NCBI GenBank assembly: GCA_029945665.1
Contig: JAQSCZ010000097.1
Coordinates: forward strand, 1 to 64,000
Reading direction: 5' to 3'
Source: a bacterium
Lineage (GTDB): Bacteria > Bacteroidota > Bacteroidia > NS11-12g > UBA955
Length of the DNA: 64,000 bases
The first letter of the stretch is position 1. Each line of letters starts with the position of its first letter. The notes under the pieces are model-generated. The model was given only the letters and a program-made list of their open reading frames with translations. It ran no database searches and was not told where the DNA came from. Of the stretch, positions 1-64,000 are shown piece by piece. The translations under genes were made by a program, and so were the position numbers.

Positions 1-267
1 GGTTTGAGTTCTTTTCCGTATTTTTTTATTTATTCAGACTTTCGGATAGTTATGACATTTTATATAAAATCCAATTTCAATCAAGAGATTTTAGATACTA
101 TCTTTTTAAGATTTTGCATGCCTTAAGGCCATTTCATCAGGAATCTCTTTATAATTCTTCTGTATTTTATTGGACAAACTAAATGGTACTAAAGCAATTT
201 CTACTTTCTATTCAACTTTGAATGCCAAATTTTCAAAATACTTAGTTAAATTTATTTTATCAGGTGA

Positions 268-621
268 TTACCTATTCTTTTTAAGGAGATAATTTTCAAC
301 TTCTTGGTTAATTTCATCATGGCTTTTTACCTTTCTTTTGGCGATGTAATTTTCGAGATCCTTTTTCGAAAAAAGCAGCTTACGTTTTCCACTTTTAGAA
401 TGTGGTAATTCTCCCTTTGTTACTTTCGAATAAAGTGTAGAAAGCTTTATCTTCAGGAATCCGGCAGCTTGATTAGCCGATAGGTAATCCTCAATGAAGT
501 TAGTTTCAGTTTGAGGTATACTTTTTTGTTCCGATACCATCCTTATTGCTGAAAGTAATTGGTTATTTTGTTCGTAAATGAGTGAAAGGTATTCTTCCAC
601 TGTGACTTTTTCGTGGTTCAT
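268..621 (-). CDS. Helix-turn-helix (excisionase/MerR-like HTH_17) DNA-binding protein of an integrative element
   Basis: 117 aa; central 'YLSANQAAGFLKIKLSTLYSKVTKGELPHSKSGKRKLLFSKKDLENYI' matches the HTH_17/excisionase pattern; part of the integrase gene cluster. Confidence 0.75.
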   Translation of the reverse strand: MNHEKVTVEEYLSLIYEQNNQLLSAIRMVSEQKSIPQTETNFIEDYLSANQAAGFLKIKLSTLYSKVTKGELPHSKSGKRKLLFSKKDLENYIAKRKVKSHDEINQEVENYLLKKNR

Positions 622-730
622 TTGACTTGAATTTAATTATTAGTAATAAATCAAATACAAACCAAGTCAATCAGAGACTACCTAATCAATACCTATACTA
701 AAATAGGCAGTAAAAGGGTATTGTTATATT

Positions 731-1672
731 TTAGGAATCCACTTTTTTTCTCATATTTTTGGGAATAAAGGCACCTAACTCTTCCAATATGCGATTTCCC
801 TTAGCAGGTTCCAAATTTGTTTTACTAAGTATTTGCGTAATTGTTTCACGGTTTAGTTCTAAAATTTCGTCATCAACCTTTACACAAAAGTTAACTAAAA
901 TCCAATCTGTAAGAAGTTTCAATGTTCTTACCTTCAACTTTGAATTATACCTTAGCCTTTTAAATAATTCTACTACCTGATTAATATTGCCTTGAAAACA
1001 TATCTTTTCTTTTGAAGATTCATCAAATATTAAATCCCAGAGCAATTTTTTTTGACTTTTGTCAATATGAATCTCAAATTTTTCGCAAAATATTTTTGCA
1101 AACGCAGGATCCATGGCAATGATTTTATCACTAATACTCTCTGGATTAGGTAAACTCTTATTAGATTTCTTTGTATAAGCTTTTGTAATCAAATCTAGAC
1201 TATTCCTCTCTACCCAATCCATAATTTTCTTTAATCTAACCTCTTCAAAAGAATAAATCCTAGATTTAACAAAATCATAAACTAAAAATTCAACTAATCC
1301 TATAAAATTTCCGGCTGATGCATAGTCATTTCCTTGAAACAATAACGACTGATAAGAAAGTAAAGGTCCAATTTTATATTTATCAATAGTTAACAACTTA
1401 TATCCCAAATAATTATTGTATATGTTCGATTTGGAATAAATTATAAGGTTTCTATATTTAGCATTTTGTGTAATATCTATACCTTCCTTATCGCTAAATA
1501 ATTTCACAAGCTCCATTTCTTCGAATGAAATATTTTCTAAATTTATATTATTTTCAGGAAAAGTGTCAACATTGTTTTGACAACGTAGCCTTAGATCATC
1601 TAAAATCTGAAAAGCATCAATATCATAAACATGCCTACTAACATTTGGGAAATTGTAATTTAATTCACTCAT
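731..1672 (-). CDS. Hypothetical protein, element-associated (weak RteC-like C-terminal flavour)
   Basis: 313 aa ORF overlapping the integrase stop by 4 bp (ATGA-type coupling); no confident family. Confidence 0.6.
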
Positions 1673-2787
1673 AATTCTATATCAATAACGTTTGCAGCAT
1701 TAATCTTTGTTTGGGTCAAAACTTTTGAATAGATCATGGTAGTTTGAATATTTTTATGTCCTAACATTTTCGAAACAGTATAAATATCGGTGCCTTTATT
1801 CAAAAGCAGAGTAGCATAAGTATGTCTAAAATTATGAAGGGTTATTTTTTTATGAATACCCGCCTTTAGCACCCAACGCTTTATTTTATCATTATTACTA
1901 TCTGAGTATTTCAATCCTTCAAATATCTTATCATTCGGGTCACCTCTTTTTCCTAACAATAAGACAGCCTTGTCACTAATAGGGTGCATAATCGTATCGG
2001 AAGTCTTTCTTTGTATTATATGTATAAAATAGCCACCTTCAGTACTTTGAATATCCTTCCAATTAAGCGTATCAATATCCGACCAACGTAAGCCCGTCAT
2101 AGCCGAAAATAATGCCGCCATCTTCAATGCTTCGAGATCACATTCCGTTTTTGCAAGTGTCTGCAATTCTTCTAGGGTCAAAAATTCCCTATGCGTTTCC
2201 TTCTGATTAATCCCTTTTACATGTTTGAGTGGATTATCATTAGTCAATCTACTTTCAAATGCATTGTTAACAGCTGTTCTAAATTTATTGAAATAACTAA
2301 GTGCTGAATTCTGCCCAAGTTTTAATTTTTTTACAGAATTTAACCTTTTTGCATCCAAAAGATAGGCTTTAAACTTTTCACAAAAGCCTTCGTTAAGATC
2401 ATTCATTACGCATTGTCCATTTGTAAAAGCAATGAGATGATTCAATGAACTTAACCAGTTATCGTAATTACCCTTACTTGCCTTTCTTTTATCAGCAAGA
2501 TCTCTGAAGAACTCAATGAAATCCTTATTTCTATTTTTAGAATCAAATATTCCATCTTGTTCATTTAAAAACTCCCTCTCCCGTTTTATTCGTGCGCTAT
2601 CCGCAAAAAGTTGATTTTCTCTGTTCAATCGCTTTTCTTCTTCATTTTTAGGTTTTTTAAACAGATAGCGCTTTAAAAACTCCCTTCTTGTCGGTTTTCC
2701 ATCTTTACCTTTTAAAGGTGGATAAAAATCCAGATAAAGACTCAATCTTCCATCTGATAATTCCTTAGTTCTGATATATATTGCCAT
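1669..2787 (-). CDS. Tyrosine recombinase / site-specific integrase (phage integrase SAM-like + catalytic domain)
   Basis: 372 aa; catalytic motifs '[13 protein letters not shown]', '[38 protein letters not shown]' (R..HxxR..H..Y). Confidence 0.95.
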
Positions 2788-3143
2788 TATTTATTTAGTA
2801 AACTGTCTAGTATTGCCCTTTTTATAATCACTCTACCCCCAAGTTGCAAAGACAAAATATTCCCGCTTTTTATATACCTATACAAACTCATTCTGCTTAT
2901 TCCCAATAACAAACATGTTTCCTTAATACTTAAAAATTCTTTTGTTTGTATGTGCTTCATATCTATCCCTACTGAGTTAAAATATTCAGTTTTTTGAACC
3001 TTTTCTAATTTCGCATCTCTTTCCCTCAATTTATATGCTCTACATGCACATTTATGAGAACAGAATTTAGTAACTGTTGTTTTTGCAACAAACCCTTCTT
3101 TACAAAAAGTACAAATTTTCGGTATTGTTATTTTGCTCGACAT
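2787..3143 (-). CDS. Zinc-finger + helix-turn-helix (excisionase-like) protein
   Basis: ORF track runs to 3182, but ATG at 3143 ([18 protein letters not shown]...) is the likelier start; C-x2-C...C-x3-C zinc-binding pattern followed by HTH_17 '[40 protein letters not shown]'; overlaps the integrase start. Confidence 0.7.
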
Positions 3144-3209
3144 ATGTATTAGATTATCTCTTTTTGTAAAATATTGTAACAATTTGTATACTTACATATT
3201 AAAAAATAC

Positions 3210-3258
3210 AAATAATTGTACCTTTACATATAAAAGTACAACAAAGGTACAATTATTT
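3210..3258. promoter_or_regulatory. Perfect 16-bp inverted repeat upstream of the integrase operon; probable operator/promoter or recombinase arm site
   Basis: AAATAATTGTACCTTT (3210-3225) / AAAGGTACAATTATTT (3243-3258), 17-bp spacer; the minus strand reads TACCTTTG, a Bacteroidota -7 box (TANNTTTG). Confidence 0.6.
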
Positions 3259-3374
3259 ACTTGATTAATCCAAATCTATAAAAGTTAATCATAATATAAA
3301 AAAATTGTAATATATTAATTGTTAATTATTTAATGTGATTAATTAAGATTAATTACGATAGATTAATATTCCAA

Positions 3375-4784
3375 TTACTTTCCGATACAGAACTTTCCGA
3401 AGATATTAATCAATATCTCTTGGCTGCTTATCTCTCCTGTGACTTCGCCTAAGGCGTTTAGCGCGCGTTTGATGTCGAGGGCAAGCAAATCGCTAGTTAA
3501 TCTGTTTCCCAAGCCTTCTACAACCACTTGGAGTGCCTCGCGGGCATCGCTCAAGGATTTGTAATGGCGCAAATTGGTAAGTATCGTTTGGCCGTCGCTA
3601 ACTAAGCCCCTTTTTACAGATTCATGCAAGGTAGATTTTAAAACTAATAATGCTTGTTCACTACCCTTGTTGGCCTGAATGGACAAGGTATTGGTATAAC
3701 CTACTTTATTTAATTGCTGCAATAAATTGGATTGAGCAGATTGCCCTATCAAGTCCGTTTTATTGGCCAATACAACTAAATGAATGCGCTCATTTTTGGC
3801 TGTTATCATTTCCAAATCAGCTAATACTTCTTCTATCGATGTGTCGCTCACATCAAAAATATAAATGACCACTTGCGCCTCTTCAATTTTCTTTAAGGCC
3901 TTTTCAATACCAATTTTCTCGATGGTATCTTGCGTGGCTCTTATACCAGCAGTATCAATAAATCGGAAAGGTAAACCTTCGATATTCAACACTTCTTCTA
4001 CCGTATCACGAGTAGTTCCTGCTATATCCGAGACAATGGCCCGATCGTCGTTCAATACCAAATTGAGCAAGGAAGATTTGCCAGCATTGGGCCTTCCTAT
4101 AATGGCTACTGGTATCCCATTCTTTATCGCATTGCCATATTGGAAGGATTGTATGATAGGATCGATGTGGTGTAGGATTTGTTCAATGAGTTTATTCAAT
4201 TGCGACCTATCTGCAAATTCAACATCCTCTTCTCCAAAGTCGAGTTCTAGTTCTATGAGTGAGGCAAAATTGAGCAATTGCTCGCGCAAAGATTTTATAT
4301 CCTCTGAAAGTCCTCCTCTTATTTGTTTAATCGCCACATCAGCTTGGGCTTTGTTTTGTGCGGCTATTAAATCACCAACGGCTTCGGCTTGGGCTAAATC
4401 CAATCGACCATGCATAAAAGCACGCATGGTAAACTCACCAGGTTGAGCCAGACGCGCACCATTGTCAATTAACAACTGCAAAATTCGAGATAAAATATAA
4501 GGTGAACCATGGGCACTTATTTCAATGCTGTCTTCAGTTGTAAAACTGCGAGGAGATTTAAAAACACTGAGCATTACTTCATCTATTACCTCGTCGCCAT
4601 CGGTTATAAAGCCATAGTGAATGGTATGCGAATTTAGCTGTGTAAGATCTTTGTTTTTATAAATTTTATTACAAATAGAAAAGGCCTGCTTTCCAGAAAT
4701 CCGAATGACCCCAATGGCAGAAACGCCTTCGGCAGTCGCAATGGCGGCTATGGTATCGTCGGTATTGTATAAATTGGGTAGCAT
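3375..4784 (-). CDS. mnmE: tRNA uridine-5-carboxymethylaminomethyl(34) synthesis GTPase MnmE
   Basis: TrmE N-domain, G1 'GRPNAGKSSLLN', 'DTAGIR', 'NKTD', C-terminal FCIGK*; ATG at 4784 preferred over the TTG at 4793 in the ORF track. Confidence 0.97.
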   Translation of the reverse strand: MLPNLYNTDDTIAAIATAEGVSAIGVIRISGKQAFSICNKIYKNKDLTQLNSHTIHYGFITDGDEVIDEVMLSVFKSPRSFTTEDSIEISAHGSPYILSRILQLLIDNGARLAQPGEFTMRAFMHGRLDLAQAEAVGDLIAAQNKAQADVAIKQIRGGLSEDIKSLREQLLNFASLIELELDFGEEDVEFADRSQLNKLIEQILHHIDPIIQSFQYGNAIKNGIPVAIIGRPNAGKSSLLNLVLNDDRAIVSDIAGTTRDTVEEVLNIEGLPFRFIDTAGIRATQDTIEKIGIEKALKKIEEAQVVIYIFDVSDTSIEEVLADLEMITAKNERIHLVVLANKTDLIGQSAQSNLLQQLNKVGYTNTLSIQANKGSEQALLVLKSTLHESVKRGLVSDGQTILTNLRHYKSLSDAREALQVVVEGLGNRLTSDLLALDIKRALNALGEVTGEISSQEILINIFGKFCIGK

Positions 4785-4820
4785 GTGGTGCAAAATTAAG
4801 TGAAGACTGCCTTAAAAACA

Positions 4821-4853
4821 TCAAACCCCAGATTTTTTAGGTCCGGGGTTTGA
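4821..4853 (-). terminator. Probable intrinsic terminator of the giant T9SS cargo gene
   Basis: TCAAACCCC / GGGGTTTGA 9-bp arms with a T-rich tract (TGTTTTTAAG) following on the minus strand, 20 bp past the stop at 4873. Confidence 0.5.
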
Positions 4854-4872
4854 AAATTTAAGATGATTTAGA

Positions 4873-7800
4873 TTATCTGATAATTTGAACTGTACCATTC
4901 AGTACTGGTTCGTCTTTATCTTTTCCTTTGTATTTGTATTTAAGAATGTAGAAGTAAGTTCCCATTGGACACAAAGTGCCGTTGTTGTTTACTGTTCCAT
5001 CCCAATCTGTTTTCGAATCAGTAGATGAGAACACTTTAACACCCCAGCGGTCGAAGATTGTCAAATCATATTTCTCTTCACCTTTAATCTCGATGTTGAA
5101 CACATTGTTTCCTTGTAAGTTCTCTCTATCTAATCCATTGAAACCATCGTTAGAAGTCGGTGTGAATACGTTTGGTGGACGGATAGACGCTTCAAATCTA
5201 TTCACTATACGCTTACAAATTGTATCGCGACAACCGATGCTATTAATGGCTTCTAAACATACCCAGTAGGCGCCTTGTGAATCTCTATAGTCTCTGCAAG
5301 GTTTAGCTGCGTTGGCTCCAGCCGCATCAGATGCGAACCCTAGTTGAATATCAAACGTGCGGGCAGATGCTGGCGTAATGGCCATTATATCATTGGTGTT
5401 GTAGAAGCTCCAGTTGTGGTTCACACTATTGGTTGATTTATTCTCGAAACAGAACACAGGGGTGGCACTTGTATCGATATCAAAATCAGCTTTAACTAAT
5501 GCAACGGTAATTCTTACACTGTCTTCGGCAGGACAGACCTTACCAAATTGGGTGCTCACTGAATTCTTATCGCCCTTGAACTTGACTACATATATTCCTG
5601 GGTTAGCATAGCTCACGGTTCTGAAAGTATCCGTAAGTACTAGCGTATCATTCGGCGACAAACCAAGATTCCATTTATAACTGCTATACTTGGCAAATGG
5701 TATTATTTTACCGGTTAACAATACTGGTTGGTTGGTACAAACCGAAGTATCTTTAGGATTCAAGGTAACAGTATCATACTGGAAGATATCAATATAGAAT
5801 GGCTGCATTTGACCATCTGTTGTATCTGGCCACATAACACTACATGTTTTGGATGAACCATTTGGCATTTTCAATACAAATGTTTGCTGTAAGAAAATAT
5901 AATATCTACCTGCTTTAGTGTATGCGTGGGTAATGGTATCATTTTTAGCAACACCTGATTTGATGATTGTATCATATTGGTTATCGTAAACATTGTCTCC
6001 GAAATCCCAAGTCCAAATACTCTTATCTGCCAATGCATATTTACTTAAGTTAGTAAAGTCAATTTTCTCTCCCAGACAGTATTTTCTAGGAATGAAGGTT
6101 TCGAATAGCGGCAAAGGACCAGGAATATGTATCTTAACTTCGAAGGTATCCGTACAACCTAGGTAAGTATCAACGATTAACTTCACGATAAAGTCACCGT
6201 TTCTGGTAAAGTCATGGGCAATATTATTTGGCAATGAACCAAAGAATACGTTCTTAGCTGAACGGCTGCTATCGCCCCAATTGATTCTCCATTTTACGAT
6301 GTAATCACATACATCATTTAATTTCCATCTGCAAGGATCGTAAACAGATGAAGAGTCAAAGAATTCAACAATGGTTTTACATTCAGGACGGGTTTGACCT
6401 AAGTTAAAGTATGCTTTTGCTGCTGTTACAAAGATGTCTTGAGGAAAAGTATCGCGACAACCGGTGCTATCGCCAGCAGCAGTTCTTACTTGGTAATATC
6501 CACCTGTATCGGATAAGTAATAAACAGTACCTGGTACAGTTAATCCGCCTAATTGTACACAACGAGGAGTTCCAGTTCCAATACCAGTTTGACCATAAGG
6601 GAATGGACCGAAGATGGTATTCATGGTAGGTGGATTGTTTAACACATCATCCGCTTTACTCAAATCCCATTTAGTTTTTGCTTCTCTATTAGGTTGACCA
6701 GACTGACCTATTCTATCGCCCCAATAATCGGTTGGATCTAACAGACAGTTACAAATATCTGGATAAGCGTGGAAGTAATTGAACTGAGGACAAGCTTGAA
6801 CTATATCACCGTGACAAATGATAGTATCGCTATAATTCATTACACCATAGAATCCAACAATTACACGTTTTGCAGTACCACTTTGCATTGTACAATTTTC
6901 TGGGGCTCTACTTCTTAAACCGAAGTTGGCAATGAAGAATCCTGAATATTGCGGAACAAAGCAATAGGCATCGTATGTTTTTCCATCATAACCGGTTACG
7001 GTTTTTATAGGTTTAATAGTGGTATCTCTAAAGTGTAAGATATTTTTCTGATCTGCAACTTTATAGAATCTAATGAATCTACCAAATCCAGTGGTATCTA
7101 AACAACCTCTTGATCCAGTATAAGGCTTTTGGAAAGTTCCTTTTCCGTTCCATATAATTTCTGCAACTTGAGCAGGCGATAATTCATACACATCAATGTT
7201 ATTGGCCAATAAAATTTGTTTAATGATATCGAACACTGGTGTAATATCAGCTTCAGTATGCCATTTGGTAACTTCAGCAACTTTGATGTACTGACTATCA
7301 ATGGTAGCATACTTACCGTCAAAATACGAAGTTTGTTTATGGTACAAGTAATCGAATAAGTGGTTAGGGTCGTTCGGATCTACCTGGAATCTTTGGTAAG
7401 ATTCATTCACTTGTAAGGTATAATATTTATCGTAGTATTTACCAACGTTTGCGGCAGATAGACTCCAATTTAGTTCCTCTACATCTGGAATATAACTTCT
7501 GTTTCTAGGCATAAGCGCTAAACAAATGGTATCTTTTCTACAAATATTTGTAAACTCGGCACCTTGTTTTGGCTTAATGATTCTAAATTTATTATCCAAT
7601 ATTGGGAACCTCGCAAATTTGTTATAATAAACTGTATCAATACAAGTAGAAGGATATGCATCACCATCTGGTGGCCACATGCCATTACCAATGATTAAAC
7701 CAACGTTGATATAGCCGGTGATTGAATCTTTGATATCATCTACAGTGAATTGTTTTGAGTATCTGCTTCCTGGGGCACCCATAATTTGGTAACCCAAAGG

Positions 7801-10368
7801 TGGTACGTTATAAGGTGGGTTTACCGGAGGTAAATTACCAGAGGCTATTGAACCAGATGTTAAGTTTGCACCTACTGCATTAACCCAACCATTAGGATCT
7901 AAAGCTGTATCAAAATTAATTTGAGCAAATGTTTGCGTGCAACCAGGTTTGGTATCAGATAATATGAAAGTAATACCATAATTATTTTGACTACCACCTA
8001 AACACTGAACACCTTCTTTTCTCAATTTTTTAGCACTTGGCGGAACCAAAGCTAGAGAAACAATATCTTCTAATTCGCATGCCATTGGGTGGCATATATC
8101 TTTTTGCCATAACCTAGGATTAAAGCATCTTACAGTTGTTCCTTCATAGAATTTTTGTCTGTGGTAAGCTGCGTTAATACTATCGCCAACTTTAAACCCT
8201 TGCATTGGTATAATGGAGAATACTTTATGCCATGGCTGCAATAAATTAGCGGCGATTGTATCTTGTACATAAACAATCCAATAATTGAAACGTGCCGTAT
8301 CTGATTTAGATTTTAAAATTAAAGATTGACCCAGTTGTATGGTTTGGTATCTATAACCTACAATTCGATTTGGTGGGAAACCATTGTTATTGTCAATATA
8401 GGCGGTATCCGATTTCCTTAAATAGAACCTTGGTGTCTCTGTCGAAGCATCGAATCGGGCAGGCCCCGTAATGTAATTTGGCACTTTTACTCTTTGAGCC
8501 TTCCAATTTTTAAAAATTACAGAGTCTTTTGCGCTTGTAGCAAGCTTATTGTCGCCATAATAAATAATAGTATCTCTTATAATCGCCATTTGATTGGAAG
8601 GCCATATTTTTATTTGGATACATAAACCAGAATCTGAATTGTATTTGGTACCATTAGCCGCCCGCATACTAAATCTTGTTTGATAAATGGAATCCCATGG
8701 GGTATACCAATGTACTGGTAATGAATCTTTGGAATACTTACAATTCTTCAAAACGGTATTGATTCCGTTCTTGGTATCGGTTGTACATTTTTCGCAGAAA
8801 TCATCATCAAAATCCCATACTCTAACGACACATTCGTTGCCTCTTTTCTTAAGACCATCTGAGCCTAAGGCCGCATCGCGGGTTACTTGACCTGTAGGTG
8901 TTTTAAAAATATGAGTGTAAGGATAGTTAAATCCGCCCTTACCTTTTAACCAAATCATGAAATTTTTGTCAAACGGCTCATTTGGATTTACCAAAGAGTC
9001 ATGAACAAAATCATATTTCAAACTGTCATACACCATCCATGTACTATCATCATTATAAAATGTTTTATCGTTGTGATAGAATACTGAATTATTCGGAAAA
9101 TGCACTGAATCTGTGATCACACACTGGAATTTTTCAAAATCCTTAATACGGTCGCCAGGTTTTTCCATGGCACTTGAAGGACCCAGAACAAGAATGGTAT
9201 CATAAATCTCTCTGTTACCACAAATTGGGTGACTATAAGTAAACTTTATTTTGTATGGACCTAAGCCAGAAAATTTGTGTGAACCTACCCATTGTCGGGT
9301 TATATTCAATGGACCTGTTGGAGGGTCACCGTAATTAAACGTAGGACTTATTGCTTTGGCGATTGAACCCCCTTTAATACTAAAATTAATAGTGGGTGTT
9401 TTGATACATACCGAATCAAAATCGGCAATAATTTTTGGATTTAACTTAATGTTTGTTGCAGAGCTAAAAAATGTGAATGACTCTTTGCAACCAAAATTAT
9501 CAAGAACAGTTAATTTGGTATTAAAATCACCAGCATTCGGACCTTGAACTTTGAAAGTATGCGAAGCTGTTGGCTTCCAACTCGTTGTATTAGGTGGTGA
9601 ACCATCACCCCAATCCCAAGCAAAACTTTTAATATCAGATAAAGCAATTAATGAATTATTCGTTACCGTTAATTTTACACTATCGCAGGCTTGTGGTCTA
9701 GGTGATGTAAAAGACAATCCCATAGAAGCTCGCACAGTGCAGATATTAGGATAATTCTTTCTAGTTATACAACCGTTACAATCTTCAACTTCAACCAACA
9801 TATCGTATGTTCCACCCGCAGGATCTTTGAAAGATTTACAAAATGTATTTGGCAATGTTACACCAGCTGGCGCAGTACCACATATTTTGATTAACTCACC
9901 ATCTGAGAACAAATACTTAATACATTTAATACAATTCGATCCTCCAGGATCATTGATGGGTTTGGTTTGGTCTTTAAAACAAAATGAATTGCCAAAGAAA
10001 CAACTCGTATCGTTATTTAATTGAACAATGTCAATAACTGGAGCCTCCTTAATTGTGAAAGTAAACTGGGCAGTACATGTATTGCCATTCGCCAATTTCA
10101 AAGTAAGGTTAATTACTTTTACCCCAGATGTTGTAAAAGTAAAGGTCGGATTACAAACTGTTGTGTTACCCCCTTGGCTGTTAAAATCCCAATTGTAGTT
10201 ACTTGCTCCGACTGTGTTACAGAAGAATTGGATCGGTTGACCCACACAAGGTGGCGCTCCGTTCGTTGTAATGTTACATTGAGCGTCTACAGACAAATAG
10301 CTCAAAAGCATTGCTACCATTAGGCCGAATGCTTTAATTTTGCTGTTTATTTTATACTTTATATTCAT
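4873..10368 (-). CDS. Giant PKD-domain surface protein with T9SS type B (gliding motility-associated) C-terminal sorting domain
   Basis: 1831 aa; signal peptide; repeated PKD-type motifs (YNWDFNSQGG, AWDWGDGSPP, WTWDFGDN); C-term 'NVFTPTSNDGFNG...YDLTIFDRWGVKVFSS...WDGTVNNNGTLCPMGTYFYILKYK...GTVQIIR'. Confidence 0.93.
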   Translation of the reverse strand: MNIKYKINSKIKAFGLMVAMLLSYLSVDAQCNITTNGAPPCVGQPIQFFCNTVGASNYNWDFNSQGGNTTVCNPTFTFTTSGVKVINLTLKLANGNTCTAQFTFTIKEAPVIDIVQLNNDTSCFFGNSFCFKDQTKPINDPGGSNCIKCIKYLFSDGELIKICGTAPAGVTLPNTFCKSFKDPAGGTYDMLVEVEDCNGCITRKNYPNICTVRASMGLSFTSPRPQACDSVKLTVTNNSLIALSDIKSFAWDWGDGSPPNTTSWKPTASHTFKVQGPNAGDFNTKLTVLDNFGCKESFTFFSSATNIKLNPKIIADFDSVCIKTPTINFSIKGGSIAKAISPTFNYGDPPTGPLNITRQWVGSHKFSGLGPYKIKFTYSHPICGNREIYDTILVLGPSSAMEKPGDRIKDFEKFQCVITDSVHFPNNSVFYHNDKTFYNDDSTWMVYDSLKYDFVHDSLVNPNEPFDKNFMIWLKGKGGFNYPYTHIFKTPTGQVTRDAALGSDGLKKRGNECVVRVWDFDDDFCEKCTTDTKNGINTVLKNCKYSKDSLPVHWYTPWDSIYQTRFSMRAANGTKYNSDSGLCIQIKIWPSNQMAIIRDTIIYYGDNKLATSAKDSVIFKNWKAQRVKVPNYITGPARFDASTETPRFYLRKSDTAYIDNNNGFPPNRIVGYRYQTIQLGQSLILKSKSDTARFNYWIVYVQDTIAANLLQPWHKVFSIIPMQGFKVGDSINAAYHRQKFYEGTTVRCFNPRLWQKDICHPMACELEDIVSLALVPPSAKKLRKEGVQCLGGSQNNYGITFILSDTKPGCTQTFAQINFDTALDPNGWVNAVGANLTSGSIASGNLPPVNPPYNVPPLGYQIMGAPGSRYSKQFTVDDIKDSITGYINVGLIIGNGMWPPDGDAYPSTCIDTVYYNKFARFPILDNKFRIIKPKQGAEFTNICRKDTICLALMPRNRSYIPDVEELNWSLSAANVGKYYDKYYTLQVNESYQRFQVDPNDPNHLFDYLYHKQTSYFDGKYATIDSQYIKVAEVTKWHTEADITPVFDIIKQILLANNIDVYELSPAQVAEIIWNGKGTFQKPYTGSRGCLDTTGFGRFIRFYKVADQKNILHFRDTTIKPIKTVTGYDGKTYDAYCFVPQYSGFFIANFGLRSRAPENCTMQSGTAKRVIVGFYGVMNYSDTIICHGDIVQACPQFNYFHAYPDICNCLLDPTDYWGDRIGQSGQPNREAKTKWDLSKADDVLNNPPTMNTIFGPFPYGQTGIGTGTPRCVQLGGLTVPGTVYYLSDTGGYYQVRTAAGDSTGCRDTFPQDIFVTAAKAYFNLGQTRPECKTIVEFFDSSSVYDPCRWKLNDVCDYIVKWRINWGDSSRSAKNVFFGSLPNNIAHDFTRNGDFIVKLIVDTYLGCTDTFEVKIHIPGPLPLFETFIPRKYCLGEKIDFTNLSKYALADKSIWTWDFGDNVYDNQYDTIIKSGVAKNDTITHAYTKAGRYYIFLQQTFVLKMPNGSSKTCSVMWPDTTDGQMQPFYIDIFQYDTVTLNPKDTSVCTNQPVLLTGKIIPFAKYSSYKWNLGLSPNDTLVLTDTFRTVSYANPGIYVVKFKGDKNSVSTQFGKVCPAEDSVRITVALVKADFDIDTSATPVFCFENKSTNSVNHNWSFYNTNDIMAITPASARTFDIQLGFASDAAGANAAKPCRDYRDSQGAYWVCLEAINSIGCRDTICKRIVNRFEASIRPPNVFTPTSNDGFNGLDRENLQGNNVFNIEIKGEEKYDLTIFDRWGVKVFSSTDSKTDWDGTVNNNGTLCPMGTYFYILKYKYKGKDKDEPVLNGTVQIIR

Positions 10369-10422
10369 AATGATTTCAGGTTGCTATATTAATTTAAATT
10401 TATGGAGTTTGCAAATCGTTTT

Positions 10423-11316
10423 TTATCGAATTAATTTTAGTTTAATGGTCTTGTTTACACTTGGTAAATTTGGGAATTTATAGATTACGGTTACTAAGTA
10501 ACTTCCTTCACGATAAACTTCGCCGTTTAACATGATACAATTCCATGGTTGGTGTTTATTATCTGTTTCAAAAATTATGTTGTATTTCAAATCCCTTATG
10601 GTGATTTTTACACTCTCTTCGCCTTTAATGTCAATGAAATACTCATCATTTAAGCCATCGCCATTCGGTGTTACCACATCTGGAATAAACAGGTAGGTAC
10701 TGTCTGGTTTTTTGGCAACATAATTATCTCGAACTGCTAAAAACGGAGTGGGTACAGAATCTAGTTTAGGTTTATTTTCAGCAACTTTAATCTCTGCTTG
10801 CTTTTCAAGATCTTTGATTAATTGTAAACTTGGTGTAAAATTTAGATTGTTCTGATCTTTTGAAGGCTTCGCTTTCACTTCGGCAGGCAATAGTTTTACT
10901 TTAACAGATGCTTTTTCTACTTCCTTATTGCGTGCCTTAGCCTCTAATTTTGAAGGTATTTTCGATCTTTCGATATTGGCACCATTCGTTTCTTGAGGGA
11001 CAACTATCTCACTGGCAATTTTAGGCTCAGCTTGTATCGCTGGTTCTGAAGCAACTACCTGTAAAGGTTGTGAAACCGAAGTTGGTGTTGCGTCTTTTGT
11101 TAAAAAATAAACAGAGGAGACAACTACTGTGGCAGCAATAACTGCAACACTTAGTTTTAGCCACAAGGCTGCTTTGGCCACTACTACCGAGCTGGTACCA
11201 GAGGCTATCGACGATGAAACGGTTTCCCATACACCAACTGGCGGGGTAGCAGATGCTCCTTCCAATTGCTGTTTGAAAAAATTATCAAACTCCGATATGT
11301 TATTTTCGTTCTTCAC
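10423..11316 (-). CDS. Anti-sigma-factor-like single-pass membrane protein with periplasmic gliding-motility/T9SS type B-like C-terminal domain
   Basis: 297 aa; N-term 'FDNFFKQQLEGASATPPVGVWETVSSSI' typical of Bacteroidota anti-sigma proteins, one TM (LKLSVAVIAATVVVSSVYFL), C-term 'DVVTPNGDGLNDEYFIDIKGEESVKITIRDLKYNIIFETDN...WNCIMLNGEVYREGSYLVTVIYKF...KLKLIR'. Confidence 0.75.
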   Translation of the reverse strand: MKNENNISEFDNFFKQQLEGASATPPVGVWETVSSSIASGTSSVVVAKAALWLKLSVAVIAATVVVSSVYFLTKDATPTSVSQPLQVVASEPAIQAEPKIASEIVVPQETNGANIERSKIPSKLEAKARNKEVEKASVKVKLLPAEVKAKPSKDQNNLNFTPSLQLIKDLEKQAEIKVAENKPKLDSVPTPFLAVRDNYVAKKPDSTYLFIPDVVTPNGDGLNDEYFIDIKGEESVKITIRDLKYNIIFETDNKHQPWNCIMLNGEVYREGSYLVTVIYKFPNLPSVNKTIKLKLIR

Positions 11317-11861
11317 TTTAAATTTCTTTTTAATATGATCGCTTGTAAATGTTGACGCGCTTTGAACAATTGACTTTTGCTAGTATTTTCGGACACATTG
11401 AGCATTTGGGCAATTTCTTCATGACCATACCCTTCAATGATAAACAAGTTGAACACTGTGCGATAACCGTTCGGCAATTGTTGAACAATGGCCATTAAAT
11501 CATCTACTTTTAAATTCGAAAGGATGTGTGATTCAAATGGTTGATTTTCTGCAATGTCCAGAGAGTTTGTGGTCGCTTCCCTTTGGGCCTTTCGATAAAA
11601 CTCAATACTGGTATTAATAAAAATACGTTTCACCCAACCTTCAAAAGAGCCTTTGCCTTCAAATTGTCCTAAATATTTAAACATTTTGATAAACCCTTCC
11701 TGCAAAATATCCTTGGCTTCATCATTGTTCTTAGCGTAACGCAAACAAATTGCGTACATTTTCGGCGATAATATGTCAAATAACTCTTTCTGTGCCTTTG
11801 GTTTGTTTTCAATACATTGCTTTACAATTTCGCTCAGTTTTTCCGCATTGAAAATGGCCAT
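11313..11861 (-). CDS. ECF-type RNA polymerase sigma-70 factor
   Basis: 182 aa; sigma70 r2 'YAICLRYAKNNDEAKDILQEGFIKMFKYLGQFEGKGSFEGWVKRIFINTSIEFYR', r4 'LPNGYRTVFNLFIIEGYGHEEIAQMLNVSENTSKSQLFKARQHL'. Confidence 0.95.
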   Translation of the reverse strand: MAIFNAEKLSEIVKQCIENKPKAQKELFDILSPKMYAICLRYAKNNDEAKDILQEGFIKMFKYLGQFEGKGSFEGWVKRIFINTSIEFYRKAQREATTNSLDIAENQPFESHILSNLKVDDLMAIVQQLPNGYRTVFNLFIIEGYGHEEIAQMLNVSENTSKSQLFKARQHLQAIILKRNLK

Positions 11862-11939
11862 TTACACAGTTAGTTGAATGTTAATTCTATAAGTAGAAGT
11901 AAAAAGGCAAGCCTAGGTTGCCTCAAGACAAAAAAAAAA

Positions 11940-12410
11940 TTAATTTTCTTCGATTTCGATTTTAGCAATATCGTAACGGTCCATCAACGCTTTATAGGTT
12001 GTTTCGGAGTAAAACCCAATACTTTCAATGGCTTCCACAATATCTTCTTGTTTCAATCCATTGCATATTCTTCTGAATTTAACCGCTAATACATTTTCTT
12101 CTTTGTTAATTGTATATGAAGCATAAAGCATATTGAGGTTATTATGCAACAATTCTTGGTAGAATTGTTCGGTATTTACTGTCGGTAAATAAGCAACGGG
12201 CGAAATCACTTGGAATATAAAAAGGGGCTCCTCAGATTCGAAATACAGCCATGCATTTTGACTTTTTTGTTCCCACATGTCGATATAAATCTCTGTGTCT
12301 CCATTGTATAACACCCATTGTCCTTTTTCAGAACTGCGCGCATCTACAGGGTTTAACCCTAAAAAAGCAAGGGTTGTTTCGATTAAATTGTTGTAGGTTT
12401 CAAAATCCAT
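11940..12410 (-). CDS. YbjN-like domain protein (putative)
   Basis: Reads as a single small alpha/beta domain; ATG at 12410 preferred (ORF track 12437); family assignment by resemblance only. Confidence 0.45.
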   Translation of the reverse strand: MDFETYNNLIETTLAFLGLNPVDARSSEKGQWVLYNGDTEIYIDMWEQKSQNAWLYFESEEPLFIFQVISPVAYLPTVNTEQFYQELLHNNLNMLYASYTINKEENVLAVKFRRICNGLKQEDIVEAIESIGFYSETTYKALMDRYDIAKIEIEEN

Positions 12411-12510
12411 GACAGCTAATTTTATAATTTTCTGCAAAATTATATATTTATAGTATCAGATTTTAAATAGATATCACTTAATTTCGCACAAAAATAAAAT
12501 ATTAAAGAAT

Positions 12511-13401
12511 ATGTCAGTATTAGTAGGTAAAAATTCAAAGGTTATTGTTCAAGGTTTTACGGGCAAGGAAGGTACTTTTCACGCCACTCAAATGATTGAG
12601 TATGGCACGAATGTAGTTGGTGGCGTTACGCCAGGTAAAGGCGGGACCAATCATCCTGAACTAGGTAAACCAATTTTTAATACTGTGCAAGAAGCTGTAG
12701 AGGCTACCCAAGCCAACGTTTCTATCATATTCGTTCCACCTGCGTTTGCCGCCGACGCGATTTTAGAATCTGCTGATGCAGGCATCGAAGTAATTGTATG
12801 CATTACGGAAGGTATTCCAACCAAAGATATGATTAAAGTGAAAGCTTACTTGAGTTCTAAAACTTGCACTTTAATTGGACCAAATTGCCCAGGTGTTATG
12901 ACACCAGGTGGTGCTAAAGTTGGTATTATGCCCGGTTTTATCTTTACTCCAGGTAGAATTGGCATTGTTTCGAAGTCGGGTACCCTTACCTACGAAGCAG
13001 TTGATCAAATTACCAAAGCTGGTTTAGGTCAAAGTACTGCAATTGGTATTGGTGGCGACCCTATTATCGGAACGAGTACAAAAGAAGCGGTTGAAATGTT
13101 AATGAACGATCCTGATACCGATGGTATTATTATGATAGGTGAAATTGGCGGGGGTATGGAAGCAGAAGCGGCCCGTTGGATTAAAGCCAATGGCACAAAA
13201 CCTGTAGTTGGTTTTATCGCCGGCCAAACGGCCCCTGCGGGAAGAAGAATGGGACATGCTGGTGCCATTGTTGGAGGTAAAGATGATACAGCAGCGGCGA
13301 AAATGGCAATCATGCGTGAGTGTGGCATCCATGTGGTTGAATCTCCGGCAGAAATCGGTGCAAAAATGGCAGAAGTATTAGGCGCTAAAGCAAAGGCTTA
13401 A
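12511..13401 (+). CDS. sucD: Succinyl-CoA ligase (ADP-forming) subunit alpha
   Basis: '[34 protein letters not shown]', '[16 protein letters not shown]', 'GHAGAIVGG' with active-site His. Confidence 0.98.
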
Positions 13402-13420
13402 TTCAATTTAAATATTTAAA

Positions 13421-13455
13421 AAAGCTCTGAAACATCCGGTTTCAGAGCTTTTTTT
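13421..13455 (+). terminator. Rho-independent terminator downstream of sucD
   Basis: AAAGCTCTGAAAC-ATCCG-GTTTCAGAGCTTT, 13-bp perfect stem, followed by T-run. Confidence 0.92.
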
Positions 13456-13457
13456 AT

Positions 13458-13465
13458 TACCTTTG
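13458..13465 (+). promoter_or_regulatory. Putative Bacteroidota -7 box for rocD (TACCTTTG)
   Basis: TANNTTTG match 13 bp upstream of the ATG at 13478, immediately after the sucD terminator T-tract; no clear -33 TTG. Confidence 0.35.
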
Positions 13466-13477
13466 TAATTTACTATT

Positions 13478-14713
13478 ATGTTAACGACTATCAATTCGAA
13501 AGCCGACTATTTTATTCAACTTGAGGATGCTTACAATGCGCACAACTACCATCCTTTGCCTGTTGTTATTGAAAAAGGTGAAGGGGTCTTTGTATGGGAT
13601 ACAGATGGCAAAAAGTATTACGATTGTTTATCTGCCTATAGCGCGGTTAACCAAGGACATTGCCATCCCCGTTTAATTAAGGCTTTGACTGAACAAGCAC
13701 AAAAACTAACCTTAACATCGCGTGCATTTCACAATAATTTACTGGGCGAATATTCGGAATTTATTTGCAAATATTTCGGTTACGATAGAGTATTGCCGAT
13801 GAACACCGGCGTTGAAGGTGGTGAAACTGCTATTAAACTCTGTCGCAAATGGGGCTATGAAGTAAAAGGCATTGAAAAAAACAAAGCAAAAATAATTTTC
13901 GTTGAACATAATTTTTGGGGCAGAACCATCGCTGCTATTAGCACCAGTTCGGATGAAGGTAGTTACAATAACTTTGGCCCTTTCACCCCAGGATTTGAAA
14001 CTATACCCTACAATGATTTAAAGGCATTAGAACTTGCCTTATTAGACAAAAATGTTGCGGGATTTATGCTTGAACCGATTCAAGGTGAAGCAGGTGTTGT
14101 GGTGCCAGATGATGGGTATCTAAAAGCAGCTTATGACTTATGCAAAGCAAACAATGTATTATTTATTGCCGATGAGGTTCAAACAGGTATTGGCAGAACT
14201 GGTCGTTTGTTGGCCTGTGATTATGAAAATGTTAAACCCGATATATTGGTATTAGGAAAAGCCTTGGGCGGTGGGGTGCTGCCCGTATCTGCAGTGCTTA
14301 GTAACGACGAAATAATGCTTACCATTAAACCCGGCCAACACGGCAGTACATTTGGCGGCAATCCTTTGGCTTGTGCAGTTGCTATGGAAGCCTTAAAAAT
14401 AGTGACTGAAGAAAAACTTTCTGAAAATGCCTTTGAAATGGGTGATATTTTTAGAAACCGTCTATCAGCCATCGATTCTCCCTTAATTGAGACAGTACGC
14501 GGCAAAGGCCTATTAAATGCTGCAGTAATAAAACCTTATGGCAATGGTAAAACAGCCTATGACATTTGCCTAGCCCTTAAAGAAAATGGATTGCTTGCTA
14601 AACAAACCCATGAGCATATTATTCGATTTGCGCCACCTTTGGTTATGAATGCGGAGCAAGTGAATAGTTGTTGCGATATTATCGAAGCTACCATTCTTAG
14701 TGAACAAGATTAA
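13478..14713 (+). CDS. rocD: Ornithine--oxo-acid aminotransferase
   Basis: 411 aa class-III PLP aminotransferase; '[19 protein letters not shown]', '[18 protein letters not shown]', '[17 protein letters not shown]'. Confidence 0.95.
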
Positions 14714-14855
14714 GCAGCGAATATTTTGCCATCTTTAGAAAATTTAGGCCTTTAAAATTACCTAAATTTCGGAATTCTAAAACCCGTATTAGTATATGTA
14801 TTTTTTTGGGAGAATGAATTAGTGCATTCCAGAAACCCTAGTAAGTAAAAATCGA

Positions 14856-17033
14856 TTAACGCAAAAGAAGCACAGTGCCAGAGGCATTACTCTTTTTAAT
14901 GTAGCGGCCATTTGGTGTTGTATAGAACAATTTCCAAAGGTATAAATCCTGTTCACAAGCCTTACCCTTGTACTGACCATTCCAACCCACATTGTCTTGA
15001 TCGGTTTCAAATACGATCTCACCCCATCGGTTATAAATTTGAAACAGCTTAACGGTCATGTTCTTGCCTTCTGGTTTAAATATAGCATTTAACAAATCGT
15101 TATCGGGCGAGAAAGCAGTGGCCATAAACAAATCGCAATAATCATTTTGAAAGAAAATAAATACCGAATCTTGACTCGTACCACAAGCATTGGTTACAAC
15201 AACAGAATATTTACCCGAATTGTACACATAATAAAGACTGTCTGTACTTCCATCTTGCCAAAGATAAGTGCTATTGCCCGGGTTGGTTGCTCTTAGAATT
15301 AATCCATTGCCTTTGCAAACTGATGTATCCTTTCCTAATTCAACAATCGGTTCAGTAGAAAAAACAACAAGAACTGTATCGCTTGCATCGCAATTTCCTT
15401 CTGTAACTTTTACTATATACTCTCCAGAATTCGCCACACCAATTGTTTGCGTAACTGCCCCAGTATTCCATAAATAAGAGCCTATGGTATAATTCGCGTC
15501 AAGTGTCACAGCGCCAGTTAAACACTGTACAACATCTGGGCCTATCGCAGGTTTTGGTGTTGGATTTACTTTGAAAGATTGAACGGTTGAATCCTTGCAA
15601 TATTTGGTAGCGAAAACATATTTCAAAGTATAACTACCAACAACATTGGGCGAAAAGGTATAACCGGGGCTGGCAACTGGCAGTCCACCTGAAAATACGC
15701 CACCGATAGAATCGGGTATCAAAGTAACCAATTGATTCGAACTACAATATTCAGCAGATAAGCCTTTAAAATTAGCACTAATATCAGGTAATACGCTTAC
15801 ATAATTTGTATCTCGCCCTTTACAACCATTGGCAGCATAGGCGACATGAATAACTTGAAAGGTGCCAGTATCCTTGTAGCTATGGGCCACCGTTTTAAGA
15901 CTACTTGAGTCTTTATCACCGAAATACCATTTAAAATAGGTTAAATTGTTATCTCTATTATTAAAAATAAATTGATTATTTTTAATACACTGTGCCCTTT
16001 TGGTGGTATCAGGACCAATAGTAATTCGACCAACTGGGCTAGGTAAAACCTCTATACTAAACCTCAAAGTATCCTTACAATTGGTTGGTTTTTGATTAAC
16101 ATTTGTCAGGAGCTCTAGCATTACATTATAAACACCGCTTTTGGTGTAAGAATGTTTCATTGTCCTTAAAATATCAATATCGGAAGAGTCGCCAAAAAAC
16201 CAACGGTATGTAAATGATTTAGCTAAGGGAGAAGCTACTGGCTTAGGATCTACCACAAAATAGTTGCTTTCCAAACACTGAATACTATCAACAAATTTTG
16301 TATGATCTATGATTGCTACTCGTTTTGGATAAATGCGAACTTTATCATATACATCTGCCAAACAACCATAGCTAGGCGAAGCTGTGAGCTTTACAAGTAC
16401 AACCCCAGATCTATTAACATAACTATGCGAAACTGTTGAACCTACAGGGCCATTCACAGTTCCTGACCCATCACTAAAATCGTAACTGTAAGTAACTCCG
16501 GGAATGGTAGACGTCGAAAAATTTGTAAATTCATAGTTATTCCGAATCTCACAACTGTCCTTAAATAGTGTCTTAAAACTCAAATTTAGGCAATATGTAG
16601 TAACAGTAATAAGGGGAGCCATTGATGTATTGTAGAGCGTAGTATTCCCGTTGTTATCGTGCTCATATATTTGAAACGTATAATCTGTACAAGGCTTCAA
16701 ACTATCAATTTTAACAAAATTGGTACCATTGGCATTGTAGACTATATAACAATTGGCTGGTGTACCATATTTTGGTGCTGTATTACCAATTAAATTAAAG
16801 TAAGGTTTTGGCGTGTAGGCATTGTCATCTACAGGCACAAAGTTGGGTGCCACTGTACCTTCGGTGGCAACAATAATTCTTGCCAACCCATTGCCATAAG
16901 CAAAGTTTAACTGTACAGAGTTACAGGTGATTTGAGAAACGGTAAAATTTGATGCTTGAATGCTTGGTCGTGTAGCATTCGCCGCCGACAAAGAGAGAAC
17001 CAAAAGCAACCATATAGCGCATAACTTTTTCAA
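14856..17033 (-). CDS. PKD-domain T9SS type B sorting domain-containing secreted protein
   Basis: 725 aa; signal peptide, PKD motifs (SYDFSDGSG, YRWFFGDSS, FKWYFGDKDSS), C-term 'FSPDNDLLNAIFKPEGKNMTVKLFQIYNRWGEIVFETDQDNVGWNGQYKGKACEQDLYLWKLFY'. Confidence 0.92.
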   Translation of the reverse strand: MKKLCAIWLLLVLSLSAANATRPSIQASNFTVSQITCNSVQLNFAYGNGLARIIVATEGTVAPNFVPVDDNAYTPKPYFNLIGNTAPKYGTPANCYIVYNANGTNFVKIDSLKPCTDYTFQIYEHDNNGNTTLYNTSMAPLITVTTYCLNLSFKTLFKDSCEIRNNYEFTNFSTSTIPGVTYSYDFSDGSGTVNGPVGSTVSHSYVNRSGVVLVKLTASPSYGCLADVYDKVRIYPKRVAIIDHTKFVDSIQCLESNYFVVDPKPVASPLAKSFTYRWFFGDSSDIDILRTMKHSYTKSGVYNVMLELLTNVNQKPTNCKDTLRFSIEVLPSPVGRITIGPDTTKRAQCIKNNQFIFNNRDNNLTYFKWYFGDKDSSSLKTVAHSYKDTGTFQVIHVAYAANGCKGRDTNYVSVLPDISANFKGLSAEYCSSNQLVTLIPDSIGGVFSGGLPVASPGYTFSPNVVGSYTLKYVFATKYCKDSTVQSFKVNPTPKPAIGPDVVQCLTGAVTLDANYTIGSYLWNTGAVTQTIGVANSGEYIVKVTEGNCDASDTVLVVFSTEPIVELGKDTSVCKGNGLILRATNPGNSTYLWQDGSTDSLYYVYNSGKYSVVVTNACGTSQDSVFIFFQNDYCDLFMATAFSPDNDLLNAIFKPEGKNMTVKLFQIYNRWGEIVFETDQDNVGWNGQYKGKACEQDLYLWKLFYTTPNGRYIKKSNASGTVLLLR

Positions 17034-17086
17034 TTAACGCAAATATAGAAAATATTGCCCATATTTTTACACTCTAATTGTAAAAA

Positions 17087-17803
17087 TTATGTAATTTGAA
17101 TGTTATCTGTTGATATAAGGTTTTCATTTCGGAATTTAACCACCAATTGTGCGGTTGTTACGATATCCTTTTTACAATAAGTGGCAATACGCTCCAAGTC
17201 GTTTTGCTGCCAATAGGTATGCCCTACCATGCTGCCATCAATATCGTCTTTTGGCGAGGGTATGCCAAAACATTTGGCTAAAACGTTTAATGAAGTGTAA
17301 TTTTTATAATCTCCAAATTTCCACAATTCCATGGTATCAATAAAATTAGTCTCCCAAGGCTTTTTACCAGCAACATCTAAAATGGCTGGAATATCAATTC
17401 CATTAATAAGCAACCTGCGACAGAGGTAAGGAAAATCAAATTCCTTGCCATTATGTGCCACCATCATGTGTTTAGGTCCATTGAATTTGGAATTGAGCAA
17501 ATTTACAAATTCTTGCAGCAATACTTTTTCATCATGGCCATGTATTGATTTTACTTTAAGGTGCAATTCGCCATCTAAATGGTGAAAAATACCCAGACCT
17601 ATGCATACTATTTTTCCAAATTCAGCATAGATAGCAGCTCTGTCATAAATTTTAGAAGGAATAATCTCTGGATTATTTATTGCACCTGCTTTGCGGGCCC
17701 ATAAGTCCTGCCATTCCTCATCTAAATCATCGAATAATTTTTGCTGAGATACCGTTTCTAAATCTAAAACCAGTAAATCTTGTAGTTGTATATTGTTTAG
17801 CAT
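17087..17803 (-). CDS. PolB-like 3'-5' exonuclease (RNase H-like)
   Basis: 'LLVLDLETVS' (Exo I), 'MVAHNGKEFDFPYLCRRLL' (Exo II), 'YCKKDIVTTAQLVVKFR' (Exo III). Confidence 0.85.
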   Translation of the reverse strand: MLNNIQLQDLLVLDLETVSQQKLFDDLDEEWQDLWARKAGAINNPEIIPSKIYDRAAIYAEFGKIVCIGLGIFHHLDGELHLKVKSIHGHDEKVLLQEFVNLLNSKFNGPKHMMVAHNGKEFDFPYLCRRLLINGIDIPAILDVAGKKPWETNFIDTMELWKFGDYKNYTSLNVLAKCFGIPSPKDDIDGSMVGHTYWQQNDLERIATYCKKDIVTTAQLVVKFRNENLISTDNIQIT

Positions 17804-17819
17804 AATTAGTTTTCATCGT

Positions 17820-18590
17820 TTACCAGCTGCCGCCTGCTCCTCCGCCATTAAAACCACCTCCGCCTCCGAACCCGCCAAATCCACCACCACTGCTTCCTCC
17901 TCCTCCAAAACCACCACCTCCGCCACCAAGGAACATCCAAGGCAAAAGGTAACCGCCGGTCCTGCTTACACCGCCATTTCTGCCGCCTCCGAATTTGGAA
18001 AGCACAATCAATACCACAATAATCACAACGAGCATAATCAGTGGATTGGCTTTTGGTTTTTGTCGTTTTTTTATTTTTCCAGGATCGAATTCACCCTTCA
18101 ATACTTCACTGATGGATTCTACCGCATTATCTAATCCTTGAAAGTAATTACCCGAACGAAACTCAGGTTTCATACTTTTTTCAATTATTAATTCAGTAAT
18201 ATAGTCTGTTAAAGCACCTTGTGTTTTATCGGCCGTTTGAATAAATATGGCATGGTCCTGAATGGCAATATAAATGAGCACACCACTGTTCACGCCTTCG
18301 CCTCCAACTTTATATTGTCGGGCAAATGCCAAACTGCGATCGAAAGCTGCCTGACCGTTCAATGATGCTTCAGTTACAATAGCAATTTCGGTAACCGTAC
18401 TGTCTTTTATGGCTTTAATCTTGGCATTGAGCAGCTGCTCTTGCTCAGCAGATAAAACATCTGCAAAATCATTGACATAATTAACAAAACCGGGAACTGC
18501 AGAATTATTTTGGGCAAAACAAGATACTTGCACTAAGAGCAACATACATAGCCCAAACAACCATTTACTCCCCATAAGAAATTTCATCAT
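17820..18590 (-). CDS. TPM (YgcG-type) domain protein with Gly-rich C-terminus
   Basis: 'VPGFVNYVNDFADVLSAEQEQLLNAKIKAIKDSTVTEIAIVT' then a TM and GGGGGGFGGGGSSGGGF tail. Confidence 0.9.
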   Translation of the reverse strand: MMKFLMGSKWLFGLCMLLLVQVSCFAQNNSAVPGFVNYVNDFADVLSAEQEQLLNAKIKAIKDSTVTEIAIVTEASLNGQAAFDRSLAFARQYKVGGEGVNSGVLIYIAIQDHAIFIQTADKTQGALTDYITELIIEKSMKPEFRSGNYFQGLDNAVESISEVLKGEFDPGKIKKRQKPKANPLIMLVVIIVVLIVLSKFGGGRNGGVSRTGGYLLPWMFLGGGGGGFGGGGSSGGGFGGFGGGGGFNGGGAGGSW

Positions 18591-19026
18591 TTAGTTCGTT
18601 AATATCATTACTTTCTCTAGGAAAATGGGGCTTGAGAATGCGACCAACCTCTTCTATTCCCTTTACAATTCCTATGGCAAATAGTCCTTCTTTAAAATAC
18701 CCTAGCATCAATGTTTTTACGGTGTTCCAAAAATCATCACCTGCAATTTGATGGAAACCCGTATCGCCTAATATTGCAAACTGTTTTTTAGAAGGCACGA
18801 TGTAAATTAAAACCCCATTGCGCCTTTCCGTTTCGTGCATTTTAAGTTTGGTAAAAATGGCTTGCGCATCAGTCATCACATCGTTATCGATCGACTTTGA
18901 AAAATGAACCCGTATTTCACCAGAGGTCCCTAATTCTGCAGCACGAATGGCATCGACAATTAGTTTTTCTTCCTTTTTAGAAAAAAAACGCTTTTTGAAA
19001 AATGACAAGAAAGACAATCCTGACAC
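18565..19026 (-). CDS. TPM domain protein
   Basis: 'LIVDAIRAAELGTSGEIRVHFSKSI...RNGVLIYIVPSKKQFAILGDTGFHQIAG'. Confidence 0.88.
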   Translation of the reverse strand: MSGLSFLSFFKKRFFSKKEEKLIVDAIRAAELGTSGEIRVHFSKSIDNDVMTDAQAIFTKLKMHETERRNGVLIYIVPSKKQFAILGDTGFHQIAGDDFWNTVKTLMLGYFKEGLFAIGIVKGIEEVGRILKPHFPRESNDINELNDEISYGE

Positions 19027-19028
19027 TA

Positions 19029-19628
19029 TTATTTATCAAATAATTTTTCAACGTCAGGTGCTTTATCACTGCCTTCGGTTGCTTTAAATTCGTCTTTCGC
19101 CTTGAAACCAAACATACCAGCAAAAATATTCCCTGGGAATGTCCTTGCACTAATATTATAATTTCTTACTGCGGTATTATAGTCGCTCCTTGAAGTTTGA
19201 ATGCGATTCTCTGTACCTTCTAACTGACTTTGCAAACCAAGAAATGCTTCAGTACTTCTGATTGTTGGATATGCTTCCATTGTAATCTTAATCGCCGTAT
19301 TGATTCTATCGCCCACTGCATTTAAGTCGGCAGGTGTTTGTGCTTTGCTAGCCGCATCTTTAATATCAGATGCTTCTTTTTCAAGATTAGGTATACCCGC
19401 ACGAGCGTTGGTAACATTGGTTAATATGTCTTTCTCATTTTCAGCTGCTTTTTTAACTGTAGCAATTAATGAAGGCAATAAATCGGCTCTTCTTTGGTAC
19501 TGTGTTTGCACATCACCCCAAGCCTTTTTAACTTCCTCGTCACCTTGTACTAAACCATTGTATTTACCACAACCATAAAAGCCTAGTAACAAAACAATTC
19601 CTAAAACGATTAATAATCCCTTTTTCAT
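19029..19628 (-). CDS. lemA: LemA family protein
   Basis: 'NGLVQGDEEVKKAWGDVQTQYQRRADLLPSLIATVKKAA'; clustered with TPM genes. Confidence 0.95.
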   Translation of the reverse strand: MKKGLLIVLGIVLLLGFYGCGKYNGLVQGDEEVKKAWGDVQTQYQRRADLLPSLIATVKKAAENEKDILTNVTNARAGIPNLEKEASDIKDAASKAQTPADLNAVGDRINTAIKITMEAYPTIRSTEAFLGLQSQLEGTENRIQTSRSDYNTAVRNYNISARTFPGNIFAGMFGFKAKDEFKATEGSDKAPDVEKLFDK

Positions 19629-19631
19629 TTT

Positions 19632-20315
19632 TTATATAAATTTTACGTCAAATGTAGTAGAAAATTCATTAATCAACCTATTTTTTACATCAATAATATC
19701 AATTGAACGACCAATTTCATTTTGCAAAGAGGTAACTGACTTGTCGGCTATACCGCAAGGAATAATATGATTAAACAGATTTAAATCGGTATTCACATTT
19801 AAGGCTAAACCATGCATGGTTATAAACCTGCTGCATTTGATACCAATAGCTGCTATCTTTCTTTCATTGCTACTCCCTTTTCCTATCCAAATACCTATTC
19901 TACCATCTATTCTTTCGCTCTCAATAGCATAAAAACGAAGTGTGTTAATAATACATTCTTCAACACGAAAAACAAATTCCTTGACCCCTATTTTCAATGC
20001 TTCAATATCAAAAATTGGATACACCACCAATTGACCAGGACCATGGTAAGTAATATCGCCGCCCCTTTCTATGTGATAGGAGGTAATATTTCTTTCGGCT
20101 AATTCAGTTTCATTCAACAACAAATTTTTCATCTCGGCACTCTTACCCATCGTGTATACATGCGGATGTTCGCATATAAGCAATGTATGTTTTGCATCGG
20201 GCAATTCTTTGTTTTCTAACTTATATTGGATGGCTGTATTGAAAATTTCTTTTTGAATTTGCCAGGCCGCATTGTATTCGATTAAACCCAATTCTTGTAA
20301 ACGGCAATTTTGCAT
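19632..20315 (-). CDS. lipB: Lipoyl(octanoyl) transferase LipB
   Basis: 'HTLLICEHPHVYTMGKSA', 'ERGGDITYHGPGQLVVYPIFD', 'KIAAIGIKCSRFITMHGLALNVNTDL'. Confidence 0.96.
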   Translation of the reverse strand: MQNCRLQELGLIEYNAAWQIQKEIFNTAIQYKLENKELPDAKHTLLICEHPHVYTMGKSAEMKNLLLNETELAERNITSYHIERGGDITYHGPGQLVVYPIFDIEALKIGVKEFVFRVEECIINTLRFYAIESERIDGRIGIWIGKGSSNERKIAAIGIKCSRFITMHGLALNVNTDLNLFNHIIPCGIADKSVTSLQNEIGRSIDIIDVKNRLINEFSTTFDVKFI

Positions 20316-20429
20316 GGCACAAAGATACTCTATAAAAATTATTTGGAAGGATTTGAAGCGTTTCTATGATTAATTGGAATTGTTTTTTTCAAATTAATTA
20401 AATAGTCTTATTTTTATCGCACTAAAACA

Positions 20430-20813
20430 ATGTCGGAACACAACGAACTTGGCAAAAAAGGCGAACAATTAGCCAAAGAACATTTAATGGCCAAAGGCTA
20501 TAGTATTATTGCTCTCAACTTTCGAGCGGGCAGAGCCGAAGTAGACATTATCGCTAAAATTGGGGATACTTATGTATTTGCAGAAGTAAAGACCCGCACA
20601 TCCGAACATTACGGCTTACCTGAGAGTTTTGTGAGCAACAAAAAACAGAAACTTTTTGCACAAGCAGCAGAGGCTTTTTGCGAGATAAATAACCATACAG
20701 ACATAGAAATTAGATATGATATTATTTCTGTCATAATCAATCAATATTTAGAGAATGTGTTCCATATTGAAGATGCATTTTTTCCGGATAATTTGGGGTT
20801 GAAGCAGTATTAG
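20430..20813 (+). CDS. YraN family (UPF0102) endonuclease-like protein
   Basis: 'ELGKKGEQLAKEHLMAKGYSIIALNFRAGRAEVDIIAKIGDTYVFAEVKTRTSEHYG'. Confidence 0.95.
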   Translation: MSEHNELGKKGEQLAKEHLMAKGYSIIALNFRAGRAEVDIIAKIGDTYVFAEVKTRTSEHYGLPESFVSNKKQKLFAQAAEAFCEINNHTDIEIRYDIISVIINQYLENVFHIEDAFFPDNLGLKQY

Positions 20814-20882
20814 GGATTAGTGGGATTGCGTTTGTTACCAATAATTGCCTTTAATATTTGTATTGCGGATGAAAGAAAGTGC

Positions 20883-20935
20883 TTTTTTAACCGCAATGGT
20901 CACAAAGCAAAGCCACACAAAGGTCACAGAGGGTG
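20883..20935. repeat. Solo left-half copy of the AACCacgaaGTACACAAAG...CACAGAG interspersed repeat
   Basis: TTTTTTAACCGCAATGGTCACAAAGCAAAGCCACACAAAGGTCACAGAGG aligns with 26609-26661 (TTTTTTAACCACGAAGTACACAAAAGAAAGGACCACACAAAGATCACAGAGA). Confidence 0.65.
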
Positions 20936-20980
20936 CAATTTTTATTAGTAAATTGAAAAATACTTCCTTTTATTTTACGC

Positions 20981-23827
20981 CTATTCGATTGTTATCTCAT
21001 CTACAAAAATAAAAGCATCGCCTCCAGCACCTTGGTGCCAAGCAGGAAGTTGACCGTAATTCAATGCTTTGACTTTGATGTAGCGGTATTGGTTTGTTAA
21101 AGATGCGCTTGCAAATTCCTTGCGTTGCACATTGTAATTGCTGTCTGCTACCTCATTGTCAATGGTTTTTATTTCTTCGAAATTAATCCCATCTACCGAG
21201 CCATAGTAAATCACTTTTTGTGGCATTAAAATCCAAGAACGTGTATCTTGTAAAAAGCCAGTTGAAATTTTAGAAATACTTTTCACCTCCTTTAAATCGA
21301 CTATGGCTTCAAAGTCTTGCGACTGATAGCCCTGCCAACGGCCCTTGCGCCAATCGGTATCGCCTGTTAAGCCATCCAATAAACCCTCCTCGCCATCGGC
21401 TGTGTATTGCTTGTTATAGGTTGAATTTATTTTGATCGTGTAGTTGTTGGGGCGTTTGTAGAAATGCGCAGTGCTCACAGCGCTAAAATGTTTACCCCCA
21501 TTAACAATATGAATGGCCTTTATTGTTGTATTCTTATCAATTATTAGAATAGAATCTCTTCCAAATCTTCTGGAATTTAAACTTGGTTCTTGCCCATCAA
21601 TTGTATAATAAATACCATCCATTGGGCTTTTAAAATATCTATTAAAATTTATTGAATCAACATTTGTTGTTAATTTTAATTTCAAAGTGGTGCTGATAAT
21701 ATCCTTGCTGTTCGATGCAATAATTGGTGCAGACATATACTGTTTCAATAACCTATCGCTTAAATCCTCATTTTTACAATAACTGTAATAATAGTTTGAA
21801 TTTTTGCCAGTAAGCTTAAACCAATCTGATTGAGTATAGGCTTGGTCATATGGAAATCCATTTTTATAAACTGTAGCACTACTGTTGCCATTCAATAGCT
21901 TTACACTATCAAACATCATCCATCCAAATTCAAAATTTGTTGATGTTGGATTCACGGGATAAAACCCCATGGCACTGAAGACATACCATGCACTCATTTG
22001 TCCGCAATCTTCATTCCCACACAACCCATCAGGCGTTGGTTTGTACAATTCATTGCAAATTTTTTTGACATATTTTGAGCTAGAATCTATCGTACTAAAA
22101 AGATAGGGAATATGGTGACTGGGTTCATTGCCTTGTGCATATTGACCAACCAAGCCTGTGATATCGGATTGCTCTCTGCCGGTAGTTCTAGGATCTGCGT
22201 TAAACAATTGAGCTATTCTTAAATCATTTCTTACCACTTCATAATCTTGTGGAAAGGCAAATGAATATTGCCATGCATTCGCTTCTGTAAAATGGTTGTT
22301 AACTTGCTTGGGGTCAAATGGCTCGAGCCATCCTCCATTTTTTCGTGGACGAACAAAGCCTGATTTAAAATCATAGACATTCTGCCACCCTTGACTTAAT
22401 TGATTGAAATAGTCTTCATCTTTAGATTCAGATAATGCTTTTGCAATTTCCGAAACACAATAAAAATCATAGCTATACTCCAGCGTTTTGCTCACACTCT
22501 CGCTTTCATCTTCAATGCTTAAATACCCTTTCTCCCTAAACTTATCCAAGCCAAAGCGATTGCTCATGGCCTCGGCCTTTACAGCCGGATAAATGGCCTT
22601 CAATTCCTCTAAAGAAATAACACCTTTGTTATAAGCATCTAAAATCACACTCACGCTGTGAAAGCCTATCATGCAATTGGTTTCATTGCCCCATAATTCC
22701 CACATGGGTAAGCGGCCGCTTTGTTCAAACTGCGCTTTGAAAGTCATGATGAAATCGTGTGAGCGCTTTTTATCGATAATGTTTAGTAAAGGATGTAATG
22801 CTCGATGGGTATCCCACAAAGAAAAAACGGTGTAGTAATTAAATCCTTCTGCTTTGTGAATTTGCTTGTCGCGGCCTCTATACCTGCCATCCACATCGTT
22901 CATGATGTTGGGGTGTATCATGCAATGGTAAAGGGCTGTATAAAAATTTACTTTTTCGTCTTTAGTGCCACCATACGACTTGATGCGATTGAGCTCTAAG
23001 TTCCAAGCGCTATTCGCATCTTTCTTTACTTTTTCGAAATTCCAGTGGGGCAATTCGGTTGTTAAATTATTTTTGGCGCCTGCTTCATCTGCACTTGAAA
23101 GAGCTGTTTTTACCAATATTTTTTCACCTACTTTGACCCAATATCCTAAATTAATTTTGGTTTCGCCTTTCTCATTTTTACTGATGATAATTTGATCGGC
23201 ATCCCTGCTTACTTCAAAATAATAATAAACCAATTGGTTCTCGGCCCAAGCTTTTGATCTTCTCAGTCCCGAAAAACTATGCTTATTGATTTCGGTAATC
23301 TTGCCTTCCAATAATTCATCGCGGTGTTTTAAATTAAGGGTAATCCATGCATACCCTGCCTTTGAATACGTATATTGTTGCAAACCCACACGTGTTGTTG
23401 AGGTCAGTTCGACCTTTATGCCGTTATCCAATTTTACTGAATAATAGCCCGCTTTGGCTATTTCATTTTTATGCGAAAAGGTGTAATACAAGGTGTCAAT
23501 TTTCTGAATGGGTTCAACAGGTTTACTCACAAAAGTCGGCATAAAAGCAATATCCCCATAGTCGCTGCAACCTGTGCCGCTTAAATGGGTATGAGAAAAC
23601 CCATAAATAATACTATCGCTGTAATGATAGCCACTGCAGCCATCCCAACTGCCATCAATGCGGGTATCGGGACTCAATTGCACCATTGCAAAAGGCATGG
23701 TGACTCCCGGAAAGGTGTGCCCATGGCCGCCGGTGCCAATCATGGGATTGACATATTGGGTGTAATTATTTTGGGCATGCATACCAGAAATAATTAACAA
23801 TATTATGAATGTTGATATGGCTCTCAT
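20981..23827 (-). CDS. GH92 family alpha-mannosidase-like glycoside hydrolase with C-terminal chitobiase/FN3-like and F5/8 type C domains
   Basis: 'YVNPMIGTGGHGHTFPGVTMPFAMVQLSPDTR...GCSGYHYSD', 'FSLWDTHRALHPL', 'GNEDCGQMSAWYVFSAMGFYPVNP'; real start MRAISTFIILLIISGMHAQ at 23827 (upstream 53 aa in the ORF track are repeat/leader). Confidence 0.93.
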   Translation of the reverse strand: MRAISTFIILLIISGMHAQNNYTQYVNPMIGTGGHGHTFPGVTMPFAMVQLSPDTRIDGSWDGCSGYHYSDSIIYGFSHTHLSGTGCSDYGDIAFMPTFVSKPVEPIQKIDTLYYTFSHKNEIAKAGYYSVKLDNGIKVELTSTTRVGLQQYTYSKAGYAWITLNLKHRDELLEGKITEINKHSFSGLRRSKAWAENQLVYYYFEVSRDADQIIISKNEKGETKINLGYWVKVGEKILVKTALSSADEAGAKNNLTTELPHWNFEKVKKDANSAWNLELNRIKSYGGTKDEKVNFYTALYHCMIHPNIMNDVDGRYRGRDKQIHKAEGFNYYTVFSLWDTHRALHPLLNIIDKKRSHDFIMTFKAQFEQSGRLPMWELWGNETNCMIGFHSVSVILDAYNKGVISLEELKAIYPAVKAEAMSNRFGLDKFREKGYLSIEDESESVSKTLEYSYDFYCVSEIAKALSESKDEDYFNQLSQGWQNVYDFKSGFVRPRKNGGWLEPFDPKQVNNHFTEANAWQYSFAFPQDYEVVRNDLRIAQLFNADPRTTGREQSDITGLVGQYAQGNEPSHHIPYLFSTIDSSSKYVKKICNELYKPTPDGLCGNEDCGQMSAWYVFSAMGFYPVNPTSTNFEFGWMMFDSVKLLNGNSSATVYKNGFPYDQAYTQSDWFKLTGKNSNYYYSYCKNEDLSDRLLKQYMSAPIIASNSKDIISTTLKLKLTTNVDSINFNRYFKSPMDGIYYTIDGQEPSLNSRRFGRDSILIIDKNTTIKAIHIVNGGKHFSAVSTAHFYKRPNNYTIKINSTYNKQYTADGEEGLLDGLTGDTDWRKGRWQGYQSQDFEAIVDLKEVKSISKISTGFLQDTRSWILMPQKVIYYGSVDGINFEEIKTIDNEVADSNYNVQRKEFASASLTNQYRYIKVKALNYGQLPAWHQGAGGDAFIFVDEITIE

Positions 23828-23944
23828 TGGATGTGGTGAAATTATAAAATTAATTTGATTGTGGTGAATATTTGTCATTTTATTTGCAAAAAAACCAGCA
23901 AATAAATCGCCAAATATAGTTGCAATGGTTACATTTTTTTTGTA

Positions 23945-24235
23945 AAGATATGTGACCCCGCTGGGGTCAGGAACACATATAGCCATATTTATTCTGTTAT
24001 AATTTGTAGGTCATTTGAGATGTTGTCTTACAAATATATGACCCCTCTGGGGTCAGGAACCATGTAGCCATATTTATTCTGTCATAATTGGTTGGTCATT
24101 TTGATGTGTTGTAGTACAGATATGTGACCCCGCTGGGGTCAGGAAACATTTAGCCATATTTATTCTGTTATAATTTGTAGGTCATTTGAGATGTTGTAGT
24201 AACGATAGGCGACCAAGATGGGTTAGGGAAACCAA
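23945..24235. repeat. ~86-bp tandem repeat, about 3.5 copies, each with a palindromic GACCCC-N3-GGGGTC core
   Basis: Cores at 23954-23968, 24040-24054, 24126-24140 (period 86) and degenerate at 24211-24224; shared flank TAGCCATATTTATTCTGTTATAATTTGTAGGTCATTTGAGATGTTGT. Confidence 0.92.
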
Positions 24236-24317
24236 TTCGATCAAATAAAAAGACAAAAAAAGTTTGCTTACTTGGGTATTCATTTCAAATATCCTATTTT
24301 TGATTTTACAACAAGAA

Positions 24318-24782
24318 ATGAAATTTTTTATAGGACTTTTTATTTTACTGCTCCAAACTCCTTGCAATGGGCAAACTCAACCTCAGGTAATTAATTCATC
24401 TGGTTTCTTTTTAACAAATAATTTATACCAATTTGACTTGAGTATTGGTGAACCACTCATTCAAACAATTAGCGGGAGTAATTCTTTATTAACCCAAGGC
24501 TTTCTACAACCAGAAATCAAGGCAAGCAACCAACTGGACTTATTGCTATCATTAACCCCAATTCACATATACCCCAATCCTGTTAGTGCCTTTATTACCA
24601 TTCAAAGTGACTTGCCGAATCTTCAATTTGAGATAAGCGACATGACGGGTAAAATTGTTTTCGAACAACATAGTGCGTACCATTTGAACCTTGAATTTTT
24701 AAGTAATGGAATTTATACCCTATTTATTTACAATGAAAATAAGTTGCTCATCAACACCCAAAAAATTTGCAAAATCGATTAA
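24318..24782 (+). CDS. Small secreted T9SS type A sorting domain-containing protein
   Basis: Signal peptide from ATG 24318 (MKFFIGLFILLLQTPCNGQ), 'LSIGEPLIQTISGSNSLLTQGFLQP', C-term 'IHIYPNPVSAFITIQSDLPNLQFEISDMTGKIVFE...NGIYTLFIYNENKLLINTQKICKI'. Confidence 0.88.
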   Translation: MKFFIGLFILLLQTPCNGQTQPQVINSSGFFLTNNLYQFDLSIGEPLIQTISGSNSLLTQGFLQPEIKASNQLDLLLSLTPIHIYPNPVSAFITIQSDLPNLQFEISDMTGKIVFEQHSAYHLNLEFLSNGIYTLFIYNENKLLINTQKICKID

Positions 24783-24788
24783 AACAAT

Positions 24789-26453
24789 ATGAAACATTTT
24801 ACCATTTGTCTTCTTTTATTTGTAGGTTTTGTGATTGTTGCAAAAGCCCAAGTACCAAGCGGTATAAATTACCAAGGTATAGCTCGAAATTCTACTGGTC
24901 AACCATTAGCGAACCAAACCATAGGGCTACAAATAAGCATTTACGATAGTACGACAACACGCACCGATGTCTATATTGAAAGTCGCACCCTTACCACCAA
25001 TGTACTTGGTTTGTATACATTGGTAATAGGGAAAGGCACAGTTATAAGCGGCCACTTTGATAGTATTCGATGGGAGAATAATGAAAAATGGATAGAAGTG
25101 CAAATAGATCCTAGTGGAGGCAAAAAATATACACTTAGAGGCATTCAACAATTAATGAGCGTTCCTTATGCCTTGTTTGCGGGCAATATAAAACCTCGCA
25201 ATGACTTACAAACATTAAGTTTAAAAAATGACAGCATCGTATTGAGTAAAAATGGAGGTGCTATTTGGCTCAATCAATTTTATGACAACACCGATTCTCA
25301 AAAATTGATTAAGAAAAACAACAGTTTAAAAATTAGCAATGGCAATACCGTTATTTTAAATGATGAAGACAGTACCAATGAAATTCAAAACCTTAGCATT
25401 TCGCGTGACACTATTCGTCTTTCCAAAAGTAGTAAGATAATTAAACTACCTGATCCTTTAGATGCAATTGAGGAAGCTATGGGTTGTGTTTTTGTGCACC
25501 GCTATTGCACTGGCGATGGTAGTCTTTCGAATCCTTGGAAATCAAGTGACAAATCGGCTGGGATTTTTGAAGCCATTAAACATTTAACCATCACGAAACG
25601 CATTGTCTATTTCAAACCAGGCTATTATTTTACAAGTGGGGCCTTAGATGTTGATTTTTCAAAACTATTACCCAACCTCAGTAATTCTGTATGGAAAACC
25701 ACTTTTTCTGGTTATGGTATAGAATTTCAAGGTCACAATGCCAGTATCTACGTAAATGGAGGCGGTCCATTAACAGGTGGCAAACCCGGTATTGTGTTCA
25801 ATTGGAAAGGTGAGCATGCCTTTTATTGGAAATTCTCTGGACTACAATTTTATGGTGTGGTGGATACCGCACTCGTACAATTTGGCAATAGCTATGAGTT
25901 CCCTTGGAATGGTTGCGAATTTGATATAATAGGCAACAATGGATATGTTGATGCTAACTATGCAACCAAAGCTTCTCGGGCCTCTGCTATTAAAGTTTGT
26001 TGGCCTTTAGATTGTCGTATGCATTTAGTGGGTGTTTGTGCAACAGGTTGTGGTGTAGAATTAGAAACGGCTACTTTCTGTACCATTAGTGGGTGTTTCA
26101 GCAATACGCTAATACCGAATACGAATACCATTTACAGCAATTCTTATGGCCTGAAACTCATCAATTGTCAGAGTAATACCTTTACGCACATGGACTTAGA
26201 GATTACCCATACAGGAATTAAATTTGAGCAATGGAGTATGCAAAATACGTTCTCTGCTATCTTTGTTTCTTATGGCGATACGACAGGGGCTACATTTGAT
26301 AATAGCAAGCAAGTAACCAATGGTAAAAATGTCATTATTTCCATTCGCAGCGGCGGTACCGCACAAGCACCGAATTTACCGATTGCACAAAAATTATTTA
26401 GCAATAACAGTGATGCGACCAAGGTTAATATTATGAATTATTTCGGTTGGTAA
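24789..26453 (+). CDS. Secreted protein: Bacteroidota 'SGINYQGIARN' N-terminal domain plus putative right-handed beta-helix region
   Basis: 554 aa; signal peptide, 'VPSGINYQGIARNSTGQPLANQTIGLQISIYDS...LGLYTLVIGKG...SVPYALFAG'; C-terminal half has 'GTGDGSLSNPWKSSDKSAGIFEAIKHL'-style and 'GVELETATFCTISGCFSNTLIPNTN..SYGLKLINCQSNTF' beta-helix-like repeats. Confidence 0.7.
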   Translation: MKHFTICLLLFVGFVIVAKAQVPSGINYQGIARNSTGQPLANQTIGLQISIYDSTTTRTDVYIESRTLTTNVLGLYTLVIGKGTVISGHFDSIRWENNEKWIEVQIDPSGGKKYTLRGIQQLMSVPYALFAGNIKPRNDLQTLSLKNDSIVLSKNGGAIWLNQFYDNTDSQKLIKKNNSLKISNGNTVILNDEDSTNEIQNLSISRDTIRLSKSSKIIKLPDPLDAIEEAMGCVFVHRYCTGDGSLSNPWKSSDKSAGIFEAIKHLTITKRIVYFKPGYYFTSGALDVDFSKLLPNLSNSVWKTTFSGYGIEFQGHNASIYVNGGGPLTGGKPGIVFNWKGEHAFYWKFSGLQFYGVVDTALVQFGNSYEFPWNGCEFDIIGNNGYVDANYATKASRASAIKVCWPLDCRMHLVGVCATGCGVELETATFCTISGCFSNTLIPNTNTIYSNSYGLKLINCQSNTFTHMDLEITHTGIKFEQWSMQNTFSAIFVSYGDTTGATFDNSKQVTNGKNVIISIRSGGTAQAPNLPIAQKLFSNNSDATKVNIMNYFGW

Positions 26454-26465
26454 AAAACATTGTCA

Positions 26466-26607
26466 CATTACCATATGGGGATTGACATATTGGGTGTAGT
26501 TATTTTGGGTATCTAAACCCGAACGTAAAAGAATGCAAAACAAGTAATGAGGGTTCTCATTTGATGAAGGGAAAGTATAAAAGCATTTTGATTATGCAAT
26601 ATTGTAT
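26466..26607 (-). pseudogene. Decayed duplicate of the 5' end of the GH92 gene and its leader
   Basis: ATATGGGGATTGACATATTGGGTGTAGTTATTTTGGGTATCTAAACCCGAA vs 23743-23789; further homology GGTTCTCATTTGATGAAGGGAAAGTATAAAAGCATTTTGATTATG vs 23819-23865. Confidence 0.8.
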
Positions 26608-26613
26608 TCTTTT

Positions 26614-26748
26614 TTAACCACGAAGTACACAAAAGAAAGGACCACACAAAGATCACAGAGAAAATTAATCAAAAAGGGACATATAATTTCTAATGGAAAA
26701 ACCTTTGTGAATTTTATGATGTATCAACTTCGTGTCCTTTGTGGTTAA
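26614..26748. mobile_element. MITE-like palindromic interspersed element (about 135 bp) with imperfect terminal inverted repeats
   Basis: TTAACCACGAAGTACACAAA ... CTTCGTGTCCTTTGTGGTTAA; interrupts the GH92-leader duplicate, whose homology resumes at TTTGTCATCTTATTTGCC (26761). Confidence 0.65.
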
Positions 26749-26819
26749 TCGCTTTAATTGTTTGTCATCTTATTTGCCAAAAGCGCAAATAAGTCGCCAA
26801 ACACAATCCCATTCCATCG

Positions 26820-26870
26820 ATAACTCCGGCCTGAAGGCCGGAGTTATATACATTTGACCCCGCTGGGGTC
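26820..26870. repeat. Solo REP-like unit: 12-bp-stem hairpin followed by GACCCCGCTGGGGTC palindrome
   Basis: ATAACTCCGGCC-TGAA-GGCCGGAGTTAT (26820-26847) then GACCCCGCTGGGGTC (26856-26870), same core as the tandem repeats upstream of GH92. Confidence 0.75.
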
Positions 26871-26974
26871 GGGGAACCAGTTAGAATATCTTTTCCAAAA
26901 AATAAGCAATTAAACGATTATCAATGTCGCATTTTGAATTATCAGCTATATTTGATGTTGTAATTATTTAATCA

Positions 26975-27186
26975 ATGCTTTTTATATTTTTAATTTCCCT
27001 CATGCTGTTATTTACTTTTGGCTTGGGTATTTATATCCTTATAATGGCAATTCAGGAAAAATTTCCAGTATAAAATTTGTCAAAAAACTATTCAAACCTC
27101 TATTTCTTATTATTTTCCCTATTGTAACATTTCTGCTTTTATACTATGAATATTTAGACTTCGTGAAAAGTTGGGAAAATTATTGA
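26975..27186 (+). pseudogene. Small membrane-protein ORF apparently split by a frameshift
   Basis: ATG 26975 encodes MLFIFLISLMLLFTFGLGIYILIMAIQEKFPV*, then a shifted frame from 27073 encodes KFVKKLFKPLFLIIFPIVTFLLLYYEYLDFVKSWENY*; preceded by TATATTTG (-7-like) at 26947. Confidence 0.4.
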
Positions 27187-27210
27187 TTTACCCCAAATTT
27201 ATGTCACAAA

Positions 27211-27239
27211 AAAACCATCCGTTTTGAGCGAATGGTTTT
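27211..27239 (-). terminator. Rho-independent terminator of the atp operon (downstream of atpG)
   Basis: Minus strand AAAACCATTCG...CGGATGGTTTT stem (one G-T wobble) followed by TTTTTTTG. Confidence 0.85.
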
Positions 27240-27261
27240 CCATAAATATTTAAATTGGATT

Positions 27262-28149
27262 TTAACCGTTCAATGCTGCTGCACCACCCACGATTTCTGA
27301 AATTTCGTTGGTAATGGCTGCTTGTCTAGCACGGTTGTATTGTAACTTCAGTTGCTTTAATATCTCACCAGCATTGTCCGTTGCTTTATCCATAGAGATC
27401 ATACGCGCACCGTGTTCGCTGGCGAATGAATCTAATAAACTTCTATACAATTGTGTCTTTACTGCTCTTGGAATCAATTCCTCGAGTATCTCCACTTTAT
27501 TAGGTTCGAAAATATAATCGTTAGCAGTTGCTTTGCCTTTTGCTTTTTTGGTAACCGGTATTCCTACTGGCAACATTTGATCGTTGGTAACAATTTGAGT
27601 AGCGGCATTTTTAAATTTATTATAAACAACCTCTACTTGATTGTAGCTACCTGATAAAAACTTACTCAAGATAAAATCACCAATCATGAAAACATTCTCA
27701 TTGTTCAAACTACTAAAAGTTTGCATATAAGTGGTATTCATTGGCAAGTTATACTTTTTTAAAGATTCGTATCCTTTTTTACCAACAAATAACAATTCAA
27801 CTTTATTGGCTTTAACTTGCTCAGCATAATCATTCTCGATTAAAAATTTAGTTCTTTTGATAACGTTGGCGTTAAAACCACCGCATAATCCTCTGTCGCT
27901 AGTAACAACGACCAATAACACTTTTTCTAATTTAGAGGCATTGAAGAATTTCGCCAACTTTTCGTCATCTACACTGTCTGCTAGATTTTGCAAAATACTG
28001 TTTAATTTATCTGCATAAGGACGCATTTGAAAAATAGCACTCTGAGCCTTTCTCAACTTAGTAGCAGATACCAATTTCATTGCCTTGGTAATCTGTTGTG
28101 TTGAGATGGTAGAGCTTATTCTACTCCTTACTTCTTTTAAATTAGCCAT
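27262..28149 (-). CDS. atpG: F0F1 ATP synthase subunit gamma
   Basis: 'MANLKEVRSRISSTISTQQITKAMKLVSATKLRKAQ', 'SDRGLCGGFNANV', 'YNRARQAAITNEISEIVGGAAAL'. Confidence 0.98.
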   Translation of the reverse strand: MANLKEVRSRISSTISTQQITKAMKLVSATKLRKAQSAIFQMRPYADKLNSILQNLADSVDDEKLAKFFNASKLEKVLLVVVTSDRGLCGGFNANVIKRTKFLIENDYAEQVKANKVELLFVGKKGYESLKKYNLPMNTTYMQTFSSLNNENVFMIGDFILSKFLSGSYNQVEVVYNKFKNAATQIVTNDQMLPVGIPVTKKAKGKATANDYIFEPNKVEILEELIPRAVKTQLYRSLLDSFASEHGARMISMDKATDNAGEILKQLKLQYNRARQAAITNEISEIVGGAAALNG

Positions 28150-28167
28150 GTCGTTTTACGAAAAATA

Positions 28168-29748
28168 TTAAGCGGTATAATTGGAAGCTAACTCTTTACA
28201 AACTTGCTCAAGAACAGCTGTAATGGTATCATCAATTTTACCTGCTGCTAAGCTATTCAAAGTATCTTTGTGTTTGCGTTCCATGAAATCTAAGAATTCT
28301 GCTTCGAATTCTCTTACTTTATTAACAGGAATACTATTTAAAGCGCCTTTAGTACCAAGATAAATGATTGCAGTTTGTTGATCAACTCTCAATGGTGAAT
28401 ACTGACCTTGTTTCAAGATTTCTACGTTACGTGAACCTTTTTCCAAAACTGCTTTTGTAGCAGAATCTAAGTCAGAACCAAATTTAGCAAACGCTTCCAA
28501 TTCACGGTATTGGGCTTGATCTAATTTCAAAGTACCAGCTACCTTTTTCATTGATTTAATTTGCGCGTTACCACCCACACGAGATACAGATATACCTACG
28601 TTAATAGCAGGACGAACACCTGAGTTAAACAAGTTTGATTCTAAGAATATCTGACCATCTGTAATTGAAATTACGTTGGTTGGAATATAAGCAGATACGT
28701 CACCCGCTTGTGTTTCGATAATTGGCAATGCTGTTAATGAACCACCACCTTTAACTTTACCTTTTAATGAAGGCGGTAAGTCATTCATGTTTTGAGTAAT
28801 TGCATCAGAAGCATTCAATTTACAAGCTCTTTCAAGCAAACGACTGTGTAAATAAAACACGTCACCTGGATAAGCCTCACGTCCTGGTGGACGTCTTAAC
28901 AACAAGGACACCTCACGGTAAGCCACCGCTTGTTTAGACAAATCATCATAAACAATTAAAGCTGGCAAACCTCTGTCTCTGAAAAACTCACCAATTGCAG
29001 CACCTGCCATAGGAGCAAAGAATTGCAACGGAGCTGGCGCAGAAGAAGAGGCTGTTAATACCACTGTGTATGGCATAGCACCTTTTTCTTCTAATGTTTT
29101 TACAACTTGCTTAACCGTAGATTCTTTCTGACCAATGGCCACATAAATACAATATACTGGTTGACCTTTTGCGTAAAATTCTTTTTGGTTGATAATGGTA
29201 TCGATAGCAACTGCAGTTTTACCTGTCTGTCTATCACCAATGATTAACTCACGTTGACCTCTACCAATAGGAATCATTGCATCGATAGATTTGATACCTG
29301 TTTGCAAAGGCTCTTTTACTGGTTCACGGAACAATACACCCGGTGCTTTACGCTCCAAAGGCATTTCGTACATTTCGCCAGTCAATGGACCTTTACCATC
29401 TATTGGTTCGCCAAGGGTATTAATAACACGGCCTAACATACCTTCGGTTACATTAATCGAAGCGATTTTACCTGTTCTGCGAACGGTATCACCTTCTTTA
29501 ATTAAAGTACTACTACCGAATAATACGGCACCAATGTTATCTTCTTCAAGGTTCAATACAATGGCTTTCATGCCATTTTCAAATTCAATCAATTCACCTG
29601 ATTGAACCTGGGTAAGACCGTGGATACGGGCAATACCATCACCTACTTGAAGTACAGTACCGACTTGTTCTAATTCGGCTTCTGTTTTAAAGTTTGTTAT
29701 CTGTTGTTTCAGAATTGCTGAAACTTCATCAGGTCTAATTTCTGCCAT
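28168..29748 (-). CDS. atpA: F0F1 ATP synthase subunit alpha
   Basis: '[18 protein letters not shown]', '[46 protein letters not shown]'. Confidence 0.99.
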
Positions 29749-29759
29749 GATTTATTATT

Positions 29760-30299
29760 TTATGCGATGTTTAATTCTTTTTTAAGGTTTCTCAATTTGG
29801 CTGCAATACTGCTATCAAGCAAGTTATCGCCAAATTTAATGACTAATCCACCAATTACTGATGCATTAATTGTGCTGTGCAATTCGATTGACTTAGCACC
29901 TGTTTTATCCATTACAAATTGTTTAATACTTTGTAATGTTTGATCGTCTACAGCAACTGCAGATTCTATATTTACTTTCTGTATACCTTGATGCGCTCTA
30001 TAAGCTGTTAGGAATGATTCAGCAATTTCTGATAAAACATCTTCTCTGTTTTTAGAACAAACCAGGGCAATCAAATTGATGGTTAATTCATCAAAATTTT
30101 TGAAAATAGTTTTCAAAGCCAATAACTTCTGATCACCATTGATAATAGGATTTGACAACACATTTCTTAAATCTTTACTTGATTGACAAGTATCGAAAAG
30201 CGTTTGCATATTATCTGCAACTACCGATAGTTTATTATCGGCAATGGCTTGTTGAATCAGCGCTTGTGCGTATCGATTGGCTATTTTAATTTCTGACAT
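29760..30299 (-). CDS. atpH: F0F1 ATP synthase subunit delta
   Basis: 'IANRYAQALIQQAI...', 'SVIGGLVIKFGDNLLDSSIAAKLRNLKKEL'. Confidence 0.97.
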   Translation of the reverse strand: MSEIKIANRYAQALIQQAIADNKLSVVADNMQTLFDTCQSSKDLRNVLSNPIINGDQKLLALKTIFKNFDELTINLIALVCSKNREDVLSEIAESFLTAYRAHQGIQKVNIESAVAVDDQTLQSIKQFVMDKTGAKSIELHSTINASVIGGLVIKFGDNLLDSSIAAKLRNLKKELNIA

Positions 30300-30302
30300 T
30301 GA

Positions 30303-30812
30303 TTAAGCGATCGCTTGTTGATTGTTGTTCAGGTTGTTAACTTGACTAGCTATGATAGCTTGTTGTTCTGCAGAATTCGACAATTGATTACTAATCAATT
30401 TTTCGGCAATATTTACAGACAAAGAGGCTACTTGACCTTTTAACTCAGCAATAGCGCTTTGCTTTTGCTTGCTAATTTCTTCGGTGGCTCTTTGAATGAT
30501 ACGTTTACCTTCTTCTTCGGCAGACTTTTTAGCTTCGGCTATGATTTCATTTTTCATATCCCTCGCTTCTTTTAATATCTGGTCGCGTTCTTCTCTTGCT
30601 TGTTTGTGCAAAGCCTCATTATCGCTGTTCATTTTTGCCATTTGCTCACGCGCAATTTCAGCCGATTTTAAAGCTTCGTCGATAGAGTGTTCTCTTTCGT
30701 GTAAAGCCGTTAAAATTGGTTTCCAAGCGAATTTCTTTAGCAAGAACATTAACAAGCCAAATACCAATAACATCCAAAAGGTAAGACCTAAACCGGGTAA
30801 TACTAAATCCAT
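30303..30812 (-). CDS. atpF: F0F1 ATP synthase subunit b
   Basis: Single N-terminal TM, 'LKKFAWKPILTALHEREHSIDEALKSAEIAREQM' and coiled-coil. Confidence 0.97.
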   Translation of the reverse strand: MDLVLPGLGLTFWMLLVFGLLMFLLKKFAWKPILTALHEREHSIDEALKSAEIAREQMAKMNSDNEALHKQAREERDQILKEARDMKNEIIAEAKKSAEEEGKRIIQRATEEISKQKQSAIAELKGQVASLSVNIAEKLISNQLSNSAEQQAIIASQVNNLNNNQQAIA

Positions 30813-30843
30813 TTTTTTATTTGTTTTTAATTAATGTAAAATC

Positions 30844-30868
30844 AGCAGGAGAAGGTCATTCTCCTGCT
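30844..30868. promoter_or_regulatory. Perfect 10-bp stem-loop in the atpE-atpF intergenic gap
   Basis: AGCAGGAGAA-GGTCA-TTCTCCTGCT. Confidence 0.75.
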
Positions 30869-30888
30869 AATCTGTGGTATCGTTGTTA

Positions 30889-31179
<291 letters not shown>

Positions 31180-32397
31180 TTAATGGTGGTCTTCAGCATG
31201 GTGGTGTTCTTCTGTTGCAGAACCGATGTAAAGTGATGCCAAAAGGGTGAATACATAGGCTTGTAAGAATGCTACTAGCAATTCTAACACACTCATGAAT
31301 AAGGTAAAGGCTACAGATAAGACAGATGCACCATATCCAGCACCTACACTTTTCTGCCCGAAGATAAAGATTAAGCTAAAGAAACCTAAGATGATAATGT
31401 GACCAGCAGTAATGTTAGCGAATAAACGCAACATCAATACAAATGGTTTCAATACCACACCTATAATTTCGATAGGGATTAACAATATCCATAAGCCAAC
31501 AGGAACATCTGGCATAAAGATGTGTTTCCAATAATGTTTGTTACCAGAGAAATTAACAACAACAAATACCACTAAGGCTAATATCATGGTTACAGCAATA
31601 TTTCCAGTAAGGTTCGCTCCAAAAGGGAAAATTGGAATTAAACCCATTAGGTTATTGATGAAAATAAAGAAAAATATTGTTAACAATAAAGGCAAGAAAC
31701 GGCCGTAATGTTTACCAACTGATGGCTTAATTACTTCGTCTCTTAAAAATATAATCAATGGTTCGATTAAAGATTGTAAACCCTTAGGCGATGCTTTACC
31801 TCTTGTTTTGTATGATTTAGCAACCGTTAGGAAAATAACCAATATTAAAATAGCACCTATTAATAAGGCCATTACATTTTTAGTAATTGAGAAATCCATA
31901 GGTTTAGCGTTTAATACCGCCTTTTTTTCCCCAATTTCAATTGCACCTTCAGCATTGGTATTATAAATATGACCATCATGTAGTTTATAAAAATTTCCTT
32001 TACTTTCTACTACTGCATGACCATGATTAAATTTAGAAGAAGAAAACGAGTGCAAACCATTGTCATATAGAATAATAGGTAAAGGGACGCTTACGGCATG
32101 TCCATTCCAATCCAAAATATGCCAATCATGTGCATCTTTAACGTGTTCCAAAATCATTTTGCCAGGATTAAAAACCTCATGGCCCTCTTCGGGCGTACCT
32201 TTATGGGCATCCAAATGAGAATATTCCTCATCATCTAATGAATCTGAAGTTGAAATATCTGCGTTTTTTATTTCCTGCGTTGGATGGTTCACATGCTCAT
32301 TCGCGAAGGAAAAAACAGGTGAAAAAAGCGTAAAAACAAAAATCAGAACAAATAATTGTAGTTTACTTAAAATTGAAAGTCCTTTATTTTCGGGCAT
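31180..32397 (-). CDS. atpB: F0F1 ATP synthase subunit a, with long N-terminal extramembrane extension
   Basis: 'FIFINNLMGLIPIFPFGANLTGNIAVT', 'VLMLRLFANITAGHIIILGF', 'FLQAYVFTLLASLYIG'; ATG 32397 (MPENKG...) followed by a signal-peptide-like segment preferred over 32460. Confidence 0.96.
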   Translation of the reverse strand: MPENKGLSILSKLQLFVLIFVFTLFSPVFSFANEHVNHPTQEIKNADISTSDSLDDEEYSHLDAHKGTPEEGHEVFNPGKMILEHVKDAHDWHILDWNGHAVSVPLPIILYDNGLHSFSSSKFNHGHAVVESKGNFYKLHDGHIYNTNAEGAIEIGEKKAVLNAKPMDFSITKNVMALLIGAILILVIFLTVAKSYKTRGKASPKGLQSLIEPLIIFLRDEVIKPSVGKHYGRFLPLLLTIFFFIFINNLMGLIPIFPFGANLTGNIAVTMILALVVFVVVNFSGNKHYWKHIFMPDVPVGLWILLIPIEIIGVVLKPFVLMLRLFANITAGHIIILGFFSLIFIFGQKSVGAGYGASVLSVAFTLFMSVLELLVAFLQAYVFTLLASLYIGSATEEHHHAEDHH

Positions 32398-32791
32398 CGT
32401 CACCATTTTTATCTTTTTCTGAATTGGTGCGCAATTTAGAAAGGATAAATTGAATTTCAAAGCCCGTATAAATAAAATATGTAATTAGCATAAAAACGAC
32501 TGCAAACTTATTTGGTATCGTACTAATATTGAGATAGATAACAATAAAAATTAATGCAAAAATCATTTTCAACCCCATCGATCCAAAATAAATTGCATTG
32601 AATTTGGATTGTGAAACATTTACAGCTCCCGAAATTTTTCGCATTGCAAACAAGGTATTGAGCAAAAAAACCAAGATGGCACCTAAAATCCAATATTTAT
32701 CATTCCAAGCAAATCTACTATTTGGAAGTATCAACGCTATGGCAATTAACAAAGCTGTAACGAATGGCAATTGCATTTTTTTTGAAATCAT
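32384..32791 (-). CDS. Small membrane protein of the atp operon (AtpI-position protein)
   Basis: 135 aa, four predicted hydrophobic helices, between AtpZ-like and atpB. Confidence 0.6.
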   Translation of the reverse strand: MISKKMQLPFVTALLIAIALILPNSRFAWNDKYWILGAILVFLLNTLFAMRKISGAVNVSQSKFNAIYFGSMGLKMIFALIFIVIYLNISTIPNKFAVVFMLITYFIYTGFEIQFILSKLRTNSEKDKNGDDARK

Positions 32792-33054
32792 TATAGTTTC
32801 TTGATTATATAATACATGGATGTAAAAATTCCTAGGAATACGCCTAAAAGTGTAAAGATCGGGAATTTGAACACAAAATACTTATCTAAATACTTACCTC
32901 CAAAGGTCAGAATTGTAATAATCGCAGCCATTTGCAATGCTATGGACGAGTATTTACCATAATCCGATAAAGGTGTTTTTTTTTGCAATGTATTAACTTC
33001 CTGAAGTTGCAGTGGCTTTATGCATATAACAGTTGCCATTAAAAACTGCACCAC
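32791..33054 (-). CDS. AtpZ/AtpI family membrane protein
   Basis: 'YSSIALQMAAIITILTFGGKYLDKYFVFKFPIFTLLGVFLGIFTSMYYIIKKL'; the true start may be further downstream. Confidence 0.75.
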   Translation of the reverse strand: MVQFLMATVICIKPLQLQEVNTLQKKTPLSDYGKYSSIALQMAAIITILTFGGKYLDKYFVFKFPIFTLLGVFLGIFTSMYYIIKKL

Positions 33055-33379
33055 TTTCGATAACTATTTTAGCAGTCTTGATATTGCCGTTGATTTTAGC
33101 AGTAGCTCTCAAAAACAATGTTTCAGCTATTTCAACATCCCCTTCAATTTTTCCAGAGATATCGGCACTACGCGCAATGGTATTTCCAATAATTTCTGCA
33201 CTCGCTCCAATGGCAATCTTTGACTTAGAAATAACATTGCCATGAATTCTTCCATCAACTCTTAAGTCACCGTCAGATGTGATATCACCTTTTATAAGGG
33301 TTGCAGTGCCTATCATATTTAAGGCTGAGCCTTGGTTATTGTCGGATTTGTTATTTTTATTCAACATTTTATAGTGCAA
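32993..33379 (-). CDS. Bactofilin family cytoskeletal protein
   Basis: 'LNMIGTATLIKGDITSDGDLRVDGRIHGNVISKSKIAIGASAEIIGNTIARSADISGKIEGDVEIAE'. Confidence 0.96.
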   Translation of the reverse strand: MHYKMLNKNNKSDNNQGSALNMIGTATLIKGDITSDGDLRVDGRIHGNVISKSKIAIGASAEIIGNTIARSADISGKIEGDVEIAETLFLRATAKINGNIKTAKIVIESGAVFNGNCYMHKATATSGS

Positions 33380-33384
33380 TAATA

Positions 33385-34293
33385 TTAAAAAGAAATATAA
33401 TTTAGTGGATTAACTGCAATGCCATTGTGCCAAAGTTCAAATTTAAGCCCTTTTGTTTTTCTTTTAACGTTGGCTTCGCCTACCAATGAGATGGTTTCCC
33501 CGGCCTTTACAAAAGCACCAACTTCTTTGTATAAAACGCCATTTTGTTTGTAAGTAGAAATCCAATTATTTTGATGCTGTATGCTAATAATAAAGCCATA
33601 TTCAGGAGTCCATCCATTAAAAACCACGGTGCCATCCATCGCCGCTTTAACACTTTCTTCGCCCTCCGTTATAATTTCGATAAAAGGTGCGTTGCCAGCA
33701 TTAAATGAACTTGCAACGGTGCCGTTAACAGGTGTAAAAAATAAAAATTCGCTCCCTAATAAATCCTGCTCAGGACTAAAATCAGCGACCCCATTATTAA
33801 CCATTGGTCTTTGCTTCTCCTCTTTCTGTTTGGCATTTTCAATAATCGAATTGGCATTCTGCACTCTGTCACCATCTGCTTTGGTTTCGTTAATTTCGAG
33901 TTCTACTTTTCTGCTTTTATCCGCTTTATAAGGCAAATCATAAGCTGTAACATCTTCGCCATTAATGATTTGTTTCATGGCCAATTCTCTTTTTTCGGAG
34001 ATAGAAAGTTTGTTTTCCAACTTATTTAGTTTGTTTAAAACATCATTTTTCATCTTTCCGTCGAAATTTTGCGCATATCCTGGGGCATAATCTTTTACAG
34101 TAGGGAACAAAGTGTATACACCCCAACTAATTAAGGAGAATAAGAGCAAACCTGCTGATACGACTAATATAACGTTTCCAGGAGAAAGGCTTAATGAAGT
34201 CTTTTCCTGAAAATTAGTTTCGTTAATTATCAACAAGCGGTACTTGTTTTTTAACTTTAAAAGTAATTTTCTTTTCTCTTGTTTCTTTTCCAT
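33385..34293 (-). CDS. M23 family metallopeptidase (LytM)
   Basis: Start MEKKQEKRK at 34293; TM; 'GTVASSFNAGNAPFIEIITEGEESVKAAMDGTVVFNGWTPEYGFIISIQHQNNWISTYKQNGVLYKEVGAFVKAGETISLVG...LKFELWHNGIAVNP'. Confidence 0.92.
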   Translation of the reverse strand: MEKKQEKRKLLLKLKNKYRLLIINETNFQEKTSLSLSPGNVILVVSAGLLLFSLISWGVYTLFPTVKDYAPGYAQNFDGKMKNDVLNKLNKLENKLSISEKRELAMKQIINGEDVTAYDLPYKADKSRKVELEINETKADGDRVQNANSIIENAKQKEEKQRPMVNNGVADFSPEQDLLGSEFLFFTPVNGTVASSFNAGNAPFIEIITEGEESVKAAMDGTVVFNGWTPEYGFIISIQHQNNWISTYKQNGVLYKEVGAFVKAGETISLVGEANVKRKTKGLKFELWHNGIAVNPLNYISF

Positions 34294-34322
34294 GTCAAAA
34301 ATGTGCTTGGCAAATAATAAAT

Positions 34323-36935
34323 TTGCGTTTTCAAAGTTACCTACAAATAAACAAGAAAAATTTGAATCGTTTAAAAATAATAGCAATTATACTGATTTGT
34401 TTTCTCTCAGAAAGCAGAGCGCAGTCCATCCTATCGAAAGTTTGGCACAATACAGTATCGCATTACAATTATTATTACAATGCAAGTATGTTGATTACAG
34501 AAGCCGAAGACAACACGACTTTGGCCTATAAAGACAACTTTAAAGATGTACTCTCCCTTTATCCCATTGGCGATGAAGCTTCGTTAAAGGGAAATAGTGC
34601 TAAAATGGATGAAGTGCTTAAAAAATGCTCCCACATTATTGACAAACACAGCAAAAGTAAATGGGTAGATGATAGTTACCTACAAATGGGCAATGCGCAA
34701 TTTTACAAGGGCGATTTTTATGCGGCGATAGAAGTTTATGAGTATGTGGCGAGTAATTTTAAAAACTCATTACCTGGAGCAAAAGCGGAAATCAATTTAT
34801 TATTGACTTATATCCAACTCAAAAAATACGATGATGCAGAAGCATTATATACGAAACTCAACAATAAGAAAGATTTTCCAGAGAAATTAAAAACCTCGCT
34901 CAATATAGCAGGTGCTGCTATTAACATTAAACAAAAAAAATATTTAGTAGCTATCAAACTGCTAGAACAAGCAATTCCAAAAGTAAAAAACAAAGCTCAA
35001 AAAATTCGCTATAATTTTGTATTAGCCCAATTGTATATTTTAACAAAAAAGAACACCAATGCATTAGAAAAGTTCAAAAAAGTTGTTAAATTAAACCCGC
35101 CATACGAATTTGCCTTTAATGCAAAACTAAACATGGCCAAGGCGATTAATACAAAAAACCGGGGTGAAGTTAGAGACGCGATGGCCACGCTTAGAACCAT
35201 GCTTAATGATGACAAGAATATCGACTATTTTGATCAGATTTATTTTGAGTTAGGTAATTTAGAATTGGCCGACAAGAATGAATCGCAAGCCATTGTAGAA
35301 TACAGCAATTGCTTAAGAAGTAAAAGCAATGATCCTAATATTAAAAGTTATACATATTTGGCATTGGCAGATTTGTATTTCAAGAAACAAGATTACTCAA
35401 ATGCTCAAGTTTACTATGATAGTTCGGCAAGAAGTACTGACAAATTCAATCCAGAATACCCCAATATTATTGCAAAAAATCAGATTCTAAATGAGTTAAT
35501 TAAACATCTTTTAAATATTAAAGAAAAGGATAGTTTATTGCGATTATCTGACAATAAAAAACTACTTGAGAAGACCATTGATAACTTGATTAAAGAGGAA
35601 AAGCAAAATATTGAGGAGAAAAAACAATTAGAAGAAAGGCAAAAGATACAACAGCAATTGGTCACGCAAAATTCGCAGGCCCCTGTTACCTCCACCAACT
35701 TCCCGTTTTATAATCAAACTGCGAAAACAAAAGGCTTACAAGATTTTCAAAGAATATGGGGCAATCGAGAATTATCCGAATATTGGGGAATAAGCAGTAA
35801 TAAAACTGCCATACTTCAAAAATTCAATGATGGACAAGAAAACAATGATCCAGGTAGCGAAGACAAAAGAAAGCTTTTGGAAGACATGCCTGATGAAAGA
35901 AAAAAATATTATTTCAGCATTCCATTTTCTATAGAAGATAAACAAAAAATGCGCGATGATATTTCCGAATCATATTTTTTAGGCGCTAATGTTTACTACC
36001 AAAGTTTAAAAGAAAACGAGAAAGCAAAAAAGATGTTGGAAGAAATGTTGACGCGCTTCCCAAAGAGTAAATATGAACTCAATGCATGGTATTTGTTAGC
36101 TCGCATTAGCAAAGAGCAGGGTAAAATGGATAAGTTTGATTACTACACAGATTTAATTCGGAAGGCAGATCCTAAAAGTTCTTTTTTAAATGTCTTGGAA
36201 CAAAATCCAACTGATAGTGTAGCACAAACAACTGTTGTTGATAAAGCCGACAATGAAGTAGAAATATTATATAATAAAACTTATGATGCATTTAAATCGC
36301 AAAAATTTGCAGAAGTGCTCATACTTAAAAAAGAAAATGACGAAAAATATACTGGTAATCCTTTACAAGTTAACTTCGATTATCTCGAAGCCTTGTCTAT
36401 TGGCAAGCAAGGTGATCTTGTATTATTTCAGAAGAAACTCCAAGCAATTGTAGATAATTACCCGCTAACTGAAATTGGCAAGCAGGCTGATCAAACTTTG
36501 CAAATCTTAAAAGCAAAAAACGAAAAATCAGAACCGAAAAAGGAATTGAAAAACACTTCGAATAGTCCTTATAAATACAATGAGTCGGATCCGCATTTTT
36601 ACATGCTTGTTATCCCTGCGAATATCAATATCAATCAAATAAAGACTATTATAAGTGGATTTAATAAAGCACAATTTAGTAGTGAAGATCTGCAAATTAC
36701 GAGTAGTTTGATAGGTGCTGAATATCAAACTATTGTCGTGAATAATTTTTCCACTTTCGCTAAATTGAAAGAGTACATCACTCAAATAAAAGGCAACAAA
36801 GCGCTTTTTGCGGATGTTAAAGACAATGCGCTTTTTCAAAACTTTATCATCAGTCAAGATAATTTCGGCATATTAATTGGCGAAAAAAAATTAGACAATT
36901 ACATCCTGTTTTATAAATCTGCATACCCCTACTAA
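34323..36935 (+). CDS. TPR lipoprotein/periplasmic protein, SprE/PorW-like T9SS component
   Basis: 870 aa TPR protein; 'WHNTVSHYNYYYNASMLITEAEDN', tandem TPRs; length and neighbourhood match SprE/PorW of Bacteroidota. Confidence 0.7.
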   Translation: MRFQSYLQINKKNLNRLKIIAIILICFLSESRAQSILSKVWHNTVSHYNYYYNASMLITEAEDNTTLAYKDNFKDVLSLYPIGDEASLKGNSAKMDEVLKKCSHIIDKHSKSKWVDDSYLQMGNAQFYKGDFYAAIEVYEYVASNFKNSLPGAKAEINLLLTYIQLKKYDDAEALYTKLNNKKDFPEKLKTSLNIAGAAINIKQKKYLVAIKLLEQAIPKVKNKAQKIRYNFVLAQLYILTKKNTNALEKFKKVVKLNPPYEFAFNAKLNMAKAINTKNRGEVRDAMATLRTMLNDDKNIDYFDQIYFELGNLELADKNESQAIVEYSNCLRSKSNDPNIKSYTYLALADLYFKKQDYSNAQVYYDSSARSTDKFNPEYPNIIAKNQILNELIKHLLNIKEKDSLLRLSDNKKLLEKTIDNLIKEEKQNIEEKKQLEERQKIQQQLVTQNSQAPVTSTNFPFYNQTAKTKGLQDFQRIWGNRELSEYWGISSNKTAILQKFNDGQENNDPGSEDKRKLLEDMPDERKKYYFSIPFSIEDKQKMRDDISESYFLGANVYYQSLKENEKAKKMLEEMLTRFPKSKYELNAWYLLARISKEQGKMDKFDYYTDLIRKADPKSSFLNVLEQNPTDSVAQTTVVDKADNEVEILYNKTYDAFKSQKFAEVLILKKENDEKYTGNPLQVNFDYLEALSIGKQGDLVLFQKKLQAIVDNYPLTEIGKQADQTLQILKAKNEKSEPKKELKNTSNSPYKYNESDPHFYMLVIPANININQIKTIISGFNKAQFSSEDLQITSSLIGAEYQTIVVNNFSTFAKLKEYITQIKGNKALFADVKDNALFQNFIISQDNFGILIGEKKLDNYILFYKSAYPY

Positions 36936-36943
36936 AAATAATA

Positions 36944-39187
36944 ATGGCCAAAGCTCAAAATCAAAATCCACTCCTCAAAAAATTTTGGAAGTTTTTACTA
37001 TTCACACTTTTATTTATCCCCGTTTTTTTTATTCTGGTAAATTTTGGCATACTTGGTCATATGCCCGATATTGAGGAATTAGAAAATCCACGCAGCGCAC
37101 TGGCCAGTGAATTGATTAGTGAGGATGGGATTGTAATGGGTCAATACTATATTCAAAAAAGATCTTATGTCTCATTTAAGGATATTTCTCCTCAAATGTT
37201 CGAAGCATTAATTTCTACAGAGGACGAGCGATTTTATGAACACTCAGGCATTGATGCTAAACGTTTACTAGGTGCTTTGATGGGATTTGGCAGAAATGGT
37301 GGCGCAAGCACGATTACGCAACAGTTGGCTAAAAACCTATTTCACTATGATGATGGTGAGCGTCCCAATGTGGTCATTCGTTTAACTCAAAAACTAAAAG
37401 AATGGGTGATTGCGTTAAGGCTAGAACGCAGGTACACAAAGAATGAAATAGCGACCATGTATTTGAATACTGTTCGTTTTTCTGGATCATCATTTGGAAT
37501 TAAATCGGCGGCTAAAGAATTTTTTAATAAAAAACCGAGTGATCTCAAAACAGAAGAATGTGCGGTACTTGTTGGTTTACTAAAAGCAATCACAGCCTAT
37601 AATCCTAGAAGTAATCCTGAAAATGCACTAATCAGACGAAATACGGTATTAGGCCAGATGAAACGCAATGACAAGTTGACTCCAGAAGCTTATGAAAAAC
37701 TAAAAAACGAGCCAATTAAACTCAATTATCAATATGAAGATCACAACGAAGGCATGGCGGTTTATTTTAGGGAATATATCAAAAGAGACTTAACCAAATG
37801 GTGCAGAGAGCACACCAAACCCAACGGCGAAAATTACAACTTATATAAGGATGGTTTAAAAATATATACCACCATCAATTCTAAGCTTCAGCAGTATGCA
37901 GAAAATGCGGTGAACAAACATCTCAAAGATCTTCAAAAACAGTTCGATAAAACATGGGAAGGCAAACAACCTTGGAGAGATGAAGATTGGAAAGTATTAG
38001 CAGATTATCCTGTACAAGAATTGCGCAAAACACCTCGCTATCAGCTATTGAAAAAATCTTTTGGCAAGGATACTGGAGCCATAATGAAAGTTTGTAGAAC
38101 AAAAGTAAAAATGACTGTTTTTAGTTGGAGTGGGGATCGTGATACCATGATGAGTCCATTAGATTCAGTTAAGTACATGAAGAAATTTTTACATACTGGT
38201 TTTATTGCTATTCAGCCAACCACAGGCCAGGTTAAAGCTTGGGTTGGGGGTATTAATCACCACTATTTCCAGTACGATCATGTGAACAGAGGAGCCAGTA
38301 GGCAAGTTGGTTCAACTTTCAAACCATTTGTATATGCGTTGGCAATAGATAATAAAATTTCACCTTGTACCCAGTTCCCGAATACCCCACCTGATTTCGG
38401 AAATTGGCGCGTTCACAATAGCGATGGCAATTATGGTGGCAGTATGAATATGTACAAGGGTTTGGCCACCTCTACCAACTGTATTGTAGCCCAAATAATG
38501 AAAACAATGGGCGACCGTGCACCTGAAACAGTGATTGAATTTGTTAGGAAAATGGGTATTGACAGTGCCAAGATGCAGGCTGTACCATCAATTTGTTTGG
38601 GTGTTACCGATATTTCTCCATTTGATATGGCAGGCGCGTTTTCTATATTTGCCAACAAAGGATATTGGGTAGAACCTACGTATATAACAAGAATTGAAGA
38701 TAAAAACGGAAATATACTTGCTGAGTTTGCACCAGAGCACATTAAACAAGTTTTAAATGAAGAAAAAGCATTCGTAATGTGTCAATTATTAGAAGGTGTT
38801 TGCACAAGAGGAACTGGTCAGCGTTTACACAGTAAATATGGTGTTGAAGGATGGGTAGGTGGAAAAACAGGAACTACACAAAGTAATAGTGATGGTTGGT
38901 TTATGGGCGTTACAAAAGATTTAGTTTGCGCCACATGGGTTGGCTGTGATAGCAGAAAAGTTAGGTTCAGAAGCACTGCTTATGGACAAGGGGCACATGC
39001 CGCTTTGCCTATCTTTGCCTATTTTATCAAAAGCGCCAAGGCCGACCCCGATTTGAAGATAACACTAGAACCTATACCAAAACCGGAAAAGCAATTGAGT
39101 ATTGAATATAATTGCGGGGAATATTCTGAGGGTGGCAACCTGGATGAATATGGGCAACCTGATGACTTACTGAATCTGGGAATTTAG
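36944..39187 (+). CDS. Penicillin-binding protein 1A (transglycosylase/transpeptidase)
   Basis: 'LISTEDERFYEHSGIDAKRLLGAL', 'GASTITQQLAKNLF', 'RGASRQVGSTFKPFVYALAI', 'GGKTGTTQSNSDGWFMG'. Confidence 0.97.
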   Translation: MAKAQNQNPLLKKFWKFLLFTLLFIPVFFILVNFGILGHMPDIEELENPRSALASELISEDGIVMGQYYIQKRSYVSFKDISPQMFEALISTEDERFYEHSGIDAKRLLGALMGFGRNGGASTITQQLAKNLFHYDDGERPNVVIRLTQKLKEWVIALRLERRYTKNEIATMYLNTVRFSGSSFGIKSAAKEFFNKKPSDLKTEECAVLVGLLKAITAYNPRSNPENALIRRNTVLGQMKRNDKLTPEAYEKLKNEPIKLNYQYEDHNEGMAVYFREYIKRDLTKWCREHTKPNGENYNLYKDGLKIYTTINSKLQQYAENAVNKHLKDLQKQFDKTWEGKQPWRDEDWKVLADYPVQELRKTPRYQLLKKSFGKDTGAIMKVCRTKVKMTVFSWSGDRDTMMSPLDSVKYMKKFLHTGFIAIQPTTGQVKAWVGGINHHYFQYDHVNRGASRQVGSTFKPFVYALAIDNKISPCTQFPNTPPDFGNWRVHNSDGNYGGSMNMYKGLATSTNCIVAQIMKTMGDRAPETVIEFVRKMGIDSAKMQAVPSICLGVTDISPFDMAGAFSIFANKGYWVEPTYITRIEDKNGNILAEFAPEHIKQVLNEEKAFVMCQLLEGVCTRGTGQRLHSKYGVEGWVGGKTGTTQSNSDGWFMGVTKDLVCATWVGCDSRKVRFRSTAYGQGAHAALPIFAYFIKSAKADPDLKITLEPIPKPEKQLSIEYNCGEYSEGGNLDEYGQPDDLLNLGI

Positions 39188-39196
39188 TATTTCACA

Positions 39197-39877
39197 ATGA
39201 AAATAGTTTTCAAAAGCATCATGAGGTATCTGTTTTTGGGCTTGAAATTCTTTTTACTTTTCATCGTTTTATATTTTGCAAGCTATTTCATTTGCTCTAA
39301 TATTGTTATCAACCAAACAAACTCCTATCCTGCCTCTGATATGGAAATTTTCATTGCCTCAAATGGGGTCCATACCGATTTGATTTTTCCAGTAAAAACC
39401 AGTCAAATAGCATGGGATACTGTCTTCCAACCGACTACATTTAAGTCTGTTGATAGTTCTTATCACTATATTGCACTTGGTTGGGGCGATAAAGGATTTT
39501 ATATTGAAACACCCACTTGGTCCGACTTAAAGGCTAGCACCGCATTTAAGGCCGTATTTTTTCTAAGCTCCTCGGCTATGCATGTTACTTATCATAAGAA
39601 AATAAAAACGGACCATGCTATCAAATCTATAAAAATTAATAACCAACAATATCAAAAGTTGATTGCATATTATCAGTCGACTTTAAACAGATCGCATGCG
39701 AGCATTCAATTGATAAGAGATAAAGGATATACATCGAGCGATAATTTCTATGAGGCGAAGGGCACCTATAGTTTTTTGAAAACATGCAATATTTACACAA
39801 ACGATGCTTTAAAAAATGCGGGTATAAAAGCACCACTTTGGAGCCCATTTGCTGCTGGGTTAATTAAGCATTATTGA
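39197..39877 (+). CDS. DUF2459 / TIGR02117 family protein
   Basis: 'IFIASNGVHTDLIFPVKTSQIAWD...YIALGWGDKGFYIETPTWSDLKASTAFKAVFFLSSSAMHVTY...CNIYTNDALKNAGIKAPLWSPF'. Confidence 0.88.
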   Translation: MKIVFKSIMRYLFLGLKFFLLFIVLYFASYFICSNIVINQTNSYPASDMEIFIASNGVHTDLIFPVKTSQIAWDTVFQPTTFKSVDSSYHYIALGWGDKGFYIETPTWSDLKASTAFKAVFFLSSSAMHVTYHKKIKTDHAIKSIKINNQQYQKLIAYYQSTLNRSHASIQLIRDKGYTSSDNFYEAKGTYSFLKTCNIYTNDALKNAGIKAPLWSPFAAGLIKHY

Positions 39878-39970
39878 TATTTTTAAAATCTAATGGTCTT
39901 AACTATTTTCACATTAGATAAAAAAGCGAAAAATAAATTAAAAAAAACTATGTACTTCATTAAGAAAACT

Positions 39971-39978
39971 TAATTTTG
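39971..39978 (+). promoter_or_regulatory. Putative -7 box of the nuo operon (TAATTTTG)
   Basis: TANNTTTG match 30 bp upstream of the nuoA ATG; -33 element not clear. Confidence 0.4.
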
Positions 39979-40008
39979 CGATTTAATAAATTTTTCAACT
40001 AAATTATC

Positions 40009-40383
40009 ATGTTGTTATTAGTCAATAGTCTTCACGACTACCTACCTATACTCTTTACATTTATTGTAGCTGTTGGTTTTATAGCAACTACGATGGTGGC
40101 TACCCACCTGCTAGGACCCAAAAAACAGTCTGAAATCAAATCAGAAGCTTTCGAATGTGGCATAGAATCGCAGGGCAATGCTAGAACACCTTTTTCTATA
40201 AAATATTTTTTGATTGCTATTCTTTTCGTTTTATTCGATGTCGAAGTGATATTTATGTATCCTTGGGCTGTAAACTTCAAAACACTTGGCGTTATGGGAT
40301 TAATAGAAATGTTTATGTTCATGGGGTTCTTAGTCATTGGACTTTTATACATTATCAAAAAAGGAGCATTAAAGTGGGAATAG
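40009..40383 (+). CDS. nuoA: NADH-quinone oxidoreductase subunit A
   Basis: 'KSEAFECGIESQGNARTPFSIKYFLIAILFVLFDVEVIFMYPWA'. Confidence 0.98.
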   Translation: MLLLVNSLHDYLPILFTFIVAVGFIATTMVATHLLGPKKQSEIKSEAFECGIESQGNARTPFSIKYFLIAILFVLFDVEVIFMYPWAVNFKTLGVMGLIEMFMFMGFLVIGLLYIIKKGALKWE

Positions 40384-40434
40384 TTAAAATTTAATTTCAT
40401 TGTATTAATAGAAAATTACTTTCAAAAATAAAAA

Positions 40435-40980
40435 ATGAGCATAGATATTCAACCAAAACATAAACCTGAAGGATTAGAAGGCGCTGGTTATTTCGCTACT
40501 TCTTTGGATAAGGTAGTTGGTTTAGCAAGGGCCAATTCACTTTGGCCATTACCATTTGCAACTTCATGTTGTGGCATCGAATTTATGGCCACCATGGCCT
40601 CGCATTATGACTTGGCTAGATTTGGATCGGAGCGTTTAAGTTTCTCTCCACGTCAAGCAGATTTATTGATGGTGATGGGTACTATTTCAAAAAAAATGGG
40701 ACCAATTCTCCGTCAGGTATATGAGCAAATGGCTGAACCCAAATGGGTTTTAAGCATGGGTGCTTGTGCAAGTAGTGGTGGTATTTTTGACACATACAGC
40801 GTATTGCAAGGTATTGATAGAATAATCCCAGTAGACGTATATATACCAGGTTGCCCTCCCCGTCCGGAACAAGTATTAGATGGCATACTCAAAATACAAG
40901 AACTTACTAAATCTGAAGCCCTGCGCAGAAGAGATAGTCCTGAATACAAAGCGATGCTTGCAACTTATGGCATCGAATAA
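40435..40980 (+). CDS. nuoB: NADH-quinone oxidoreductase subunit B
   Basis: '[18 protein letters not shown]', '[37 protein letters not shown]'. Confidence 0.99.
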
Positions 40981-41007
40981 TCAATCTAAATCTTTAAAAA
41001 TATCAAA

Positions 41008-41517
41008 GTGAACACAACTGAATTGTTCGATCATCTATCCGAGAAATTAAAAGCACAATTTGGCGATGACTTTATCGGTGGAGAAATTCAATATGATTTT
41101 CCTGTTTTTATAGTTGAAAAAAAGAGCATTCTCGAAGTGCTTCAATATTTAAAAACCACCCCAGAATTAAATTATCATTTTTTAACGACCTTGTGTGGTA
41201 TACACATGCCCGAAAACAAAGGAGCAGAATTAGCCATCATGTATCAATTGCACAACATGGTAGACAACCATAGAATTAGGGTCAAAATTTTCATGGAAGA
41301 TGGCGATGTTAAAGTACCATCCGCTACTTCAATATGGCCAACAGCCAATTGGATGGAAAGACAAGAATATGATTTCTTTGGTTTTAACTTTATAGGCCAC
41401 CCCGACCTTAGAAGAATTCTCAACATGGATGAGATGAATTATTTCCCAATGAGAAAAGAATATCCTTTGGAAGATGGCAGCCGTGATGATAAAAGTGATA
41501 AAATGTTCGGAAGATAA
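41008..41517 (+). CDS. nuoC: NADH-quinone oxidoreductase subunit C
   Basis: GTG start; 'WPTANWMERQEYDFFGFNFIGHPDLRRILNMDE....FPMRKEYPLED'. Confidence 0.97.
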   Translation: MNTTELFDHLSEKLKAQFGDDFIGGEIQYDFPVFIVEKKSILEVLQYLKTTPELNYHFLTTLCGIHMPENKGAELAIMYQLHNMVDNHRIRVKIFMEDGDVKVPSATSIWPTANWMERQEYDFFGFNFIGHPDLRRILNMDEMNYFPMRKEYPLEDGSRDDKSDKMFGR

Positions 41518-41530
41518 ATCAATATAAATA

Positions 41531-42733
41531 GTGAGCACAAATAACCATATTATAAAACCTGAAGCTGAAAAAGAATATAACATTCTTAACTTAGGTCCGA
41601 CCCACCCTGCAACACATGGTATTTTTCAAAACATTCTGAAAATGGATGGTGAAATTATAATGCATGCTGAACCTACGGTCGGTTATATACACAGAGCTTT
41701 TGAAAAAATCGCAGAACACCGTCCCTACAATCAGATAACACCTTTGACAGACCGTTTGAACTATTGTTCATCACCCATTAACAACATGGGTTGGCATATG
41801 ACGGTTGAAAAATTAATTGGATGTGAGGTACCTAAACGTGCCGATTATTTGCGCGTTATTATCATGGAGTTATCGCGTATTGCTGATCATGTTATTTGTA
41901 CAACAATTATCGGTCAGGATACTGGTGCAACCACTGGATTTTTATATTTCTTCCAAATGCGTGAGAAAGTATATGAAATTTTTGAAGAAGTATGTGGAGC
42001 AAGACTGACCACTAATATCGGTAGGGTTGGCGGTATGGAACGTGACTTTTCTGAAGTTGCTTGGGCTAAACTCAAGGCATTCATGATTGAATTTCCAAAA
42101 TTCTTAAATGAGTTTCAGCGATTAATTGAACGCAACAGAATCTTTATGGATAGAACAATTAATTGCGGTCCTATTACAGGAGAAAGAGCATTGGCTTATG
42201 GTTTTACTGGTCCTAATTTAAGAGCAGCAGGTATTGATTATGATGTTCGTGTTGCAAATCCTTACAGCAGTTATCAAGACTTTGATTTCAAAATTCCGAT
42301 AGGCGGAAATGGCGATACTTACGATCGATTTATGGTGCGTATTCAGGAAATGTGGGAAAGCGTAAGCATCATTAAACAAGCCATTGAAAAAATGCCAGTC
42401 GGCGATTTTCATGCCGATGTTCCTGAATTTTATTTGCCAAATAAGGAAGATGTTTATAGCAAAATGGAAGCACTCATCTATCACTTTAAAATTGTGATGG
42501 GTGAAATGGATGTTCCAAAAGGCGAGGTATACCATAGTGTTGAAGGTGGCAATGGCGAATTAGGTTTTTATTTAATTAGCGATGGCAATCGTGCACCATT
42601 CAGATTGCATTTCAGAAGGCCTTGTTTTATTTATTACCAAGCCTATCCTGAAATGATTACTGGCGGACTATTAAGTGATGCCATTTTAACAATGAGTAGT
42701 TTAAATGTAATTGCAGGCGAATTAGACGCTTAA
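41531..42733 (+). CDS. nuoD: NADH-quinone oxidoreductase subunit D
   Basis: GTG start; 'LNLGPTHPATHGIFQNILKMDGE', 'VEGGNGELGFYLISDG', 'GGLLSDAILTMSSLNVIAGELDA'. Confidence 0.98.
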   Translation: MSTNNHIIKPEAEKEYNILNLGPTHPATHGIFQNILKMDGEIIMHAEPTVGYIHRAFEKIAEHRPYNQITPLTDRLNYCSSPINNMGWHMTVEKLIGCEVPKRADYLRVIIMELSRIADHVICTTIIGQDTGATTGFLYFFQMREKVYEIFEEVCGARLTTNIGRVGGMERDFSEVAWAKLKAFMIEFPKFLNEFQRLIERNRIFMDRTINCGPITGERALAYGFTGPNLRAAGIDYDVRVANPYSSYQDFDFKIPIGGNGDTYDRFMVRIQEMWESVSIIKQAIEKMPVGDFHADVPEFYLPNKEDVYSKMEALIYHFKIVMGEMDVPKGEVYHSVEGGNGELGFYLISDGNRAPFRLHFRRPCFIYYQAYPEMITGGLLSDAILTMSSLNVIAGELDA

Positions 42734-42748
42734 TAAAGAAAGTAGATA

Positions 42749-43270
42749 ATGACAACAAGTGAACAAATAGTATTTAGCAAAGAATCTTTGGATGTAGTTC
42801 AAAAAATGATGTTGCGCTATCCAGAGGGTAAGCATAAGTCAGCCTTAATTCCAATCTTGCATATTGCACAAGCGGAATTCGGCGGTTGGTTAAGTGCTCC
42901 TGTTATGGATTATGTCGCTGTAATTTTAAAAATACAACCTATAGAAGTATATGAAGTAGCATCTTTCTATAGTATGTTTAATTTAAAACCAGTAGGAAAA
43001 TGCCTAATTGAAGTTTGCAGAACCAGCAGCTGTTGGTTGTGTGGAGCAGAAGATATCATCGATCATATTGAGAAAAAACTAAGTATCAAAGTTGGCGAAA
43101 CTAGTAGCGATGGCATGTTTACGCTAAAGGCTGTTGAATGTTTGGGCAGTTGCGGAACAGCACCAATGATGCAGGTAGGTGCAGACTATCACGAAAACTT
43201 AACCATTGGCAAAGTGGATGAGTTATTAGAAAAATTTAAATCAGAGGATAAACAAAGCCGATATTGCTAA
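42749..43270 (+). CDS. nuoE: NADH-quinone oxidoreductase subunit E
   Basis: [2Fe-2S] thioredoxin-like: 'VCRTSSCWLCGAEDI', 'AVECLGSCGTAPMMQVG'. Confidence 0.97.
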   Translation: MTTSEQIVFSKESLDVVQKMMLRYPEGKHKSALIPILHIAQAEFGGWLSAPVMDYVAVILKIQPIEVYEVASFYSMFNLKPVGKCLIEVCRTSSCWLCGAEDIIDHIEKKLSIKVGETSSDGMFTLKAVECLGSCGTAPMMQVGADYHENLTIGKVDELLEKFKSEDKQSRYC

Positions 43271-44607
43271 ATCAGATGAGCAAAAAATTACTTTTAAAAA
43301 ACGACCATATTCACAATATTCATGAGTTATCTGTTTACCGTCAAAATGGTGGTTATTCAGTTCTTGAAAATACTTTAAAAATTTCTAATCCAGAGAATGT
43401 ACTTGAAGAAGTAAAAAAATCTGGCCTAAGAGGTAGAGGCGGTGCTGGTTTTCCTACAGGATTGAAATGGAGTTTCTTGGCACGTCCCGAGGGAGTACCA
43501 AGATATTTGGTATGCAATGCCGATGAGAGCGAACCTGGCACTTTCAAAGACCGATATTTAATGGAGCGCATTCCACATTTATTGATTGAAGGAATGATTT
43601 TATCGAGTTTTGCATTGGGTGCTAAAACATCTTATATCTATATCAGAGGAGAATATTTTTATGTAGCGCGTATATTAGAGACAGCAATAGCAGAAGCCTA
43701 TGCTGCAGGTTTATTGGGCAAAAATATCATGGGCTCCGGATTCGATCACGATTGCTATGTGCAAGTGGGTGCAGGCGCTTATATCTGCGGAGAAGAAACA
43801 GCCTTGTTAGAAAGTTTGGAAGGCAAAAGAGGCAATCCTCGGATTAAACCACCTTTTCCGGCTGTTGCAGGTTTGTATGGCTGTCCAACAGTTGTAAATA
43901 ATGTTGAGACCATTGCTGCTGTCGTGCCTATTTTAGAATTAGGGGGCGATGAGTACGCAAAAATTGGTATTGGAAAAAGTACTGGTACTAAATTAATTTC
44001 TGCTTCTGGTCATATAAACAAACCAGGTGTGTATGAAATCGAATTAGGTGTTCCCGTTGAGGAATTTATATATTCAGAAAAATATTGCGGTGGTATCCGC
44101 GGTGGTAGAAAATTAAAAGCAGTAGTTGCAGGCGGTTCTTCGGTTCCAATTTTGCCTGCCGAGTTAATTTTAAAAACTGCGAATGGCGAACCCCGTTTAA
44201 TGAGCTATGAAAGTTTGGGCGATGGTGGCTTTGCAACTGGTACTATGCTTGGTTCAGGTGGATTTATAGTAATGGATGAAGACACGAGTATTGTAAAAAA
44301 CTTGTATACGTTTGCCAGATTTTATCACCACGAAAGTTGCGGACAATGCAGTCCTTGTCGCGAAGGCACAGGTTGGATGGAAAAAATATTACACAAAATA
44401 TTAGAAGGTCATGGCACCATTCAAGACATCGATTTATTGTGGGATATTCAAAGTAAAATAGAAGGCAAAACCATTTGCCCACTAGGCGAAGCAGCAGCTT
44501 GGCCAGTAGCAGCTGCAATCAGACATTTCAGAAATGAATTCGAAAGTTATGTTCAGAACCCAGAGAACATAAAAGATATTAAACATTATTACAGACTTCA
44601 GAATTAA
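43264..44607 (+). CDS. nuoF: NADH-quinone oxidoreductase subunit F
   Basis: 'GLRGRGGAGFPTGLKWSF', 'CNADESEPGTFKDR', 'ESCGQCSPCREGTGWM'. Confidence 0.98.
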   Translation: MLNQMSKKLLLKNDHIHNIHELSVYRQNGGYSVLENTLKISNPENVLEEVKKSGLRGRGGAGFPTGLKWSFLARPEGVPRYLVCNADESEPGTFKDRYLMERIPHLLIEGMILSSFALGAKTSYIYIRGEYFYVARILETAIAEAYAAGLLGKNIMGSGFDHDCYVQVGAGAYICGEETALLESLEGKRGNPRIKPPFPAVAGLYGCPTVVNNVETIAAVVPILELGGDEYAKIGIGKSTGTKLISASGHINKPGVYEIELGVPVEEFIYSEKYCGGIRGGRKLKAVVAGGSSVPILPAELILKTANGEPRLMSYESLGDGGFATGTMLGSGGFIVMDEDTSIVKNLYTFARFYHHESCGQCSPCREGTGWMEKILHKILEGHGTIQDIDLLWDIQSKIEGKTICPLGEAAAWPVAAAIRHFRNEFESYVQNPENIKDIKHYYRLQN

Positions 44608-44623
44608 ATAACACACCGATAAA

Positions 44624-45667
44624 ATGCCATTAGTTACGATAGATGATATTCAAATAGAAGTACCAGAAGGAACTACTATTTTAGAAGCTGCTAGAAAAAT
44701 TGGCGGTGATATTGTGCCACCAGCAATGTGCTTTCACAGCAAGCTAAAAACAAGCGGAGGTTATTGCCGTACTTGTATTGTAAAAGTTGAACAAGGTTCT
44801 GCTAAGGATCCCCGTCCAATGCCTAAACCAGTTGCAAGTTGCAGAACCAATGTGATGGATGGTATGGTTGTAAGAAATATTACTTCGCCAGAAAATCTTG
44901 AAGCCAGAGCAGGTGTTGTTGAAATGTTATTGATTAATCACCCTTTGGATTGTCCTGTATGCGACCAAGCAGGTGAATGTCATTTACAAGATTTGGGTTA
45001 TGAGCATGGTAAAGAAGCTACGAGGTTTGAATTTGCAAGACGTGAATTTGAACCTTCAGACATAGGTGAACATATCAAATTACACATGAACCGCTGTATT
45101 TTATGTTACAGATGTGTAAAGGTTGCAGATCAAATTACAGATGGCAGATGCCATGGTGTAATTAACAGAGGCGAAGTTGCTGAAATATCTACTTATATAG
45201 AAAAAGCAATTGACAATGATTTTTCAGGCAATGTGATTGATGTGTGTCCAGTAGGTGCTTTAACCGATAAAACATTTCGTTTTAAAAGTCGTGTTTGGTT
45301 TACTAAGCCAGTAGATGCACATAGAAATTGTACCAAATGTTGTGGCAATGTGCGCTTGTGGTACCAAGGCGAAGAGGTATTGAGAGTAACTGCAAGAAAA
45401 GACCAATGGGGTGAAGTTGAAGACAATGTTGATGGTTCTACCGCATGGATTTGCAATGAGTGCCGTTTTGATAAAAAAAATACATCGGATTGGACCATTG
45501 AAGGACCTAGTAAAATTGACAGACATTCCGTTATTTCTGCCAACCATTACGAAACAAATTTGAGAAATATAAAAGCAGATACCTTAAAAATGCTAGGTAG
45601 TGTGCCACATGGTGTTAAAGTGGAATTAGGAACAGGCGCTTTAGATCCCAATAATCTTCATAAATAA
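44624..45667 (+). CDS. nuoG: NADH-quinone oxidoreductase subunit G, short form
   Basis: 347 aa; N-terminal 2Fe-2S ferredoxin + His-Cys + 4Fe-4S motifs ('CPVCDQAGECHLQDLG', 'NRCILCYRCVKVAD', 'CPVGALTDKTFRFKSRVW'); no large molybdopterin-type domain. Confidence 0.95.
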   Translation: MPLVTIDDIQIEVPEGTTILEAARKIGGDIVPPAMCFHSKLKTSGGYCRTCIVKVEQGSAKDPRPMPKPVASCRTNVMDGMVVRNITSPENLEARAGVVEMLLINHPLDCPVCDQAGECHLQDLGYEHGKEATRFEFARREFEPSDIGEHIKLHMNRCILCYRCVKVADQITDGRCHGVINRGEVAEISTYIEKAIDNDFSGNVIDVCPVGALTDKTFRFKSRVWFTKPVDAHRNCTKCCGNVRLWYQGEEVLRVTARKDQWGEVEDNVDGSTAWICNECRFDKKNTSDWTIEGPSKIDRHSVISANHYETNLRNIKADTLKMLGSVPHGVKVELGTGALDPNNLHK

Positions 45668-45690
45668 AATAACTCTCTTTCAAACAATCA

Positions 45691-46728
45691 ATGGAACCTC
45701 TACTTATAAAAGTAATTATCGTTGTCGTATTATTTGTTATTACATTGCTTGTAGCATTGTATGCAACTTTTGCTGAACGAAAAGTTTCTGCTATCATGCA
45801 GGATAGAATTGGGCCCAACAGAGCCGGACCATTCGGTCTGTTGCAGCCATTGGCCGATGGTGTAAAAATGATCATGAAGGAGGAGTTGATTCCTGCTTTG
45901 GCGAATAAATGGTTATTTATCATTGGGCCATGTATTGCCTTACTAACTGCTTTGATGACTGGTGCTGTGGTGCCTTGGGGCGGTGCAATAAAAATTGGGG
46001 ACCAAGTCATTAATTTGCAAGTAGCCGATTTAAATATTGGAATTCTTTATATATTTGGTGTTGTATCTATGGGTGTTTATGGCATTATGATTGGAGGCTG
46101 GGCCTCTAATAATAAATTCTCATTAATTGGTGCAATCAGGGCCTCTTCTCAAATGATTAGTTATGAGATAGCAATGGGCTTAGCCATTATTGCTTTGGTA
46201 ATGACAACTGGTACCTTAAGTTTAAATGAAATAGTGATGCAACAGGATGCAGGGATAGCAAATATTGCCATTCAACCACTTGGATTTTTGATTTTTATTG
46301 TCTGCGCATTTGCTGAAACAAACAGAGCACCATTTGATTTACCTGAATGTGAAACAGAATTAATTGGAGGATACCACACCGAGTATTCATCCATGAAATT
46401 AGGATTCTACTTATTTGCAGAATACATCAATATGTTTATTTCATCGGCCGTAATTGTATGTTTTTATTTTGGTGGTTACAATTTTCCATTCCAGCATGTG
46501 TTTGCAGAATTCTTTGGGTTATCAAGCAATGCATTAAGTATTGTACAAACATTCATGATGTTCGGAAAAGTATTTTTCTTCATCTTTTTCTTTATGTGGG
46601 TAAGATGGACCATTCCAAGGTTTAGATACGATCAGTTAATGAATTTAGGTTGGAAAGTATTATTACCTTTGGCTTTAGCGAATATATTTATAACTGGTTT
46701 GGTAATGTGGGGAATGGGGAAAATTTAG
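45691..46728 (+). CDS. nuoH: NADH-quinone oxidoreductase subunit H
   Basis: 'ATFAERKVSAIMQDRIGPNRAGPFGLLQPLADGVKM', 'AETNRAPFDLPECETELIGGYHTEYSSMKLG', 'WVRWTIPRFRYDQLM'. Confidence 0.99.
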   Translation: MEPLLIKVIIVVVLFVITLLVALYATFAERKVSAIMQDRIGPNRAGPFGLLQPLADGVKMIMKEELIPALANKWLFIIGPCIALLTALMTGAVVPWGGAIKIGDQVINLQVADLNIGILYIFGVVSMGVYGIMIGGWASNNKFSLIGAIRASSQMISYEIAMGLAIIALVMTTGTLSLNEIVMQQDAGIANIAIQPLGFLIFIVCAFAETNRAPFDLPECETELIGGYHTEYSSMKLGFYLFAEYINMFISSAVIVCFYFGGYNFPFQHVFAEFFGLSSNALSIVQTFMMFGKVFFFIFFFMWVRWTIPRFRYDQLMNLGWKVLLPLALANIFITGLVMWGMGKI

Positions 46729-46731
46729 GGA

Positions 46732-46803
46732 GAGTTGGCAGTTGGCAGTAGACAGTTGGCAGTTGGCAGATAGAAAATTGCAGTTGGCAATTTGCAGTTG
46801 GCA
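46732..46803 (+). repeat. GTTGGCA heptad repeat array, left boundary of the four-helix-bundle gene cassette
   Basis: GTTGGCA at 46734, 46741, 46755, 46762, 46783, 46797 (six copies); includes inverted-repeat arm AGTTGGCAATTTGCAGTTGG (46782-46801). Confidence 0.92.
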
Positions 46804-46836
46804 AAAGACAAAAAAAGAAACAAAAAAAGAATACAA

Positions 46837-47229
46837 GTGGCAGACTTCAAAAATTTGACCGTTTATAAAAAAGCATTTGAACAAGCAATGAACATATACG
46901 AAATTTCCAAAGAGTTTCCAGATGAGGAAAAATGGTCTTTAACAAGTCAAATAAGAAGATCTTCTCGTTCTGTTTGTTCTAATTTGGGAGAGGGTTACAG
47001 AAAAAGATTATATGAAAACCACTTCATTAGTAAAATTAGTGATGCTGATATGGAAAATACTGAAACACAAGTATGGTTTGATTTTGCACTAGCCTGTAAT
47101 TATATTGATACAAATAAATTTATAGAATTAAATTCGCATTCTGAGGAAATAGGCAGATTATTAAATCATATGATTTTAAACCCTTCAAAATACACAAGCA
47201 GCAACACAAGAATTACAAAAAAGAACTAA
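46837..47229 (+). CDS. Four helix bundle protein (S23 ribosomal protein / 23S rRNA intervening-sequence protein-like)
   Basis: 'FKNLTVYKKAFEQAMNIYEISKEFPDEEKWSLTSQIRRSSRSVCSNLGEGYRKR...FISKISDADMENTETQVWFDFALACNYI'; GTG 46837 proposed, since the ORF-track TTG start at 46792 lies inside the repeat. Confidence 0.9.
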   Translation: MADFKNLTVYKKAFEQAMNIYEISKEFPDEEKWSLTSQIRRSSRSVCSNLGEGYRKRLYENHFISKISDADMENTETQVWFDFALACNYIDTNKFIELNSHSEEIGRLLNHMILNPSKYTSSNTRITKKN

Positions 47230-47261
47230 TAATATTCACATGAATTATACTTTAAATATTA

Positions 47262-47288
47262 CCAACTGCAAACTGCCAATTGCCAACT
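47262..47288 (-). repeat. Right inverted-repeat arm of the cassette
   Basis: Reverse complement AGTTGGCAATT-GGCAGTT-TGCAGTTGG; equals the left arm plus one heptad (GGCAGTT is a rotation of GTTGGCA). Confidence 0.9.
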
Positions 47289-47294
47289 AAAACT

Positions 47295-47897
47295 ATGTTA
47301 ACGAACAGAAGTAAACAAGTCGTAAAAAGAGAAATGACTTTCATGGAAAAAGCCTACATACCGGCAATTTTTTCAGGCATGATCATTACTTTCAAGCACA
47401 TATTTATGAAAAAGGCCACGGTGCGCTATCCTGAACAAACCCGTCCTTTTGCTCCAGTATACCGCGGTCAGCATGTATTGAAAATAGATGACGCTGGTGC
47501 TGAAAGATGCACTGCTTGTGGCTTATGCGCAGTGGCTTGTCCTGCTGAAGCTATAACAATGGTAGCAGCTGAAAGAAAAAAAGGAGAAGAACATTTATAC
47601 CGCGAAGAAAAGTATGCCTCAATCTATGAGATCAATATGTTGCGTTGTATTTTTTGTGGCTTGTGCGAAGATGCTTGTCCAAAGGAAGCCATATTCCTTA
47701 CCGATAGAATTGTGCCCAGTAGTTTTGAACGCGATGAATTTATTTATGGTAAAGATAAATTAGTAGAAACTAAGGAACACCCTGTTGATGTAACCAAAAG
47801 ACAAACACCAGCTGTTATTGAATTTAAAAAGGATAAGAAACATAAACACAACCTTACTTTTCTTGATAAAGTAACCAAGACATTTAACAGACATTAA
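47295..47897 (+). CDS. nuoI: NADH-quinone oxidoreductase subunit I
   Basis: Two 4Fe-4S motifs 'CTACGLCAVACPAEAI', 'CIFCGLCEDACPKEAI'; ATG 47295 preferred to the TTG at 47280 inside the repeat. Confidence 0.98.
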   Translation: MLTNRSKQVVKREMTFMEKAYIPAIFSGMIITFKHIFMKKATVRYPEQTRPFAPVYRGQHVLKIDDAGAERCTACGLCAVACPAEAITMVAAERKKGEEHLYREEKYASIYEINMLRCIFCGLCEDACPKEAIFLTDRIVPSSFERDEFIYGKDKLVETKEHPVDVTKRQTPAVIEFKKDKKHKHNLTFLDKVTKTFNRH

Positions 47898-47967
47898 TTC
47901 AACATAAACACGTGGATATTACTTATTTAAACAAACTTTCAAAAGTCCGTAATTCGCAACAAAATTC

Positions 47968-48468
47968 ATGAGCATTACACTAATTATTTTTTGGTTTCTA
48001 TCGTTCTTAGCATTGTTAAGTGCAGCGATGGTGGTATTTGCTAAAAATCCTGTTCACAGTGTTTTATACCTAATCATTACTTTCTTCGCTATCGCCGGAC
48101 ATTACTTATTATTAAGCGCTCAGTTTTTAGCGGCTGTACACATCATAGTGTATGCTGGGGCCATTATGGTTTTATTCCTTTATGTTCTAATGATGCTTAA
48201 TCTGAATAAAGAAACAGAGCCGCATAAAAAGCCATTGATTAAATTTATTTCAATCATTGCTGCAGGTTCACTCATGTTAACCTTAGTTGCTGCTTTTAAA
48301 GGAACAGAAATAGCAGTGGTGTCTAATGCAGACCCAAGCATCGGTTCGGTAGAAAGTTTAGGTAAGGTACTATTTAGCGAATTTTTACTGCCCTTCGAAG
48401 TATCTTCAATATTATTTTTGGCAGCCATGGTTGGTGCTGTTTATTTATCAAAAAAAGATTTAAATTAA
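47968..48468 (+). CDS. nuoJ: NADH-quinone oxidoreductase subunit J
   Basis: '[54 protein letters not shown]'. Confidence 0.97.
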
Positions 48469-48469
48469 A

Positions 48470-48787
48470 ATGGAAGCAATCAAAAGCATACCCCTTAATT
48501 ATTATATCATTTTAAGTACCGCTCTATTTTGTATTGGCGCACTTGGTGTAATGACCCGACGAAACGCTATCATTATGTTCATGTGTATTGAACTTATGTT
48601 GAATGCAGTGAATCTTTTAATGGTTGCGTTCTCAAGATACATTGGAGATAGCAATGGACAAGTATTTGTATTTTTCATTATGGCCGTTGCCGCAGCCGAA
48701 GTAGCTGTTGGTTTGGCTATTTTAATAATGATTTATAGAAATGCTAACACCTCAGACACAGATGTTTTAAACAAATTAAAATGGTAA
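48470..48787 (+). CDS. nuoK: NADH-quinone oxidoreductase subunit K
   Basis: '[30 protein letters not shown]...[23 protein letters not shown]'. Confidence 0.98.
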
Positions 48788-48815
48788 CTAATTTTATAGA
48801 AAAGACAATAACAAA

Positions 48816-50717
48816 ATGGAACAACTCGTAAAATTAATTATCCTATTCCCCTTATTAAGTTTTGCTATTATAGGCTTATTGAATAGACGCCTAACAAAAA
48901 AACATGCCGCTATTTTTGCTTGTACAGGCGTATTGCTAAGTTTTATAGATTCACTGCTTATATTTTTCTCTCAAGCATCACATCACCACCCTGTTGAAGT
49001 AGCTTTATTTGATTGGATTTCTGCAGGCAGTTTTAAAGTATCTTTCTCATTTTTATCAGACCCACTTTCTTCCATATTTTTATTGGTTATTACAGGCGTA
49101 GGATTTCTGATTCATGTGTTCTCAGTGGGTTATATGAAAGATGACGATGGCTTTAGAAGATTCTTTGCCTACCTGAACTTGTTTATATTCTTCATGTTAA
49201 TATTGGTTTTAGGAAACAATTTACTCGTTACATTTATTGGTTGGGAAGGTGTTGGATTTTGTTCCTATATGTTGATTGGATTTTGGTACAAAGACCATAA
49301 GAACAACGATGCCGCAAAAAAGGCCTTTGTTATGAACCGTATTGGTGACCTTGGTTTCTTGATTGCCATGTGTCTTATTTTCGTTAATTTCCATACACTC
49401 GATTACACACAATTATTTGCTCCAGGTTATATCTCCAGTATCTATGTTGAACAATCAACACTTATATTAATTACCTCGTGTTTATTTATTGGTGCTATTG
49501 GAAAGAGTGCACAAATACCACTTTATACATGGTTGCCTGATGCCATGGCGGGACCGACTCCAGTATCTGCTTTGATACATGCAGCTACCATGGTAACGGC
49601 TGGTATATACATGATCGCAAGAACAAACATATTGTTTTCTTTGACACCAGAAACCATGCAAATGGTCGCTATCATTGGCAGTGCTACCTCCTTATTAGGC
49701 GCATCTATTGGATTGTTTCAAAACGACATTAAAAAAGTATTGGCATATTCCACAATCAGTCAATTGGGCCTCATGTTTTTAGCACTGGGTGTGGGCGCAT
49801 ACAGTGCCGCTGTTTTTCATGTTGTAACACATGCATTTTTTAAAGCTTTGTTATTCCTTGGTTCAGGAAGTGTAATACACGCCATGGGTGGCGAACAAGA
49901 TATTAGACACATGGGTGGATTGAAAAAACATTTGCCTATTACCTATAAAACATTTTTAATCGGCACATTGGCCATTTCTGGAATCCCTCCACTGGCAGGT
50001 TTTTTTAGTAAAGACTTAATTTTAGGCGAAGCTTTTGAATTCAATCAAATCTATTTTGTGATTGGATTAATTGTATCCATCATGACTGCTTTTTATATGT
50101 TCCGTTTATTTTTCCTAACATTCCATGGAAAATTTAGAGGAACGCATGAGCAGGAACATCACTTGCATGAATCGCCCGCAACCATGACCGTGCCTTTGGT
50201 TATCTTATCGGTGTTTGCTTGTATCGCAGGATTTGTAGGATTCCCTCACGCTTTAGGCGAAAGTATTGGTATTCACAATTGGTTCGATCATTTTTTAAGT
50301 CCTGTGTTAGGTGCAACAACCAGTACAATGTCAGTGGGTACTGAATTAACTTTAATGGGATTTACAACGGCTATAATCATTGTAATTATTTTGATTGCGC
50401 GCCATGTTTATGTTATTAAACAAACTTTGCCAGCCAATGAGCAGGCCCATTTATCACCAGGTAAAAAATTGGTTTATAATAAATATTTTGTAGATGAGTT
50501 TTATAATACTGTATTTACTAAACCATTGGATAAATTTTCACACTTCTTGCAGAATATTGTTGATCATAAAATGATCGATGGTATTGTCAATGGTGTTGGA
50601 AAACTTACTATATCTGCCGGTCAAACCATTCGACTTATCCAAAATGGCAATATTGGCTTTTATGTTATCACAATTGTTGCCGCTATCATTTTAATGTTAT
50701 CACTTTTTATTTTTTAA
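48816..50717 (+). CDS. nuoL: NADH-quinone oxidoreductase subunit L
   Basis: 'FIGWEGVGFCSYMLIGFW', 'QIPLYTWLPDAMAGPTPVSALIHAATMVTAGIYMIAR'. Confidence 0.99.
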   Translation: MEQLVKLIILFPLLSFAIIGLLNRRLTKKHAAIFACTGVLLSFIDSLLIFFSQASHHHPVEVALFDWISAGSFKVSFSFLSDPLSSIFLLVITGVGFLIHVFSVGYMKDDDGFRRFFAYLNLFIFFMLILVLGNNLLVTFIGWEGVGFCSYMLIGFWYKDHKNNDAAKKAFVMNRIGDLGFLIAMCLIFVNFHTLDYTQLFAPGYISSIYVEQSTLILITSCLFIGAIGKSAQIPLYTWLPDAMAGPTPVSALIHAATMVTAGIYMIARTNILFSLTPETMQMVAIIGSATSLLGASIGLFQNDIKKVLAYSTISQLGLMFLALGVGAYSAAVFHVVTHAFFKALLFLGSGSVIHAMGGEQDIRHMGGLKKHLPITYKTFLIGTLAISGIPPLAGFFSKDLILGEAFEFNQIYFVIGLIVSIMTAFYMFRLFFLTFHGKFRGTHEQEHHLHESPATMTVPLVILSVFACIAGFVGFPHALGESIGIHNWFDHFLSPVLGATTSTMSVGTELTLMGFTTAIIIVIILIARHVYVIKQTLPANEQAHLSPGKKLVYNKYFVDEFYNTVFTKPLDKFSHFLQNIVDHKMIDGIVNGVGKLTISAGQTIRLIQNGNIGFYVITIVAAIILMLSLFIF

Positions 50718-50723
50718 GACCAC

Positions 50724-52181
50724 ATGCTGACTATATTATTACTTTTAATACCCTTAATTACAGCGATTCTATTAGTGGTTGCAGGCAACAAATCTGCCAG
50801 AGCCATTGCATTGAGCGGCGCACTTTTAGAACTTATTTTGGCGTTTGTATCAATGTTGTTAATGCAACAAGGCAATTCAGCCCATTTATTTACTGTTCAT
50901 TATAATTGGATTACAAGCTTAGGCATTTCATTTAGTTTTACAATTGATGGAATTAGCATGTTGATGGTACTTTTATCATCCTTATTATTACCCATTATTG
51001 TTTATTCTTCATTTAATAAAACATACCACAACGCGCATATCATGTATGCATTAATGATGCTAATGATGAGTGCGATGATTGGCGTTTTCACTGCTGCCGA
51101 TGGATTCTTATTCTACATCATGTGGGAACTTTCTCTGATTCCAATTTATTTTATTATACTGGTGTGGGGTGGCGAAAACAGACAGAAAATTACTTTTAAA
51201 TTTTTCTTGTATACCCTTTTTGGTAGTTTATTTATGCTATTGGCATTGATCTATGTATACCTTCAAATGCCTGAAGCTTCAAGAAGTTTTGATATTCAAG
51301 CATTGTACCAAGCAGGCAGACTATTATCTGTTGAGGAACAAGGCTTAATATTAGCGGCTTTCTTCTTGGCATTTGCTGTTAAAATGCCTATCATTCCATT
51401 TCATAGTTGGCAACCAAAAACGTATTATACAGCACCCACTCCAGGAGTAATGATGTTATCGGGTATTATGGCTAAGATGGCAACCTATGGCTTAATTCGC
51501 TGGGTATTGCCAATGGTTCCAGATGGCTTGGCTGAATATGGCAATTATGGCATTACACTTTCTGTTATCAGTATTATTTACGCATCTTGTATATCTATTG
51601 TTCAAAAAGATTTTAAATACCTAATTGCTTATGCCTCCATTGCGCACATAGGTTTAATTTCGGCTGGTATTTTTGCTGGCAATATTCAGAGTATCCAAGG
51701 TAGTTTAATAGAAATGTTAAGTCATGGAATTAATACTGTTGGTTTATTCATCGCTTATGACATTATTTATAAACGCACAGGTACTTCTGAAATGAGTAAG
51801 TTGGGTGGTATTCGCGCCATCGACTCAAGTTTTGCATTCATGTTCTTTATCGTCATATTAAGTGTTGTTGCATTGCCATTTACAACTGGATTTGTTGGCG
51901 AATTTTTATTGATACTGGGTTTATTTACAAGTAACCCAATTGCAGGTTCGGTTGCTGGATTAAGCATCATCCTAGGGGTGGTTTATATGTTCCGTTCATT
52001 CCAGAAAATGATGTTGGGTGAGTCAAGTGCACACATCCTATCATTACCAAAACTGGACCGACAAGAAAAAACATCTTTAACTATTATTGTGATCCTAATT
52101 ATTGGATTAGGCGTATATCCTAAACCAATTTTAGACATCACAGAAAACGCTGTAACAACATTATTAGAAGGCATTAAATGA
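50724..52181 (+). CDS. nuoM: NADH-quinone oxidoreductase subunit M
   Basis: 'YIMWELSLIPIYFIILVWGGENR', 'VKMPIIPFHSWQPKTYYTAPTPGVMMLSGIMAKMATYGLIR'. Confidence 0.98.
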   Translation: MLTILLLLIPLITAILLVVAGNKSARAIALSGALLELILAFVSMLLMQQGNSAHLFTVHYNWITSLGISFSFTIDGISMLMVLLSSLLLPIIVYSSFNKTYHNAHIMYALMMLMMSAMIGVFTAADGFLFYIMWELSLIPIYFIILVWGGENRQKITFKFFLYTLFGSLFMLLALIYVYLQMPEASRSFDIQALYQAGRLLSVEEQGLILAAFFLAFAVKMPIIPFHSWQPKTYYTAPTPGVMMLSGIMAKMATYGLIRWVLPMVPDGLAEYGNYGITLSVISIIYASCISIVQKDFKYLIAYASIAHIGLISAGIFAGNIQSIQGSLIEMLSHGINTVGLFIAYDIIYKRTGTSEMSKLGGIRAIDSSFAFMFFIVILSVVALPFTTGFVGEFLLILGLFTSNPIAGSVAGLSIILGVVYMFRSFQKMMLGESSAHILSLPKLDRQEKTSLTIIVILIIGLGVYPKPILDITENAVTTLLEGIK

Positions 52182-53551
52182 AAGAACTATTATTAATATC
52201 AGGACTTGGTGTATTGGCATTAGCTGCCGGTCTTTTTAATCTAAGAAAACCAATGTTGCCTATTGTTCTTTTAGGCTTATTGGCTAACATAGGATTTTGT
52301 ATCGCTGATTGGGGTACAAATGAAAGCGTCTATAACATGCTGTTATTAGATAATTTTGCACTTGCATTTACAATGGTACTTTCATTGGTAGCTATTCTTT
52401 GGTTTGTATCGGCTTCCGATTATTTTCAAGACGACAACAATTTTTCCGACCATTATGCCTTGGTTCTTTTTATGCTAACAGGTGGATTCCTACTCGTATC
52501 ATTCACTAATATGGTCATGTTATTTTTAGGCATTGAAATTTTATCCATTCCACTTTTTGTTTTAGTTGGTAGCAATAAAACCAAAATAAAATCGAACGAA
52601 GCCGCTTTTAAATATTTCTTATTAGGCTCATTTGCTTCTGCATTTCTATTGTTTGGAATCACTTTAATATACGGTAGCACCGGCAGTTTTAATACCGCTG
52701 CTATTTCAAGTTTTATTCAGAACAGCTCAACTGTAAGTCCTCTCCTATTTGCTGGAATGCTTTTGATGTTGGCTTCAATGTCTTTCAAAGTATCGGCAGC
52801 ACCTTTTCATTTTTGGGCCCCCGATGTATACCAGGGAGCACCAACTAATATTACAGCTTTAATGGCAACAGTTGTTAAAACAGTTGCATTTGCTGCTTTC
52901 TACAGATTGTTCTATTCTGCATTTCCTCATATGCAAAAAGAGTATCAATTCGTCTTTGCAATTATAGCCGCTGCAACACTTATTATTTCGAATGTTACTG
53001 CTGCAGTTCAAACCAATGCAAAACGCATGTTGGCTTACTCAAGTATTTCTCATGCGGGCTTTATGATGGTAACGGTTCTAACCATGAAAAGCAACAGTGC
53101 GAATATCCTATTGTATTATACTCTGGTATATAGTATTGCAAGCATAGCCGCTTTCAATGTATTTAAAACAGTAAAGGCAAACTCGAATGGCAACGAAGAT
53201 ATTAATGTATTTAAGGGCCTTGTTAAACGCAATCCCCTAATGGCGGGCACAATGACCCTCGCTTTGCTTTCAATGGCGGGAATACCACCCTTGGCAGGCT
53301 TTATTGCTAAATATTTAGTATTTACCTCTGCCGTTGCCAATGGCTATATTTGGCTAGTGGTAATAGCTATCATTACTTCTTTAATAGGTGTTTATTATTA
53401 CTTTAAAATTATTATTCCAATGTTTGGCGAAGGCAATGCGGAAGATGGAAAAATCGAAATTGGTTTTAGTCAGAAGATTTTACTAATGATATGTTCATTG
53501 GGCATGTTATTACTTTCAGTATTTCCGGATATTATTTTAAATTTACTTTAA
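52178..53551 (+). CDS. nuoN: NADH-quinone oxidoreductase subunit N
   Basis: 'FKVSAAPFHFWAPDVYQGAPTNITALMATVVKTVAFAAFYRLF'; overlaps the nuoM stop. Confidence 0.98.
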   Translation: MKELLLISGLGVLALAAGLFNLRKPMLPIVLLGLLANIGFCIADWGTNESVYNMLLLDNFALAFTMVLSLVAILWFVSASDYFQDDNNFSDHYALVLFMLTGGFLLVSFTNMVMLFLGIEILSIPLFVLVGSNKTKIKSNEAAFKYFLLGSFASAFLLFGITLIYGSTGSFNTAAISSFIQNSSTVSPLLFAGMLLMLASMSFKVSAAPFHFWAPDVYQGAPTNITALMATVVKTVAFAAFYRLFYSAFPHMQKEYQFVFAIIAAATLIISNVTAAVQTNAKRMLAYSSISHAGFMMVTVLTMKSNSANILLYYTLVYSIASIAAFNVFKTVKANSNGNEDINVFKGLVKRNPLMAGTMTLALLSMAGIPPLAGFIAKYLVFTSAVANGYIWLVVIAIITSLIGVYYYFKIIIPMFGEGNAEDGKIEIGFSQKILLMICSLGMLLLSVFPDIILNLL

Positions 53552-53681
53552 GAATAAGGCCCGTATTCTAAAATTCCAATTGTAAAAAAATTGTTGGTTA
53601 TTTTGGCTGAATATTTTACAACCATACTTTAGCTATATCCAAGAAATTGTGACGAATTTCCTGCTTCGGTAGTCAAGTCAA

Positions 53682-54440
53682 TTAGGAATTTACCCTTTTA
53701 ATATAAGCTTCCATGGCTGAAACAATCGAAGGAAATTCTTTTGTTGGAGCAGGAATGTTACATACAAGTTCTTTTTCGGCTATGGCACGGTGTGTGCTCT
53801 CGCCAAACGCTGCTAGGCGGGTTTTATTCTGTTTAAAATCCGGAAAGTTCTCGTATAAAGATTTAATATCTGCTGGACTAAAGAACACGATAATGTCATA
53901 GAATACATTTTCTAAATCACTTAAGTCGGCCGACACTGTTTTATACATCACACTCTCCACGAAATTCAATTTATTTTTTTCAAAGAAATCAGGGATATTA
54001 GATTTTCTGATATCTGAACAAGGAAATAAAAACTTTTCCGTTTTATGATTAAGTATCAGATTAAAAAAATCACTTTCTAAATTGGTTTTAGGAAAAAACA
54101 CCTTGCGCTTACGCATTACCGTATACTTTTGAATGTATAGGCCAATGCCTTCGTTCATACAGAAATACTTTAAATCAATTGGTAAATCAATTCTTAACTC
54201 TTCGACCACTCTGAAGAAATGATCGACTGCATTTTTAGCATTAAAAATAATGGCTGTGTGTGAAAGAATGTTTAATTTCTTGCGCCTTAAATCTTTACCT
54301 GGTATGGGGTCAATTTGAATGAAAGACCTATAGTCTACCTTAAGTTTAAGTTTAGCGGCAATATCATCAAATATTGATTTTCCACTATCTGGTTTGGTTT
54401 GCGATACTAGTATCGTTTTTACTTTTTCCTCTTTCTCCAT
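53682..54440 (-). CDS. hemD: Uroporphyrinogen-III synthase
   Basis: 'KTILVSQTKPDSGKSIFDDIAAKLKLKVDYRSFIQIDPI', 'DIIVFFSPADIKSLYENFPDFKQNKTRLAAFGESTHRAIAEKEL'. Confidence 0.85.
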   Translation of the reverse strand: MEKEEKVKTILVSQTKPDSGKSIFDDIAAKLKLKVDYRSFIQIDPIPGKDLRRKKLNILSHTAIIFNAKNAVDHFFRVVEELRIDLPIDLKYFCMNEGIGLYIQKYTVMRKRKVFFPKTNLESDFFNLILNHKTEKFLFPCSDIRKSNIPDFFEKNKLNFVESVMYKTVSADLSDLENVFYDIIVFFSPADIKSLYENFPDFKQNKTRLAAFGESTHRAIAEKELVCNIPAPTKEFPSIVSAMEAYIKRVNS

Positions 54441-55427
54441 TTAAAACAAAAAACTGTTAAATGATTTAATTAATACCAATATGGGTAGTACTTCGAATGC
54501 ACAAAGATACAAAATTAAGAATAAACTTGATTGGGTTTCAGCAAATAGTCCAGAAAAAGCAAATTTCAATAGACTCAAGCCATAAATCAAAAGTAATGAA
54601 ATTAATAGGATTAAACCTACAGATTGCTGTAATACAGGCATATTACTAAAGTAAGTAAACAAAATTAAAGGCATTAAAACCAAGGTAATTAAGAAAGCAT
54701 TGATTCTGAAAATGATGGCATAATCCTTACTTAAACTCATTTGACGGAACGCAAAAGAAAATAAAAATTTCATCCACTGATTTAAAATAAAAATAGAAAG
54801 TATGCCTGCAGAAACTAATAAAGCAAGCGTTATATCGGCATATTTTATTTCCTTAAAATTTACTCTTATTAAAACAAATACACCAATCGAAAAGACTTGA
54901 CTAATGACAAACCAAGCAAAAAACTTACTGCCTTTAAATACATCTGTTTGCGTATCATAGAATTCTCGAAAGCTCAAACTACTATACCAAGCTCTGTTGA
55001 TTAAATAGTATTGCAAAGGATAACTATACTTAAAAATTATTAATAATAGTAATACAAAGAAACACCATGCCAATACGAACCAATTGTTCATATACTCCCT
55101 CAAGGGAGGGTTTTCTGAAGCCAATAAAGACTTTCTAATATTGGCCTTAGAATTTCTAAAAATATTAAGGTCGGTTCCCTTAAATATTTGAGGCACCAAT
55201 GTATCCTTAGGAATAGTATCCATGTAGGAGGCTGTATCCTGTGTAATTGTCAAGGCCATTTGACCGAGGTCATCTATCAGCAACCGTTCCTGTTGTTGTT
55301 TTCGTATTTTAAGATAATAATCTATACCACTGAGCAAAGAATCGGGCACCAAGTGTGTTTCCTCGAAGGTAAATAAGCTTGTAGCACTATCGAATTGAGC
55401 ACTGCAAGGCACTTTCCATAATAGCAC
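54441..55427 (-). CDS. DUF4271 domain-containing membrane protein
   Basis: 328 aa multi-TM protein adjacent to hemD, a recurring Bacteroidota arrangement. Confidence 0.75.
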   Translation of the reverse strand: MLLWKVPCSAQFDSATSLFTFEETHLVPDSLLSGIDYYLKIRKQQQERLLIDDLGQMALTITQDTASYMDTIPKDTLVPQIFKGTDLNIFRNSKANIRKSLLASENPPLREYMNNWFVLAWCFFVLLLLIIFKYSYPLQYYLINRAWYSSLSFREFYDTQTDVFKGSKFFAWFVISQVFSIGVFVLIRVNFKEIKYADITLALLVSAGILSIFILNQWMKFLFSFAFRQMSLSKDYAIIFRINAFLITLVLMPLILFTYFSNMPVLQQSVGLILLISLLLIYGLSLLKFAFSGLFAETQSSLFLILYLCAFEVLPILVLIKSFNSFLF

Positions 55428-55452
55428 AAAGACTAACGATATGTATAATTTT

Positions 55453-57213
55453 TTAAAAATAACTACTTATTCCGAAATGGATTTTTCCTGCACGAAGGTC
55501 GAAATTATTTTGCTTTTCTTTACCAAGTGCATATAAAATACTTAAAATACCTGCGCGGGTTTCAATATTACCCCCTACCCCAAATCCCCATGGGGTGTCA
55601 TAGGCAGTGGCCTTTCCTGTTGTATGATCCTCATAATACGCCCCATTCCAAAATGCCTTAATGTATGAATTAGGTCCTAATAAATAGCGATATTCTAAGT
55701 CTAACATATTAAAATTGGTGGCATAAATACTTTGTTCATTAAATCCTTTTAATGAGTTGATACCCCCTTCGCGCATCACTTCATTAAAATAAATAACAGG
55801 CGCTATGATTTGTTCCAAACTAATGCCAGCCTTAATGGTTCCTTTTACTCCGATGGGGAAAAACTTATCGACTTTTAATTTAATTTGGTATTGGTTGTTT
55901 TTAATTGTGGTAGAATCGTAGAGATTATATTGTGCCTTACCAAATTTGACTCCCGATATTCTACTATCAGTCAATATCTTCTTTGTACCTGCGGATACTG
56001 TACTTTCTATCCACCATCCTTTGCGGGGATTGAACCTATAATCTAACAAATTAAAATTGGCAGACAGCCCGTATTGCGCTGTTTGTACAGAATTGATAGG
56101 CGGTAGCTTCTCTGAACTTCTAATCAAATTGGTATCTACACTAATTAAATTGGTGGTATTTATTTTATAAAAAACTTTAAATCCATTGATACCTGAAGTG
56201 TAATATTGAATGCCTATTTGCCGATTAAAATTACTATACAAAGTATCAAATTTCAAAAAGTCAACTGCCAAATCGGCCCCAATAGGCTGACCTAAAATAT
56301 AGGGATAGTTAAATGCCGTTTTCAATTCTTGAGAGCGGGCTTGGAAACTTTTCCAATTAATCATAAGCATTTTCCCAGTTTTAAAAAGGTTATTTAGTTT
56401 TAATAAAAACTCGCCTGTAAACACAAACCTTTGCGCTTGTGTTGAAGTAGCTGTACTGGGGGCCAATCCTATAATTCCATTGACTTGGTCCGATTTCTTT
56501 TTCTTCAAATACAAGTACGGTTTTGCTTTCCCTCCATTAATAAAAACCATTTGCGGAATGCGTTCAGCCAATAAAAATGGCAATTGATTCAATTTATCAT
56601 ACGCTTTCCGATAGACTGATTCGCTGTATATTTTGCCAACTCTTAAACCAGTGTATGCACCTAAAAATGATTTCTTAACATTCGCATCGCCATCAATATG
56701 TATACTATCAAAAAAGAATAATGCACCCTTATCTACAGACAAAAACACATCCAATTTATTGTTATCCAAATGCAATGAATCTGTTTTTATATTGCAAAAG
56801 GGATAGCCATTGTCCTCATAAAAACGCAATACGGCATTGGCGTAATTTGAAAATATGGCGGTATCGATTGGAGAATTAGATAGTTTTTCGCTTATGCTTA
56901 ACAATGCGCTCGACTTTGTAATCTGATAGTCGGCATTGAAACTTTTAATCTTATATTTTTCACCAATGTAAGTATGTGCTATTACTTCTTTTTTAGACCA
57001 TGATAAACTATCGATACTCACCGATGCGTAACCCTTGGCTTTATAGTAATTTAAGAAATTTCGCATGCTTCGAATCTGTTGAATGCTATCACTAGTTTTA
57101 TTGTACTTGTAATTAAGCGGATTTTCGGTAAAAGAAAGGGTATAGGTTTGCGCATTCGCAAAAGTTGCAGTTAACATGAATAGCACAATGTATTTATACG
57201 AAAATAATTTCAT
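55453..57213 (-). CDS. BamA/TamA-like outer-membrane protein (POTRA + beta-barrel)
   Basis: 586 aa; signal peptide, POTRA-like repeats, 'NFNLLDYRFNPRKGWWIESTVSAG', 'FNEVMREGGINSLKGFNEQSIYATNFNMLDLEYRYLLGPNSYIKAFWNGAYYED'. Confidence 0.82.
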   Translation of the reverse strand: MKLFSYKYIVLFMLTATFANAQTYTLSFTENPLNYKYNKTSDSIQQIRSMRNFLNYYKAKGYASVSIDSLSWSKKEVIAHTYIGEKYKIKSFNADYQITKSSALLSISEKLSNSPIDTAIFSNYANAVLRFYEDNGYPFCNIKTDSLHLDNNKLDVFLSVDKGALFFFDSIHIDGDANVKKSFLGAYTGLRVGKIYSESVYRKAYDKLNQLPFLLAERIPQMVFINGGKAKPYLYLKKKKSDQVNGIIGLAPSTATSTQAQRFVFTGEFLLKLNNLFKTGKMLMINWKSFQARSQELKTAFNYPYILGQPIGADLAVDFLKFDTLYSNFNRQIGIQYYTSGINGFKVFYKINTTNLISVDTNLIRSSEKLPPINSVQTAQYGLSANFNLLDYRFNPRKGWWIESTVSAGTKKILTDSRISGVKFGKAQYNLYDSTTIKNNQYQIKLKVDKFFPIGVKGTIKAGISLEQIIAPVIYFNEVMREGGINSLKGFNEQSIYATNFNMLDLEYRYLLGPNSYIKAFWNGAYYEDHTTGKATAYDTPWGFGVGGNIETRAGILSILYALGKEKQNNFDLRAGKIHFGISSYF

Positions 57214-57363
57214 TCATTTTTACCACTTGATAGCATACAAAACTATTGAAAACAATTGATATTATATCCTATGCGCTTGCCAATTTATGAACGCTTATTT
57301 AGTCAATTCCATTTTAACAAAAAAACAATTTTAACTCTCCCTAAAAAAACAGCATATTGCAGC

Positions 57364-58446
57364 ATGAAATTTTTAAAGCAACCTTGCTGCCTGCTAATTG
57401 CCATCAGTCTGTTATTTATGAATTGTAAAGGAGGCACAAAAGCCATCCATAAAAAACTAAAGCACCCACTTAATATTATTTTATTAATTGGCGACGGCAT
57501 GGGTCTAGCGCAAATTTCTGCGGCTTCACACTATGCGGCGGGTGACCTGTGTTTAGATTTATTTACCATCATTGGCTTAATTAAAACTGCATCGGGCGAC
57601 GACTATATAACCGATAGTGCTGCTGGCGCCACTGCCTACAGTGCGGGTGTGCATACATACAATGGCGCCATTGGTGTTGGTATGGATTCTTTACCTGTAC
57701 AAACAATCCTTGAAATGGCCGAAGCACACGCACTATCTACAGGACTAGTTGCCACTTGCAGTATCACCCATGCAACGCCCGCTTCTTACTTTGCACATCA
57801 AAAAAGCAGAAGTATGGATTTAGAAATTGCAAATGATATTTACAATCAGAATATCGATGTTGTAATTGGCGGAGGCAAGCCATACTTTGACATTGAAAGA
57901 TTGCAGAAACTCGGTTATCATGTTGCTACAGGAAATGCAATAGACTGGAAAATGGATTACCCGCAATATTTTTATTTTTATAACGACAGTATCCACCCAC
58001 CAAAATGGTTGGACGGGCGAGGCGATTTTTTAGTTAACGCAACCAACCGAGCAATCAAAACATTGAACCAAAATAAAAAAGGATTCTTCTTAATGGTAGA
58101 AGGCAGTCAGATTGATTGGGGAGGACATAACAATGATTTTAATTACACAGTACAGGAAACTTTAGACTTTGATAAAGCCGTAAGAGCAGCCTATGAGTTT
58201 GCAAAAAAAGATGGCAACACTTTGGTACTTGTTACAGCCGATCATGAAACAGGAGGCTTAGCACTGAATGGAGGCTCTTTAAAAGACCATACCATTCAAC
58301 CTGCGTATACCACTGGTCACCATACAGGCATTATGGTGCCCATTTATGCCTATGGGCCAGGTTCTGAATTATTTGCAGGCACGATGGAGAATATTAGAGT
58401 TTTTGAGCACTTGTGTGGGCTTTTGGGATTTGAAACAAAGCATTAA
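57364..58446 (+). CDS. Alkaline phosphatase
   Basis: Lipoprotein-like signal from ATG 57364; 'NIILLIGDGMGLAQISAA', 'DSAAGATAYSAGVHTYNGAIG', 'VEGSQIDWGGHNND', 'VTADHETGG'. Confidence 0.95.
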   Translation: MKFLKQPCCLLIAISLLFMNCKGGTKAIHKKLKHPLNIILLIGDGMGLAQISAASHYAAGDLCLDLFTIIGLIKTASGDDYITDSAAGATAYSAGVHTYNGAIGVGMDSLPVQTILEMAEAHALSTGLVATCSITHATPASYFAHQKSRSMDLEIANDIYNQNIDVVIGGGKPYFDIERLQKLGYHVATGNAIDWKMDYPQYFYFYNDSIHPPKWLDGRGDFLVNATNRAIKTLNQNKKGFFLMVEGSQIDWGGHNNDFNYTVQETLDFDKAVRAAYEFAKKDGNTLVLVTADHETGGLALNGGSLKDHTIQPAYTTGHHTGIMVPIYAYGPGSELFAGTMENIRVFEHLCGLLGFETKH

Positions 58447-58561
58447 AATCCTTAAATGAACCATTAATACAATATTTATTTATTATGCTATAATCCTAAT
58501 AAAAATCAATACATTTGAACTGACTAATCGTTTCAAATATTAACAAAATCGAACATCAAAT

Positions 58562-59464
58562 ATGCTATTAATTATTCTAGGTCTTATCATTTTTGGAGCA
58601 GCAAACTTCGCGCTTCGCAACAACAGTCCATTTATTCGCTTTAAAAGTTTAATAAAAATAGCTGGTATTGCATTCATCGCAATAGGTGTTTTGAATGCTT
58701 GTTTCAAACAAATAAATGCAGGTCAAATTGGCGTTAAATCACTTTTCGGAAAAGTGGAGGATGACATTCTTTTAAGTGGCTTAAATTTCATCAATCCATT
58801 GGTTGACGTAAAGACAATTGATATTAAAACTCAAAATTATACCATGAGCGGTGTGCATGATGAAGGCGCACAGGCTGGCGACGACGCCATTCGTGTTCTA
58901 ACAGCAGATGGGTTGGAAGTAACTATTGATTTAACTGTTTTATACCGTGTGGTTCCATCAGAAGCTCCGCGTTTAATTAAAGAAACGGGCTTAGACTACA
59001 ACGATAAAATTGTTCGTCCATTAACCAGAACAAAGATTAGAGACAATGCTGTTTATTACGATGCTGTATCACTATACAGTACTAAACGCGATACTTTTCA
59101 AATGCGTATTTTCAATAGTATAGAAAAAGATTTTAATAAAAGAGGTCTTATTTTAGAACAGCTTTTGGTTCGCAATATTACGTTGCCTGAATCGGTAAAG
59201 ACTACTATTGAATCGAAAATAAATGCTGAGCAAGATGCACAAAAAATGCAATTTGTATTACAAAAAGAAAAGCAAGAGGCCGAGCGTAAACGCGTGGAAG
59301 CGCAAGGTATTGCAGATTACCAACGCATTATTTCAACAGGCTTAAGCGACAAACAATTGCAGTACGAGAGTATCAAAGCAAATCTTGAGTTGGCCAAATC
59401 AGCGAATGCCAAAGTGATTATCATGGGTAAAAGCAATAGCCCTATGATTATTGACACCAAGTAA
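58562..59464 (+). CDS. SPFH/prohibitin family membrane protein
   Basis: 'INAGQIGVKSLFGKVEDDILLSGLNFINPLVDVKTIDIKTQNYTMS', 'RGLILEQLLVRNITLPESVKTTIESKINAEQDAQKMQFVLQKEKQEAERKRVEAQG'. Confidence 0.95.
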   Translation: MLLIILGLIIFGAANFALRNNSPFIRFKSLIKIAGIAFIAIGVLNACFKQINAGQIGVKSLFGKVEDDILLSGLNFINPLVDVKTIDIKTQNYTMSGVHDEGAQAGDDAIRVLTADGLEVTIDLTVLYRVVPSEAPRLIKETGLDYNDKIVRPLTRTKIRDNAVYYDAVSLYSTKRDTFQMRIFNSIEKDFNKRGLILEQLLVRNITLPESVKTTIESKINAEQDAQKMQFVLQKEKQEAERKRVEAQGIADYQRIISTGLSDKQLQYESIKANLELAKSANAKVIIMGKSNSPMIIDTK

Positions 59465-59469
59465 TTAAC

Positions 59470-60300
59470 TTACCCTCTGCATTTTCGTCTAAACTCATTC
59501 GGGCTAATTCCTTCAATTTGTTTAAATAGTTTACCGAAATAAGATTCATCATCGAATTGCAATTTGTAGGCAATTTCTTTGATACTTAAATCGGAAATAA
59601 ACAATAATTTTTTGGCTTCTAAATGTGTTTTTTCTTTTATTAATTGTATGGCTGTCGCATTGGTTACTTGCTTTAATTTACGATTAAATACAACCTTGCT
59701 TAAAGTGTACTTATCTAAAAATAAATCAATCACATTTTTATCAAGAAAATGGCCATTAAGAAACTCCATAAATGCAGGTACAATTGGATCTGATTTTGGA
59801 ATCGCAATTGCTTTTTTATTTAATAAAATAATTTTAGAAAGTATGGAGGCTAATATATTTAAAAAATAGGATCGATTTTGTTCGTTTTTCAAAAGCTCAT
59901 CGAATAAAATATTCAGTTCCTTAAACTCTTTTTCATTGAAATTAAAAACAGCCGATTGGTCGTAAAAATTTTGATAATTAATCGAGGTATCGAACTGTTG
60001 AAGTTGTGCCAAATATAAATTGCTGAAAGCTATTGTAAACCCATCGGAGCGTTTGGTGCGCTGTGATAAGTGCGCACTACCCCTAGCAACCAAATGAATG
60101 GACTGCTTTATAATTTCCTCTTTTTTATAATCGATAATATGATGTCCGCCACCCTTGCGATACACCAGTAATTGATAAAAATCGTGTGAGTGAATTTCAT
60201 CCATATTATACTTTGGTGGTTCGCTCCAATGCAAGATACTGGCCATCACTTCTTCGATGCCCATTTCTTTAAATGAATGAATTGGTAGGTCAGATTTCAT
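59470..60300 (-). CDS. AraC family transcriptional regulator
   Basis: C-terminal HTH_18 'KKLLFISDLSIKEIAYKLQFDDESYFGKLFKQIEGISPNEFRRKC'. Confidence 0.94.
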   Translation of the reverse strand: MKSDLPIHSFKEMGIEEVMASILHWSEPPKYNMDEIHSHDFYQLLVYRKGGGHHIIDYKKEEIIKQSIHLVARGSAHLSQRTKRSDGFTIAFSNLYLAQLQQFDTSINYQNFYDQSAVFNFNEKEFKELNILFDELLKNEQNRSYFLNILASILSKIILLNKKAIAIPKSDPIVPAFMEFLNGHFLDKNVIDLFLDKYTLSKVVFNRKLKQVTNATAIQLIKEKTHLEAKKLLFISDLSIKEIAYKLQFDDESYFGKLFKQIEGISPNEFRRKCRG

Positions 60301-60334
60301 CGGTAACTATTGAACATCAAAGTAAGCACTATTT

Positions 60335-60718
60335 TTATTCTTTACAACCATCGACAATCCATTTTTTTATGAGTTTTAGTTCGGCTGCACTTGGTTTGGT
60401 ATTGCCCGCAGGAGGCATGTCCTTTTTAACAAATAACCTATCATTTAAATTCCCTGCATCGCTCTGAGATTTTAACTCTTTGTAAGTTTCAAATGGATAA
60501 GCGTAACCTTGCCCATGACAGCCAATGCAATATTTATTCATGATGGGCTGTATAGCGGTATAGTGAGCAAATGTATCCGTTACTTTTACAACAGTATCGT
60601 TCTTAGTTGTAGTTACTGGAGTTGCTTCGCCCTTTTTACCACAAGCATACAATTGTAAAATAAAAAGTGTAATAAGACCGTAAATGATAGTTTTAGCGAC
60701 TGATAGTAAATGTTCCAT
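60335..60718 (-). CDS. c-type cytochrome-like lipoprotein
   Basis: 'LYACGKKGE' lipobox, 'IMNKYCIGCHGQGYAYPFETYKEL' CXXCH, 'DMPPAGNTKPSAAELKLIKKWI' distal Met ligand region. Confidence 0.85.
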   Translation of the reverse strand: MEHLLSVAKTIIYGLITLFILQLYACGKKGEATPVTTTKNDTVVKVTDTFAHYTAIQPIMNKYCIGCHGQGYAYPFETYKELKSQSDAGNLNDRLFVKKDMPPAGNTKPSAAELKLIKKWIVDGCKE

Positions 60719-61994
60719 TTTGTATTTGATTATTGTATTTTAAAGTATAGGTATAAATGCCATTGGCTAAGGCTGAGGTATTATAACTAATTAAGCTAAT
60801 ACCGTTGTAGAATTCATTGGAGATGCCTTGTCCGTTCATATTGGTGATAATAAATTCAACACATCCTGTTACGCTTTCTTTAATTTGGCAATTGATATAG
60901 TCATTTGCAGGATTAGGAAATAGTTTGAGCTTTTCCTTAGTGAATGTATTCAATTTTAAATTTTGATCGGCACTCCATTCATCTTTCGTAAATACACCCC
61001 CTAGTGATGTGTTGGCCCACCAGTTGCCATTTACAAATTCAATGGATTCAAAACTACCCCAACTATAATCCTTATCTGTGTGCACTGGCAGCCAAGTTCG
61101 CCCACCATCGGTAGTTTTGTAAATAGAAAGGCTACCCACCATATAACCTGTATCATTTTTCAAAAACATACCAGTCGGTATGTAATTAAATTTTTTCAAA
61201 CTATCTGCTACATGCCATTCGCTGTAGCGACCTTGATATAGGTAATACATTTTGCTATGGTCGTAGTAGGAACCGCAACCTGAGTAATATATATTGTATA
61301 GAAATGTTATTCCCTTTTTTGTTCTCACCATACCAATGAACTGATGACTCGCAATTTGAAACATGGTATCGGTCTCCATTTGCAATTGGGTGATAAATGT
61401 AAAACTAGCCCCTTGATTGCTCGTCATATTGATATTGACCATACTATTGTCATTGGATGTTAAAACATACCAATCGGTATCTATTATCTCAACATTGTTT
61501 ATATTGGTATCATTACTCACTTTAATTTCTTTCCAAGTGATTCCTCCATCATTTGTTGTCTTTAAAACTTTTGATGAGTAAGCCAACCATTCTAATTCCG
61601 AATTTATTTTAAGTTGATAATCCATCAGTTCTGAAGCTAGAATTTGCCTTTCCCAAGTCTTACCTTGATTGGTTGTTTTAAAAACATAAACCTCCTCTTC
61701 GGTTTTAAAATAGATGAAGCCCATATTAGCTGAAACAAATTTTATAGTAGCGTGCTCAAATAGATAGATGGTTTTTGATGGATGGAACAAGGAATCCATT
61801 TGCCAACTCTTGCCTCCATCGGTCGATCGATAAAGACAAACGCCACTGAGAGCGAAGCACAATTGTTTGTTAACAACACAGCTAGTATTCACATAGGGCA
61901 ATTTAGTAACACTTTGATTGGACCATTGTGCATTAGCAGAAAACACAGCGACCATTGATAAAACAAGTAGGGTAATTTTTATTTTCGTATTCAT
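60693..61994 (-). CDS. T9SS type A sorting domain-containing BNR/YCF48-like repeat protein
   Basis: Repeated 'YRSTDGGKSWQ', 'FKTTNQGKTWE', 'LKTTNDGGITWKEI', 'YKTTDGGRTWLPV'; C-term 'LKLFPNPANDYINCQIKES...NGIYTYTLKYNNQIQNGTFTISR'. Confidence 0.9.
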   Translation of the reverse strand: MNTKIKITLLVLSMVAVFSANAQWSNQSVTKLPYVNTSCVVNKQLCFALSGVCLYRSTDGGKSWQMDSLFHPSKTIYLFEHATIKFVSANMGFIYFKTEEEVYVFKTTNQGKTWERQILASELMDYQLKINSELEWLAYSSKVLKTTNDGGITWKEIKVSNDTNINNVEIIDTDWYVLTSNDNSMVNINMTSNQGASFTFITQLQMETDTMFQIASHQFIGMVRTKKGITFLYNIYYSGCGSYYDHSKMYYLYQGRYSEWHVADSLKKFNYIPTGMFLKNDTGYMVGSLSIYKTTDGGRTWLPVHTDKDYSWGSFESIEFVNGNWWANTSLGGVFTKDEWSADQNLKLNTFTKEKLKLFPNPANDYINCQIKESVTGCVEFIITNMNGQGISNEFYNGISLISYNTSALANGIYTYTLKYNNQIQNGTFTISR

Positions 61995-62131
61995 AACACA
62001 AATTTAGATAAGGCAAGGCCTGTAAACATGGTAGAAATTTGACTTTTTATGGTAAAAAAACAGGTATTTAAAATACATTGGCGTTACTTTTTCAGCAATA
62101 AATTAGTTATGTTTGTTTACTGAAGAACTAA

Positions 62132-63559
62132 ATGTGTAATAATTTCAAAATACTATTATTGGCGGGCTTTATAGCATTTTACAATTTGGCCAAAACACAA
62201 GTTTTGATCGAGGGCCAAATCAATAATGCTCCACCGAAAAGCACTCTCAAAATAACCTGTTATAAAGACAATATTAACTACAAGGAGATACTTTCAAAGA
62301 GTATCCCGTTAAACGCCAATGGTTCCTTTAAACTCACCTTAGCCATTCCTAAAACAGCCTTCAGTCAATTAGTAATTGGCGATGAATACACCAATCTTTT
62401 TTTGGTTAAAAACAAACATTTAAAAGTAAGTATTGAATACCAAAATTTTGATAAAAGTGTGCATTACGAAGGCAATGGAGCTGCTGATAACAATTTCATG
62501 GCAGGGCTTCTTTTGGCCGAAAATGAATTATATCATGGGCCTTATATCACCAATAAGGAAAGAGATGCATATCTGCATTTCGAAGACAGTTTAACAAGTC
62601 TACAATTAAAAGATTCTACATTTATACCAAAGTCAAATTACTCTCCAGAATTTGTTAAATTCATTAACGACCAACCTGTTTATAAAACCCTATTTTCTCA
62701 ATGGCTGTATAGTCGCCAATATAAAGTCTTAAGCTACATTTCAAAAACACCACCCTATCGTTATAACTACTTTGATTTTTTGCAAATTTACAAGTTCAAG
62801 GTCACCAAAATGGATGAACTTACCTCCTTTCTTGTTCATGAAAATGATATCATCTCCAACTTTTCCGTTCCGGATTCTATAGAAGGCTTAACATTGGATG
62901 AGGCTTTAATGTTGAAAAATTTAATGCATAGGCAATTTCTATATATAGATAACAAACGCGACTATCAATTAACAAGATTTTTACGTTATAATTTAGGTGA
63001 TGTTAAGGAAGACCTATCATTTGTAGAAACAATTGTTAACGACTATAAAATAGTATGTACAAACCCTGAATACAATGCCACAATTGACAGTGTTTTAAAC
63101 CAAATTAAGACCATTCAAAAAGGCAAGCCTGCGCCTGCTTTTACCTTAACCGATGTAAGTGGTAAAAAAGTCGCTTTAAGTGATTTTATTGGCAAGGTTG
63201 TATTCATCGATTTTTGGGCGACTTGGTGCGGCCCCTGTATAGAAGAATTGCCAGCTTCCCACCAATTAATGAATACTTTTAAGGAAGATAAAAATGTCGT
63301 TTTTCTTTATATTAATGTTATGGATGATAAGAAAAAATGGAATCAATATCTTACAAAAAAAAATGCTGAAGGCATACAATTATTTGCCGATGAAAAACAG
63401 TCCAATTCATTGATGTTCGATTATGTATTTAACGGTATTCCAACTTATGTTTTAATTGATACAAAAGGACAGATATTGAGTACGACTTTTAAATACCCAA
63501 TTTCAGAAAACTTGCAAAATTTAGCGCAGGCAATTAGAGAAGCTGCAAAACAAGAATGA
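62132..63559 (+). CDS. TlpA-type thioredoxin-like disulfide reductase with DUF4369-like N-terminus
   Basis: 'GKPAPAFTLTDVSGKKVALSDFIGKVVFIDFWATWCGPCIEELPA' (WCGPC). Confidence 0.93.
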   Translation: MCNNFKILLLAGFIAFYNLAKTQVLIEGQINNAPPKSTLKITCYKDNINYKEILSKSIPLNANGSFKLTLAIPKTAFSQLVIGDEYTNLFLVKNKHLKVSIEYQNFDKSVHYEGNGAADNNFMAGLLLAENELYHGPYITNKERDAYLHFEDSLTSLQLKDSTFIPKSNYSPEFVKFINDQPVYKTLFSQWLYSRQYKVLSYISKTPPYRYNYFDFLQIYKFKVTKMDELTSFLVHENDIISNFSVPDSIEGLTLDEALMLKNLMHRQFLYIDNKRDYQLTRFLRYNLGDVKEDLSFVETIVNDYKIVCTNPEYNATIDSVLNQIKTIQKGKPAPAFTLTDVSGKKVALSDFIGKVVFIDFWATWCGPCIEELPASHQLMNTFKEDKNVVFLYINVMDDKKKWNQYLTKKNAEGIQLFADEKQSNSLMFDYVFNGIPTYVLIDTKGQILSTTFKYPISENLQNLAQAIREAAKQE

Positions 63560-64000
63560 GAATGAATCAAAAACTAAAACTTTCGGAACTTGTAGCGGCC
63601 ATTCAAGAAACCATACAATATCAATTCGATGGCGAGTCGTATTGGGTGTCGGCACAAATTACCAATGTTAAAAAATATGAGAGCAATCACCGGTGTTACC
63701 TTACTTTAGAAGAATACGCAGGCTCACAAAAAACGGCCGAAATAAAAGCGGTTTTCTGGTCGAACACCTATGCCGAAATTGAAAAATTTGAACAAGTCAC
63801 TAAACAAACTTTTAAGAATGGGATCGAAATTATTTGCCGTGTTAAGGTGCGTTTCCACCCTGTGTATGGATTGAATTGTGATGTGCTCGAAATTGATGCT
63901 GCCCATACCGTTGGCAGTGTTGAATTAGAAAAACAAAAAACGATTGATAAACTCTTAAAAGAGAACCCAACTACTATACAGCTATTCGATGGTGTTTTTC
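63556..64000 (+). CDS. xseA: Exodeoxyribonuclease VII large subunit, N-terminal part (truncated by window end)
   Basis: Not in ORF track; open frame to window end: MRMNQKLKLSELVAAIQETIQYQFDGESYWVSAQITNVKKYESNHRCYLTLEEYAGSQKTAEIKAVFWSNTYAEI...IICRVKVRFHPVYGLNCDVLEIDAAHTVG (OB-fold of XseA); overlaps the tlpA-like stop. Confidence 0.88.
   Translation, partial: MRMNQKLKLSELVAAIQETIQYQFDGESYWVSAQITNVKKYESNHRCYLTLEEYAGSQKTAEIKAVFWSNTYAEIEKFEQVTKQTFKNGIEIICRVKVRFHPVYGLNCDVLEIDAAHTVGSVELEKQKTIDKLLKENPTTIQLFDGVF

Follow-up and report, generated by a model that had tools for sequence, protein, structure and literature searches.

The window, as we call the whole 64,000-nucleotide stretch of Bacteroidota DNA analyzed here, carries on its minus strand a unit of three genes, and all features of this unit that are located below lie on that strand. 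The first gene (11313–11861) encodes a 182-aa ECF sigma factor with the Pfam domains Sigma70_r2 and Sigma70_r4_2; the second (10423–11316), which starts with GTG and overlaps the first by 4 bp, encodes a 297-aa anti-sigma-like inner-membrane protein with a C-terminal CHU_C domain; and the third (4873–10368) encodes a giant, PKD-rich T9SS type B cargo of 1831 aa. The architecture is that of an ECF pair, in which a sigma factor with regions r2 and r4 is accompanied by an overlapping downstream gene for a membrane anti-sigma factor. A preliminary description of this DNA, made from the sequence alone, had given the same order of sigma factor, anti-sigma-like protein and 1831-aa PKD protein with exact coordinates, and Pfam searches confirmed the domains. 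The cargo begins with a signal-peptide-like sequence and contains PKD domains and a CHU_C sorting domain (Pfam, 54.7 bits; 4915–5112) in which the RWG motif is intact. In the genus, the gene just upstream of the sigma factor gene (window 11940–12437) encodes a 165-aa protein with weak similarity to the chaperone-like CesT_Tir_1 (18.5 bits, cut-off 27); in a second family within the order, similarly sized genes occupy that place. The window also encodes a second CHU_C PKD protein, of 725 aa (14856–17033), which has no sigma pair of its own.

In the AlphaFold2 model of the anti-sigma-like protein, helices at residues 7–19 and 29–38 make up a predicted cytoplasmic head (residues 7–38; 11203–11298), which was also recovered by a profile match and bears the motif FDxxFKxxLExAxxxPPxGVWExxSS. 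A single long helix (residues 54–74; 11095–11157) is the predicted transmembrane (TM) segment; it is followed by a disordered, presumably periplasmic linker of low pLDDT (residues 75–203; 10708–11094) and by a β-sandwich with pLDDT of about 95–98 (residues 204–297; 10426–10707). The protein has no N-terminal signal peptide: the head comes first, and the helix at 54–74 is the sole hydrophobic one. Given the gene order and an N-terminal motif common to other anti-sigma-like proteins, the head is predicted to bind the sigma factor. Of 104 orthologues, 99 have a hydrophobic, TM-like segment, and the stretch between this segment and the C-terminal domain (CTD) spans 105–392 aa among the relatives, with a median of about 195. 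Among 25 anti-sigma factors from across the class, picked by similarity to the anti-sigma protein, all 25 contain CHU_C and 17 contain PKD; thus, the full form of these proteins comprises head, TM helix, tether, PKD and CHU_C, of which the PKD domain is absent from the window's own protein. At one related locus (L037), the anti-sigma protein is only about 50% identical to that of the window, versus 95% for the sigma factor and 91% for the cargo, and hence the anti-sigma protein evolves far faster than its two neighbors.

The claim that the anti-sigma-like protein bears a T9SS type B-like domain, and that this domain and the C-terminus of the cargo are the same module, was borne out by the profile searches and the model. 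Residues 210–279 match Pfam CHU_C with 33.6 bits, above the gathering cut-off of 27, and the cargo domain likewise scores above this cut-off. With TIGR04131 the anti-sigma protein and the cargo score 21.7 and 31.1 bits, respectively, both below the cut-off of 35, so that this model by itself, applied at its cut-off, would miss the anti-sigma domain. A phmmer search of the whole protein against the PDB returned chance matches only and a structure search was required; the Foldseek matches include PorZ, PorU and, from the extended T9SS translocon, RemZ, alongside other Ig-like domains. Type B CTDs are described by CHU_C (PF13585) and TIGR04131, with SprB of Flavobacterium johnsoniae as an example (PMC12618676, PMC9143113). 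The anti-sigma domain resembles them in its Pfam score, its fold and its C-terminal position; it differs in its sub-threshold TIGR04131 score, in being joined to an inner-membrane anti-sigma protein that lacks a signal peptide, in the absence of a PorP/SprF shuttle gene near the operon and, most sharply, in the RWG motif. None of 105 anti-sigma CTDs has this motif, as opposed to 69 of the 76 from giant cargos and 33 of the 44 from other CTD proteins, whereas the core residues D220, N223, W258 and Y273 are kept in the anti-sigma domain. In F. johnsoniae, five conserved type B motifs are each required for secretion (PMC12618676). RWG probably falls within one of the five. The absence of RWG suggests that the CHU_C domain of the anti-sigma protein probably serves for docking or sensing and not as a functional export tag; moreover, an anti-sigma protein whose head is kept in the cytoplasm could not be exported whole. 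The missing motif offers a sharp, testable way to tell sensing domains from export domains.

A survey of the co-occurrence of sigma factor, CTD-bearing anti-sigma factor and giant cargo, of the kind suggested in the preliminary description, showed that the pairing is conserved. Within the window's order, CHU_C was detected in 36 of 36 sampled anti-sigma factors with Pfam and in 48 of 48 with a profile, which indicates that the domain is not present on these proteins by chance. Of the loci examined in the window's family and a second one within the order, all except a few have the three genes arranged in this way, with the genes beyond the cargo varying (mnmE in one family, metH in the other), and the unit recurs in several further families of the class. 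A CHU_C anti-sigma factor is also encoded by a cultured relative, Crocinitomix catalasitica ATCC 23190 (locus L218). A joining of a cargo tail to the anti-sigma protein by accident, devoid of function, would be easily made given the abundance of CHU_C in the genome (56 matches), but all 48 loci from the order have kept the domain, as have many families beyond it, and the four core residues are conserved; this already disfavors the explanation, which we consider extremely improbable. As for the cargo, in 40 further loci, chosen by similarity to the anti-sigma protein, a sigma factor of the same subfamily is encoded directly upstream in nearly all, and in 22 of 36 a CTD protein, often a giant one, directly downstream. 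For about 40–50% of the CHU_C anti-sigma factors outside the order, the next gene does not encode a CTD protein, and the linkage to the cargo is therefore not universal. When loci were instead selected by the sigma factor, a CTD protein was found directly downstream of 7 of 15 CHU_C anti-sigma factors and of none of 46 others (Fisher p 1.5e-5, a value that overstates independence because the loci are related). One contig in the survey, at locus L188, is labeled Sphingomonadales; its match to a genome from the family of the window, and its possession of this Bacteroidota operon, indicate that the record is probably mislabeled.

The sigma factor belongs to a distinct subfamily, in which orthologues are recovered at 1e-59 to 1e-75 and unrelated neighboring sigma factors at 1e-33 to 1e-37. 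In a sample of 80 named loci picked by the sigma protein alone, regardless of the anti-sigma factor, 26 of the anti-sigma proteins end in a barrel, 20 in CHU_C, 26 are short and without any outer domain, and 8 are of other kinds or cut off. Since barrel-type and domain-less partners are each commoner in this subfamily than those with CHU_C, the CHU_C tail is best understood as a swap within the class typified by Dma, the dual membrane-spanning anti-sigma factors, whose plan consists of an anti-sigma head, one TM helix, a disordered tether and an outer-membrane barrel (PMC13088901). When profiles of the CHU_C-type and barrel-type proteins are compared, the alignment is confined to the head and the TM helix (probability 97.4, E 1.2e-11), and the barrel-type relatives share both the head and the sigma subfamily with the window's protein. 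The genome itself encodes five more sigma factors of the subfamily, each followed by an anti-sigma-type protein of about 460–500 aa, some of them truncated where the sequence that was read stops; at least three of the five match the barrel profile, and the one that was modeled shows a head, a TM helix, a disordered tether and long strands like those of OmpA/Ail barrels. On the sigma factor tree the CHU_C tail is clustered, with nine changes, of which well-supported branches force only one.

The comparison with Dma can be made feature by feature. The anti-sigma head, the single TM helix, the long disordered tether and the adjoining ECF sigma gene are common to both; in place of the outer-membrane barrel, the window's protein has the CHU_C β-sandwich, with a giant T9SS cargo encoded next to it. 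The neighbor of Dma is a cognate ECF21 sigma factor; in the window, the overlapping gene encodes an ECF sigma factor of a subfamily that includes the partners of barrel anti-sigma factors. Since it lacks one defining feature of Dma (the barrel) and two that mark type B cargos (the signal peptide and RWG), the protein is best classed as a new variant that follows the Dma plan, not as a Dma by definition. Our literature search, which covered papers under open licence, turned up no description of an anti-sigma factor with a T9SS domain. The kinship with Dma also raises the prospect that CHU_C simply replaces the barrel as an anchor on the outer-membrane side, with the tether sensing the distance or integrity of the envelope, for example, during blebbing. 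This would agree with the barrel standing at that very position in proteins with the same head and sigma subfamily, from relatives as well as from this genome, and with the effect of Dma1 and Dma2 on vesiculation (PMC13088901). CHU_C, however, is a soluble fold that cannot sit in a membrane by itself, and about a third of the sigma-selected anti-sigma proteins (26/80) have no outer domain at all. We hold this explanation to be quite unlikely.

A promoter-like element, GGCAACC-N17-TTCTA (11894–11922), lies 32 bp before the start of the sigma factor gene. Among 48 loci of the order, 34 have the strict pattern in front of this gene, versus 0.1 expected from shuffling, and the element is a candidate promoter through which the sigma factor would autoregulate its own operon. 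In the window's genome, 17 sites match with at most one mismatch, and only the one before the sigma factor gene is placed like a promoter; the strict motif thus gives no support for a wide regulon in this genome, its other sites lying inside genes or at a distance from their starts. The motif is absent before all five paralogous sigma factor genes of the same genome. In some relatives within the genus, a motif of the operon type precedes giant-cargo paralogues that are not linked to the operon: for one paralogue, 3 of 7 loci outscore all 259 control regions and 6 of 7 fall under 0.05, and a second paralogue shows a weaker version, in which GTCTTA takes the −10 position, start codons in this scoring being uncertain in places. 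The presence of the motif before these genes suggests that the regulon probably centers on giant cargos, apparently comprising the operon and, in certain species, additional giant cargos.

T9SS genes are present in the genome, namely, those for SprA, two GldM and two PorP/SprF; the GldM genes lie in tandem (contig C83, 5455–7005 and 8261–9826), with a PorP/SprF gene close by. In F. johnsoniae, type B cargos mostly have a PorP/SprF-type shuttle of their own. Here, the whole genome contains 56 matches to TIGR04131-type (CHU_C) domains and only two PorP/SprF-like shuttles, so that either the shuttles are shared or other carriers exist.

The preliminary description proposed that the type B domain of the anti-sigma protein could sense secretion capacity by vying with cargo for the translocon of the T9SS. 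The site of engagement might also be a PorP/SprF-like shuttle, and occupancy would set the release of the sigma factor. Such competition would fit the shared fold of the anti-sigma C-terminus and T9SS CTDs, the T9SS genes of the genome, a linker long enough to reach the outer membrane, a regulon whose apparent targets are cargos, and the precedent of PorA, a CTD protein that acts upstream of a sigma factor pathway (PMC7712824). It is at odds with the loss of RWG from all 105 anti-sigma domains, given the requirement for each of the five motifs noted above, and with the missing shuttle gene near the operon. Furthermore, no coupling was found between the anti-sigma CTD and the CTD of its own cargo (p 0.09, median rank 22.5 of 64): neither co-variation nor concerted change was seen, the anti-sigma domain being no closer to the CTD of its own cargo than to those of other cargos. 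We regard this explanation as unlikely, and the absence of RWG and of coupling weighs against its simplest form, competition for the translocon.

Alternatively, CHU_C, together with PKD in many relatives, could be an Ig-like module whose ligand is the giant cargo or something else in the periplasm, the secretion machine playing no part. The resemblance of the anti-sigma tail to the cargo tail, including the PKD plus CHU_C combination in 17 of 25 class-wide members, the retention of the β-sandwich core without RWG, and the fact that the linked cargo is the strongest association all speak for direct binding, but the many CHU_C anti-sigma factors outside the order that have no adjacent cargo, and the lack of co-variation within operon pairs, speak against it; on this evidence it is a tentative possibility, somewhat unlikely in our estimate.

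The reading that we prefer, with modest confidence, is that the three genes form an autoregulated sigma/anti-sigma switch that is devoted to giant T9SS type B surface proteins and is built on the Dma plan. Its basis lies in sequence and structure models, namely, the domains, the shared head with its swapped tail, the three-gene unit, the absence of RWG and the promoter motif. Under this proposal, the N-terminal head would hold the sigma factor in the cytoplasm, the single helix would cross the inner membrane with its N-terminus inside, and the long flexible tether would span the periplasm, so as to place the modified type B domain, devoid of RWG, where Dma proteins have their outer-membrane barrel. 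There it might dock, unexported, to a partner at or near the outer membrane, which might be a T9SS component, a shuttle or the cargo, and a change in docking could free the sigma factor, so that more cargo would be made. A more specific version, which strikes us as unlikely, has the anti-sigma protein sense the state of secretion by mimicry: the type B domain, itself dead for export, would dock at the T9SS outer-membrane machinery or shuttle when this is free of cargo, whereupon the sigma factor would be released and the giant cargo made. Were mimicry to operate in this way, it would constitute a feedback loop between cargo and secretion that spans both membranes.

FecR-type anti-sigma factors that take part in signaling by TonB receptors receive an outer-membrane signal through a periplasmic C-terminal domain and thereby free an ECF sigma factor. 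The proposed switch is similar in that a periplasmic C-terminal domain would relay an outer-membrane signal to the same effect, but unlike in FecR systems, neither a receptor signaling domain nor a TonB-dependent receptor was seen in the three-gene unit. In Porphyromonas gingivalis, PorA and PorXY–SigP place a CTD protein upstream of an ECF sigma factor pathway that concerns the T9SS (PMC7712824); PorA, however, is a separate surface protein that acts through the PorXY two-component system, whereas in the window the CTD is part of the anti-sigma protein itself and the apparent targets are cargos. The variant described here links two systems specific to Bacteroidota, the trans-envelope anti-sigma factors of the Dma type and the T9SS, in which the coupling of cargo supply to secretion is poorly understood. 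Given that the outer end of these proteins is swapped among a barrel, a T9SS-type domain and nothing, comparison of the variants should reveal the signals to which the anti-sigma factors respond.

Of 108 genomes from the order, 101 encode a relative of the giant cargo, including 63 of the 64 of best quality. At one locus (L042, genome G004) an in-frame TGA interrupts the giant cargo gene, and at another (L002, 2336–3016 and 3033–3686) two adjacent genes encode proteins of 217–226 aa that consist of little beyond the giant-cargo tail and the type B CTD.

Follow-up and report, generated by a model that had tools for sequence, protein, structure and literature searches.

Between nuoH and nuoI, the window (the whole stretch of DNA that was analysed, 64 000 nucleotides in length) carries a cassette consisting of a 5′ heptad array, an S23 gene and a 3′ inverted array, which probably belongs to a widespread family of mobile elements that move slowly and insert into operon gaps. 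The analysis established insertion of the cassette, an anatomy shared across phyla, reuse of the same gaps, a heptad type linked in part to the S23 lineage and purifying selection on the protein. Core operons with such insertions comprise nuo, sdh, isc, fad, groES–groEL, ribonucleotide reductase and cas genes, so that the insertions matter when such operons are annotated or their expression is studied. Descriptions of bacterial heptamer repeats have so far been piecemeal, with no agent named, and a tie between S23 and heptads offers a testable account of both, as well as of the spread of 23S rRNA intervening sequences (IVSs).

The features of the cassette are summarized in Table 1. As stated in the preliminary description, the nuo operon is otherwise uninterrupted, with nuoJ, nuoK and nuoL following at 47968, 48470 and 48816. 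All six exact GTTGGCA heptads that it had placed 3′ of nuoH were located (46734, 46741, 46755, 46762, 46783 and 46797, forward strand) and a further exact copy is found on the reverse strand at 47281; the units of the 5′ array are AGTTGGC-type heptads. The array adjoins the nuoH stop codon (TAG, 46726–46728) as described, but begins 4 bp after it and not 3 bp, while the inverted arm does end 6 bp upstream of nuoI. The quoted arms are correct: residues 46782–46801 read AGTTGGCAATTTGCAGTTGG, and the reverse complement of 47262–47288 is the same sequence plus one additional 7-nt unit. The number of units in the 5′ arm varies with respect to the orthologues in genomes G006 and G011. The 14-mer GTTGGCAGTTGGCA (allowing one mismatch) has 31 matches in its own genome compared with 0 for the pattern read backwards, so the heptads are not a product of chance. 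The open frame of S23 extends from TTG at 46792; GTG at 46837 is the likely start codon, as the G006 and G011 orthologues have ATG at the same position. The pair of inverted arms around the gene (46733–46804 and 47258–47288) corresponds both to the stem of an IVS and to the inverted ends of a transposon, and the location between nuoH and nuoI, not inside a 23S rRNA gene, sets the cassette apart from an IVS.

Table 1. Features of the nuoH–nuoI cassette and its host genes (window coordinates)
Feature	Position	Strand	Basis
nuoH, upstream host gene	45691..46728	+	ORF; homologues in relatives 66–95% identical
5′ heptad arm, AGTTGGCA array	46733..46804	+	six exact GTTGGCA units plus degenerate units
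A-rich leader, 5′ arm to S23 start	46805..46836	+	read from sequence
S23/IVP four-helix-bundle gene, GTG start (likely)	46837..47229	+	PF05635, TIGR02436, PDB relatives
3′ spacer, differs among orthologues	47230..47257	+	orthologue comparison
3′ inverted heptad arm	47258..47288	-	arm comparison; one mismatch to G006 arm
nuoI, downstream host gene, ATG at 47295	47295..47897	+	ORF

The encoded protein is a four-helix-bundle IVP/S23 protein, as had been proposed: it matches PF05635 (9e-31; 106.7 bits against a cut-off of 33.8) and TIGR02436 (6.5e-27; 93.9 bits against 24), and the fold is settled because the Pfam match is joined by sequence matches to solved structures of related proteins (PDB entries 2rld and 2gsc). 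The Avd profile NF033474 gives 29.3 bits against a cut-off of 80, far below the level of a DGR accessory Avd protein. S23 is the sole gene in the cassette, in which a Pfam search found no transposase or recombinase domain; a search of Rfam at this locus returned no family and a phage search with the window S23 protein gave no match. We know of no transposase domain in S23 and, to our knowledge, S23 genes have no established function. Comparison with the G006 orthologue gives a dN/dS of 0.036 (dS of ∼1.0), and purifying selection on the S23 protein is seen in most orthologue pairs. S23 genes are present in 156 of 200 sampled Bacteroidota genomes, with at most 16 in a single genome.

NuoH homologues were present in 26 of the 40 genomes searched. 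Inspection of the orthologous junctions for empty sites, as the preliminary description had proposed, revealed eight relatives (G003, G007, G009, G010, G012, G013, G015 and G022) in which the nuoH–nuoI gap is ∼20–75 bp long and contains neither S23 nor heptads; the cassette at nuoH–nuoI is therefore an insertion. S23 with arms occupies this gap in G000, G006 and G011, heptads without S23 are found in G005 and G014, and G016 has a single GTTGGCA past the nuoH stop. The gap in G005 (L134) also contains a second hairpin-like repeat, GTCATCCTTCGACTCCCGGTAGCTATCGGGAC, besides the heptads. G005 has probably lost its S23 gene, since it is nested within the S23-bearing group in the NuoH tree with modest support (83/82). 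The heptads of G014 may be older than S23 or may mark another S23 loss; if heptads came earlier than S23 at this site, as may be the case in G014 and G016, gene and arms would not be bound to travel jointly every time. The gaps in the relatives are too short and diverged to be aligned or to define a target-site duplication, and when the S23 leader was compared with the old nuoI leader in order to locate the insertion point the similarity was not above that of shuffles. The 3′ arm differs from that of G006 at one of 31 positions despite the gene dS of ∼1, while the spacer 5′ of this arm is far more diverged; the 3′ arm is therefore either constrained or kept up by a copying process.

Period-7 arrays border S23 genes in general, which bears out the suggested tie between heptads and four-helix-bundle genes. 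The flanks of S23 in relatives contain arrays of 7- or 8-nt units (for example GTTTACG, TTAGGGG, GATAGTG and GCGAAAA), and we therefore express the rhythm as exact 6-mer recurrences by distance, a measure for which no sequence is chosen beforehand. The first 32 loci gave 263 recurrences at distance 7 compared with 1–12 at distances 3–6. Over 196 S23 loci the counts are 1042 at distance 7, 399 at 8, 963 at 14 and 583 at 21, compared with 28–51 at distances 3–6, and period-7 recurrence is present in 137 of these loci. A set containing 80 loci of named genomes, which were gathered by protein similarity alone, gave 578 at distance 7 versus 11–28 at distances 3–6. Little or no rhythm was observed in DNA 650–900 bp from the gene, in random G235 DNA, in S23-free nuoH flanks and at DGR Avd genes; in particular, no heptads were seen at true DGR Avd loci in the flank comparison. 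The density of arrays by S23 is ∼30 times that in a random 400 kb of G235. Since empty sites exist and period-7 flanks are general, the two outcomes that the preliminary description regarded as adverse, namely relatives with no empty sites and heptads unrelated to such genes, were not encountered.

Inversion of the arms was assessed by aligning the upstream flank to the reverse complement of the downstream flank for within-locus and between-locus pairs. Inverted arms beyond the 99th percentile of between-locus pairs were found at 81 of 192 loci (∼2 expected), so that ∼58% of loci fail this strict test; direct repeats exceed the same percentile at 26 loci. The 81 loci (arm score ≥14) have a median arm of 27 nt and a median loop of 432 nt. 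The heptad sequence varies by locus and in part tracks the S23 lineage: the proportion of different-site S23 pairs with an arm score of at least 14 rises from 0.4 to 1.2, 4.8 and 17% with rising S23 similarity. None of 2000 permutations reached the observed share, and the mean arm score gave a weaker signal (66 of 2000). The S23 clade of the window gene (98% support) includes the nuoH–nuoI copies, L001/L043 and the fadB–fadA copy of a Flammeovirgaceae genome, and AGTTGGC/AGTAGGC units are common to all of these sites; GGCAGT/TTGGCAG heptads are also present at the Flammeovirgaceae copy. A G235 copy with a similar S23 sequence (normalized bits of 0.53 to L135) has AGTTTGC/AGTAGCC arms, and the GRFHF/Y group of S23 proteins has GTTATTG-type units at several sites. 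GTTGGCA, which had been put forward as a search mark, is accordingly valid as the local type, but other loci and lineages have other heptads and most GTTGGCA sites in the genome itself are without S23.

S23 occupies an operon gap on the same strand as both neighbours at 86 of 97 Bacteroidota loci compared with 162 of 293 gene triples of G235 (55%). Three cyanobacterial plasmid copies are antisense to both neighbours, and same-strand siting is thus a strong bias and no rule. With the names of neighbouring genes read from their sequences, reused gaps include fadB–fadA (27 loci), fadA–acyl-CoA dehydrogenase (12) and sdhA–sdhB (7). On the S23 tree, the fadB–fadA label needs 15 changes, at least five of them forced by well supported branches, which indicates that unrelated S23 lineages entered this gap or displaced each other. 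A single fatty-acid operon holds S23 cassettes in two successive gaps (L188 and L195), and each cassette has a heptad type of its own. Many S23 copies are common to related species and look vertically inherited. A search for recent transposition found no genome with cleanly bounded, near-identical S23 copies at two sites. The adjacent pair of near-identical S23 genes at L180 (G037:C15:1500-5700) was considered as a recent transposition and rejected in favour of tandem duplication. The copies at G235:C1:1748-2065 and 3724432-3724749 (L304 and L305) lie in 3.3 kb identical stretches near both contig ends and probably represent the terminal redundancy of a circular assembly.

The heptad layout is also found in Cyanobacteriota, Chloroflexi, Gemmatimonadota and an Azospirillum 23S rRNA insertion, although single phylum labels are provisional as MAG contigs are possibly misassigned. 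Inverted heptads surround S23 between ribonucleotide reductase genes in Nostoc edaphicum (L185), between cas6 and cas4 in Anabaena sp. 90 (L372), in Gemmatirosa (L374), in two Anaerolineae and, apparently between groES and groEL, in a Gastranaerophilales contig; in an archaeal contig (L251), a heptad array lies 3′ of the S23 gene. In Azospirillum lipoferum (L187) S23 lies within 23S rRNA, with GAGGACG/GATGACA units and inverted partners.

MITE and REP/RAYT systems consist of short inverted intergenic elements, many of which lack the gene. S23/heptad elements are likewise short, inverted, intergenic and in many cases gene-less, but their ends vary by locus, with only the 7–8 nt rhythm conserved. 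S23 also shares a fold family and a weak profile match with Avd/bAvd, from which it differs in that the score is not at Avd level and no reverse transcriptase (RT) was found in the genome, while Avd loci have no heptad arms. In the Coxiella burnetii IVS, which has been termed a selfish element, the S23 gene lies between stem-forming terminal inverted repeats, with tandem GACAGAT heptamers, strain-variable in number, directly 5′ of it (PMC4990558). The window cassette has the same arrangement, with S23 between inverted repeats that are able to pair and with heptamers 5′ of the gene; unlike the Coxiella IVS, known copies of which are in 23S rRNA, it lies between protein genes and has its own heptad type. 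PMC4679880 describes TAACTGA as an intergenic heptamer repeat and cites heptamers as the most frequent class of long simple repeat in many bacterial genomes, and PMC4692102 describes GGGAATC/GGGGATT intergenic heptamers in Xanthomonas and Nostoc, with 186 and 183 GGGAATC sites in Xanthomonas and inverted pairs there in 70 and 75 cases. These repeats resemble ours in being 7-nt tandem units between genes in several phyla, some as inverted pairs; in contrast to the present analysis, the accessible parts of both papers link heptamers neither to S23 genes nor to one element anatomy. Heptad repeats and the heptamers beside the Coxiella S23 gene are thus already published. A literature search with little coverage of subscription journals found no paper that connects S23 genes to heptad repeats, Coxiella aside, so an earlier description is possible.

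An alternative that we consider unlikely is that heptads came first, as self-standing intergenic hairpin repeats expanded by slippage, with S23 as a passenger that inserts into or recombines between them. GTTGGCA arrays without S23 at ∼15 sites of the genome itself (counted by pattern search and in sampled chunks) and in the nuoH–nuoI gap of G014 fit this alternative, as does the concentration of GTTGGCA copies in a burst restricted to G000, G005, G006, G011 and G014. One such site (C32; L004) contains an inverted pair ∼130 bp across. In the sampled third of G235 (1.2 Mb, N runs removed), 22 period-7 arrays were found, and for 14 arrays an inverted partner lies no more than 500 bp away; those inspected closely are mostly compact S23-less hairpins of ∼40–125 bp in intergenic gaps. 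The abundance of GGGAATC sites and inverted pairs in Xanthomonas (PMC4692102) points the same way. L131 of G235 shows compact heptad hairpins of differing type without S23 in successive operon gaps (1577–1628 and 2441–2482). Heptads coming first leaves unexplained why heptad type tracks S23 lineage across sites, and gives no reason why the S23 family, and not its Avd relatives, occupies heptads. The S23-less arrays of G235 appear to resemble the S23 arms of that genome, albeit only as a tendency: their mean likeness to these arms exceeds that to random arms, but singly only 5 of 28 pass, and four rows are stretches of N.

A somewhat unlikely reading, which is nevertheless better placed than heptads first, is an RNA element in which the arms form a transcript stem that has S23 as its loop and that RNase III would process, like the stems of 23S IVSs, tuning or separating the flanking mRNAs, with selection on RNA pairing keeping the arms matched. 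In the predicted fold of the transcript the arms are indeed paired (MFE of -116.9, z of -2.88), the Coxiella stem is cut by RNase III (PMC4990558) and the same-strand bias of S23 agrees with this reading. Arm mismatches that break sense-strand pairing nevertheless outnumber those kept as G–U (114 versus 72), a trend opposite to that sought as a sign of selection for pairing, although base-composition bias may contribute and limits this test, and the three plasmid copies antisense to their neighbours also argue against it. The coupling of nuoH and nuoI through RNA suggested earlier is not supported: the arms pair, but their mismatches show no bias towards G–U pairs. Mobility provided in trans by an RT is quite improbable: the homology of S23 to bAvd/Avd, the latter a DGR accessory protein, and the strand bias would suit it, but true Avd loci have no heptads, and the resident trans-acting RT that had been envisaged was not found: RVT_1 gave no match in the genome itself and, among the 33 S23-carrying genomes of the set, 29 likewise had none. 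That S23 is an ordinary housekeeping gene with heptads as chance slippage products is very improbable indeed; heptamers are common simple repeats (cited in PMC4679880), but the ∼30-fold local enrichment, the inverted locus-matched arms and the empty sites contradict it.

With moderate confidence we favour a DNA-level process with putative recognition by S23 of its own heptad hairpin. On the slow-moving mobile-element reading, the cassette would move as one unit, arms included; the S23 protein would recognize its hairpin, probably as DNA, and aid insertion in trans or together with host enzymes. Compact S23-less hairpins would be non-autonomous or leftover forms, and S23-encoding 23S rRNA IVSs would be one branch of the same kind of element that landed in the rRNA operon. 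A broader proposal, which we advance only tentatively, is that S23 is the sole encoded mobility factor of a distinct class of mobile elements, the ends of which would be known by their 7–8 nt rhythm and hairpin form and not by a fixed sequence, with swarms of S23-less hairpins mobilized in trans and with 23S rRNA IVSs and many unexplained heptamer repeats as members.

Slippage in 7-nt steps would lengthen and shorten the arms. Array lengths differ between orthologues by 7 nt in L057/L059 and by 15 nt (7 + 8) in L166/L176. Dense heptad arrays probably break assembly and are undercounted, since two G000 contigs start inside such arrays (G000:C94:1-160 and G000:C2:1-200; L008 and L015). In the tandem pair at L180, a GGTTGA heptad array enters the reading frame and encodes a C-terminal PQPQPQ tail.
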